The position numbers were made by a program, and so were the translations under genes. 37,835 nucleotides of DNA from contig QIFG01000042.1 of NCBI GenBank assembly GCA_003228735.1, forward strand, positions 1 through 37,835. Direction: 5' to 3'. The notes under the pieces were generated by a model. That model was not told where the DNA came from. It was given only the letters and a program-made list of their open reading frames with translations, and did no database searches. Below are positions 1 through 37,835 of the stretch, piece after piece (position 1 is the first letter of the stretch; every line of letters starts with the position of its first letter). This DNA is from Zetaproteobacteria bacterium (GTDB lineage Bacteria; Pseudomonadota; Zetaproteobacteria; Mariprofundales; Mariprofundaceae).

Positions 1-108
1 TATCTGTGTGTAAAGTGCTTTGTCTCTCATGCCCCATAGCATAACCTCCAGTAATCACGTTACCCACACGATCAGGGGAAGAGCCCAAAAATGGAGTAAG
101 AGGAGCGA
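1..108. other. Left-edge leader, no gene seen
   Basis: I see no coding sequence here. The stretch ends in a Shine-Dalgarno AGGAG at 101-105 that serves the following HAD gene. Anything further upstream, including the promoter of that gene, may lie outside the window. Confidence 0.5.
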
Positions 109-111
109 ATG

Positions 112-870
112 ATGGCTGAATTGAAATGCCTGTTATGGGATGTGGACGGCACCCTGGCCGACACCGAGCGCGATGGACATAGGGTGGCCTTCAACCTGGC
201 CTTCGAGGAGGCCGGTATGGACAGGCGCTGGGATGTGCCGACCTACGGTGAACTTCTGGCCGTCACCGGCGGCAAGGAGCGCATCAAGTTCGACTATCAG
301 CGGCGTGATCTGGAACCCTTGCCGGATGAGGAAATCGCCAGGCTGCATGCGCGCAAGACCGAGCATTACCAAGGCCTGATTGCCAGCGGTGAGATTCCGC
401 TGCGCCCTGGAGTCAAACGCCTGCTCACCGAAGCCTATGATGCAGGCATCACGCTAAGCGTGGCCACAACAACGACACCATCCGCACTCGATGCATTGAT
501 TGAGCACTCGCTTGGCTCTGAATGGTTCAAGCAATTCGCCGTGCTGGCGGCGGGCGATATCGTGCCGGCCAAGAAGCCGGCGCCGGACATCTACTTCTAT
601 GCCATGCAGGAGCTTGGCATTTCATCCGATAATTGCCTGGCGCTGGAGGATTCCGGCAATGGCTGGCTGGCGGCGCATGCAGCAGGGCTCAAATGCGTGG
701 TGGCGATTAACGATTACACGCATATGCATGATTTTACCGGGGCCGATCTTGTTGTTTCCGAATTCGGCGATCCGGATGCGAAGAACATCTTCGTCATCGA
801 GAATCCACTCAACTTGGACAACCTGCACCACGTCACCCTGGCGCATCTCAAGACCATCATGGGGGCGTGA
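112..870 (+). CDS. HAD-superfamily phosphatase, CbbY-like
   Basis: This is a haloacid-dehalogenase hydrolase of the CbbY/beta-phosphoglucomutase-like subfamily, a soluble enzyme acting on phosphorylated sugars. Motif I is LLWDVDGTLAD near the N terminus, with the nucleophile and acid Asp pair. Motif II is the VATTTT segment near residue 120, motif III the Lys in AKKPAPDIY near 160, and motif IV LEDSGNG near 180. About 252 aa is normal. CbbY proteins often sit in Calvin-cycle operons and remove xylulose-1,5-bisphosphate, but no cbb genes are visible here, so the substrate is inferred. Two ATGs (109 and 112) are possible; 112 is better spaced (6 nt) from AGGAG. The stop codon is one base before the putative CTG start of tatD, suggesting translational coupling. 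Confidence 0.85.
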   Translation: MAELKCLLWDVDGTLADTERDGHRVAFNLAFEEAGMDRRWDVPTYGELLAVTGGKERIKFDYQRRDLEPLPDEEIARLHARKTEHYQGLIASGEIPLRPGVKRLLTEAYDAGITLSVATTTTPSALDALIEHSLGSEWFKQFAVLAAGDIVPAKKPAPDIYFYAMQELGISSDNCLALEDSGNGWLAAHAAGLKCVVAINDYTHMHDFTGADLVVSEFGDPDAKNIFVIENPLNLDNLHHVTLAHLKTIMGA

Positions 871-871
871 G

Positions 872-1681
872 CTGAAACTTGTCGATACGCACTGCCATCT
901 CGATTTTCATCACTTCGATGACGATCGGGATGTGGTGCTTGAGCGCTTTGCGCAGGCAGGCGGCCAGTGGCTTGTCTCCGTAGCCGTCGATCTCGATCAC
1001 CTGCCTCGATTGCAGGCTCTGGCCAAATCACGGGACAATGTTTATTTCAGCGTCGGCGTGCACCCGAACCATGAGGTTGATGCAGAGCCGACCGTAGATC
1101 AGCTATGCGAGCTTGCCGATCATCCGAAATGTGTGGCGATAGGGGAGACGGGGCTGGATTTCTTCCGCCATCGTGTCAGCCCCGAAGAGCAGGAGGCGCG
1201 TTTCCGGACTCATATCCAGGCCGCCAAGGCGCTCAACAAGCCCGTGATCGTCCACAACCGCGATGCGGATAAAGATGTGCTGCGCGTGATGGCTGATGAG
1301 GGGATTTCTGACTGCGGCGGCATCATGCACTGCTTTTCTTCGGACTGGCCAACAGCGCAGGCAGCGCTCGACATGAATATGTCCATTTCCTTCACCGGCA
1401 ACGTCACCTTCAAGCGCAATGAAGAACTGCGCGGGGTCGCAGCCAAGGTGCCGGAGGATATGCTGCTGATCGAAACGGATTCTCCTTATCTCACCCCGGA
1501 ACCCTTCCGCGGCAAGCGCAACGAGCCTTCCTATGTTCGTAATGTGGCTGAGTGCATTGCTAAAGTACGCAACGTGCCGCCTGAATATCTGGCCTCAGCA
1601 ACAAGTCAGAATGCTTCCCGAAGATTCGGGTTGATTCGTCATGGACTAATTAGAGGATCAGGAGGACTTGGCTGCTTTTGA
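872..1681 (+). CDS. tatD: TatD-family metal-dependent DNase, altered C terminus, probable CTG start
   Basis: This is a TatD hydrolase, a TIM-barrel metallonuclease with 3'-5' exonuclease activity in known members. Metal-ligand motifs are DTHCHLDF at the start, GETGLDFF near residue 95, VIVHNRDAD near 125, MHCFSS near 150 and IETDSPYL near 200. Homology begins exactly at LKLVDTHCHLD. The frame has no ATG, GTG or TTG close by, so I place the start at CTG 872, six nt after GGGGG at 861-865 and one nt after the upstream stop. The family normally ends at the equivalent of RRFGL. Here the frame runs about 13 residues further into foreign sequence before a stop, because the 3' end has been joined to a toxin-antitoxin remnant. 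A second, diverged copy of the 3' end lies at 2493-2669. Probably still functional. Confidence 0.85.
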   Translation: MKLVDTHCHLDFHHFDDDRDVVLERFAQAGGQWLVSVAVDLDHLPRLQALAKSRDNVYFSVGVHPNHEVDAEPTVDQLCELADHPKCVAIGETGLDFFRHRVSPEEQEARFRTHIQAAKALNKPVIVHNRDADKDVLRVMADEGISDCGGIMHCFSSDWPTAQAALDMNMSISFTGNVTFKRNEELRGVAAKVPEDMLLIETDSPYLTPEPFRGKRNEPSYVRNVAECIAKVRNVPPEYLASATSQNASRRFGLIRHGLIRGSGGLGCF

Positions 1682-1754
1682 ATCTAGAGAAGAGGGGCCA
1701 ACGATTTCCAATGAGGAGCTTATCAACACATTGAAAGCAGACGGTAAGATATAG
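1650..1754 (+). pseudogene. C-terminal remnant of a toxin-antitoxin antitoxin
   Basis: In a frame different from tatD the sequence encodes LEDQEDLAAFESREEGPTIS followed by NEELINTLKADGKI and a TAG stop at 1752-1754. The DLAAFE..R...P.IS.EE.L..L..DGKI pattern is typical of C termini of Phd/RHH-type antitoxins that partner RelE-like toxins. A TAA at 1647-1649 closes the frame upstream, so there is no start and no N-terminal DNA-binding half. The fragment overlaps the aberrant tail of tatD and marks an insertion boundary. No partner toxin is visible downstream. The family assignment rests on pattern recognition only. Confidence 0.45.
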
Positions 1755-1770
1755 TTTTTTCGAGTTTCTG

Positions 1771-2193
1771 CTACCAAATGGATCGAACGTGCCTGTATTC
1801 CAGCAGGCGATGATCCTTGGTTAGCAGGACGGCGTTTTCTTCCCGTGCTGTAGCCACGATAATCTGATCGGCAGGATCACTGTGAAAGGGTTGTGGCAAC
1901 ACCGTTGACTGGTAAGCCAGCTTTGGACTTATAGGAACAAGCCGCAGCTTGGGCATGTCCAGCGCTGCATCAAGCCAGTCTTGCGCATCGCAACTGATGC
2001 CGAGCCGTTCTTTCTCCAACAATTTACAGAATTCCCATGGCGAGATGGCGGATAGCAGCAATTCGTCGTATCGGGAAACGTCCCCAATGGTTTTACGTGC
2101 TTTGGCGGATAGGCAATCAGGCTGCATGTGCCACCAAATCCAGACATGGGTGTCCAGCACATACTTTCTGACGTTTACCGGCACGCTTCCCAC
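1771..2193 (-). CDS. vapC: PIN-domain toxin, VapC family
   Basis: This is a 140-aa PIN-domain ribonuclease and the toxin of a type II toxin-antitoxin pair; VapC toxins cleave tRNA or rRNA. The acidic metal-binding residues are present: D14 in VLDTHVWIWW, E54 in SPWEFCKLLEKE, D109 in DPADQIIVATA and D127 in LLTKDHRLL. The set is complete, so the toxin is probably active. It overlaps the upstream antitoxin gene by 19 nt in the usual antitoxin-first order, which couples translation. ATG 2193 is used, though a start slightly downstream is possible because homology begins at about residue 9. The pair sits between the two copies of the tatD 3' end, so it arrived with the rearrangement there. Confidence 0.85.
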   Translation of the reverse strand: MGSVPVNVRKYVLDTHVWIWWHMQPDCLSAKARKTIGDVSRYDELLLSAISPWEFCKLLEKERLGISCDAQDWLDAALDMPKLRLVPISPKLAYQSTVLPQPFHSDPADQIIVATAREENAVLLTKDHRLLEYRHVRSIW

Positions 2194-2408
2194 ATCTCCT
2201 CATCCAACGGTGAGATGATGTCTTTCTCGAACACCAGCGTGTCAGCCAGCTTTCCCGGCTTGGCCGATCCTGTATCGCTCGTGTAGGGAACGACCTCTGC
2301 CAACGGTTTCCCCCGGCGGGTGATGACGACAGGTTCTTTGGTTTTGGAAATGGTATCTACAATGCGTAATGCATGCGCCTTGAACTCACTGATGGGCATG
2401 GTTTTCAT
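2175..2408 (-). CDS. Antitoxin of the Phd/YefM family, partner of the PIN toxin
   Basis: A 77-aa protein starting MKTMPISEFKAHALRIVD, matching the Phd/YefM antitoxin fold. The middle reads PVVITRRGKPLAEVVP, a hallmark of the N-terminal DNA-binding domain. The C terminus (LVFEKDIISPLDEEMWEACR) would bind the toxin. I chose ATG 2408 because AGGAG lies just upstream on the minus strand (about 2412-2418) and homology begins there; an ATG at 2450 in the same frame would overlap the promoter. The gene precedes and overlaps the VapC gene. Such antitoxins, with their toxin, repress their own promoter. Confidence 0.82.
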   Translation of the reverse strand: MKTMPISEFKAHALRIVDTISKTKEPVVITRRGKPLAEVVPYTSDTGSAKPGKLADTLVFEKDIISPLDEEMWEACR

Positions 2409-2434
2409 GGCAATCTCCTGCAACTGTCCAGTTA

Positions 2435-2463
2435 ATGGTAGATGGGTCATCTGAACTGGTCAA
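2435..2463 (-). promoter_or_regulatory. Putative promoter of the toxin-antitoxin pair
   Basis: On the minus strand TTGACC (2463-2458) and TACCAT (2440-2435) are separated by 17 nt and lie just upstream of the antitoxin start. A short inverted repeat, GATG-ggt-CATC (2441-2451), lies in the spacer and could be part of an autoregulatory operator. Inferred from consensus only. Confidence 0.4.
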
Positions 2464-2492
2464 GTGTAAGGCAAAGTGTTGGTTCTGTTAAT

Positions 2493-2669
2493 GCACTGCT
2501 GATTGAGACGGATTCGCCTTATCTCACCCCGGAACCCTTCCGCGGCAAACGCAACGAGCCTTCCTATGTCCGCAATGTGGCTGAGTGTGTTGCCACAGTT
2601 CGTGATATTTCCTTAGGGCGCTTGGCAGAAATCACAATTGCAAATGCCCACCAAAGGTTTTGCGTCTAA
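2493..2669 (+). pseudogene. Second, truncated 3' end of tatD
   Basis: This encodes ALLIETDSPYLTPEPFRGKR, then about 38 further residues ending in QRFCV and a stop, the normal end point of TatD. It has no 5' part. Positions 2496-2594 match 1463-1561 in the intact tatD at 90 of 99 bases; eight of the nine differences are synonymous. The last 25 codons differ much more. Both copies therefore seem to have evolved under selection in separate lineages before being placed side by side. This is either the displaced native tatD end or an imported one. It is not expected to be a functional protein. Confidence 0.75.
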
Positions 2670-2718
2670 ATGCTACGCTGCAAGACTTAACCCCAAGCTC
2701 TCAGTTAATCATTAAACG

Positions 2719-2742
2719 AATGCTTTTGGCAGCCGAAAGCGG
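2719..2742. repeat. 24-bp hairpin direct repeat, copy 1
   Basis: This copy has the imperfect inverted repeat GCTTTTGG-CAG-CCGAAAGC. The same 24-bp sequence with one base changed (a perfect hairpin) lies at 5594-5617. The two copies flank the ene-reductase/tetR/yciI/tag block. It may also act as a terminator for the old tatD end. Confidence 0.6.
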
Positions 2743-2840
2743 GCATTTAGTTTTGTCCTTCTATAAGCAGTAAAACCCTTTCCATTTTACAGGATGTAAT
2801 TTCCAATTGGGGCCTCCTAAAGTTTGACCCTGTTTGACCC

Positions 2841-2897
2841 TTGACAAAGTAGGACGGTCATCCTACTTTGGAACTTGATTAGGACGGTCATCCTACT
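2841..2897 (+). promoter_or_regulatory. Promoter with two tandem TetR-type operators for the ene-reductase operon
   Basis: TTGACA at 2841-2846 is a perfect -35; with a 17-nt spacer the -10 would be TACTTT at 2864-2869. Two near-identical operators, TAGGACGGTCATCCTA (outer arms TAGGA/TCCTA), occupy 2849-2866 and 2879-2896. Their centres are 30 bp apart, about three helical turns. The first fills the spacer between -35 and -10, and the second covers the likely transcription start. This is the layout of a repressor that blocks polymerase, most likely the TetR encoded second in the operon. Confidence 0.65.
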
Positions 2898-2926
2898 CTT
2901 GCTGAGTCAGACCGAAGGAGATATTT

Positions 2927-4009
2927 ATGTCTGTAGATTTGTTTAAGCCGTTTCAGTTAGGCGACCTTACGCTCGCCAATCGGATGGTCATGGCACCAAT
3001 GACGCGTAATCGCGCTGATGAAAACGGAGTTGTGTCGCCCATGATGGTGACCTACTACCAACAACGCGCCAGCGCGGGTCTGGTCGTTACCGAGTCCGCT
3101 CCTGTCTCAGCAAAGGGCGTGGGCTATCCCTTCACGCCGGGGGTTTACACTGATGCACAGGCGGCAAGCTGGCTCCGGATGACCGATGCGGTGCACTCGG
3201 ACGGTGGCCATCTCTTTGTTCAGCTGCAGCACTGCGGGCGGATTTCCCACCCGAGCTTACTGCCAAACAATGCCACGCCTGTGGGGCCATCGGCACTGCG
3301 GCCGATGGGGCAGGCGGTCACCTATGCCGGAATGAAGGATTTTATGATACCGCGCGAACTCAATACCCGAGAAATTCCAGATATCGTTGCGCAATTCCAG
3401 CGCGGTGCTGAGACGGCCAAGCGCGCGGGCTTCGATGGCGTGGAAGTACATGGCGCCAATGGCTATATCATCGATCAGTTTCTGCGCGATGGCAGTAACC
3501 ACCGAACCGACGCGTATGGAAGCAGCGTGCAGAATCGCATGCGCCTATTGAACGAAATCCTTGATGCGGTGTGTTCGGTTTGGTCCGCGCAGCGCGTAGG
3601 CGTGCGTTTGAGCCCCGAGAACAGCTTCAATTCGATGTCTGATTCTGATCCCCAAGCGCACTTTGGTTATTTCGTTGAGCAGCTAAGTTCGCGAGGCTTG
3701 GCATATGTGCATGTACTCGAAGGCGACATGATGACAAAGGCCAGCGCGGTGGATTATCGTACCCTGCGCTCGAAGTTTGCAGGTCCGTATATCGCTAACA
3801 ACGGCTATGATCCTGTGCGTGCCCAAACAGCGCTTAGTAGCCGTGCAGTGGATCTGGTTGCTTTCGGGATTCCATTCGTGGCCAATCCTGATCTGGTGCG
3901 ACGATATCGGGAGAAACTACCGTTAAACGAGGCCGATCCATCCACTTTCTATGGAGGCAGCGAAGCAGGCTACACTGACTATCCCTTTTATCGGGGTGAA
4001 GAAACTTAA
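2927..4009 (+). CDS. nemA: Old Yellow Enzyme family NADPH-dependent ene-reductase (NemA-like)
   Basis: A 360-aa FMN-dependent ene-reductase that would reduce electrophilic alkenes, N-ethylmaleimide, nitro compounds or nitrate esters in the cytoplasm. Seen motifs: MVMAPMTRNRADENG near the N terminus (FMN site), FVQLQHCGRISHPS near residue 98, and EVHGANGYIIDQFLRDGSN near 185, whose His and Asn bind the substrate carbonyl. VGVRLSPENSF follows near 225, and the C-terminal FYGGSEAGYTDYPFYR is usual for the NemA/morphinone-reductase branch. Full length. ATG 2927 follows AAGGAG at 2915-2920. It is the first gene of an operon with a TetR repressor 15 nt downstream and is likely derepressed by electrophiles. 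The exact substrate is not deducible. Confidence 0.9.
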   Translation: MSVDLFKPFQLGDLTLANRMVMAPMTRNRADENGVVSPMMVTYYQQRASAGLVVTESAPVSAKGVGYPFTPGVYTDAQAASWLRMTDAVHSDGGHLFVQLQHCGRISHPSLLPNNATPVGPSALRPMGQAVTYAGMKDFMIPRELNTREIPDIVAQFQRGAETAKRAGFDGVEVHGANGYIIDQFLRDGSNHRTDAYGSSVQNRMRLLNEILDAVCSVWSAQRVGVRLSPENSFNSMSDSDPQAHFGYFVEQLSSRGLAYVHVLEGDMMTKASAVDYRTLRSKFAGPYIANNGYDPVRAQTALSSRAVDLVAFGIPFVANPDLVRRYREKLPLNEADPSTFYGGSEAGYTDYPFYRGEET

Positions 4010-4024
4010 GCTGGAGGCTGTTTT

Positions 4025-4630
4025 ATGAGTGAGAAGACAACACACAATCACATTGTTGAAGCTGCCGACCAGTTGTTTTATCGGCAGGGTTACGAGCACA
4101 CCTCGTTCTCGAACATTGCGGATGCCGTAAAAATCTCGCGTGGAAATTTTTACCACCACTTCAAATCCAAGGATGAAATTCTGGATGCCGTGATTCATGT
4201 GCGTCTGGCGAATACCCGGAAAATGTTGGATCAGTGGGAAATCGAAGGGAAAACCCCCGAGGATCGCATTCTGAGCTTTATCCATATCCTGATCGGCAAC
4301 AGGGCCAAGATAAAACGTTACGGATGTCCGGTTGGTACGCTGTGCTCTGAACTTGCGAAGCTGAATCACGGCTCGCAAGCTGAGGCAAATAAGCTATTTA
4401 CGCTGTTTCGGACCTGGTTGTGCAGGCAATTCATACTGCTTGGCCGCAAGACAGATGCCGACGAGTTGGCGATGCATCTTCTCGCCCGCAGTCAGGGTGT
4501 TGCCACGCTGGCGAATGCCTTTCACGATGAGAAATTCATCAAACAGGAAGTAAAGCTGATGTGCGACTGGCTGAGATCGTCCACGGAAAGCACCGCGCAG
4601 GCTGAGCACTCATCCAACCCAAGTTTATAG
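4025..4630 (+). CDS. TetR-family transcriptional repressor
   Basis: A 201-aa regulator. The N-terminal helix-turn-helix is clear (YRQGYEHTSFSNIADAVKIS then RGNFYHHFKSKDEIL, residues about 18-55). The C-terminal ligand domain contains YGCPVGTLCSEL near residue 100, with two cysteines. A GCPVGTL-type motif is common in the YxaF/LmrA-like branch, and cysteines would suit an electrophile or redox sensor such as NemR, which is inference. It lies 15 nt after the ene-reductase with its own SD (GGAGG, about 4012-4016). The twin operators at 2849-2896 are its probable target, giving autoregulation of the whole operon. Confidence 0.88.
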   Translation: MSEKTTHNHIVEAADQLFYRQGYEHTSFSNIADAVKISRGNFYHHFKSKDEILDAVIHVRLANTRKMLDQWEIEGKTPEDRILSFIHILIGNRAKIKRYGCPVGTLCSELAKLNHGSQAEANKLFTLFRTWLCRQFILLGRKTDADELAMHLLARSQGVATLANAFHDEKFIKQEVKLMCDWLRSSTESTAQAEHSSNPSL

Positions 4631-4643
4631 GAGAAAAAACCCG

Positions 4644-4931
4644 ATGTTTATCGTACTACTTACATTTTCTGGCAACAAAGACCAAGCCAGCCAATTCATG
4701 GAAGGTCACAAAGAATGGATCAAGCGCGGTTTTGATGACGGCGTATTTTTGTTGGTCGGCAGCCTTCAGCCTAATTTGGGCGGTGGGATTGTCGCGCATA
4801 ATACGTCGCTGTCAGGTATTCAAAGCAGGGTGAACGACGATCCGTTTGTAGCGGAAAATGTTGTAAGCGCTGAAATCCTTGAAATTACGCCATCAATAAC
4901 TGATGAACGACTAAAGTTTCTTCTCGGCTGA
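4644..4931 (+). CDS. YciI-like domain protein
   Basis: A 95-aa protein of the YciI/EthD-related dimeric alpha-beta barrel type. It starts MFIVLLTFSGNKDQASQFME and has the usual HKEWIKRGFDDGVFLLVGSL segment. YciI-like proteins are small cytoplasmic proteins with a His/Asp putative active site; their reaction is generally unknown. An SD (AGGAG at 4629-4633) and a 13-nt gap place it in the operon with the ene-reductase and TetR, a common association in detoxification operons. The specific role is unknown. Confidence 0.75.
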   Translation: MFIVLLTFSGNKDQASQFMEGHKEWIKRGFDDGVFLLVGSLQPNLGGGIVAHNTSLSGIQSRVNDDPFVAENVVSAEILEITPSITDERLKFLLG

Positions 4932-4968
4932 GTAATCACCCCGTAATTCTGATACAAAGAGTAGGCAC

Positions 4969-5580
4969 ATGAGCGCGACGATAGTGGGCCCCGATGGTAA
5001 ATCACGCTGCCACTGGTGCGGTGCCGCACCGGAATTTCTGGCCTACCACGATACCGAGTGGGGCTTTCCAGTTAGCGATGATTCTCGCTTATTTGAGAAA
5101 TTGAGTCTGGAGAGTTTTCAATCCGGACTGAGTTGGCGTACCATCCTTGCTAAGCGCGAGAATTTCCGTGCAGCGTTCCATTTTTTCGATTTCGACAAGG
5201 TAGCGCGTTTCACTCAGAATGACATTGATCGCCTGCTCAAGGACGAAGGTATCGTACGCCATCGTGGCAAGATTGAGGCGGTCATTAACAATGCAAGGCG
5301 GGCTCAGGAAATCGTCAAACAGGAGGGCTCGCTAGCAGCCTTCATCTGGCGTTACGAACCTGATAAGAAGCAGCTTGCAAAACCACAAACCGCATCGACC
5401 TCCGCGGAATCGCTTGCCCTATCGAAGGACCTAAAAAAGCAAGGCTGGAAATTCGTCGGATCGACCACGGCATATGCCTTCATGCAAGCAATGGGGCTAA
5501 TCAACGATCATGTAGAGGACTGCGTTATCAAAACCAAAGTTGAGCACGTGCGCAAAGATTTCAGGCGACCAAGGCGCTGA
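4969..5580 (+). CDS. tag: DNA-3-methyladenine glycosylase I
   Basis: A 203-aa base-excision repair enzyme that removes 3-methyladenine from alkylated DNA. It carries the N-terminal zinc Cys in RCHWCG, then the conserved AYHDTEWGFPV and FEKLSLESFQSGLSWRTIL blocks (residues about 25-70). The C-terminal HVEDC, with the His and Cys zinc ligands, follows near 180. Length is close to the E. coli enzyme (187 aa). It starts 37 nt after the YciI gene, so it may be the last gene of the same transcript. An alkylation-repair enzyme with an electrophile-responsive reductase is a sensible pairing. Its stop lies just before the second copy of the hairpin repeat. Confidence 0.92.
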   Translation: MSATIVGPDGKSRCHWCGAAPEFLAYHDTEWGFPVSDDSRLFEKLSLESFQSGLSWRTILAKRENFRAAFHFFDFDKVARFTQNDIDRLLKDEGIVRHRGKIEAVINNARRAQEIVKQEGSLAAFIWRYEPDKKQLAKPQTASTSAESLALSKDLKKQGWKFVGSTTAYAFMQAMGLINDHVEDCVIKTKVEHVRKDFRRPRR

Positions 5581-5593
5581 CAAATGGTCTTTT

Positions 5594-5617
5594 AATGCTT
5601 TTGGCAGCCAAAAGCGG
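5594..5617. repeat. 24-bp hairpin direct repeat, copy 2; possible bidirectional terminator
   Basis: Perfect inverted repeat GCTTTTGG-CAG-CCAAAAGC between the convergent ends of tag (plus) and tadA (minus). It matches copy 1 at 2719-2742 at 23 of 24 bases. On the minus strand the hairpin is followed by ATTAAAAG, so termination of tadA is possible but not strong. Confidence 0.6.
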
Positions 5618-5621
5618 ACAC

Positions 5622-6083
5622 TCAGTGACTTCTTCGATCCTGAAAAAAAGACTTTAACAGCTTGCCGCTTTCATTGGCTAGGACGCCGCTTGTGATATCA
5701 GGTTGGTGATTAAGTCGTTTATCGCTTAGTGCTTGGTATAGAGATTCAGCTGCGCCGGTTTTGGGGTCTGTTGCGCCGTAGACGACTCTAGCGATGCGGG
5801 CATGGATGATGGCGCCACAGCACATCAGGCACGGCTCCAGGGTCACATAGAGAGTCGAGTCGGGCAGGCGATAGTTTTCCACGGACTTGCAGGCGGCACG
5901 GATCACGCGCATTTCGGCATGCGCACTGGCGTCGTTTTCGCTGATCGGTGCGTTGTGTGCGGCGAATTCGCGGCCGTCCTCAAGCACGAGTACGGCACCC
6001 ACGGGAACTTCACCATTATTCGATGCAATTTCCGCCTGTTGCAGAGCTTTCTTCATGTATCGAATGTCTTTATATTCGTTCAC
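5622..6083 (-). CDS. tadA: tRNA-specific adenosine deaminase
   Basis: A 153-aa zinc deaminase that converts the wobble adenosine (A34) of tRNA-Arg(ACG) to inosine. Zinc and catalytic residues are visible: H55 and E57 in SAHAEMR, and C85 and C88 in LEPCLMCCGAI. I chose GTG 6083 because it overlaps the oppC stop as GTGA, the same coupling seen between oppB and oppC. An internal ATG at 6056 would remove residues that TadA proteins have. The gene ends the oppB-oppC-tadA run. It reads toward tag, with the hairpin repeat between. Confidence 0.92.
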   Translation of the reverse strand: MNEYKDIRYMKKALQQAEIASNNGEVPVGAVLVLEDGREFAAHNAPISENDASAHAEMRVIRAACKSVENYRLPDSTLYVTLEPCLMCCGAIIHARIARVVYGATDPKTGAAESLYQALSDKRLNHQPDITSGVLANESGKLLKSFFQDRRSH

Positions 6084-7039
6084 TTTCGACCCTGTAATCG
6101 TGGGTCGGTGAGGTCTCTCAAGCCTTCGCCAAGCAGGTTGTAGCCCAGCACGGTAATCAGGATGGCCAGACCCGGATAAAACGACAGCCACCAGGCAATC
6201 TGAATGTTGTCCTTGCCCTCGGTGAGGATGTTGCCCCATGAAGGATCGGGCGGCTGAACGCCAAGACCAAGGAAAGACAGGCCGGATTCAACGAGGACTG
6301 CGCCTGCAATGCCGAGCACGGCGGAGACGAGAATCGGCCCCATCGCATTGGGCAGAAGATAACCCCAGACAAGCCTGAAGCCTGAAACGCCAAGGCTTTT
6401 CGCCGCCAGCACGAACTCGCGTTCGCGCAGGGATAGAAGCTCGGCCCGCACGAGACGCGCCACGCCCATCCATGAGGTCAGGCCGATGACGATCATAATG
6501 TTCCAGATCGAAGGCTCCAGAAAGGCGATGACGGCCAGGATCAGGAAGAATGTGGGGAAACACAGCACCATATCGGTGGCGCGCATGATGCCGGAATCAA
6601 CATAGCCGCCCAGATGGCCTGCCAGCGCGCCCAGCAGCACGCCGATGGCAATGGCGATGCCGACGGCCACAAAGCCGACAGCCAGCGACACGCGTGCGCC
6701 AAACAGCATGCGGGAGAAGACATCGCGGCCCAAGGTGTCTGTGCCGCACCAGTGCTCCCAGGACGGCGGCAGCAGGATAGCCTTCACATTGATGGCGGCA
6801 GGGTCGTACGGGGCGATCAGCGGCGCAAATACGGCTAGAACGGCAACCATGGCTACAATCACACCGCCGACAAACAGTAAGGGATGGTTTAACCACAAAG
6901 ACACCAAGACACCAAGTGAAAATTCCTTGCTGTTTTGTCTTTGTGCCTTCGTGTGATTCGGGACATCTTGCCCCTCACCCTTCGGGCGCCCTTGCGTGCG
7001 TCCAAACGGCAGGGCTGCCTTTTTGTCTTGGTGGTTCAC
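6080..7039 (-). CDS. oppC: Oligopeptide ABC transporter permease, OppC-like
   Basis: An inner-membrane permease of the DppC/OppC family. The core shows [10 protein letters not shown] near residue 75, [20 protein letters not shown] near 100, several TM helices, and the coupling EAA loop around [20 protein letters not shown] near 225. The C-terminal [15 protein letters not shown] is characteristic. Residues 2 to about 50 are odd: they are translated from a MITE-like repeat (6891-7036) and include [20 protein letters not shown], unlike any OppC N terminus. The normal first TM helix starts only after it ([17 protein letters not shown]). GTG 7039 overlaps the oppB stop by GTGA. Whether the extension harms function is unknown; the membrane core is intact. 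Confidence 0.9.
6891..7036. mobile_element. MITE-like repeat inserted at the start of oppC, copy A
   Basis: A 146-bp element with imperfect inverted ends: AACCACAAAGACACCAAG on the plus strand at 6891, and on the minus strand AACCACCAAGACA from 7036. Its centre (6978-7008) matches 31210-31240 on the opposite strand at 30 of 31 bases. On the minus strand it begins right after the GTGA that starts oppC and contains no stop in the oppC frame, so it is translated. It encodes no transposase. AACCAC.AAGACAC ends are seen in short dispersed repeats of many environmental genomes (recollection, not checked). Confidence 0.65.
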
Positions 7040-8019
7040 TTTTCTCCTCCGTGGCGGATACGCGGATCGGCCCAGGCATAGGAAAGATCGGCCAGCAGGT
7101 TGCCCATCAGCGTCAGTACAGCGCCGATAACGGTGATGCCCATGACCAGCGGGTAATCACGGGATAAAACAGCTTCATAGAACAGCAGACCCATGCCGGG
7201 AATCGAGAACAGTTGCTCAACGATGACCGAGCCGCCGATCAGGCCGGGCACCGACAGGCCGAGCAGCGTGATGATCGGCAGCATGGCGTTCTTCAGCGCG
7301 TAACGGTAACGGATGGTGTTCTCGGCCATGCCCATGGCGCGGGCCGTGGTGATGTAATCGGAGCGGATGACCTCAAGCATGCCGGAACGCATGAAGCGGC
7401 TCATGCCGGCCAGTCCTCCAATCGCGGAAACGAACACGGGCAGGATCAGATGGTGGGCCAGATCAAGTTGCGCCTCCCAGAAGCCCATCTGCTGCCAGTC
7501 GTAATCATGGATGCCGGAGATCGGCAGCCAGCTCAATTGTACACCGAATCCATACATCAATAACAGGCCGAGCCAGAAAGAGGGAATGGCAAAGCCGATG
7601 AAGACGAAGACGGTCAGCGACCTGTCCAGCCCCGAGTTTCGGAAAACTGCGGAAAATATACCGATTGGAATGGCTGCAAGCAGGATAAAGGCCATGGCCA
7701 GCACATTGATCCAGATGGTGATGGGCAGCCGCTCAGTGATCTTGTCCAGCACCGGGCGGTGATCGGACGAGAATGATTCGCCGAAGTCCAGCACGGCAAG
7801 GCGCTGCAGCCAGTTCCAGTACTGCTCGTACAGTGGTTTGTCGAGGCCGTAATATACCCTGAGGCGTTCGATATCCTGGGCTGAAACCTTCGGATTAAAC
7901 TCCTGGCCGGCGGCCACCGGCTCGCCCGGCGCCACATGCATGATGCCGAACGAGATGATCGTGATGCCGAGCAGCAGGGGAATCATGCCGGCCAGTCTTT
8001 TGAACAGATACTTTTTCAT
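7036..8019 (-). CDS. oppB: Oligopeptide ABC transporter permease, OppB-like
   Basis: A 327-aa permease of the DppB/OppB family. It starts [20 protein letters not shown] (TM1), then has MHVAPGEPV and a periplasmic [19 protein letters not shown] region. Several TM helices follow. The EAA coupling loop is around [20 protein letters not shown] near residue 235, and a C-terminal [13 protein letters not shown] closes the family pattern. It is first in the oppB-oppC-tadA run and has no oppA directly upstream. Instead, a divergent metal-efflux island lies upstream and oppA is 7.6 kb away beyond it. A new promoter for oppB must lie within 8020-8129 unless it is read through. Confidence 0.92.
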
Positions 8020-8129
8020 CGTCCCGGCATGTTAAAGGTCTCTGCCTCAGTCCACAAAGGCATATATCATACTGCATCCATAACTTTCGGAGTTGTGACA
8101 ACACCACCTTGGTCTGATAACTTGCAGGC
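8020..8129. promoter_or_regulatory. Divergent promoter region between oppB and the metal-efflux operon
   Basis: This 110-bp stretch must drive oppB to the left and the efflux genes to the right. A short palindrome, GTTGT-G-ACAAC (8092-8102), could be an operator. I see no clear MerR-type spacer or other recognisable metal-regulator site, and no regulator gene lies nearby. Confidence 0.3.
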
Positions 8130-8444
8130 ATGCGTATTTTTGCACTGGTTGCTTTTGTGGCTCTGCAGCTTTCCATGTTTACATGTGAGACGGATATCCA
8201 TATACACAGCCTGGATGCCGGCACAAGCCACTTTGCTCAGCATGGCAACGAATCAGACGGCCCTGAAAATATGCTGATTGACCATTCAAGCCAGATTCAT
8301 GCATCCCATGTCTTTATCGAGCACGAACCAAATATTCTGGACGCAATTCCATCGGTTTCAGAGCCGAGCTATGAACTTGCTACTCTGGACTTCACAAACG
8401 TTCCGCACCTTATAGAGCGCCCACCGAAACATTTGCACGGATGA
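8130..8444 (+). CDS. Small His-rich secreted protein, CzcI-like position
   Basis: A 104-aa protein with an N-terminal hydrophobic segment (MRIFALVAFVALQLSMFTC) that looks like a signal peptide. The mature part has 11 His, including IHIH, SHFAQHGN, DHSSQIHASH and a KHLHG C terminus. Small His-rich periplasmic proteins such as CzcI are commonly encoded just before czcCBA and are thought to bind or signal metal. The C-terminal ERPPKHLHG resembles CzcI tails (recollection). It is followed by a hairpin and then czcC, so it is probably the first gene of the efflux operon. The exact family is uncertain. Confidence 0.6.
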   Translation: MRIFALVAFVALQLSMFTCETDIHIHSLDAGTSHFAQHGNESDGPENMLIDHSSQIHASHVFIEHEPNILDAIPSVSEPSYELATLDFTNVPHLIERPPKHLHG

Positions 8445-8499
8445 GTTTCATCTCCTCAATGCCTGAGTAGGTCTACGCTGTAGATCTGACTGATGCATT

Positions 8500-8521
8500 C
8501 CGAGGCCGAACCTCGGCTTTT
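8500..8521 (+). terminator. Hairpin with short T-run between the His-rich gene and czcC
   Basis: CCGAGG-ccgaa-CCTCGG (8500-8516) followed by CTTTT. It has the form of a weak intrinsic terminator or attenuator within the efflux operon. A second small hairpin, TCTAC-gct-GTAGA, lies at 8472-8484. It could lower expression of czcCBA relative to the first gene. Confidence 0.5.
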
Positions 8522-8554
8522 CCACAACTTAAAATCTCATCACAGGGGGAAACT

Positions 8555-9805
8555 GTGCGTATTCGTTATTTGATCGCATTTCATGCCGGGCTGCTGGCCT
8601 GCCTGCAACCGTGGCATGCAGATGCGATAACACTTGAAGAAGCTATGAAAATTGCCAGTGAGCAGCATCCATTGCTGCAAATGGCTGAACAAAATATTGA
8701 AGTGGCCAGAGGCAACCTGACAGAACAGGGCTCTTATGCCTACAACCCGGAGCTTTCTCTGGAGCCGCAACGCCGCAGGTTGAACGCTGGCGGCACATCC
8801 AATGATTACTACGTCACCTTATCCCAGGGAATCGAAATTGGTGGCAAACGCGGATATAGAGAGCAGTCCGCCCAAGCAGCTCTGGATGCAGCCAGCCAGG
8901 ACAGAGAAGCGGCACGTCAGCGGCTGACCATTGAGGCCGCCAGATCCTTTTCTGATCTATACTATGCGGAACAGATCCTTGATTTCCGCCGTAAGCAAAG
9001 CGCGATGTTGAATAAAGTCAGTCAGGCTGTCGCCCGGCAATTGGAAGTGGGTCAATCCAGCCAGCTGGACGCCAACCTTGCGCAATCGGCCTTTGGTTCC
9101 GCGCTGAATGCAACAACAACCGCCAGGCAGGCGTTCACGCAAAGCCGGCAGCGTTATTTTACTGCCTTGGGAAAGACACAGGAGACGGAAAATCTCTCCC
9201 GTCTGGAACTTCCCAGGCTTTCGCCAGGCTGGCGGCCGCCAAAAGACTCTTTCAAGGTGGCGCTTGAGTCCCGGCCCGATTTTTCAGCCTTGCGTTCAAA
9301 GCTGGCGCAATCCAGCGCACAAGCTGATCTGGCCAGTGTGGAGCGGATCCCCGATATCACGTTCAGTGCCATGACCGGGCGTGAGGCAGGAGAAAATTTA
9401 ATCAAACTGGGAGTTGCGATTCCGTTCCCGGTATTGAATACCCATCAGGGGGCTTACCGGTCGGCGCTGGCTGAAAAAGAGCGCACCCGCACGGGGCTTG
9501 ATTGGTCGGAGCAGCGGCTGCGCTATGAGGTGCGGAGTGCGCTCGATAATCACGCCAATACCATGCAGGCGCTGTCCGGCATCACTGAAACGGACATGCA
9601 GCGCACAGGACAAGAGACCATTGATCTCGCACAGAAAGCCTATGACGCAGGCGAACTGGACCTGGAAGAACTGGTGGTTCACATCAGGCAGGGGCTTGAT
9701 GCCCGAATGACTGCGCTTGACATTATCAAACAGGCATGGATGGCCCGGATCCGGCTGGCCGAGGTGCTCGGCCGCCCAGAATACATTCTCGAAGGAACCG
9801 AATAA
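8555..9805 (+). CDS. czcC: Outer-membrane efflux protein of an RND metal exporter, CzcC-like
   Basis: A 416-aa TolC-family outer-membrane factor. It has an N-terminal signal peptide (cleavage near ADA-IT), then ITLEEAMKIASEQHPLLQMA, the usual start of the first outer-membrane-efflux repeat. NPELSLEPQ follows near residue 68 and QGIEIGGKR near 90, both typical of CzcC proteins; the second repeat starts near 230. It would form the channel across the outer membrane for CzcBA. The GTG start at 8555 follows AGGGGGA. Its stop overlaps the start of the next gene by one base (TAATG), so the two are coupled. Confidence 0.9.
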   Translation: MRIRYLIAFHAGLLACLQPWHADAITLEEAMKIASEQHPLLQMAEQNIEVARGNLTEQGSYAYNPELSLEPQRRRLNAGGTSNDYYVTLSQGIEIGGKRGYREQSAQAALDAASQDREAARQRLTIEAARSFSDLYYAEQILDFRRKQSAMLNKVSQAVARQLEVGQSSQLDANLAQSAFGSALNATTTARQAFTQSRQRYFTALGKTQETENLSRLELPRLSPGWRPPKDSFKVALESRPDFSALRSKLAQSSAQADLASVERIPDITFSAMTGREAGENLIKLGVAIPFPVLNTHQGAYRSALAEKERTRTGLDWSEQRLRYEVRSALDNHANTMQALSGITETDMQRTGQETIDLAQKAYDAGELDLEELVVHIRQGLDARMTALDIIKQAWMARIRLAEVLGRPEYILEGTE

Positions 9806-11028
9806 TGAAAACATTACTTACTAACAACAACACAAATAAAGCCACACGCAGAGTCCCACAAGCGCCCCGGCTCCGCGTTACGGCTAGTATATCAATCTTT
9901 ACGCTGGCTATGATATTCAGCCAGCCTTTGATGGCTGAAGAGCAGGGACATGGGAAACAGGGGCACGAAGAACCAGGCGTTGTCAAATTGAGCCCTGGCC
10001 AGATCAGGCAGGCTGGCCTGCAAACAGAAACGGTTAAATTTCAGCCCAAGCCAGACACTATCCGTGCGCCAGGAACCGTGGCTTTTAATGCTTACCGCCT
10101 GTCCGATGTGACCACGCTTGTCGATAGCGTCGTCCATGCCCGCCATGTCCGCTTGGGGGACCATGTAAAAAGAGGACAAAAACTGGTGACTTTGATCAGT
10201 ACGGCGCTGGCCCAGGCTGAGGCGGATTTCCTGCGCGCCGAGGCGGAACATCGCAGGAGCAAGCAGGAATGGAAACGGGTCGAAGGTCTGGCAGTACAGA
10301 AAATCGTCTCCCAGGCCCGCCTTCAACAGGCGGAAAGCAGCCATCAGGCCGTCCACGCCAGCCTTGCCGCAAACCGGGCCTCTCTGGCTTCCTATGGCCT
10401 GAGAAGCGGGGATATAGATGAGTTGATGAAGCAGAGTGATTACGGCCAGTTGGTACTCCGCGCTCCGAGCGCTGGAATGATCGTAGCGGATGATTTTCGT
10501 ACAGGTCAGCACATCGCGGCCGGCACACGTCTGTTGCAAATTGCCGATGAAAAAACGGTCTGGGTTGAGGCTAGGATTCCTGCCATGCAACTTGCCGGTA
10601 TCAAGGTGGGACAATCCGCATCCATCACGCCAAAAGGCAGCAATCAGCATTACGCGGGTAAGGTCATCAATATTCACCCTCAACTGGATTCCGCCACCCG
10701 TACAGCCGGCGTGCGTCTGGAAATAGGCAATTCTCAAAGGGCGCTGCAGCCCGGCATGTTCGTTGAGGCGGAAATCATGGCCGGTAGTGGTGAAAAGGCG
10801 CTGCTCTTGCCGCAACAGGCCATTCAACGCCAGGGCACTGAGCTGATCGTCTTCGTGGAGGAGGAGCCGGGGCACTTTGAACGGCGTGAGGTGCGCATCG
10901 GTGGAGCCAGCATGGGGCTGGTCCCACTCATTTCGGGCGTCAAAGAAGGTGAGCGCGTGGTGGTGAAGGGTGCATTTGCACTCGCTTCGGAGTTGGCCAA
11001 GTCCGGCTTTGAAGCACACAACCATTGA
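9805..11028 (+). CDS. czcB: Periplasmic membrane-fusion protein of an RND metal exporter, CzcB-like
   Basis: A 407-aa membrane-fusion (adaptor) protein. It has an N-terminal signal/anchor ending ...SQPLMAEEQGHGKQGHEEPG, a short His-rich stretch after cleavage. A barrel-sandwich lipoyl half comes at residues about 85-120 (VHARHVRLGDHVKRGQKLV). An alpha-helical hairpin spans about 125-195, then the second lipoyl half, a beta-barrel and a membrane-proximal domain (LQPGMFVEAEI near 315). The ATG at 9805 overlaps the czcC stop. It links CzcA in the inner membrane to CzcC. The His-rich N terminus may bind the exported metal, as in CzcB/CusB families; the metal is not proven. Confidence 0.9.
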   Translation: MKTLLTNNNTNKATRRVPQAPRLRVTASISIFTLAMIFSQPLMAEEQGHGKQGHEEPGVVKLSPGQIRQAGLQTETVKFQPKPDTIRAPGTVAFNAYRLSDVTTLVDSVVHARHVRLGDHVKRGQKLVTLISTALAQAEADFLRAEAEHRRSKQEWKRVEGLAVQKIVSQARLQQAESSHQAVHASLAANRASLASYGLRSGDIDELMKQSDYGQLVLRAPSAGMIVADDFRTGQHIAAGTRLLQIADEKTVWVEARIPAMQLAGIKVGQSASITPKGSNQHYAGKVINIHPQLDSATRTAGVRLEIGNSQRALQPGMFVEAEIMAGSGEKALLLPQQAIQRQGTELIVFVEEEPGHFERREVRIGGASMGLVPLISGVKEGERVVVKGAFALASELAKSGFEAHNH

Positions 11029-11038
11029 GGGCGCCCAT

Positions 11039-14000
11039 ATGTTTGCAAAACTGATTGATGCAGCGGTCAACAACCGCTTTCTGATTCTTTTGTTGTTACT
11101 GGGTTCGATGGGTTATGCGATGTTTGTCGTGCCGAAACTGAACCTGGACGCCTTTCCCGATGTCACCAATATACAGGTGACCATTAACACCGAAGCGCAA
11201 GGACTGGCCTCCGAAGAGGTGGAGCAATTGATCACCTATCCTGTGGAGGCGGTGATGTACGCCCTGCCTGATGTCGAGGAAGTGCGTTCCATATCAAAAA
11301 CGGGCCTGTCGATTGTCACGGTCGTATTCAAGGAAGGCACGGACATCTATTTCGCCCGCCAACTGGTGTTTCAGAAGCTCCAGGATGCGCGCCAGACCGT
11401 CCCGGCCTGGGCGGGAACGCCGAAGATCGGGCCGAACACCTCTGGCCTGGGGCAGGTTTTTCAGTATATTCTGAAGGCGGACCCTGATGCGGGTTACGAT
11501 GCCCTGACCTTGCGCGCCCTGAATGACTGGGTCGTTAAACTGATGCTGATGCCGGTGAATGGCGTCACGGAGATTCTCTCCTACGGCGGAGAGGTGCGGC
11601 AGTATCAGGTGCGCCTGAACCCCGAACGCCTGTTGTCATACAGCCTGCATGTCGATGATATCGCGAGAGCTATTGAGGCCAATAACCGCAATGCAGGCGG
11701 CTGGTATCTGCCGCAGGGCGATGAGCAGCTGGTGATTCGCGGCGTGGGCTGGGTGCCAAGCGGTGAAGAAGGGCTGGGAGCCATTGCTGCGATCCCAGTC
11801 AAAACAGTAAACGGCACGCCGGTTCGCGTGCGTGACGTGGCAACCGTGGAATTTGGCGGCGAAATTCGCCAGGGCGCAGTCACGATGACCGAGCGCGCGG
11901 ATGACGGCGGCATCAAACAACTGGGCGAAGTGGTGGTTGGTATTGTGCTCAAGCGATTCGGCGCCAACACCAAGGCAACCATTGATGATGTGAAATCCCG
12001 CCTGGACATCGTACAGAAGGCGTTACCCGAAGGCGTTATGATCCAGCCGTTCTATGACCAGTCCGATCTGATTGATAAGGCGGTATGGACGGTGGAAAAG
12101 GCGCTGATGGAAGCCTTTGTGCTGATCATCATCATTCTGTTCCTGTTTCTGATGAATGTGCGCGCCGCCACGCTGGTGCTGCTATCGGTGCCTATTTCGG
12201 TTTTGGCTGCGCTGGCGGCCATGGAATATTACGGCATCTCCGCCAATCTGATGAGCCTGGGCGGGCTGGCCATCGCCATTGGCATGATGGTCGATGGCTC
12301 TGTGGTGATGGTGGAAAATATCTTCAAACACATGGAGAGGGTGAAGGAGGGGGATCATGGCATCGCCCTGCGCGTGACTGCGGCTGCCAGGGAAATTGCC
12401 CGGCCGGTGCTATTCGCTGTGCTGATCATCCTGATCGTGTTTACGCCGTTGTTCTCGCTGGAGGGCGTGGAAGGCAAGCTGTTCACTCCGATGGCGCTGT
12501 CCATCTGCTTTGCCATGTTTGCATCCTTACTGGTGGCGATTTTTGTGATGCCGGTGCTGGCGACCTATGCGTTTACCAAAGGCGTTGTGCACAAAGACAG
12601 CCCGGTGCTCGTACCGATTGCCCGTGCCTATCACTCCCTGCTTAAGCGTGCCCTGACGACCCGTAAAAAGGTGGTCGGCGGAGCAGCGGCAGCCTTCGTG
12701 CTTACGCTCTCGATTGTGCCCTTCCTGGGCACCGAATTCGTGCCGGAACTGGAGGAAGGAACACTGGCCATACGCATTACGCTGGCCCCGTCTTCCTCCC
12801 TGAACTATGCCAAAGGCGTAGGTGAAAAACTGGAGAAAATCCTGATGGATAATTTTCCTGAAGCTCTCTACGTCTCGGCCCGGACAGGGCGGGCGGAAAT
12901 TGGCGGCGACCCGGAACCGGTATCCAATGTGGAACTCTTTGTTGGCCTCAAACCGGTCGCTGAATGGACAAGCGCTAACAACAGGATGGCCCTGCAGAAG
13001 CTGATGCGCGAAAAGATGGAGGCTGTTCCCGGTATTCTAATCGCCTTTACTCAACCCATTGCCATGCGCGTGGATGAATTGCTCTCCGGCGTGAAGGCGC
13101 AGCTTGCCATCAAGCTGTTCGGCCCAGACCTTGAAGTGCTGGCCGGGAAGGGAAGGGAGATCGAAAAGCTGGTTAAAACGGTCGAGGGCGCCCGCGATGT
13201 GGCCATGGAGCAAATTGAGGGTGAAGCGCAACTGGTGGTTCACCCTGACCGCAGCAAGCTGGATCGGTACGGTATTCCAGTCGATGATGTGATGGCACTG
13301 GTTGCCGATGCCATTGGTGGCGCATCCGCCGGGCAGGTGATCAAGGGCAATGAACGCTACGACATCTACGTACGCCTGAAAAAAAACTACAGGGACAGCG
13401 CTGAAGCCATCGGCAGCCTGATCCTGCAAGCTCCGGATGGTGCATGGGTTCGCCTTGCGGATGTAGCCTCCATCGACGTTGAACAAGGGCCGCCGATGAT
13501 CCGGCGCGATGATGTGCAAAGGCGCGTGGTCATTCAAAGCAATGTTGAAGGACGTGACATGGGTGGTCTTGTGGCTGAACTGGACCAGCGTATCCAGCAA
13601 GAAATTGACCTGCCGCCCGGATATACCATCGTGTTTGGCGGTCAATTTAAAAATCAGCAGCGGGCGCAGGCGAAACTGATGATCGTCGTGCCATTATCAT
13701 TGCTGCTGATCTTCCTGCTGCTCTACTTCGCCTTTCATTCGGCCGGGCAAGCGGCGCTTATTATGCTCAATGTTCCGATGGCCCTGATTGGCGGCATCCT
13801 GGCCCTGTTAGTATCGGGTCAATACCTGTCCGTGCCTTCCAGTATCGGCTTTATCGCCCTGTTTGGCCTGGCCGTTCTCAATGGCGTGGTGCTGGTCGAT
13901 GCTATTAACCGCCGTCTGCGGGACGGGTGTAATATAGATGAAGCGATTCGCACCGGATCGGAAAGCCGTTTGAGGCCGGTGTTAATGACAGCCATGATTG

Positions 14001-14173
14001 CAGGCTTTGGCCTGATTCCTTTGCTGCTGGCGACAGGCATCGGCTCGGAAATTCAGCGTCCCCTGGCCTCGGTTGTAGTTGGCGGACTGGTTTCCTCCAC
14101 GCTGTTGACACTGTTTGTCCTGCCCTGTCTGTATGAACGCTTCAGCAAAAGCAAAATCCGTGAATCATCCTAA
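11039..14173 (+). CDS. czcA: RND heavy-metal efflux pump, CzcA/CusA family
   Basis: A 1044-aa proton-driven HME-RND pump with 12 TM helices and two large periplasmic loops. Family marks: the N-terminal PKLNLDAFPDVTNIQVTI, SGLGQVFQY near residue 137, and the TM4 proton-relay motif AIGMMVDGSVVMVEN with D419. QPIAMRVDELLSGVKAQLAI (near 675) matches CzcA-type pumps; CusA has a Met (TMPI) where this has TQPI, so Cu/Ag export is less likely. The TM4 motif is a mix: AIG as in CusA but DG as in CzcA. I therefore do not assign a metal beyond a divalent cation such as Zn, Co, Cd or Ni. ATG 11039 lies 10 nt after the czcB stop. Confidence 0.9.
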   Translation: MFAKLIDAAVNNRFLILLLLLGSMGYAMFVVPKLNLDAFPDVTNIQVTINTEAQGLASEEVEQLITYPVEAVMYALPDVEEVRSISKTGLSIVTVVFKEGTDIYFARQLVFQKLQDARQTVPAWAGTPKIGPNTSGLGQVFQYILKADPDAGYDALTLRALNDWVVKLMLMPVNGVTEILSYGGEVRQYQVRLNPERLLSYSLHVDDIARAIEANNRNAGGWYLPQGDEQLVIRGVGWVPSGEEGLGAIAAIPVKTVNGTPVRVRDVATVEFGGEIRQGAVTMTERADDGGIKQLGEVVVGIVLKRFGANTKATIDDVKSRLDIVQKALPEGVMIQPFYDQSDLIDKAVWTVEKALMEAFVLIIIILFLFLMNVRAATLVLLSVPISVLAALAAMEYYGISANLMSLGGLAIAIGMMVDGSVVMVENIFKHMERVKEGDHGIALRVTAAAREIARPVLFAVLIILIVFTPLFSLEGVEGKLFTPMALSICFAMFASLLVAIFVMPVLATYAFTKGVVHKDSPVLVPIARAYHSLLKRALTTRKKVVGGAAAAFVLTLSIVPFLGTEFVPELEEGTLAIRITLAPSSSLNYAKGVGEKLEKILMDNFPEALYVSARTGRAEIGGDPEPVSNVELFVGLKPVAEWTSANNRMALQKLMREKMEAVPGILIAFTQPIAMRVDELLSGVKAQLAIKLFGPDLEVLAGKGREIEKLVKTVEGARDVAMEQIEGEAQLVVHPDRSKLDRYGIPVDDVMALVADAIGGASAGQVIKGNERYDIYVRLKKNYRDSAEAIGSLILQAPDGAWVRLADVASIDVEQGPPMIRRDDVQRRVVIQSNVEGRDMGGLVAELDQRIQQEIDLPPGYTIVFGGQFKNQQRAQAKLMIVVPLSLLLIFLLLYFAFHSAGQAALIMLNVPMALIGGILALLVSGQYLSVPSSIGFIALFGLAVLNGVVLVDAINRRLRDGCNIDEAIRTGSESRLRPVLMTAMIAGFGLIPLLLATGIGSEIQRPLASVVVGGLVSSTLLTLFVLPCLYERFSKSKIRESS

Positions 14174-15023
14174 GCACAGCCACCTGCTGAACACCGCATT
14201 GTGGTTAACGGCGGCATTCGCGCTGGTGGAACTGGCCGGCGGCCTCATAGCCGACTCGCTGGCATTGCTGGCCGATGCCGGACATATGGCCTCGGATGCC
14301 GTGGCCCTGGGCCTGGCCGTGTTTGCCCAGCGCATCGCCAGCCGCCCGGCCCATGGCCGGATGACCTATGGCTATGGACGCGCCAAGGTGCTGGCCGCAC
14401 AGGTGAATGGGCTGGGTCTTTGGTTCTTAAGCGGTTGGATTGTCTGGGAAGCCGCAGGAAGGCTTGCGAATCCTCCTGAGGTACAGGGTTATGTCGTGTT
14501 GGTCGTGGCGTCCATAGGATTACTGGTCAATCTGGCCGTGTTGTATTGGCTTCGCGGCGGTCATGATCTTAACATCCGTGCGGCCTATTGGCATGTGTTA
14601 GGCGATGCCCTTGGTTCAATCGCAGCCATTGCTGCAGGCGGAATTATTATCTTGACCGGCTGGATGCCGATTGACCCAATCCTGTCGTTCCTTGTCGCTG
14701 GAATCCTTGCCTGGGGCGGCTGGCGGCTGGTGCGTGAGACCACGCTGGAGCTTATGGAAGGCGTGCCGCAAGACGTTGATTCAGGGGCCGCCGAACAAGC
14801 CATGCAACAGATTGAAGGGGTGGCTGGTATCCACCACGTTCACGTATGGCGATTGCCGGACGGTCAACTCGCCATGTCTGCGCATATCCAAATTGCCAGC
14901 ATGCAGCATTGGACCTCGATTCTTCCCGCCCTGCTCGAAGCACTTAAAGAACAAGGCATAGTGCATGCCACTCTGCAGCCGGAGACGGCATGCCATGATG
15001 ATGAGATACATTGCCCCAACTGA
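14160..15023 (+). CDS. czcD: Cation diffusion facilitator, CzcD-like
   Basis: A 287-aa CDF antiporter that exports Zn, Co or Cd from cytoplasm to periplasm. TM1 is followed by GGLIADSLALLADAGHMASD, whose Asp and His/Asp on TM2 form the zinc site. TM5 carries AAYWHVLGDALGS (the HxxxD pair). The cytoplasmic C-terminal domain includes EGVAGIHHVHVWRLPDGQLA and ends in HDDEIHCPN. The GTG at 14160 overlaps the czcA stop by 14 nt. An ATG at 14115 is in frame, but those residues would be encoded by the end of czcA and do not look like a CDF N terminus. It would feed periplasmic metal to CzcCBA. Confidence 0.88.
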   Translation: MNHPKHSHLLNTALWLTAAFALVELAGGLIADSLALLADAGHMASDAVALGLAVFAQRIASRPAHGRMTYGYGRAKVLAAQVNGLGLWFLSGWIVWEAAGRLANPPEVQGYVVLVVASIGLLVNLAVLYWLRGGHDLNIRAAYWHVLGDALGSIAAIAAGGIIILTGWMPIDPILSFLVAGILAWGGWRLVRETTLELMEGVPQDVDSGAAEQAMQQIEGVAGIHHVHVWRLPDGQLAMSAHIQIASMQHWTSILPALLEALKEQGIVHATLQPETACHDDEIHCPN

Positions 15024-15046
15024 TTGCATACCGATAGTGGCAAGTT

Positions 15047-15658
15047 ATGTCTGATTGTGGATGTGAAATAGAGACAAAAGGCCGGGAGCAACGAAGTGTC
15101 TTGCTGATACTGCTCAGTATCAACGCCCTGATGTTTGTTGTTGAATTTGCCTTAGGCCTTGCCAGTGAATCAACAGCCCTGATTGCCGATGCCATGGATA
15201 TGCTGGCTGATGCCCTCGTTTATGGCATCAGCCTGTATGCTGTTGGCAGGGCCGCTTATGCCAAGGTGAAAGCAGCAATGTTCAGCGGAGGGGTTCAGAT
15301 ATTACTTGGTATCGGTGTCATCATCGATGTTGCCCGTAGATTCATCGTGGGGAGTGAACCAGAATCGTTACTGATGATATCGGTAGGTTTTCTTGCCCTC
15401 ATCGCCAACTTGTTTTGCCTTGTGCTGATCTCCAAGCACAGAGAAGGTGAGATCCACATGAGGGCAAGCTGGATTTTTTCCAAGAACGATGTGATTGCCA
15501 ACATAGGGGTTATTCTTGGAGGCGTACTGGTGGCTGTGTTGGCCTCGCCGTTTCCTGATCTCATTATCGGAGTGATCATTTCAACAATCGTGATCAAGGG
15601 TGGTATCTTGATTATCAAGGATGCTGTTGCGGAAAAGAGGACTCCTAGGGCTGAATAG
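15047..15658 (+). CDS. Short cation transporter, CDF transmembrane domain only
   Basis: A 203-aa protein starting MSDCGCEIETKGREQRSVLL. It carries a CDF-like membrane domain with ESTALIADAMDMLADALVYG on TM2 (the Asp ligands) and six predicted TM helices. It lacks the cytoplasmic C-terminal domain of full CDFs. The N-terminal CxC could bind metal. Proteins of this short type are widespread, often annotated only as cation transporter. The last residues (EKRTPRAE) run 14 nt into the convergent oppA 3' end, so the right boundary of the metal island lies about here. A role in metal export is inferred from location. Confidence 0.78.
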   Translation: MSDCGCEIETKGREQRSVLLILLSINALMFVVEFALGLASESTALIADAMDMLADALVYGISLYAVGRAAYAKVKAAMFSGGVQILLGIGVIIDVARRFIVGSEPESLLMISVGFLALIANLFCLVLISKHREGEIHMRASWIFSKNDVIANIGVILGGVLVAVLASPFPDLIIGVIISTIVIKGGILIIKDAVAEKRTPRAE

Positions 15659-17330
15659 CCTTCACCTGATAGCGCTGCAATTCGGCGGGTACAAACCAGT
15701 GTTCACTGTTGTGGCCGATGCCGGCCGGAGCCGGATCGATGCCGTGAATACGCTTGTGGATGACGGGTAGCGAGTAGGGCGCATAGAGGAAGACAATGGG
15801 CACATCCGTGTAGATTTCCTCCTGTACGGCGTCGTAAAACCGCTTGCGCTCAGCTTTGTCGAATGTGCGTGTCGCCGCCACCAATGCTTCATCAACCCTG
15901 GTATTGTCATACGATAGAAAATTGAACTGGCGGGGACCGGTCTGGGATGAGTGCCAGATGCTGTACTGATCCGGTTCGGGCGACAGCGACCAACCGAGGA
16001 TAACGGCCTCGAAATTGCGTTTGTTGATAAAGTTCTCAATGAAGGCCGACCATTCAACCAGGCGAACCTTGACCTCAATGCCCACCTGCCGCAGCCGCTG
16101 CTGGATAATCGTGGCCGTATCGGAGCGCTGTTTGTTGCCGTTATTGGTCAGGATCGTAAACGAAAGCGGTTCTCCATCCTTGTCCACGAGGCCGTCGCCG
16201 TCCGTGTCTTTCCAGCCGGACTCTGCAAGTAATTCTTTCGCTTTATCAGCAAGATAGCGGCGCGGCTTGATGGATTCATTCACCCAGTATGTGCCGGGTT
16301 TGTAGGGCGTGGCGATGATTTCTCCCAGACCCAGCAGCACGCCATCGACGATCTCCTGACGGTCGATGGCATAGGCGATGGCCTCGCGAACGCGTGGATC
16401 ATCAAACGGCTTGTGTTTGAGGTTGAAGCCCATATACGTGTAGCCGAAGCCGAGATTCTTGTAGCGCTGATAATTCGATGTCAGATCGGGATTGGTCGGG
16501 AACTGGCGGGAATACTGCATGGGCGTCAGCCCCATCATGTCCAGATGACCGGCCGACAACTCCAGAAACTGCGTGGCCGTATCCGGGATGATGCGGGTCA
16601 ACTTTTCTGCGATCCACACCGGCCCGTCAAAGTATCCTTCATTGGCCTTCAATGTGATGGACTGCTGGGTCTGCCAGTCTGACAAAATATATGGCCCTAT
16701 GGTGGCCTCCGGCTGTCTTGAAAGTTTCGTATTCATGATGTTTACGCCTTCGAATACGTGGCTGGGCAGTATTGCAAGCGATATCCACGAGGTCAGGGCG
16801 GGAGAGTATGGCTCGGAATAGTGTACGATGAAGGTTGAATCGTCGGGTGTTTCAAAGCGCACGACCTTTTCATAATCCGACTTATAGGCGCTCTGGGTTT
16901 TTTCGTCATGGATCAGGACCAATGTGAAGGCGCAGTCTCTGGAGGTGAGGGGTTTGCCATCCGTCCATTTCAGGCCCTGGCGGATGCGGAAGGTAATGGT
17001 GAGGTTGTCCTTTGATACCTCCCATGACTCAGCCAATTGACCGACGACATTGAGGTCCCGGTCGTATTTGAGAAGTCCGAGGTACATCTGGCCGGCGATC
17101 TCATGGCTGGAGGCATCGCCGGCAATCATCGGAATCAGATTTGAGGCGTCACCAATGCTGGCCGCAACCAGCCGGTCTCCTTTAGCTGGTTGATAAGCGG
17201 ATTCCTGTGTCGCATTGATAGATGTTGCCGGATTTTCTCCGACCGGCTCGGAGGAGCAGGCCGTAAGGACTGCGCCAAGCAGCAGAAGAGGGAGTATTTT
17301 CAGGATGGGCGGATGCGGGCGCGAATCCAC
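15645..17330 (-). CDS. oppA: Peptide ABC transporter substrate-binding lipoprotein, OppA/DppA-like
   Basis: A 561-aa SBP_bac_5 family protein. A lipoprotein signal ends at LTAC with the lipidated Cys near residue 25. Family marks: WEVSKDNLTITFRIRQGLKW near 100, TDGKPLTSRDCAFTL after it, and DDPRVREAIAYAIDRQEIV near 310. The C-terminal half has GWSLSPEPDQYSIWHSSQ, typical of peptide binders. It would deliver peptides in the periplasm to OppBC. GTG 17330 overlaps the end of mltD by 31 nt, so it follows mltD in one transcript. In the normal order oppB would come next; here the metal island on the other strand intervenes. DGDGLVDKDG near 385 resembles a calcium-binding loop. Confidence 0.92.
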   Translation of the reverse strand: MDSRPHPPILKILPLLLLGAVLTACSSEPVGENPATSINATQESAYQPAKGDRLVAASIGDASNLIPMIAGDASSHEIAGQMYLGLLKYDRDLNVVGQLAESWEVSKDNLTITFRIRQGLKWTDGKPLTSRDCAFTLVLIHDEKTQSAYKSDYEKVVRFETPDDSTFIVHYSEPYSPALTSWISLAILPSHVFEGVNIMNTKLSRQPEATIGPYILSDWQTQQSITLKANEGYFDGPVWIAEKLTRIIPDTATQFLELSAGHLDMMGLTPMQYSRQFPTNPDLTSNYQRYKNLGFGYTYMGFNLKHKPFDDPRVREAIAYAIDRQEIVDGVLLGLGEIIATPYKPGTYWVNESIKPRRYLADKAKELLAESGWKDTDGDGLVDKDGEPLSFTILTNNGNKQRSDTATIIQQRLRQVGIEVKVRLVEWSAFIENFINKRNFEAVILGWSLSPEPDQYSIWHSSQTGPRQFNFLSYDNTRVDEALVAATRTFDKAERKRFYDAVQEEIYTDVPIVFLYAPYSLPVIHKRIHGIDPAPAGIGHNSEHWFVPAELQRYQVKAIQP

Positions 17331-18598
17331 AGTTTGTCGCCGGGCTGCAAATAGGTGCTCTCTTTAAGGCTGTTGGCGCGGGCGATAGCGCGGGTCGAGG
17401 TTCCGAAGCGTTGCGCAATATCCCACAGCGTGTCACCGCGCCGCACCTTGTAGAGGATGCGCCTGCCGTTCGACAGCAGTGGATTCAGGGCAGTTGAGGC
17501 GCGGAACTGTCTGGTGGCCGGAACCATCAACTTTTGTCCGATGGAGAGGTGTGTTTTGAGACCCGGGTTGATACGGCGGATGAACGATACGCTTGCGCCG
17601 TACTTGCGGGCCAGATTCCAGAGGTTGTCGCCCTTGCGAATCCTGATCTGCACTTTCCTGGGAGTTGCGTCCGGCAGGTTCTGCTGAGCTACGGGATAAA
17701 CGTCTTCTGGAACATGCAAAGTAAGCGGGCCCTTTACATACTGGCTGTAGTCTAGTTCGGGGTTGAATCGGAAGATGTCATGCCGGTCAATGCCGGAGGC
17801 CTTTGCCAGCCGTTGCAGGTCCACCGGCCCTTGAACGATCAGTGGTTGTGTTTTGTGGGCAGCCGGAAACTCAAGCGCGCCCATGCGGGTGAGGGCGGCC
17901 AGGCCCAGGACATGGCGCACATAGGCCTTTGTAATACCCGGCAGCGGTAAATTATCCACGCCATCCTGCGGCTTCCAGGGGCGCTTGCGCAAACTCTTTC
18001 GTATGGAGCCAGGCCCGCGATGATAGGCGGCGAAGGCCAGAGGCCAGTTGCCAAAGTGTTTCTTCATCTGCAACAGATAACGGATGGCGGCCTCAGTGCT
18101 GCGGACAACATCGCGGCGACCGTTGAGGCCAGGTTTATTGCGCAGGCCCAGCAAGCGCGCCGTTCCGGGCATGATCTGCCACAGGCCCATGGCCCCGGCG
18201 TGGGAGAGGGCATAGGGGTTGTAACCGGACTCGACAACCGGCAGCACCTCAAGCTCTGTCGGCGCGCCCATGCGGTTAATGACCTCATGGATACGTGCGC
18301 GGACAAATCGGGAGCGCTCGGAAACAATGGGCCAGTGCTTGAGGTAAAGGCGTTTGGCTTCGGCCTGAATGCGGGCAATGTCCTCTGGCGGCAAGCCCGC
18401 TAGAAGCTCCGACGGTTTTGTCTGCTGGAGCAGGGCTTTTCTGTGGTGTGTGACCGGAAAAGAGGACATCTTCTGCACAGGGGTTTCAGGTGTGATGGCG
18501 TCGGAAATGATGTCCATGCCAGCCGGGTTTTTATGCGCGCAGCCAGCCAACAGGAGCAGCGCTGCTGCATAATATATATGGACACCTCGATTCATCAT
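17300..18598 (-). CDS. mltD: Membrane-bound lytic murein transglycosylase D-like, SLT plus two LysM
   Basis: A 432-aa peptidoglycan lytic transglycosylase. The lipoprotein signal ends in LLAGC (Cys about 20). The SLT domain has the catalytic Glu in LEVLPVVESGYNPYALS (about E123), then GAMGLWQIMPGTARLLGL and AFAAYHRGPGSIRK. Two LysM domains follow, beginning VQIRIRKGDNLWNLARKYG and ILYKVRRGDTLWDIAQRFG. I chose ATG 18598 because a TTG start at 18619 adds residues before the signal peptide; no strong SD is visible for either. It cleaves glycan strands with formation of 1,6-anhydro ends. Cell-wall remodelling next to a peptide importer suggests muropeptide uptake, which is inference. Confidence 0.9.
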   Translation of the reverse strand: MMNRGVHIYYAAALLLLAGCAHKNPAGMDIISDAITPETPVQKMSSFPVTHHRKALLQQTKPSELLAGLPPEDIARIQAEAKRLYLKHWPIVSERSRFVRARIHEVINRMGAPTELEVLPVVESGYNPYALSHAGAMGLWQIMPGTARLLGLRNKPGLNGRRDVVRSTEAAIRYLLQMKKHFGNWPLAFAAYHRGPGSIRKSLRKRPWKPQDGVDNLPLPGITKAYVRHVLGLAALTRMGALEFPAAHKTQPLIVQGPVDLQRLAKASGIDRHDIFRFNPELDYSQYVKGPLTLHVPEDVYPVAQQNLPDATPRKVQIRIRKGDNLWNLARKYGASVSFIRRINPGLKTHLSIGQKLMVPATRQFRASTALNPLLSNGRRILYKVRRGDTLWDIAQRFGTSTRAIARANSLKESTYLQPGDKLWIRARIRPS

Positions 18599-18690
18599 GG
18601 CCGAAAGATAGCGTGACAAGTGCTGAGGTAAAGGAACTGGGTCATTGACTCAGAAGATGCGATGAAGTAAAAACCCGCTCCTTTCAAAAT

Positions 18691-18765
18691 GCTCCCATCG
18701 TCTAGCGGTTAGGACGCTGGCCTCTCACGCCGGAAACAGGGGTTCGATTCCCCTTGGGAGTACCA
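18691..18765 (+). tRNA. tRNA-Glu (anticodon CTC)
   Basis: A cloverleaf fits: acceptor GCTCCCA pairs with TGGGAGT (one G-U). The D arm contains CGTCTAGCGGTTAGGACG. The anticodon stem is CTGGC/GCCGG with loop CTCTCAC (anticodon CTC at 18724-18726). The T arm has GGTTCGATTCC, and CCA is encoded. The sequence resembles E. coli tRNA-Glu except that the anticodon is CTC rather than TTC. It would read GAG codons. Confidence 0.95.
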
Positions 18766-18773
18766 AACAGGTA

Positions 18774-18795
18774 CGGCTTCTTGCCGGGCTTTTTT
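18774..18795 (+). terminator. Possible terminator after tRNA-Glu
   Basis: CGGC-ttctt-GCCG followed by GGCTTTTTT. The stem is short (4 GC pairs) but the T-run and position right after the tRNA support an intrinsic terminator. Confidence 0.45.
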
Positions 18796-19132
18796 GAAGC
18801 AGGGGATTGTACAGGGTCGTCAACTGCGGCTGCGATCTTCCTTCTTTTTGCCCCAGAGATACTCCGGAACTTTATGGCAACCATGCAGCGGCAATCTTCA
18901 CGTGCTTTTCCATAAGCAGCCAACATACAGAATACAGAATGAATAATCATTAGGTACTTTCAAATTCGTAACGTCCTCCTTATTGTTTACAAAACGACCA
19001 GCAACAGCACATTTAAAAAACCACGGGAAGGGTGAGGTAACCTTCAAGTACTAAAAACGCCTCACAGGCCATCCTAGTTTAATTATCTTTAGTGCGCATA
19101 ATGTATATTATGTCAAGTTACAAAGGTGGGAA
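18796..19132. other. Intergenic region with a possible mazG promoter
   Basis: I find no convincing gene in this 337-bp stretch. Near its right end, CATAAT-gtat-ATTATG (19097-19112) is a perfect palindrome that overlaps -10-like hexamers and precedes the mazG SD (AGGTGGG, 19125-19131). It may be a promoter or operator. A weak hairpin GAAGG...CCTTC lies at about 19026-19045. Confidence 0.35.
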
Positions 19133-19933
19133 ATGCCAGATCGAATACTGAATAAGTCTAATTACTTCGACAAGTTAGAGGCTCTTATGCGAGTTCTACG
19201 TGAGGAATGCCCCTGGGATAAGGAGCAAACCCTCACCTCCCTGCGTCGTTACACGCTTGAGGAGACTCACGAAGTGATCGAAGCGATCGATCACGCCGCC
19301 AAGCACGACGATTGGCAGAAGCTGAAGATCGAGCTGGGCGACCTTTTGATTCAGGTCGCCTTCTACGCCCGCATCGCCGATGAGCAGGATAAGTTCTCAC
19401 TGGGCGATGTTATCGATACGCTGATCGACAAGATGATTTACAGGCATCCGCACGTATTCGAGGACGCCAGGCCTGCTGATTTGAAACACCAGTGGGAGAG
19501 TTTGAAAGATGCGGAGCATAGTGAGCGCCACAGCCTGATGGATGATATTCCTCTCCTCCCGGCCCTTGCCTATGCCTTAAAACAGCAAAGCCGGGCTTCC
19601 AGGGTGGGCTTTGATTGGGATAACGCCACAGATGTTATTGCTAAGATGGAAGAGGAACTTGCCGAACTCAGCCATGAAGTGGCCTCAGGTGCCGATCCTG
19701 CAAGAGTCGAGGATGAATTCGGGGATGTGCTGTTTACCCTGGTGAACCTTGGCCGAAAGCTGGGAATTGATGCGGAGATCGCCCTGATGCACACCAATCG
19801 CAAGTTTTCCAAACGCTTTCGCAGCATGGAGAGCCTGGCTGAAGACAGGGGTGTTTTGTTGTCAGAGCTTGATCTGGATGGTCTGGAGTCCCTCTATGAG
19901 GAGGCTAAACAGGCACTGCAAGAGACCAGTTAA
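19133..19933 (+). CDS. mazG: Nucleoside triphosphate pyrophosphohydrolase
   Basis: A 266-aa MazG protein that hydrolyses (d)NTPs to NMP and PPi, limiting mutagenic nucleotides and affecting (p)ppGpp. It has two MazG-type helical domains. The first contains CPWDKEQTLTSLRRYTLEET, HEVIEAID and ELGDLLIQVAFYARIA (residues about 25-85), with the metal-binding ExxE...ExxD pattern. The second has KMEEELAELSHEV and VEDEFGDVLFTLVNLGRKLG (about 180-220). Length equals the E. coli enzyme. ATG 19133 follows AGGTGGG. It reads toward the convergent cNMP-like gene. Confidence 0.94.
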   Translation: MPDRILNKSNYFDKLEALMRVLREECPWDKEQTLTSLRRYTLEETHEVIEAIDHAAKHDDWQKLKIELGDLLIQVAFYARIADEQDKFSLGDVIDTLIDKMIYRHPHVFEDARPADLKHQWESLKDAEHSERHSLMDDIPLLPALAYALKQQSRASRVGFDWDNATDVIAKMEEELAELSHEVASGADPARVEDEFGDVLFTLVNLGRKLGIDAEIALMHTNRKFSKRFRSMESLAEDRGVLLSELDLDGLESLYEEAKQALQETS

Positions 19934-19958
19934 CGTTCGCTCTCAGGCAACACCTGAG

Positions 19959-20744
19959 TTATGACTTTTGCATCCTGCGCATACCGATCTCCTGCATCTG
20001 TTCGGCAAATTTGAGGTGTTCCCTGGCCGCAGCATTGACCTCATCCACCGGGAAGGCGAAGGCTATAACATCCGTATTCGCCACAACATCTGCCACCGGC
20101 ATGCCCAGCCCGATCGTTGAAATTTCGCCCACCACATCGCCTTCCTTCAGGCAAGCAATCAATTCTCCATCGCTGATGACATCTACCAAACCCTTGGCGA
20201 TCAGGTACAGGTAATAGTTGAATTCGCCCTGTTTGATCAACGCAGCTCCCGGCTCAAGCTCGATAACCCTGCATTTGGCCACAAGACTTTCCTTTTCTTT
20301 CTTCGGCAACTCCTTGAACAGGGTGTGCCCGTAAACCACCTTGTGCAGATATTCCAGGGAATCTCCGGTTCTTACGATCTTCATCCATTTGGAGTCGTCA
20401 TAGCGTGTCAGGCACTCCCTGTGTGTAGCCCCTTCCAGAATCAGGAAAAATGCCAAGCCCAAAAAAATGGATTGGATCCACAGGCCAAAGATCACGGCAA
20501 CGACGATGATGCTGATGATGCGAATAATATTTCTGTCGGCCTCGAGCTTGAGAAAGGTGAAAAACAGTCCGGCAAGGGGCACAAACAACAGCGCCACAAA
20601 GGCGAATTCAATGTTCATTCCGGCTTCATAGATGCCGATGGCTGTCAGGATTCCACTGGCGAGCAACTTGACAAGAAACTTCCAGTCCATTTTCGTTGCG
20701 CCGGGAAGATACAGTTTCGAAAGAAGTTTCGAAAGAATGTCCAT
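19959..20744 (-). CDS. Membrane protein with a degenerate cyclic-nucleotide-binding-like domain
   Basis: A 261-aa protein. The first 110 residues hold three or four hydrophobic helices (VKLLASGILTAIGIYEAG, FAFVALLFVPLAGLFFTFL, IIRIISIIVVAVIFGLWI). From about 140 to 245 there is a cNMP-binding-fold region (LFKELPKKEKESLV, IKQGEFNYYLYLIAKGLVDV, LKEGDVVGEIST). The phosphate-binding cassette keeps GE, but the usual PRxAT Arg is replaced (GMPVADVVA), so cNMP binding is doubtful. It starts 4 nt after thiD and is the last gene of the queG-gph-thiE-thiD run. Function unknown; a membrane sensor or scaffold is possible. Confidence 0.75.
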   Translation of the reverse strand: MDILSKLLSKLYLPGATKMDWKFLVKLLASGILTAIGIYEAGMNIEFAFVALLFVPLAGLFFTFLKLEADRNIIRIISIIVVAVIFGLWIQSIFLGLAFFLILEGATHRECLTRYDDSKWMKIVRTGDSLEYLHKVVYGHTLFKELPKKEKESLVAKCRVIELEPGAALIKQGEFNYYLYLIAKGLVDVISDGELIACLKEGDVVGEISTIGLGMPVADVVANTDVIAFAFPVDEVNAAAREHLKFAEQMQEIGMRRMQKS

Positions 20745-20748
20745 GGCG

Positions 20749-21504
20749 TTATCCGTCCCTTCCCGTATTTGTTTGTAGCCACTCTATGGCCCTGGCCGTG
20801 GCTTCAGCCAGCGGAATATTCCCTGCCGCCAGTTGAGCGGTAATTGCTGCGGTAAGCCTGCAACCCGTACCGTGGCTTTGTTCGGCGTCCAGGTTTCGCT
20901 TGTGATGGACAAAGGGTGTTACGTCACCATTCACCTCATAAAGCATATCCACCAACCTTTTCGTCTTACCATGCCCTCCCTTCAGCAACACAGCGCTTCC
21001 AAACATGCCTGCTAATTCGCAGGCATCTTCGGCTGGGTCGGACACTTTTCTTCCAAGTAACATTTCAGCTTCCGGAAGATTTGGTGTCATCAATGTTGCC
21101 AGTGGGAGCAATTCCGATTTCAGTGTGGCAATAGCTGATGTGTCCAGTAGCTTTTCTCCCGATGACGAAACCATGACTGGGTCAACAACCAAAGGCTTGC
21201 CGGAATGGTGCTTCTCTAACAATCCTGCAACCAGGTGAATGTGATCGGAGTCAACAAGCATGCCTGTTTTTATTGCTGCTACATCATAATAATCGAAGAT
21301 CGCCCTGATTTCGGCCTCTAATTGTGGCAACGGTGATGCTTCTATTCTGCAAATGTCATCAGGGTTCTGTGCGGTCAGTGCAGTGATTGCACTGCATCCT
21401 TTGACCCCGAAGGCGGCGAAGGTGGCCAGGTCAGCCTGAATGCCGGCGCCGGCACAGGAATCACTGCCGCCGATGGCAAGGCAGACCTTCACGCTGACTC
21501 CCAT
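20749..21504 (-). CDS. thiD: Hydroxymethylpyrimidine/phosphomethylpyrimidine kinase
   Basis: A 251-aa ribokinase-fold kinase that phosphorylates HMP and HMP-P to HMP-PP for thiamin synthesis. Visible marks: AIGGSDSCAGAGIQADLATF at the start, IKTGMLVD near residue 95, VVDPVMVSSSGEKLL near 125, TPNLPEAEMLLG near 160, VLLKGGHG near 190, and the anion-hole/catalytic motif SHGTGCRLTAAITAQLA near 225. That last motif is usually GTGCT; the Arg is an unusual substitution. It overlaps the 3' end of thiE by 16 nt, so it is translationally coupled to it. Confidence 0.94.
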   Translation of the reverse strand: MGVSVKVCLAIGGSDSCAGAGIQADLATFAAFGVKGCSAITALTAQNPDDICRIEASPLPQLEAEIRAIFDYYDVAAIKTGMLVDSDHIHLVAGLLEKHHSGKPLVVDPVMVSSSGEKLLDTSAIATLKSELLPLATLMTPNLPEAEMLLGRKVSDPAEDACELAGMFGSAVLLKGGHGKTKRLVDMLYEVNGDVTPFVHHKRNLDAEQSHGTGCRLTAAITAQLAAGNIPLAEATARAIEWLQTNTGRDG

Positions 21505-22118
21505 GATTCGATTAGCTGGCGTGTATGAGCCTCGATATCCCTTGCGGCAAACAGGCCGGAGATCATGGCCACTGCTGAGGCTCCGGCTTCCTTTAATGTC
21601 GCCAGATGTGCAGCTTGAATCCCGCCAACGGCAACAATGCAGGTGCCTGCAAGTTTACGTCTGGCGTTTCTCAGCGCATCAATACCTACCAGTTCAGCAT
21701 CTGTCTTACTGCTGGTCGGATAGATAGCGCCAATGGAGATGTAATCAGCGCCGCTTTCCAGGACATGCCCGGCAAATTCGAGATCCTGCCTGCACGTAAC
21801 GCCGAGCAGGCGGGACGCGCCAAGCTGGCCGCGAAACAGGCCCCAGTCATCGACATCGGAGCGGCCGACATGGACGCCATCGGCATCGGATTCAATGGAC
21901 AAGGTGATGTCGTCGTTGATGATCATGGTGGCGCCATAGATTCGGGTCAGCCCACGCAGGGCCTTGGCGCGCATCAACCTTTCGGGAAAAGGTATGCCTT
22001 TATCGCGGAGTTGAATTGTGCGCAGGCCGCCTTTGAGGGCGGCTTCGGCCCTTTTCATCAGGTCATTTGTCTCTAGGCCGGACGGTAGGATGCCGTAGAT
22101 CCCTTGCGGCTTTTTCAT
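21489..22118 (-). CDS. thiE: Thiamin-phosphate synthase
   Basis: A 209-aa TIM-barrel enzyme that joins HMP-PP to the thiazole phosphate to give thiamin phosphate. Conserved parts: TIQLRDKGIPFPERL near residue 35, IINDDITLSIESDADGVHVG near 68-87 (the diphosphate and Mg site), ADYISIGAIYPTSSK near 130, and IVAVGGI near 165. Length is normal. It overlaps gph by 4 nt upstream and thiD by 16 nt downstream, forming a compact operon. ThiC is encoded 3.5 kb away on the same strand. Confidence 0.94.
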   Translation of the reverse strand: MKKPQGIYGILPSGLETNDLMKRAEAALKGGLRTIQLRDKGIPFPERLMRAKALRGLTRIYGATMIINDDITLSIESDADGVHVGRSDVDDWGLFRGQLGASRLLGVTCRQDLEFAGHVLESGADYISIGAIYPTSSKTDAELVGIDALRNARRKLAGTCIVAVGGIQAAHLATLKEAGASAVAMISGLFAARDIEAHTRQLIESWESA

Positions 22119-22771
22119 TTAAGCAAATCGAGCAGTTGCGTGAATTCCATGATGTGCCATACGCGATCCTCATACTCTTCCGGCACGTCCTGATAACCGT
22201 GCTCGACAAAGGCCACGCCCTGGCAGCCTGCATTGATGCCCGCCTCTACATCGAACTTCGTATCCCCCACCATCCAGGCCTCGGATGCCTCCACGCCCAT
22301 GCAGCGGCAGCATTCCCACAACATGTCCGGAGCAGGTTTTTTGGCGAAGCCGTCTTCCGGGGAAAGCGCTGTGGTCAGATAGGTTTCGATATGCATTTTC
22401 TTCAACACTTGGATACGTGCCTTGGCCGGTTTAGCGGTAACGCAGGACATCGGAATCCCCTGGTCGCGCAGGGCCTGCAAGGTTTCAATCACGCCCGGAA
22501 ACGGGATGCCGTGATCGGCCGGGTTCTGCTCGTAGATATCGGCAAACGTATGATACAGCGCCATCGTTTCGGGGTGATCCATGGGGAGGCCCAGCACACT
22601 GGACGCAAGCTTCTGTGCGCCTCCGCCCACATGCGGTTTGGTTGTCTCCTCGGTCAGGCGTATGTCGTAGCCCAGCTTTCCCAGAGCACGGTTGGCATTG
22701 GCCTGAATGTCGAGCAGCGCATGCACCAGCGTACCGTCCAGATCGAAGATGAATGCCTTTGGTTTGCTCAT
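22115..22771 (-). CDS. gph: HAD phosphatase, phosphoglycolate phosphatase-like
   Basis: A 218-aa HAD hydrolase with motif I FIFDLDGTLVHALLDIQANA, motif II VTAKP near residue 108, motif III with Lys in DGFAKKPAPDML near 138, and motif IV MVGDTKFDVEAG near 165. It resembles Gph, which removes 2-phosphoglycolate made during oxygenation by Rubisco or DNA repair. However, the specificity cannot be read from sequence; a phosphatase in thiamin metabolism (the next genes are thiE and thiD) is an alternative. The stop/start overlap (4 nt) with queG and thiE places it inside the operon. Confidence 0.85.
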   Translation of the reverse strand: MSKPKAFIFDLDGTLVHALLDIQANANRALGKLGYDIRLTEETTKPHVGGGAQKLASSVLGLPMDHPETMALYHTFADIYEQNPADHGIPFPGVIETLQALRDQGIPMSCVTAKPAKARIQVLKKMHIETYLTTALSPEDGFAKKPAPDMLWECCRCMGVEASEAWMVGDTKFDVEAGINAGCQGVAFVEHGYQDVPEEYEDRVWHIMEFTQLLDLLK

Positions 22772-23925
22772 GTATCCTCTCTTTTTCTAGGCCCTAAAAC
22801 CTGAATGCTTAAGTTTAATTCCTGCCTGGCCTCTTCATGTTTCTCCTGCTCCAGACAGGTGTTTAAAACAGGCAGGGCGCTGGCGGCACCCAAACGCGCC
22901 AGGGCCCAGGCGGCATGACCGCGGATCAGGGGTTCCGGATCGGCCAGCGCGCCGGTCAGTTCTTTAGCATACCCGGAATCCCCGGAATTTCCCATGGCAA
23001 TGGCGACGTTTCTCAACAATTTTCCCCTTCCCGTCCGCCTGACCGGGGATTTCCTGAAGCGTGTCCTGAAACCCTCTTCATCCAGCGCAAACAGCTCCGA
23101 TAACTCCGGCAGCGTATTGTGACCCCTGGGATGAAGCAGGTCGGCTTCAGGAGTTTGCGCATGCCTGTTCCATGGACATATAACCTGGCAGTCATCACAA
23201 CCGAAAATACGGTTGCCCATCAGTGGCCGTAACTCCAGTGGAATAAAGCCTTTGTATTCGATGGTCAGATATGAGATGCAACTGCGGGCGTCAACGATAT
23301 ATGGCGCCACGATGGCGTTTGTCGGACATATCGACATGCAGGCAATGCACGTGCCGCAATGATTGGCGGCCGGCTTGTCAGATGGTAATTCGGCCGTCGT
23401 AAATATCTCGCCGAGCATGAGCCAAGATCCAATATCCTTATTGATTGTCAGGCTGTTTTTCCCCTGCCAGCCCAGACCGGAGGATTCAGCCAGCGCATGT
23501 TCGAGCACGGGCGAGGTGTCGACATAAACCCGTTGCCCGTGCTCTCCCAGCAGCGCATCCAGACCACGCGCAAATGCTTTCAACCGCTTTTTCATCACAT
23601 CATGGTAGTCGTCGCCATGCGCATAAGCGGCGATTGCCCCTCTGTCCTTTGCCTTTTCTGCTTCAGCCAGCGTGTAGGCAGGTGGTGAATGGCGCATGCC
23701 GGCTGTGATCGCAGATTTGACACCAGCCAGCATGGTTTCGGGATGGATGCGCCGCCCCATGCGTGTTTCCTCGGCCATGTATGCCATGTCTCCATGCATA
23801 CCGGCCTGCACCCATTTCTGGTAGGTCAATGAGTGACTGGCCGGAATTTCCGGGCGGGTAAAGTGGCACAGGTCGAAGCCGTGCTGCTTCGCCATATCAC
23901 GGATGGTTTGACGTAAATCAGGCAG
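22768..23925 (-). CDS. queG: Epoxyqueuosine reductase, probable CTG start
   Basis: A cobalamin-dependent iron-sulfur enzyme that makes the last step of queuosine in tRNA. Two 4Fe-4S motifs are seen: CGTCIACMSICPTNAI and CDDCQVICPWNRHA. A HEAT-like C-terminal part (PEPLIRGHAAWALARLGAAS) follows. The first ATG is at 23895, but the ten codons before it (PDLRQTIRD region) match the usual QueG N terminus and no ATG, GTG or TTG precedes them before a stop near 23980. CTG at 23925, preceded by GGGGG six nt upstream, is the best candidate, giving 385 aa. If CTG is not used, the protein would start at 23895 (375 aa). First gene of the queG-gph-thiE-thiD operon. Confidence 0.88.
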   Translation of the reverse strand: MPDLRQTIRDMAKQHGFDLCHFTRPEIPASHSLTYQKWVQAGMHGDMAYMAEETRMGRRIHPETMLAGVKSAITAGMRHSPPAYTLAEAEKAKDRGAIAAYAHGDDYHDVMKKRLKAFARGLDALLGEHGQRVYVDTSPVLEHALAESSGLGWQGKNSLTINKDIGSWLMLGEIFTTAELPSDKPAANHCGTCIACMSICPTNAIVAPYIVDARSCISYLTIEYKGFIPLELRPLMGNRIFGCDDCQVICPWNRHAQTPEADLLHPRGHNTLPELSELFALDEEGFRTRFRKSPVRRTGRGKLLRNVAIAMGNSGDSGYAKELTGALADPEPLIRGHAAWALARLGAASALPVLNTCLEQEKHEEARQELNLSIQVLGPRKREDT

Positions 23926-24220
23926 GTCGCGCCCCCTTGCGCTTAGATAAGCTTTAACCCTAAGCCTGTTGACCCGTCCGGAAAATCAAGGATAGCAGTC
24001 CGCATGGATACAGAGGCTATTCAGGCTCAATCCCTGTCTCCGGCTCAGGCGATCGGATCATTCTCAAGCCATGTGGCGCGCTGCGATGACAGGCCCCATT
24101 TTTTCACGCACATGTTGGCGCCGCCCCGCGGCTCCAATGGCTGGGTTTTTGCAATTCACTGATCAAGAAAAACTGATAGAGTATGCTCCAAACTAAAACT
24201 AAGTGAACTGGAGAGGATTC
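23926..24220. other. Intergenic region between queG and the secreted protein
   Basis: About 295 bp upstream of two divergent genes. A short plus-strand frame, 24004-24162, encodes 52 residues, including HVARCDDRPHFFTHMLAPP. I do not recognise it and it has no obvious ribosome site. The rest probably contains the promoters of queG (left) and the secreted protein (right). AACTGGAGAGG at 24204-24214 is the SD of the latter. Confidence 0.3.
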
Positions 24221-24661
24221 ATGCGAAACATTTCCGTAGCTGTTGCTGTCTGCCTGATGGGTGGGTACTTGATGATTTCTGAAGCAATAGCCGCAGATGA
24301 AACTGACCTGCCGTTAATGAAGCGCGGCAGCATCTCTGATCAGGACGCAAATGCGGAACGCGAGGCCAAGTTAAAGGCCAGAATCAAGGCGATTAACGAA
24401 AAATCACGGCATGAGGAGGCTGGTGCAGAAACGCCGGTGCCTCTGGAGCGCAGATCAGCGCGGGGTTCAGATCAAATAAAGGCCAAGATGAAGGCGGCCA
24501 GGGAATCGAAATCCGGGCAGTGGCTGCAGGACTGGTATCACGATATCACGAAAGGTATGGAAGCGGCGGAATCGAAAAGGAAAGACACCTTCAAAAAGAA
24601 GCTTGCGCAGGAAAAGGCCAGGCGGATGGAAAAGAAAAAAGCCAGGGAGAATAGCCAGTAA
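24221..24661 (+). CDS. Secreted Lys/Arg/Glu-rich protein of unknown function
   Basis: A 146-aa protein with a Sec signal peptide (MRNISVAVAVCLMGGYLM followed by ISEAIAADET, cleavage near AIA-AD). The mature part is charged and predicted helical, with repeats of K/R/E such as EREAKLKARIKAINEKSR and KRKDTFKKKLAQEKARRMEK, so it may form a coiled coil. There is no Cys or catalytic motif in the mature part. I chose ATG 24221 because GGAGAGG at 24208-24214 precedes it and the signal peptide begins there; an ATG at 24203 adds only six residues. It stands alone, divergent from queG and convergent to tsaE. Function not recognisable. Confidence 0.7.
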   Translation: MRNISVAVAVCLMGGYLMISEAIAADETDLPLMKRGSISDQDANAEREAKLKARIKAINEKSRHEEAGAETPVPLERRSARGSDQIKAKMKAARESKSGQWLQDWYHDITKGMEAAESKRKDTFKKKLAQEKARRMEKKKARENSQ

Positions 24662-24681
24662 CCGGTATATTCCCGCAAACG

Positions 24682-25104
24682 TCAATCAGCAATCAGAAGT
24701 AAACGCGCATCGGGATGGTCGAGGACTGTTGTCAGGGTGATCCGGCGCACATCCGGCGGCAATAGTCCCGGCGCACGCTCCGGCCATTCGATGATGGATA
24801 TCCACGGCGGCGCGAGATATTCACGCACGCCCAGGGTCTCGGTTTCGGAAGCGGTTTCCAGCCGGTACCAGTCCATATGAGCCACCATGCATCCCCTGCC
24901 TTGGTATGTCTGGATCAGGGCGAAGGTCGGGCTGGGCAGGGCTTCATCTGTCACGCCGAGTGAGCGCATCAGGGCGCGTGCAAACACGCTCTTGCCCGCG
25001 CCAAGTTCACCCGTCAGGGCAACGGTATCTCCCGGCTTCAGGCCGGAAGCGAGTTTTGCAGCAAAAGCGCAGGTCTCTTCCTCATTGTTAAGGCGGTGAA
25101 GCAA
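24682..25104 (-). CDS. tsaE: tRNA threonylcarbamoyladenosine biosynthesis ATPase TsaE
   Basis: A 140-aa P-loop protein that works with TsaB and TsaD to make t6A37 in ANN-decoding tRNAs. Walker A is LTGELGAGKSVFARALM near residue 33, switch PSPTFALIQTYQ near 62, then the conserved HMDWYRLE near 80 and IIEWPERAPGLLP near 110. Length is normal. TTG start at 25104, immediately after the CBS-protein stop (2 nt gap), so it is co-translated with it. Together with queG it adds to a cluster of tRNA-modification genes in this window (tadA, queG, tsaE). Confidence 0.92.
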   Translation of the reverse strand: MLHRLNNEEETCAFAAKLASGLKPGDTVALTGELGAGKSVFARALMRSLGVTDEALPSPTFALIQTYQGRGCMVAHMDWYRLETASETETLGVREYLAPPWISIIEWPERAPGLLPPDVRRITLTTVLDHPDARLLLIAD

Positions 25105-25106
25105 GG

Positions 25107-25559
25107 CTAAGAAATACTGCTGGCCAGAGCCTTGATGACATCGTGTTTGGAGATCATGCCGACGATGGTTTCGTTGTCGATGACCGGCAAATGGTGGGCG
25201 TGCTCGTCGGCCATGAGATTCGAGATATCAAGCAGCTCGGTATCCGGCTTGACGGTTTGCACATCCCTGGCCATCAGGCTTTCTGCCGTCATTGCCTGCA
25301 TGCGCTCGATTTCGTGCTCGAATTTCGTTTCGCCCAGCGGAATGACTATGTCGAACAGGGCAATGACCGTGGGGATATGCAGATTCTGCTGGCCGACCAG
25401 GTCGGTTTCGGTAATGACGCCAAGCAGGTATTTCTCTTCATCAACAACCAGCATGCCGCTGATGTTTTCATCGGCAAAACGTTTGGCGACCTCGGCGACC
25501 GGCGTGTCCGGATCGCAGAATGGTGGGTTCGGGTTCATGATATCTTTGGCCTGCGGCAT
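25107..25559 (-). CDS. Tandem CBS-domain protein
   Basis: A 150-aa protein made of two CBS motifs, a Bateman module: the first at residues about 5-60 (AKDIMNPNPPFCDPDTPVAE, SGMLVVDEEKYLLGVITETDL), the second about 95-148 (LMARDVQTVKPDTELLD, HLPVIDNETIVGMISKHDVI). Such modules bind adenosine nucleotides and act as energy sensors. No catalytic domain is attached. It lies 101 nt after thiC and just before tsaE on the same strand. What it regulates is unknown. Confidence 0.88.
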   Translation of the reverse strand: MPQAKDIMNPNPPFCDPDTPVAEVAKRFADENISGMLVVDEEKYLLGVITETDLVGQQNLHIPTVIALFDIVIPLGETKFEHEIERMQAMTAESLMARDVQTVKPDTELLDISNLMADEHAHHLPVIDNETIVGMISKHDVIKALASSIS

Positions 25560-25660
25560 CCTTCTCTCCTGTACAGGGGTAATCAGTAACTACTCAGCTA
25601 CAATAATCATAGCGCAAATGGCGGCGCTATGGCGGCGCTATGACGACATGTATGAAAAGT

Positions 25661-27670
<2,010 letters not shown>

Positions 27671-27693
27671 TCACAACGCTACCAGGAGGCCGG

Positions 27694-28692
27694 GTGAACC
27701 AGTCTGTTGTAAAACTTTCGGCATCAAGCCAGTCCCTGCTCAATGAGGGGCATATCTGCTGTGCCCATACACATCTGGCTGTGCTCAAGGCTTCAGGTGA
27801 GGGCTTACACGATTACCTGCAGGGGCAGATTACCCAGGATGTAAAGCCCCTTTCAGCAGATCGGGGCCTGTACGCCTGTGCGCTGACGCCGCAGGGCAAG
27901 CCGGTGGCGGATATGCATATCATGCAGGGCTTTGGTGATGAACTCGTCATGTTTGCTGAGGCTTCTCACGCCGAAGCCCTGGTAGGACGGTTGCGGCATT
28001 ACGCCCTGGGCTACCAGGTGCGTATCGGCATCGTTGCGGAGATGGCGGCTATCGCTGTGCAGGGATTAAAAACGGATGCCGCACTTCTCCATGCCGGCCT
28101 GCCGGTGCCGGGTAGACAGACATGCGCGACGGCCAGGGCAGAGGGAACGGAAATCTTCTGCATGCGCATGACCGAAGCAGCAAGTGATGGCGTCTGGGTA
28201 GTGTTGCCGAAATCCGATGTTAAGGATTGTCTTGAAAAGCTGGGCAATACGGTGGGTGAATCGGAGATGGAGGCGGCACGTATACTCGCCGGAAGCCCTC
28301 GTTTCGGCATCGACTGGGATGAATCCACCTATCCGCTCAACGCCAACCTGATCGAACGCCGTGGCGTCTCGTTCGACAAGGGGTGTTACATCGGCCAGGA
28401 GGTTACGAGCCGCATGCGCTGGCGCGGCAGGATCAGGAAGAAGCTGTACCGTGTCAGCCTGAGTGACAGACCGAATGCCCTCCCCTGCAATATCTGCACC
28501 GAAGCAACCATCGGCGTGCTGACGAGTGCTACAGCAAATGCGCGGGGTGAGGTCTCCGGAATTGCGCTGTTGAATATCACGACCGTGGAAGCCGGCCAGG
28601 AGCTGACCACTGAGAACGATGTCGCCATCAAGGTGCTGGGTGCCTGCGGCTTGATTGATTCGTCCCGGCAGGGAGACAAGGAAACCAAATGA
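27694..28692 (+). CDS. ygfZ: Folate-binding YgfZ/GcvT-like protein
   Basis: A 332-aa protein of the YgfZ family, which uses tetrahydrofolate and helps assemble or repair some iron-sulfur enzymes. The N-terminal aminomethyltransferase fold has FGIDWDESTYPLNANLIERR near residue 200-220. The signature KGCYIGQEVTSRMRWRG near 230 has the Cys essential in known members. GTG 27694 was chosen because AGGAGG at 27684-27689 precedes it; the upstream in-frame ATG at 27610 adds 28 residues unlike the family. Its ATGA overlap with hemF couples the two; both relate to oxidative metabolism. Confidence 0.9.
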   Translation: MNQSVVKLSASSQSLLNEGHICCAHTHLAVLKASGEGLHDYLQGQITQDVKPLSADRGLYACALTPQGKPVADMHIMQGFGDELVMFAEASHAEALVGRLRHYALGYQVRIGIVAEMAAIAVQGLKTDAALLHAGLPVPGRQTCATARAEGTEIFCMRMTEAASDGVWVVLPKSDVKDCLEKLGNTVGESEMEAARILAGSPRFGIDWDESTYPLNANLIERRGVSFDKGCYIGQEVTSRMRWRGRIRKKLYRVSLSDRPNALPCNICTEATIGVLTSATANARGEVSGIALLNITTVEAGQELTTENDVAIKVLGACGLIDSSRQGDKETK

Positions 28693-29501
28693 CCACCTCC
28701 CCCATGTTCGAACAAGCCTCCGTCTATTTCCAGGACCTGCGCGACCGCATCTGTGCGGCGTTTACGGCGCTGGACACATCGACATTCGAGCGCACGGACT
28801 GGCAGCGGGATGAAGGCGGCGGTGGCGTCATGTCCGTCATGCGCGGCAGCGTCTTCGAAAAGGTCGGCGTCAATTTCTCCAGTGTCAGCGGCAAGCTCTC
28901 CGATGACTTCCGCAGGCAGATTCCCGGTGCCGGAGAAACAGGCGAATTCCGTGCCTGCGGCATTTCACTCGTGGCGCATATGGCGAATCCGAGGTGTCCG
29001 GCCGTACACATGAATCTGAGGCGCATCGAAACGAGTAAAGGCTGGTTCGGCGGCGGCACCGATCTGACCCCTTATTTTCCCTATGAAGACGATATAGCAC
29101 TGTTTCATGCGCGGCTGAAACAGGCCTGTGATTGCTTCGATCCGGACTATTACCCGAAGTTCAAGGCATGGTGCGATAAGTATTTCTTCCTGCCGCACAG
29201 AAACGAGCCGAGGGGCGCGGGCGGCATCTTCTTTGACAATCTTGATACGGTGGACGCCGAACTGGATTTCAGCTTTGTGCAGGCCGTCGGCGAGGCGTTT
29301 CTTGCCACCTATCCTGAAATCGTCGCCCGTCGTAAAAATGAGGTATTTACAGAAGAGGAGCGGGAATATCAGCTTGTCCGGCGCGGCCGCTATGCCGAAT
29401 TCAACCTGCTTTACGACCGAGGCACGACCTTCGGTTTGCAAACCGGCGGCAACCCGGAAGCCATTCTGATGTCGATGCCGCCGCTTGTCCGCTGGCCCTG
29501 A
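28689..29501 (+). CDS. hemF: Aerobic coproporphyrinogen III oxidase
   Basis: A 270-aa oxygen-dependent oxidase that converts coproporphyrinogen III to protoporphyrinogen IX in heme synthesis. Conserved blocks: RDEGGGGVMSVMRGSVFEKV near residue 40, NFSSVSG near 60, LVAHMANPRCPAVHMNLRRI near 95-112, GWFGGGTDLTPYFPYEDD near 118, PHRNEPRGAGGIFFDNL near 168, RRGRYAEFNLLYDRGTTFGL near 232, and a PPLVRWP C terminus. Shorter than E. coli (299 aa) but complete. It indicates an oxygen-using organism. Overlaps ygfZ by 4 nt. Confidence 0.95.
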   Translation: MTTSPMFEQASVYFQDLRDRICAAFTALDTSTFERTDWQRDEGGGGVMSVMRGSVFEKVGVNFSSVSGKLSDDFRRQIPGAGETGEFRACGISLVAHMANPRCPAVHMNLRRIETSKGWFGGGTDLTPYFPYEDDIALFHARLKQACDCFDPDYYPKFKAWCDKYFFLPHRNEPRGAGGIFFDNLDTVDAELDFSFVQAVGEAFLATYPEIVARRKNEVFTEEEREYQLVRRGRYAEFNLLYDRGTTFGLQTGGNPEAILMSMPPLVRWP

Positions 29502-29611
29502 GGGCTCACTGACCGTATAATCTCACCCGGGCACACCAGAGCTTTTATCCGTGTTTTTGGGATGGGAACGTGAAAAACAATCATGCTAATGCGGCATAAG
29601 GCAAACAAGCC
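29502..29611. promoter_or_regulatory. Leader of the cation exchanger with a possible promoter
   Basis: TATAAT at 29516-29521 is a perfect -10, but no good -35 is seen 17 nt upstream. A GTG at 29612 starts the next gene. No riboswitch or clear hairpin is seen. Confidence 0.3.
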
Positions 29612-30583
29612 GTGACATTATCCATTGCCGCCATGGTTGCAGGCTTCGTGCTGCTTGTCTGGGGCGCCGACCGCTTTGTTCTCGGGGCGGCGGCCATGGC
29701 CCGCAATCTCGGCATATCCACGCTCATCATTGGCCTGACCATAGTCGGCTTCGGCACCTCGGCGCCCGAGATACTCGTTTCGGTTGTCGCCTCCTGGCAG
29801 GGCAACACGGGCCTGGCGATTGGTAATGCGCTGGGCTCGAACATCGCCAATATCGGTCTGGTTCTCGGCGTCACGGCGCTTGTCTGCCCGATCTGCGTAC
29901 AGTCTGAAATGCTGAAGCGCGAGTTTCCGATCCTGCTCGTCACCATGCTTATCGCTCTGGTGCTGATGCTCAATGGCACTCTGGATCGAGTCGATGGCGG
30001 CATTCTGCTGCTCGGACTTGCGTGCATGATCTTCTGGCTGGTGCGGCTGGGCATGAACAACCGGCGCGATCCGCTACGCAAGGAACTTGAAGCTGAAATT
30101 CCGGATCAAATGCGCATGAGTCTGGCAGTTATGTGGTTTCTGATCGGCCTTGCGGTACTGCTCGTCAGTTCACGCATGCTGGTCTGGGGGGCTGTGAACA
30201 TTGCGCAGGCGCTCGGCGTCAGCGATACGGTCATCGGCCTGACTATCGTGGCGCTCGGCACCAGCCTGCCGGAGCTTGCCGCGTCAATCATGAGTGTGTT
30301 GAAGAAGGAGCATGATCTGGCCATCGGCAATGTCGTCGGCTCGAACATGTTCAACCTGCTGGCCGTGCTCAGTATGCCCGGCCTGATCCGCCCCGGTGCA
30401 TTTTCACCGGATTTGTTAAGCCGTGACTTCCCGGTGATGATTGGCCTGACCCTGCTGCTGTTCGTCATGGCCTACGGTTTCCGCGGGCCGGGCCACATCA
30501 AACGCTATGAAGGCGCGGCCCTGCTGGCCGTATATATCGGCTATATGACCTTGTTGTTTCTGGAAACCAGTCTGCCAGCTTAG
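29612..30583 (+). CDS. Calcium/sodium antiporter, CaCA family (YrbG-like)
   Basis: A 323-aa inner-membrane cation exchanger with about ten TM helices and two internally repeated alpha motifs. The first is GLTIVGFGTSAPEILVSVVA, then GNALGSNIANIGLVLGVTAL (residues about 40-90). The second is GLTIVALGTSLPELAASIMS, then AIGNVVGSNMFNLLAVL (about 210-255). The conserved Glu and Asn/Ser residues for ion binding are present in both. It is similar in layout to E. coli YrbG and archaeal NCX. Ion identity is inferred from family. The 3' end overlaps the convergent sixA gene by 4 nt. Confidence 0.9.
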   Translation: MTLSIAAMVAGFVLLVWGADRFVLGAAAMARNLGISTLIIGLTIVGFGTSAPEILVSVVASWQGNTGLAIGNALGSNIANIGLVLGVTALVCPICVQSEMLKREFPILLVTMLIALVLMLNGTLDRVDGGILLLGLACMIFWLVRLGMNNRRDPLRKELEAEIPDQMRMSLAVMWFLIGLAVLLVSSRMLVWGAVNIAQALGVSDTVIGLTIVALGTSLPELAASIMSVLKKEHDLAIGNVVGSNMFNLLAVLSMPGLIRPGAFSPDLLSRDFPVMIGLTLLLFVMAYGFRGPGHIKRYEGAALLAVYIGYMTLLFLETSLPA

Positions 30584-31035
30584 ACAAGTAATGGCGGCGG
30601 CAGCATCCAGCTAATCCCCCAGCCATCTTCCCCACGCTCAAGACATACGACCGTTCCCGGCTGAAAGCGAACGCTATCGGCATTCATGTCGCCACAGATG
30701 AGCAAGGATGCCAGACGCCCCACATGCGGCAGATGACCGACCAGCATGATATCTGCATCCATGCCAGCAAGATGTGCCGACCAGGTGCCCGGATCGGCCA
30801 TCGGATTAAGATCGGGAACCTCTTTAATATCGGCCACCTGCAAATGCCGGCCGAGGATTTCAGCGGTCTGCCATGCCCGCGTCTTGCCGCTGTGTACGAT
30901 GCGATGCAGCCTGATACGGCCGGAGAGCATGACTGCAACGCGTTCGATGTCGGCGATGCCTGCCTCTGTCAGCGGCCTGTCGGCGTCTTCGTCTTTTGAT
31001 TTGGCCTGACCGTGCTGTACCAGATATACCTGCAT
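30580..31035 (-). CDS. sixA: SixA-like phosphohistidine phosphatase
   Basis: A 151-aa histidine phosphatase (phosphoglycerate-mutase fold). The first motif is LVQHGQAKSKDEDADRPLT: SixA usually has RHG; here the Arg is replaced by Gln while the catalytic His remains. SGKTRAWQTAEIL near residue 50 and LVGHLPHVGRLASLL near 100 carry the other Arg and His of the site. SixA removes phosphate from His-phosphotransfer proteins; the exact substrate here is unknown. I start at ATG 31035, with GGGGGTGAG just upstream; an upstream in-frame start at 31056 would add seven unconserved residues. Confidence 0.85.
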   Translation of the reverse strand: MQVYLVQHGQAKSKDEDADRPLTEAGIADIERVAVMLSGRIRLHRIVHSGKTRAWQTAEILGRHLQVADIKEVPDLNPMADPGTWSAHLAGMDADIMLVGHLPHVGRLASLLICGDMNADSVRFQPGTVVCLERGEDGWGISWMLPPPLLV

Positions 31036-31074
31036 GCTCACCCCCCTCGCCTGCATTAGTCTCTATCGAAATCT

Positions 31075-31315
31075 AAACAAAAAGCACAAAGTCACGAAGA
31101 ATATAGAAAAACAGGACGGATTGATTCAGAGCTACGATCTGGAACTTATTGGCAGATGCCTCTGCAAGCCTGCCTGTCGGCAGACAAGCCGCACAAAAAG
31201 GCGGAACGTCGTTTGGACGCACGCAAGTGCGCCCGAAGGGCGAGCGCCGCAGGCGCGAGTCACAAAAAGTGGATTCATATGCCTTTACGCTTTGTGTCTT
31301 GGTGCCTTTGTGGTT
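31075..31315. mobile_element. MITE-like repeat, copy B, in the sixA-dinG intergenic region
   Basis: About 241 bp without a gene. The right end on the minus strand is AACCACAAAGGCACCAAG; the left end (from about 31075) is AAACAAAAAGCACAAAG and further CACGAAG, an imperfect inverted repeat of it. The core 31210-31240 matches the oppC-inserted copy (6978-7008, opposite strand) at 30 of 31 bases. An extra inner segment with a small hairpin (CCTGCCTGTCGGCAG, about 31170-31184) is present. Long open frames through it have no family resemblance. No transposase. Confidence 0.6.
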
Positions 31316-31365
31316 CAATCTTTTACTGTTTGGCTCCGGCTTCGCAGGGCTAGGGCTGTAGCCAA

Positions 31366-33234
31366 TTATTGGACCGTATCGTTTCCGAAAAAAGCCTCTA
31401 TATCACCCATATGGCTGGAAACCGGCGCCGGCGGCAGGTTATGCACAACCTCGCGGCCATAACTCCGGCTGTAGATGCGTGAATCCAGCAGCGCCATGAT
31501 GCCGCGGTCGCTGCCCATACGGATCAATCGCCCCATACCCTGCCGCAGCACGGCGATGGCCTCGGGCAACTGGATGTCACGGAAGCCGTTGCCGCCGGCC
31601 TCTTCGCACGATTTGATGCGTGCCTTGAGCAGCGGACTGTCGGGTGGTGCAAACGGCAGCTTGTCGATAATGACGATGGATAATGCCTCGCCGGGCACGT
31701 CCACGCCCTCCCAAAAGCTTCGTGTTCCACATAAGACAGAGTGCGTATCTTCCCGGAATTTCGAAAGAATCGAATCGTTACTGCCGCTCTTCCCCTGCTG
31801 CAAAACGGGCCAGGGCAGCTTTTCTGCCAGCAGCGGCGCTACGGCCTTGAGCAGCTGATGCGTGGTGAACAGCACAAACCCCCGGCCGTTGGAGGCGGTC
31901 AACAGCGCCTCGATCTCGGCCACTATCCTGTCCGTATAATCATTTTTGCCCGGCACCGGTAGATGGCGCGGCAGATAGAGCATGGCCTGCCTACTGTAAT
32001 CGAACGGCGAGCCATGGAAGCTTTCTTTGGCATCAGTAAGCCCCAGCCGCCCATTGATGTATTTAAAGCTGCCTGAGATGCGCAGGGTTGCCGACAGCAG
32101 GATAAACGAGGCCGGTCTTTGCCAAAGATGCGTATCAAGCACAGGGCCGGTCTCCACAGGCGCCAGAATATGGCGTTTGTACTCCCCTGCCCCGTCTGTC
32201 CAGTTCACATGTCCTGGCGGCGGATCAACGATGGCTTCGATATTTTCACCGATCAGCGTCGCCCGTCCGGACAGCTTGAACAACTCCTCGTTTCGCTCGC
32301 TGCGACTCTCAGCCAGAGACATCATCGGTTGCCAGGATTCGAGCAATAGAGCCAGCTCAGGCTTGGCCCAGGCGTCCAATACCTTTCTGAATTGCGCCGT
32401 CAGCTCTCCCTTCAGTGCTGGCTCATCGCCCAAATCATCGAGCACAGTCTGCATATCGTTGAACCACTGGATCAGGCGCATTCGCCCGAGTTGCAGACCG
32501 AAGTGCTGGCTGGCCAGCTCAGGCAGTGCATGCGCTTCATCGAGTATATATGCGTCGAAATCCGGCAGCACCTCGCCAAAGTCACCGCTTTTAAGGGCTG
32601 CGTCGGCCAATAGCAGACTGTGATTGCTGACGACGATGTCCGCCTCCTGCGCTCTTGAGCGGGCGCGCATCAGCGGGCAACGACTCCAGTCCGGGCATTT
32701 AGAGCCAAGGCACTGCTCGGCCGTGGCCGTTACCAGCGGGGCAATGCCGACCTCGAAGATATCGAAACCAAGCCCGGAAAGGTCGCCATCGGTGCTCGTC
32801 TCCGCCCATTCGTGAACTTCGAGCAGCGGTTTGACAGCGTGAGCATCAAGCCGGTGATCCTGCAATTTGTTTCGCAGCCGGAGCGGACACAGGTAATTGG
32901 CGCGCCCCTTGAGCAGCGCAATGCGCCGCTTGCGCCCCAGGGCCTTTTGTACGGCCGGAATATCGCGGAAAACAAGCTGATCCTGCAACGCTTTCGTGTG
33001 GGTCGAGATCAACACCTTGATGCCGCATCTTAAGGCTGGCACCAGATACGCCAGCGTCTTGCCGGTGCCCGTTTCGGCCTCGGCCAGCAGCCGGCTGCCC
33101 GAATCCAGAGATTCGGCAATCTCGCCGGAAAGGGCTGCCTGTTCGGGACGAACCCCATAGCCCGGCATATTCTGATCGAGCGATCCGCCCGGTTCGAAAT
33201 CCCCAGTAATCTGTTCGGAAAAAGATGTGCTCAA
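31366..33234 (-). CDS. ATP-dependent DNA helicase of the DinG/YoaA (XPD-like) family
   Basis: A 622-aa superfamily 2 5'-3' helicase. Walker A is LLAEAETGTGKTLAYLVPAL near residue 52. Iron-sulfur cluster cysteines: Cys in NYLCPLRL, then CLGSKCPDWSRCPLMRARSR near 180-195. The DEAH box is AYILDEAHALPE near 235. C-terminal motifs are FVLFTTHQLLKAVAPLL near 430, LCGTRSFWEGVDVPG near 490 and MGRLIRMGSDRGIMALLDSR near 570. Size and layout fit YoaA or short DinG; I cannot decide between them. Likely role: resolving R-loops or replication damage. ATG 33234; no close upstream partner. Confidence 0.9.
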   Translation of the reverse strand: MSTSFSEQITGDFEPGGSLDQNMPGYGVRPEQAALSGEIAESLDSGSRLLAEAETGTGKTLAYLVPALRCGIKVLISTHTKALQDQLVFRDIPAVQKALGRKRRIALLKGRANYLCPLRLRNKLQDHRLDAHAVKPLLEVHEWAETSTDGDLSGLGFDIFEVGIAPLVTATAEQCLGSKCPDWSRCPLMRARSRAQEADIVVSNHSLLLADAALKSGDFGEVLPDFDAYILDEAHALPELASQHFGLQLGRMRLIQWFNDMQTVLDDLGDEPALKGELTAQFRKVLDAWAKPELALLLESWQPMMSLAESRSERNEELFKLSGRATLIGENIEAIVDPPPGHVNWTDGAGEYKRHILAPVETGPVLDTHLWQRPASFILLSATLRISGSFKYINGRLGLTDAKESFHGSPFDYSRQAMLYLPRHLPVPGKNDYTDRIVAEIEALLTASNGRGFVLFTTHQLLKAVAPLLAEKLPWPVLQQGKSGSNDSILSKFREDTHSVLCGTRSFWEGVDVPGEALSIVIIDKLPFAPPDSPLLKARIKSCEEAGGNGFRDIQLPEAIAVLRQGMGRLIRMGSDRGIMALLDSRIYSRSYGREVVHNLPPAPVSSHMGDIEAFFGNDTVQ

Positions 33235-33612
33235 AAGCTACCAACCATATTGACGCGAAACCTGAATCGGGACACTGTTTCTCCATTCCATGTTTGCAGT
33301 TTAATCTGGAATATGGATAAACCAATGTCCACCTATGGGAGAAGAATTTTTCCAGTGGAGTTAAGATGACAATAACGCAACCACATAAGCTTGGCCCCAG
33401 CATGTTCAAGCAGGTCGCTTAAGGGGATGGCAATGCGCGAAACAAGACCTGGCCCCTCTCCGTGCTTGCATGGCCCCTCTCCGTGCTTGCAGGCCGGTTA
33501 GCTCTACGTTAGACGGGAACATACAGACATACAACTGTATGCCCTTCTCGCAGGTTATCGCCAATGCCGTTAGATTTATAAACCGATATCTATCAGATAG
33601 GAGCGTTCAGAA
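33235..33612. other. Intergenic accessory region with tandem repeat and attC-like half site
   Basis: A 378-bp stretch without a recognised gene. A tiny frame, 33366-33422 (MTITQPHKLGPSMFKQVA), is not identifiable. A 21-bp tandem repeat lies at 33450-33491. GTTAGAC at 33508-33514 fits the integron core GTTRRRY and ends a block GGTTAGCTCTACGTTAGAC, but the matching left arm is missing. A second GTTRRRY (GTTAGAT) is at 33569-33575. A hairpin CATACA-N10-TGTATG sits at about 33521-33542. SD AGGAG at 33599-33603 belongs to the following gene. Confidence 0.35.
33450..33491. repeat. Perfect 21-bp tandem duplication
   Basis: The unit at 33450-33470, starting TGGCCCCTCTCCG, is repeated exactly at 33471-33491. 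Two units only. Probably replication slippage in the accessory region before the channel-like gene. Confidence 0.85.
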
Positions 33613-34110
33613 TTGACAAAGAAGAATAAACGCCTATCAAGGGGAAGTAGAAAGTTCATCCGAGATATTGTTGCGCATACTCCGATCCTGAAGTTGACCT
33701 TTTTATTAGGCATTTCATGGATGCTTTTTGCTGCTGGGTTGTATTTTTCTGAACGTGGAGCAGACGGCACAACGATAACGTCATACGGAAAAGCCTTGTA
33801 TTGGGGTATAGCGGCTTTTTCCACTGCTGGCATTGCTGATATGCCCGTAAATGGAATATCGGAATTAATTGGTGCGATATGGATCGTCCTCGGATCTATG
33901 CTCTTCTTTGGTGCAATTGTTGCTACGATCACTGCGTACTTTATGCGTCCATTGCATCGCCCATCAAAGCAAATTATAGATACTATTGAATACAACCTTG
34001 AACAACTTGATGATTTGTCCATAGAAGAGCTGGAACTTCTCAAAGAGACAACCGATTCCCTCATAGAACACGTGGAACGTTTGAAAACAGCGGAAAAAGA
34101 GAAGCGATAG
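33613..34110 (+). CDS. Two-TM channel-like membrane protein with altered selectivity filter
   Basis: A 165-aa protein resembling the pore domain of potassium channels (Ion_trans_2). TM1 lies at residues about 25-47 (LKLTFLLGISWMLFAAGLYF), the pore helix and filter at about 60-80 (ALYWGIAAFSTAGIADMPVN), and TM2 at about 83-110. The canonical filter TVGYGD is replaced by TAGIAD (T71-D76), so potassium selectivity is unlikely. A C-terminal helix (about 118-160, rich in E/L/K) is predicted to be a coiled coil. The start is TTG 33613 with AGGAG at 33599-33603. It lies between an attC-like half site and a full attC-like hairpin and may be a gene cassette. Base composition is more AT-rich than its neighbours, consistent with transfer. 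Confidence 0.7.
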   Translation: MTKKNKRLSRGSRKFIRDIVAHTPILKLTFLLGISWMLFAAGLYFSERGADGTTITSYGKALYWGIAAFSTAGIADMPVNGISELIGAIWIVLGSMLFFGAIVATITAYFMRPLHRPSKQIIDTIEYNLEQLDDLSIEELELLKETTDSLIEHVERLKTAEKEKR

Positions 34111-34185
34111 GTTCCAAGATTACGGATAACGTGAGATAAAGTTACTGTTGCAAGTTGCTAATAGCGATACAAATAAAAAAGTAAA

Positions 34186-34287
34186 TCTAACAAGGCAAAT
34201 CCAGCCGCCCACAAAAGTGGAGCACCTCCTCAGTTTTATTCAAGGCCATACAGCCGCTTTTGTGGGCGGCTGATTTACGGCGCTAGA
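34186..34287 (+). other. attC-like recombination site (integron cassette boundary)
   Basis: The 102-bp segment begins TCTAACAA (R'' RYYYAAC) and ends CGCTAGA (R', one base off GTTAGA). Between them are perfect complementary arms of 15 bp: AGCCGCCCACAAAAG (34203-34217) and CTTTTGTGGGCGGCT (34257-34271). Pairing continues outward through AAATC/GATTT with one unpaired C at 34202, like the extrahelical base of attC sites. It sits 75 bp after the stop of the channel-like gene and 8 bp before the next frame's start, as cassette sites do. The imperfect R' core makes this tentative; a terminator or small MITE is the alternative. Confidence 0.5.
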
Positions 34288-34295
34288 AGGAAAAT

Positions 34296-34373
34296 ATGGC
34301 AATCAATGAGTTTGAAGAAAAACGGTGTGAAAGGTTTGTCGTACAATTCATGGCCAAACACAGGCCGGGATAA
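34296..34373 (+). pseudogene. Truncated start of a DUF3024-like cassette gene
   Basis: A 25-codon frame: MAINEFEEKRCERFVVQFMA then KHRPG and a TAA. The pattern MA..EFE.KRCE..V..F..K.RP matches the N terminus of DUF3024 proteins, a small family often found in integron cassettes. After RP the family continues for about 90 more residues, which are absent here. It begins 8 bp after the attC-like site, with AGAAGGAA just before the ATG. The match is from memory of the family pattern, not a search. Confidence 0.45.
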
Positions 34374-34406
34374 GACCTGTGGTCTTCCACCAGAGCTAAC
34401 CCGGAA

Positions 34407-35363
34407 TCAGCAACAGGGGTGCAGGCAGGCATAGCCGTGCATTTCTCCGATTAGCTCTCCGTTAAAGCTTTCGCAGTCTTGCCGGGCACACTTGCAGCGC
34501 AGGCGATAGGCGCAGCCGGTATCGCATACATCTTCAGCCGGTTCCGGAATCCCGGCGGAAGACTTGCGGCGCTCATCCGGGTGCGAGATCGGCCTGGCTG
34601 CCAGCAGCGCCTTCGTATACGGGTGCATCGGACTGGCAAAGACCTCCGCAGCACTTCCCTTCTCGACAATGCGGCCGGCAAACATGACGGCGACGCGGTC
34701 GGCGACCTGGTGTATGACCGACAGATCGTGCGAGATAAACAGATAGGACAGGCTGTGCTCAGACTGCAATTTCTTCAGCAGGTTCAGGATCTGGGCTTGT
34801 ACGGAGACATCCAGGGCCGATACCGGCTCGTCGAGCACAAGCACCTTCGGCGAGATGGCCAGGGCGCGCGCAATGCCGATGCGCTGGCGCTGGCCACCGG
34901 AAAACTGGTGCGGATAGCGGCTGAGTGTCTCCTCGCCCATGCCGCAGTCGCTCAAAACCTCGGCCACACGCTGCCTGAGTGCTGCTTTGCCCATTTCGGG
35001 TGCATGCACCTTCAGGCCCTCGGCCACGGTTTCCTCAACCCGCATACGCGGGTTCAATGAGGCGAACGGGTCCTGGAACACCATCTGGATATGCCGCCGC
35101 ATCGGGATCATGTCGTGGCCGGAAAGCGTGGTGATGTCGCGGCCCAGCAGTTCGATACGCCCGGCGTCCGCATCGATCATGCGCATGGCAAGCCTTGCCG
35201 CCGTTGATTTACCGCTGCCCGATTCGCCGACGATCGCCAGCGTTTCGCCCTCATTGACCTCAAAGCTGACGTCATTGACGGCGTGCACCTCGGCGCCATC
35301 GGCGCTCCACAGGCCGCTACGCTTAAAGCGCTTGTGCAGCCCTTCGACCGAGAGAACGCTCAA
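34407..35363 (-). CDS. oppF: Oligopeptide ABC transporter ATP-binding protein, OppF-like
   Basis: A 318-aa ABC ATPase. Walker A: LAIVGESGSGKSTAARLAMR near residue 42; Q-loop: IQMVFQDPFASLNPRM near 92; signature: PHQFSGGQRQRIGIARALAI near 152; Walker B: VLVLDEPVSALDVS near 178; switch His: LFISHDLSVIHQVADR near 210. The C-terminal oligopeptide domain (MHPYTKALLAA and a Cys-rich tail ending CARQDC, CLHPCC) is the OppF type. It overlaps oppD by 4 nt. It would hydrolyse ATP for OppBC, which are encoded 27 kb away in the same window and orientation. Confidence 0.93.
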   Translation of the reverse strand: MSVLSVEGLHKRFKRSGLWSADGAEVHAVNDVSFEVNEGETLAIVGESGSGKSTAARLAMRMIDADAGRIELLGRDITTLSGHDMIPMRRHIQMVFQDPFASLNPRMRVEETVAEGLKVHAPEMGKAALRQRVAEVLSDCGMGEETLSRYPHQFSGGQRQRIGIARALAISPKVLVLDEPVSALDVSVQAQILNLLKKLQSEHSLSYLFISHDLSVIHQVADRVAVMFAGRIVEKGSAAEVFASPMHPYTKALLAARPISHPDERRKSSAGIPEPAEDVCDTGCAYRLRCKCARQDCESFNGELIGEMHGYACLHPCC

Positions 35364-36325
35364 GCTTCACCTTCCACATGCAGACACCTGGCCGTGTGCT
35401 CTTTCTTGTGCCATGCATCGACTGTGACCGGGGCCTTGCATTCGTTTGTCGCCAGATCACAACGTGGCGCAAAGCGGCAACCGGCAGGCCAGAACCCCGG
35501 CACCGGCACCTGGCCGGGAATCACCGCCAGATCGCCGCCATGGGTGTTTGCCTCCGGCCTGCAGGCCATCAGCGCCTTCGTGTATGGATGGGCCGGACGA
35601 TCGAACATGGCTTTGGCGCTGCCGAATTCAACGATATGGCCGGCGTACATCACGGCGACAAAGTCGGCCAGTTCCGCGACAAGGCCGAAATCGTGCGTCA
35701 CCAGCAGCATGCCGAGCCCGCGTTTCTGCTGTAATGACTTTAGAAGCTCGACAATGCGCGCTTGCACCGAGACATCGAGCGCCGTCGTCGGCTCATCGGC
35801 AATGATGTAATCCGGTTCGGGCGACATGGCCATGGCGATGAGCACCCTTTGCCGCATGCCGCCTGAAAGTGCGTCGGGATACTGTTTGAGCAGGGATTCC
35901 GCATCCTGCAGGCCGACGTCCTGCAAAAGCTCAATGGCGCGATCCCTCGCCTGCTGTTTGTTGAAACCGAGATGCAACCGGATGACGTCGCACATCTGCT
36001 CGCCGATTGTGAATACGGGGTTTAAGGCCGTCATCGGTTCCTGGAAGATCATGGCGATGCGCCCGCCGCGCACCTGCCTGAGTGATTTTTCATCCATAGC
36101 AAAGACGTCCTTGCCATCAAGCAGGATACGGCCCGATGTCCGTTCCACGCCCTGGGATTCGCCCAACCGAAGGATGGCTTGGGCTGTCAGGGTTTTGCCG
36201 CAACCGGACTCGCCGACCAGGCCCAGCACCTGCCCCGGCTTTAAAGTCAGGGAGACATTGGTAACGGCGGGTTTTGCCCCATCTGTTGTTGGAATGGTCA
36301 GCGACAGATCATCGATTTCGAGCAT
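35360..36325 (-). CDS. oppD: Oligopeptide ABC transporter ATP-binding protein, OppD-like
   Basis: A 321-aa ABC ATPase and partner of OppF. Walker A: LGLVGESGCGKTLTAQAILR near residue 34; Q-loop: IAMIFQEPMTALNPVF near 90; signature: PDALSGGMRQRVLIAMAMS near 150; Walker B: YIIADEPTTALDVSV near 178; H-switch: LLVTHDFGLVAELAD near 208. The C terminus has GCRFAPRCDLATNEC, the Cys motif typical of OppD/DppD. Only this half of the importer is encoded here; oppABC are elsewhere in the window. The region just upstream, on the other strand, is a fragment of hsdS, so the leader of oppD has been altered by insertion. Confidence 0.93.
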   Translation of the reverse strand: MLEIDDLSLTIPTTDGAKPAVTNVSLTLKPGQVLGLVGESGCGKTLTAQAILRLGESQGVERTSGRILLDGKDVFAMDEKSLRQVRGGRIAMIFQEPMTALNPVFTIGEQMCDVIRLHLGFNKQQARDRAIELLQDVGLQDAESLLKQYPDALSGGMRQRVLIAMAMSPEPDYIIADEPTTALDVSVQARIVELLKSLQQKRGLGMLLVTHDFGLVAELADFVAVMYAGHIVEFGSAKAMFDRPAHPYTKALMACRPEANTHGGDLAVIPGQVPVPGFWPAGCRFAPRCDLATNECKAPVTVDAWHKKEHTARCLHVEGEA

Positions 36326-36377
36326 ATCGTGAGTGTGTCGGATGTGGCCCTGGCTTTCCAGCCCTGCCTATTACGTA

Positions 36378-36554
36378 GTTCCAGTTTTCCCTCCTACGAT
36401 TTCTGGTCAGCAGAAGGTCGTAGCAAAGCCCGATGAACCAGCGGGTGAAACGAAGCGGCTGGAAGCCACCTATCAGCAAAAGCTGTCGGCGTTGGACGAG
36501 CTCAAGCAATCGCTGTTACATAAAGCCTTTAACAGTGAGTTGATAGCTGCTTGA
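36378..36554 (+). pseudogene. 3' remnant of a type I restriction specificity gene (hsdS)
   Basis: The frame encodes VPVFPPTISGQQKVVAK, then ETKRLEATYQQKLSALDELK, then QSLLHKAFNSELIAA and a stop. The RLE..YQ.KL.ALDELK.SLLH.AF..EL pattern is the classic coiled-coil end of the HsdS second half. No 5' part is present: the frame before about 36378 lies in the leader of the divergent oppD. hsdR and hsdM are not in the window. It is followed directly by a fic gene, a frequent neighbour of hsd loci. The lost part was probably removed by the event that placed oppDF here. Confidence 0.75.
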
Positions 36555-36597
36555 CAAATAACTTGACTTATACTTGACATCTAAGCAACCTTTTCAC

Positions 36598-37605
36598 ATG
36601 GCTTATGTCCCGAAATTCATGATCACACCTGCTCTGCTTGCCGAAGTCGAGCAAGCGGCAGCACTGCGCGAACGCATTCAAAGCGCAGTGGTGGACCTTG
36701 CCTGGATTCCCGCCTTGCAAAAGGACACTCGCAATCGCAATGCTCATGCCTCGACTGCCATCGAGGGAAACCCGCTGACGCTGGAGCAGGTGCGTGCGCT
36801 GGAGGAAGGCCGTGAACTTTCCGACCCCGCCGCGCAGCCCAAGCGGGAAGTCGTCAATTATTTCGCCGGGCTGCGCTATGTGGAAAAGAACGCCACCAAA
36901 AAGATCATCCGCCAGGCGGACATTCTGGAGTTGCACCGGATTCTGGCCGGCGAGGTCATGGATCAGGGCGAGGCTGGAGCATACCGGACGATTGCTGTGC
37001 GTGTAGGGCAGTATCATCCCCCGCCGCCGGATGCTGTTTCGGGGCTGATGTTCGAGCTGCTGGAGTGGTGGAATACGGAATCGGCAAAACTCTCGCCGCT
37101 ACTCAGCTCTGCCGTCCTGCATTACCGCTTTGAGGCCATTCATCCATTTGCCGACGGCAACGGCCGCACGGGCCGGGCGCTTGCCTTGTGGGAACTCTAC
37201 CGGCGCGGCTTCGATACCCACCACATTTTCTCGGTAGATGAGTATTACTGGGAGGATCGACCGAAATACTACGCCGCGCTGGATGGCGTGCGGCGGGCCG
37301 GCGAAGATATGACGGCATGGCTGGAATACTGCGCGGCGGGCCTCCGGCTAACCCTGGAGCGGGCATGGCTGCGGATTCAAACCTTCCAGACCGGCACCAC
37401 GGAGAAACTGGTCTTGCGGCCAAGACAGGAACAGCTTCTCCACCTGCTCCGCGATCACGGGAGCATGACTCCCGGTGAAATATGGGAGGCGCTGGGCGTG
37501 TCCCGGCAGGGTGCGATGGATTTGCTGCGTCCGCTGCTCGATACGGGGCTGGTCGAGAAGGTAGGCGGGAAAAAGACCGGACGTTACGTGTTGCGAAACC
37601 CGTGA
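36598..37605 (+). CDS. Fic-domain protein with N-terminal inhibitory motif and C-terminal winged helix
   Basis: A 335-aa Fic/DOC protein that would transfer AMP (or another nucleotide) to a Ser, Thr or Tyr of a target. The active motif HPFADGNGRTGRA (His about 182) is complete. An N-terminal ASTAIEGNPLT fits the class II inhibitory helix (S/T)xxxE(G/N) with Glu about 56, so the enzyme is likely self-inhibited. The C terminus (LLHLLRDHGSMTPGEIWEAL then GVSRQGAMDLLRPLL) is a winged helix that could bind DNA. ATG 36598 (MAYVPKF) is chosen; a TTG at 36574 in frame is possible. It follows the hsdS remnant, suggesting it came from a restriction island. The target is unknown. Confidence 0.85.
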   Translation: MAYVPKFMITPALLAEVEQAAALRERIQSAVVDLAWIPALQKDTRNRNAHASTAIEGNPLTLEQVRALEEGRELSDPAAQPKREVVNYFAGLRYVEKNATKKIIRQADILELHRILAGEVMDQGEAGAYRTIAVRVGQYHPPPPDAVSGLMFELLEWWNTESAKLSPLLSSAVLHYRFEAIHPFADGNGRTGRALALWELYRRGFDTHHIFSVDEYYWEDRPKYYAALDGVRRAGEDMTAWLEYCAAGLRLTLERAWLRIQTFQTGTTEKLVLRPRQEQLLHLLRDHGSMTPGEIWEALGVSRQGAMDLLRPLLDTGLVEKVGGKKTGRYVLRNP

Positions 37606-37630
37606 ACGAAGCTGAAACCCAACGCTTCGT
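37606..37630 (+). terminator. Hairpin just after the fic stop
   Basis: ACGAAGC (37606-37612) and GCTTCGT (37624-37630) are perfect inverted repeats around an 11-nt loop. No T-run follows, so termination strength is uncertain. Confidence 0.4.
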
Positions 37631-37638
37631 GTGTCGGA

Positions 37639-37698
37639 GATAGACTCCCCTTTCCAGTTCCTGATGAAGGAGAAATGGGGGCAGACTCGAAGTCTATC
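37639..37698. repeat. Inverted repeat with 44-nt loop near the right edge
   Basis: GATAGACT at 37639-37646 and AGTCTATC at 37691-37698 are exact inverted repeats. The segment between is purine/G-rich on the plus strand and holds no gene. It could be part of a mobile-element end or a regulatory structure; I cannot say which. Confidence 0.35.
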
Positions 37699-37835
37699 CA
37701 GCGATTCAGAATTCTTTATAGCTCACAATGCAACGATATATGAGCACTACTGTCCGGTTAAGCACTGACCAAGCGCATTTGCCGCTGATTTATGGTTGAT
37801 TGCCGCTTAGGCGGTGGTGCGGGTCTGGTCAGAAG
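37699..37835. other. Right edge, no assignable gene
   Basis: No complete coding sequence. A short frame from ATG 37751 (MSTTVRLSTDQAHLPLIYG, stop) is not recognised. The sequence may be the left end of an insertion sequence cut by the window edge, but there are not enough bases to test this. Confidence 0.25.

Follow-up and report, generated by a model that had tools for sequence, protein, structure and literature searches.

Sedentary chromosomal integrons combine an integrase gene (intI), an attI site and an array of attC-borne cassettes, and recombination through the bottom strand is the rule for attC sites (PMC2727003). Groups of two or more close attC sites without intI pass the threshold for a CALIN, a cluster of attC sites lacking an integron-integrase (PMC12444791). 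Inactivated forms are also on record: in Xanthomonas, the intI gene beside ilvD was repeatedly deleted or truncated, leaving inactivated integrons (PMC12444791), and pseudogenes made up almost a third of the intI genes in one survey (PMC2426708).

We analysed a window of 37,835 nucleotides (the whole stretch of DNA under study, from a Zetaproteobacteria bacterium) in which 1.17 kb between yoaA and an ABC transporter gene most probably represent a decayed chromosomal integron, with the integrase deleted and one channel cassette left; we put the probability of this reading at about 0.92. Like a sedentary chromosomal integron, the window has a divergent intI start, an attI and attC cassettes in the same orientation, and it shares sequence homology with intact integrons of the same family at the intI start and attI. 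Unlike such an integron, it retains about 9 codons of intI and one full attC, whose core is mutated. The locus resembles a CALIN in that it holds an attC-borne cassette with no complete integrase nearby; however, it has one full attC and a right half where a CALIN needs two attCs, and it has an intI stub and an attI in addition. With the inactivated integrons of Xanthomonas (PMC12444791) and the surveyed intI pseudogenes (PMC2426708) it shares the loss of intI in place, the persistence of cassettes and a fixed chromosomal neighbour, whereas it differs from them in its lineage, its position at a yoaA-ABC junction, its more extreme deletion and its array, which is almost gone. The integron of the window is well supported and ordinary in kind, such decay being already documented in other bacteria.

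The yoaA-ABC junction and the integrase remnant

In the window, 1172 bp separate yoaA from the oligopeptide ABC ATPase gene (Table 1). Orthologues of yoaA are present in 67 of the 74 same-family genomes, and in relatives the gene is an operon partner of the ABC ATPase gene. The junction between the two is uninterrupted in all 23 genomes of the family in which the pair could be located, with a gap of -11 to 180 bp and a median of -7, that is, an overlap (six more loci had no usable pair). The insert matches a decayed integron from end to end, consisting, from left to right, of an intI stub, attI, the remnant of a first cassette invaded by a repeat, the K+-channel-like cassette, an attC and a DUF3024 stub. 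These parts follow the divergent order that is canonical for intI, attI and cassettes. We also considered whether yoaA is a conserved integron site throughout the family and rejected this, as intI and yoaA matches lie on separate contigs in the relatives and their junction is uninterrupted.

Table 1. Features of the yoaA-ABC junction (window coordinates)
Feature	Position	Strand	Description
yoaA/DinG-type helicase gene	31366..33234	-	Conserved left neighbour; Pfam Helicase_C_2, E=1.8e-40
intI stub	33234..33275	-	Starts with GTG; about 9 codons (VSRFRFRVN), divergent MVGSF, stop overlapping yoaA start
intI ribosome-binding and attI region	33276..33361		attI-like core GTTAAGA, putatively at 33360
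Cassette 1 remnant	33362..33508	+	No gene; holds REP/transposase-associated sequence 33423-33457
attC right half	33491..33514	+	L' GGCCGGTTAGC, spacer, R' GTTAGAC at 33508; left half lost
Cassette 2 (774 bp)	33509..34282	+	Lies between the GTTAGAC core (33508) and R' (34282)
K+-channel-like gene (165 aa)	33613..34110	+	Putative 2-TM pore, filter-like STAGIAD, C-terminal helical segment
attC site	34185..34288	+	R'' ATCTAAC, L'' AAAT-C-CAGCCG, L' CGGCTG-ATTT, R' GCTAGAA; from R2 model and folds
Cassette 3 stub	34283..34372	+	First 25 codons of DUF3024 gene (34296-34370) and stop
Oligopeptide ABC ATPase gene	34407..35363	-	Conserved right neighbour; ABC_tran, E=1.8e-34; oligo_HPY

Over 68 bp, positions 33249-33316 share 82-84% identity with the intI start and attI region of two intI-bearing loci of the same family (G012:C137 and G016:C33, E of 3e-14 and 4e-12), and positions 33267-33316 are 88% identical to another contig of the same genome, C54; an attI region thus lies next to the intI start, with 82-88% DNA identity to the relatives and to C54. 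On the minus strand, the window has LQTWNGETVSRFRFRVN where an intact IntI has LQTRNGETVSRFKPRVN, and the two then diverge. A tblastn search with the intact IntI of G016 gave 82% over 17 aa at 33299-33249, with a protein-level E of 0.014, and as this stretch is so short, the case for an intI stub is made mainly by the DNA match. Taken together, the DNA match over the intI start and attI and the residual IntI reading on the minus strand indicate that a deletion in place took out intI between about codon 10 and the start of yoaA. The exact recombination point of attI and its core are putative, the core not being exactly recognisable.

The initial annotation had described these cassettes as an orphan attC array of an integron without an integrase. 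The attC, together with an assembly that contains no full-length intI, agrees with a cassette that has no integrase, with the reservation that an intI stub remains. The orphan array did not hold: the intI start and attI are still in place at 33249-33361, and the one full attC falls below the CALIN threshold. These remains, to the left of the span then flagged, had gone unnoticed, as had the GCT right core of the attC and the reduction of the upstream attC to a right half. Because the intI start and attI are present, the whole integron appears to have decayed in place, rather than its cassettes having become detached from their platform.

The attC site and its cassettes

Sites of the attC type are recognised by an inverted repeat of R''/R' and L''/L' boxes, with cores RYYYAAC and GTTRRRY, by one or several extrahelical bases and by folding of the bottom strand. 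The hairpin beyond the channel-like gene has these boxes with a single core deviation (GCTAGAA for GTTAGAA), an extrahelical base and bottom-strand folding. Its left arm runs from R'' through a spacer (AAGGC), L'' AAAT, the extrahelical C and CAGCCG into a long stem and loop, and its right arm from L' (CGGCTG ATTT) through the spacer ACGGC to R' at 34282. The hairpin had initially been placed at 34186-34287, within one base of the covariance-model match given below, and its extrahelical base, the C between AAAT and CAGCCG, had been seen; the left core, then given as TCTAACA, is indeed a core box, read one base off from ATCTAAC at 34185.

Neither of the two covariance models that we used contains the window attC. 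R1 was seeded with 17 attCs from intI-bearing loci of other genomes and recovers long one-orientation arrays beside intI, while R2 was built from 116 R1 matches, including attCs from three other contigs of the same genome. The broader R2 was needed because the window site had escaped both an initial strict pattern scan and the narrow R1. Run on the window with filters off, R2 matches 34185-34288 with 26.8 bits and an E-value of 1.9e-4 over the full model length (1-70); no other match in the window is significant, the second-best having an E-value of 2.2. Over the whole genome the site ranks fifth (E=0.009), below four clear attCs (C59:679, C18:391, C54:814 and C54:1693). Rfam has no relevant family at the hairpin site. 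On either strand the hairpin folds better than any of 200 dinucleotide shuffles (z=-4.4 and -4.5), and the R boxes pair in the minimum free energy structure of the bottom strand and are unpaired in that of the top strand. Both arms resemble those of two attCs of the same genome, C59:1871 and C55:10983; 28 of 40 arm positions match the C55 site, and not one of 75,444 alternative placements across the window attains this number. The 34185-34288 hairpin is a genuine attC.

Is this attC still a site of recombination? The GTT that has become GCT in its right core is invariant in all 17 seed attCs of the R1 alignment and, judging from this substitution, the site is probably dead.

The first cassette has no gene left, and its attC is present as a right half, laid out like the right arm of the C55 attC (GCCGGTTATTTGCGACGTTAAC), with no recognisable left half. 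The GTTAGAC core reported at 33508 is present there. The REP/transposase-associated sequence at 33423-33457 has dispersed copies in this and other genomes of the family and flanks a small transposase gene in relatives. Such repeats have ends (GGGGTCAGGTCTTG.. or GGGGACAGTGTACTT..) that directly adjoin attC halves in the window (33423-33514), in C18 of the same genome (1221-1298; L144:1278) and in genome G007 (L071:4700-4781, at 4760); at a further locus, L072, a repeat end adjoins attC-like sequence on the minus strand at 1796. The arrangement looks as though these elements had inserted into attC hairpins. It is a rather doubtful proposition that REP/RAYT-type elements preferentially enter attC hairpins and drive integron decay in the family.

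The channel-like open reading frame of the second cassette is real, with a match to Pfam Ion_trans (E=6e-6) and PDB profile matches to K+ channels (Shaker and KcsA; lowest E 4e-11). Where 2-TM K+ pores have a filter of the TxGxGD type, the protein and most of its homologues read TAGIAD. The homologues (n=34) are mostly from gammaproteobacteria, and R2 found an attC near none of the 34 loci. As most homologues are found outside attC contexts, the idea that this is a habitual cassette gene was ruled out. Directly after the stop codon of one homologue from another MAG (L041, 81% identical), a hairpin at 5462-5540 has arms like those of the window attC (AACAAGGCAAATACAGC..GCTGATTTAC); it is unscored by R2, has no recognisable core boxes and is perhaps an older attC fossil.

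The truncated DUF3024-like gene, correctly reported 8 bp beyond the hairpin, starts at 34296. Its product shares 63% identity over 24 aa with the DUF3024 protein of a related genome (G075:C59), where the full gene sits right behind an attC-like hairpin. An HMM search for DUF3024 in the genome of the window gave no match; the stub is supported by direct comparison.

Integrons elsewhere in the genome and family

A complete integron would have an intact intI with the IntI-specific patch, and the window holds only the stub. No intI passes the TIGR02249 cut-off anywhere in the assembly, where the only matches are Xer-like: the best match pairs fall on about 5-190 and 238-306 of the profile and skip a stretch at about 183-238, as would be expected of Xer recombinases. 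The assembly is a draft of 100 contigs with a completeness of 95.6%, and several attC arrays finish at contig ends, so an intI may lie elsewhere in the genome or be unassembled.

The genome has attCs on C9, C11, C18, C54, C55 and C59, that is, on five contigs besides that of the window. C55:10983 and C59:1871 are weaker sites of the same layout (arms AACAAGGCAAAT..ATTTGCGACGTTA), and C11:17684 is a further candidate. The attCs of C59, C18, C55 and C11 are accompanied by cassette-type genes, including HicA/HicB-like ones on C59, and lie beside core genes (for example mfd, a DEAD-box helicase gene and hflK/hflC), several of these arrays being at contig ends. Positions 1-1754 of C54 hold a second integron remnant, in which attI carries an intI stub about three codons long; the stub continues into an IS605-like end sequence, and several cassettes and two attCs follow.

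Among same-family genomes, 25 have an intI over the cut-off, and R1 finds attCs in 38 of 74. Six of them (G012, G005, G024, G032, G063 and G015) have two or three intI matches each, some of them partial; multiple integrons per genome seem common in the family.

Alternative readings and course of decay

The hairpin could be taken for an ordinary transcription terminator, or a chance inverted repeat, with the integron features coincidental. Its perfect long stem loosely fits a terminator, and both the left core first reported one base off and the failure of R1 to detect the site would be in keeping with this. However, no poly-T tract follows the hairpin, it is flanked by an intI stub, attI and a DUF3024 stub, and it is the one significant R2 match of the window; this match, the homology of the intI start and attI, and arms that agree with attCs of the same genome, unlike any other placement in the window, are the main grounds on which we regard a terminator as extremely improbable. 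Alternatively, single cassettes may have been inserted in trans at a secondary, attG-like site where no integron ever stood. Insertion at attG sites has been described (PMC12444791, PMC12901181) and other attCs are present on several contigs of the genome, but a secondary insertion would not bring along an intI start and attI, which are found here in canonical place and orientation, and we hold such an origin to be very unlikely.

The cassette might also still be mobile, excised and moved by another, intact IntI present in the cell or the population. The pairing of the R boxes in the bottom strand survives, the core change amounting to a G-T wobble, and the assembly is incomplete, with arrays running to contig ends. 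Against this stand the genome-wide lack of an intI over the cut-off and the change of a GTT that the seed attCs never vary, which make continued mobility unlikely.

The decayed chromosomal integron that we favour probably arose through the following steps, in an order that we infer. An integron, with intI on the minus strand, attI and cassettes running to the right, would have become established at the ABC-yoaA junction, and its IntI would have captured cassettes by recombining bottom-strand attC hairpins with attI. Later, intI was deleted between about codon 10 and the position just before yoaA. Cassette 1 lost its gene and half of its attC, where the REP/transposase-associated sequence now sits, the DUF3024 cassette was truncated, and the attC core changed from GTT to GCT. 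The remainder is one intact gene, encoding the K+-channel-like protein, fixed in place.

The locus extends the in-place loss of the integrase from a chromosomal integron to a further lineage. The surviving cassette would represent the capture, as a cassette, of a K+-channel-like gene that elsewhere is mostly found outside attC contexts. An 'orphan' attC can conceal an intI/attI stub too short for protein-level annotation, and it is therefore advisable to compare scattered attCs, at the DNA level, with the local intI/attI before classing them as detached.

What the first reader, a model, noticed from the sequence alone, without database searches (positions are those of the whole stretch)
33790..33850. 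Potassium-channel fold with filter TAGIAD instead of TVGYGD
The 165-aa protein has TM1, a pore helix and TM2 in the right order and spacing, but the selectivity filter residues are changed at V, Y and G positions (T71-A-G-I-A-D76). The Asp is kept. It may be a non-selective or non-conducting pore, possibly toxic or stress-related if carried on a cassette. The long charged C-terminal helix would set the oligomer.
Basis: partly seen in the sequence, partly recalled or inferred. Interest (0 to 1): 0.55.

Follow-up and report, generated by a model that had tools for sequence, protein, structure and literature searches.

The report
Conserved channel family with TAGIA filter
The gene encodes a small potassium-channel-like membrane pore whose ion-sorting motif is not the usual TVGYG but TAGIA, and this odd motif is strictly kept in a large, apparently uncharacterised family of bacterial channels, so it looks like a working alternative design and not a damaged copy.

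Summary
ORF 33613-34110 (+, TTG start, 165 aa) has TM1, pore helix, filter T71-A-G-I-A-D76 and TM2. A predicted monomer matches KcsA-type pores (VIA Z 12.8 over 92 residues). It is not a decayed TVGYG gene. Relatives at 55-83% identity occur in at least 95 places in one-genome-per-species contigs, mostly Gammaproteobacteria. Filter-independent samples keep STAGIA in 30 of 30 loci and in all 10 intact copies found in 369 genomes; D76 is rarely N or A. Against three near relatives dN is 0.09-0.13 and dS 0.6-0.9. Scores fall from 260 to 39.8 bits (apart from one broken copy, 101) before canonical GYGD channels appear: a discrete family. Best reading: a homotetrameric 2TM cation channel keeping T-x-G but with a rebuilt outer filter, hence weakly or non-selective; selectivity is inferred, not shown. 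Here the gene sits in a 1.17-kb low-GC insertion between genes adjacent in 11 of 24 relatives, beside an attC-like site; that context is local, not a family trait, and nothing supports a toxin. Closest precedents: NaK, NaKTs, NirBac, and Trk/Ktr for a single-glycine filter.

The parts
33613..34110 (+). 165-aa two-TM channel protein, TTG start
   Evidence: aligned to ATG of L012
33823..33840 (+). filter T71-A-G-I-A-D76
   Evidence: translation; column counts
33682..33753 (+). TM1, residues 24-47
   Evidence: AF2 helix
33784..33819 (+). pore helix, residues 58-69
   Evidence: AF2 helix
33853..33954 (+). TM2, residues 81-114, with invariant W90, G94-S95, F98-F99-G100
33961..34104 (+). conserved C-terminal two-helix segment, residues 117-164 (IIDTIEYNLEQL...)
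33235..34406 (.). foreign insertion of about 1.17 kb, low GC, between a dinG-like helicase gene and an oppF-like ABC gene (names by eye)
   Evidence: the two genes are directly adjacent in 11 of 24 relatives; GC about 0.42-0.46 in its middle against about 0.55-0.63 around; gene GC3 0.41 against 0.68-0.76 in three neighbours
34185..34289 (+). attC-like site: RYYYAAC core ATCTAAC at 34185, 19-nt arms 34202-34220 / 34254-34272, right core read by eye as GCTAGAA from 34282 (the script picked a G at 34286)
   Evidence: (z -4.6)
33569..33575 (+). possible left cassette core GTTAGAT (7 of 7 complementary to 34185 ATCTAAC); alternative GTTAGAC at 33508
   Evidence: similarity to L012 begins about here
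34296..34373 (+). 25-codon ORF, probably the truncated start of a DUF3024 gene (next cassette)
   Evidence: weak: plasmid hit E 0.8 at the start of a DUF3024 CDS; no Pfam match

Best explanation
It is a functional member of a previously uncharacterised, discrete family of KcsA-type two-transmembrane tetrameric cation channels whose selectivity filter is fixed as S-T-A-G-I-A-(D). Shown: the predicted fold, the fixed filter, purifying selection, separation from TVGYGD channels. Inferred: four subunits assemble around a pore; T71-A72-G73 backbone carbonyls form the inner half of the filter (S3/S4-like sites), while I74-A75 in place of Y-G, and the one-residue shorter D-x-P loop, rebuild the outer half, so that the S1/S2 sites needed for strong K+ selectivity are lost and the channel passes monovalent cations with weak or no selectivity, as in NaK; D76 would line the outer mouth. 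The conserved C-terminal helices would form a cytoplasmic gate or bundle. In this genome the gene arrived on a 1.17-kb insertion that looks like a relic of integron cassettes.
For: Fold: profile to KcsA E 6e-9; Foldseek TMt mostly 0.7-0.8 for KcsA pore rows; VIA Z 12.8. Family: 95 relatives among 163 pattern hits in genome contigs, 80 kept; 11 of 369 sampled genomes at 101-303 bits (the 101 is a broken copy; the rest 260 or more), next match 39.8 bits, and the 14 weaker matches L112-L125 all carry T-V/I-GYGD. Filter: STAGIA in 30 of 30 loci that match the filter-independent scan pattern (the 30 include the window's own copy and duplicates) and in 10 of 10 intact copies (8 D, 1 N, 1 A). Selection: window against L011, L012, L014 dN 0.10, 0.087, 0.127 and dS 0.94, 0.60, 0.85. 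Filter shape: the AF2 model puts a short helical turn at 73-76 while a canonical TVGYGD control folded the same way has coil throughout 58-69. Precedent: NaK keeps only S3/S4 and is non-selective (start of abstract of PMC9822992); NaKTs and NirBac lack TxGYG and are non-selective (PMC5052707, PMC4607889).
Against: No conduction or selectivity data. The AF2 model is a monomer; the filter block has pLDDT about 78 in the model and 79 in the control, so the shape difference is weak. Trk/Ktr/HKT transporters carry K+ with only the first glycine per loop (passages of PMC9898762), so loss of the second glycine need not mean loss of selectivity. 55 of the 85 loci match only the pattern FSTAGIAD, itself a search pattern, so invariance in A3 is partly ascertainment. 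The profile was built from that same alignment.
Confidence: 0.6

Rival explanations
1. A K+-preferring channel with a short, single-glycine filter that works like one loop of Trk/Ktr/HKT: the T-A-G-I stretch gives one or two K+ sites and the second glycine is not needed.
For: Trk loops carry only the glycine equivalent to the first G of GYG yet transport K+ (PMC9898762); 1 of 80 members matches Pfam TrkH at E 9e-4; T and first G are invariant.
Against: Trk/Ktr proteins have four loops per chain, this has one; 79 of 80 members do not match TrkH at E 0.01; the pore matches KcsA-type channels.
Confidence: 0.2
2. A divalent-permeable or Ca2+-gated cation channel: the filter turn and the D76 ring bind Ca2+ or other divalent ions.
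For: D76 is kept in 79 of 80 A3 rows; the AF2 filter has a helical turn, loosely like the helix-turn Ca2+ site of NaKTs; P-type ATPases lie within 2 kb in 7 of 80 loci, 5 of them judged type II by motif (one checked against NCBIfam).
Against: D76 is N in L108 and A in L085/L109, and canonical K+ channels keep this Asp too; the ATPase link is mixed (two copper-like) and in few loci.
Confidence: 0.1
3. A non-conducting or regulatory subunit that assembles with another channel.
For: The filter departs from TxGYG; small size.
Against: No recurrent partner gene across lineages; pore helix, filter and TM2 hold most of the invariant columns, more than assembly alone would seem to need.
Confidence: 0.08
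4. A toxin or stress factor carried on a mobile cassette.
For: Insertion and attC-like site in this genome.
Against: No cassette signal in the 80 related loci beyond shuffles; same neighbours kept in four Shewanella loci; low dN against dS in all 11 pairs measured.
Confidence: 0.02

Closest known systems
KcsA and other TVGYG(D) K+ channels (Pfam Ion_trans_2 / Ion_trans)
   Same: TM1, pore helix, filter loop, TM2; T and first G of the filter; Asp after the filter; cytoplasmic helices after TM2
   Different: V, Y and second G replaced (TAGIA); one residue fewer before the Pro; Ala at the pore-helix position of KcsA E71 (numbering recalled); discrete family far apart in score
NaK (TVGDG), non-selective 2TM channel
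   Same: small 2TM pore; inner half T-x-G of the filter kept, outer half changed (start of abstract)
   Different: NaK keeps the second glycine; TAGIA is not TVGDG; grouping with NaK was not tested
NaKTs of Tsukamurella (LPMGNGPLSP filter)
   Same: 2TM channel with non-canonical filter; helix-turn at the filter
   Different: different filter; its authors found no other channel with a similar sequence, whereas TAGIA marks a family of at least 95 loci
NirBac channels
   Same: K+-channel relatives with unique filters and non-selective flux
   Different: NirBac has a Kir cytoplasmic domain and is described from three genes and close strains; its filters are unlike TAGIA
Trk/Ktr/HKT transporters
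   Same: only the first glycine of GYG kept per pore loop
   Different: four loops in one chain; no Pfam TrkH match at E 0.01 in 79 of 80 members

Membership tests
K+-selective channels (TxGYG signature) | filter TxG(Y/F/L)G | tested here: not met
   TAGIA in window and in every intact member examined
K+-selective channels (TxGYG signature) | K+ over Na+ selectivity | not testable with these tools
   needs flux or electrophysiology
Two-TM P-loop tetrameric cation channels | TM1 - pore helix - filter - TM2 fold | tested here: met
   AF2 helices, KcsA VIA Z 12.8, rmsd 2.8 over 92 residues; Pfam Ion_trans at E 0.01 in 77 of 80 members, window 26.1 bits against cut-off 25
Two-TM P-loop tetrameric cation channels | homotetramer around a central pore | not testable with these tools
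   only monomers could be predicted
Pfam Ion_trans_2 (PF07885) | score at or above gathering cut-off | tested here: not met
   window 13.3 bits against 22.5; 56 of 80 members match at E 0.01, cut-off not checked for them
NaK-type non-selective channels | outer filter sites lost, non-selective conduction | not testable with these tools
   inferred from sequence only
Trk/Ktr/HKT (SKT) transporters | four pore loops in one chain | tested here: not met
   165 aa with one loop; one of 80 members reaches TrkH at E 0.01
Integron gene cassette | attC site: R''/R' cores and bulged stem | tested here: inconclusive
   R'' ATCTAAC, 95% complementary 19-nt arms, fold z -4.6; right core imperfect, left core ambiguous
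Integron gene cassette | integron integrase (intI) in the genome | tested here: not met
   TIGR02249: no match over cut-off in the own genome, best piece 77 bits against 265; genome 95.6% complete, and pieces are scored apart; intI may have been lost or lie elsewhere

The most novel reading that the evidence does not exclude
TAGIA(D) is a new, evolutionarily stable kind of ion filter in the tetrameric channel superfamily: a short filter with a turn in place of the outer GYG strand, with its own ion preference, spread across several bacterial phyla and moved between lineages.
Probability: 0.4. Interest if true: 0.72.

Novelty: new variant of a known kind. Interest (0 to 1): 0.52.

Why it matters
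The non-canonical filters in bacterial channels that I found described are one-offs (NaKTs) or a few strains (NirBac). Here a non-GYG filter is fixed over dozens of lineages with the rest of the pore equally fixed, which offers a natural series to ask what the second glycine and the tyrosine do, what ion such a filter passes, and why so many bacteria keep it. The protein is 165 aa and has homologs in named cultured species (Shewanella canadensis, Psychromonas aquimarina, Thiohalophilus thiocyanatoxydans, Aestuariibacter salexigens), so flux assays are straightforward.

Tried and rejected
Decayed TVGYG gene: rejected (relatives share TAGIA; dN well below dS). Family carried on integron cassettes in general: not supported; a strict attC scan of 80 loci gave 1 hit (8 in shuffled sequence) and a relaxed cassette scan 1 of 80 (0-1 in three shuffles). 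The strict scan also misses the window's own site and the relaxed scan misses the C1 site, so this negative is limited. Conserved operon partner: none beyond lineage-specific neighbours; the largest cluster, 9 loci, I take to be antisense ORFs of the channel gene itself, judged from positions. Phage or plasmid carriage: viral-contig scans found no relative; plasmids and phages gave only generic channels; the insertion has no DNA match in plasmids. Rfam: nothing. Sigma-70 promoter scan: nothing. Toxin reading: no support.

Dropped rows: L063 was left out of A3 as a near copy of L055; A3 is the window plus 79 of the 80 loci. L001 and L006-L009 were left out of A3 and of the neighbour and cassette counts (L001 is the window itself, L007 and L008 look like L089 and L068, L006 and L009 came from another tool). 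In the sample L111 is broken (stops inside) and lacks the filter part. Several loci look like the same genes as loci (for example L101 and L058, L109 and L085), so the two samples are not independent.

Literature: searches (open-licence PMC only) showed no paper on this family or filter in their listings; subscription papers are not covered. One search was made for Trk/Ktr.

Full report
Observation. The ORF at 33613-34110 on the + strand encodes 165 residues from a TTG start; the aligned position in two near relatives is ATG. TAGIAD lies at 33823-33840. Pfam gives Ion_trans just above its cut-off (26.1 against 25 bits) and Ion_trans_2 below its own; NCBIfam gives no good match. By sequence the best solved relatives are Shaker and KcsA. 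AF2 on an alignment of 80 family members gives mean pLDDT 84.2 and pTM 0.58, with TM1 24-47, pore helix 58-69, TM2 81-114 and two C-terminal helices. Foldseek and VIA-align place it with K+ channel pores, KcsA at or near the top.

A discrete family with a fixed filter. In the own genome there is one copy, and none in the other 77 genomes of its class at E 1e-8. One other of 398 sampled genomes of the phylum and, counting that genome again, four of 394 of one order had close relatives (57-67% identity), all with TAGIAD; a fifth match, 32% identical, was a canonical TVGYGD channel. A scan of one-genome-per-species contigs found 95 relatives, 80 kept, from Gammaproteobacteria mainly, with Desulfuromonadales, Nitrospirota, Planctomycetota (Scalindua), Alphaproteobacteria and others. 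Because one of the two scan patterns was the filter itself, I counted apart the loci that match the other pattern: 30 of 85 loci (the 80, the window's copy and four), all STAGIA, 28 of them FSTAGIAD, one ALSTAGIAD (L082), one FSTAGIAAM (L085). A profile search of 369 genomes of the class to which the first close relative (G271) belongs found 11 members at 101-303 bits and then nothing until 39.8 bits; of the 11, eight have STAGIAD, one STAGIAN, one STAGIAA, and one is broken and lacks that part, and all 14 weaker matches carry TVGYGD or TIGYGD. Columns 70-75 are invariant in A3, as are Y63-W64, P78, W90, G94-S95, F98-F99-G100 and T107. Against near relatives dN is 0.09-0.15 and dS 0.6-1.8 (four pairs). 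The gene is therefore under purifying selection and not a ruin.

How it may work. KcsA-type filters bind K+ with the carbonyls of T-V-G-Y-G (established knowledge). Here T, first G and the following Asp stay; V, Y and second G become A, I and A, and the loop to the Pro is one residue shorter (alignment). In NaK only the inner sites S3 and S4 exist and the channel is non-selective (start of abstract PMC9822992). By that logic the TAGIA filter keeps the inner half and rebuilds the outer one; I infer weak or no selectivity among monovalent cations. The AF2 model has a short helical turn at 73-76 where a canonical control folded from 49 TVGYGD fragments has none; with filter pLDDT near 78-79 and a monomer only, this is a hint. 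[quoted passage not shown] Nothing here decides between them.

Context in this genome. In 11 of 24 relatives in which dinG was found and its flanks examined, dinG and the oppF-like ABC gene are next to each other with some tens of bases between; in the window 1172 bases (33235-34406) separate them. In the other 13 the ABC gene was not seen within the flank held (some contigs end there). The stretch is low in GC. Downstream of the channel gene lies ATCTAAC, then two 19-nt arms, 95% complementary, 33 nt apart, folding at z -4.6, as expected of an attC site of a gene cassette; a matching core GTTAGAT lies at 33569, about 40 nt before the start codon, and similarity to L012 begins about there. L012 carries the same GTTAGAT without an attC-like site downstream, so that core may also be an ordinary upstream sequence. 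A 25-codon ORF at 34296 resembles the start of a DUF3024 protein (E 0.8). A second lone attC-like sequence lies in contig C1 at 85318-85388 (fold z -1.9). No intI was found over cut-off. I read the insertion as the relic of a cassette array, with moderate confidence. In a quick tree of the family the window sits in a supported clade (SH-aLRT 100) of 13 rows, 11 of them Gammaproteobacteria, which fits gain by transfer. The 80 related loci show no such flanks beyond chance, so the cassette is a local vehicle.

Known and new. NirBac (PMC4607889, parts 1-2 of 4 read) and NaKTs (PMC5052707, parts 1-2 of 7 read) show that channels without TxGYG can assemble and conduct non-selectively. The NaKTs authors report no other channel with a similar filter. 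A review of K+ channel pores calls TxVG(Y/F/L)G obligatory for K+ channel filters (PMC12332018, passages). The family here differs in being large and uniform. I found no paper that names it (open-licence PMC only). By the membership test it is a two-TM P-loop channel by predicted fold, not a TxGYG K+ channel by filter; whether it is non-selective is untested.

Noticed in passing
L042, L062, L066, L078, L081, L083, L084: P-type cation ATPases (found by DKTGT motif) lie within 2 kb of the channel gene in 7 of 80 loci and none further out; five look like type II (Ca2+-like), two copper-like (L083 and L042 checked, L083).
   Followed up: partly
L040, L051, L059, L070: Four Shewanella loci share the same neighbours on both sides (amidophosphoribosyltransferase-like upstream, topoisomerase-like downstream, names by eye), so the channel is a stable chromosomal gene there.
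   Followed up: partly
L013: A contig labelled Halobacteria archaeon carries a channel that groups with a gammaproteobacterial one in the tree; probably a binning error, or a transfer.
   Followed up: no
L100:5319-5389 (own contig C1): Lone attC-like sequence next to a 146-aa PD-(D/E)XK-like nuclease ORF (weak Pfam match), some 2 kb from a tyrosine-integrase-like gene (name by eye): another possible stray cassette in the same genome.
   Followed up: partly
33450-33491: Perfect tandem duplication of 21 bases just left of the possible cassette cores.
   Followed up: no
L111: A broken copy of the channel gene with three stop codons inside.
   Followed up: no
L015, L055, L063: A gene of one blast cluster lies upstream of the channel (-103 in two near-identical loci, -1765 in L015); Pfam Pro_CA carbonic anhydrase for L055.
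   Followed up: no
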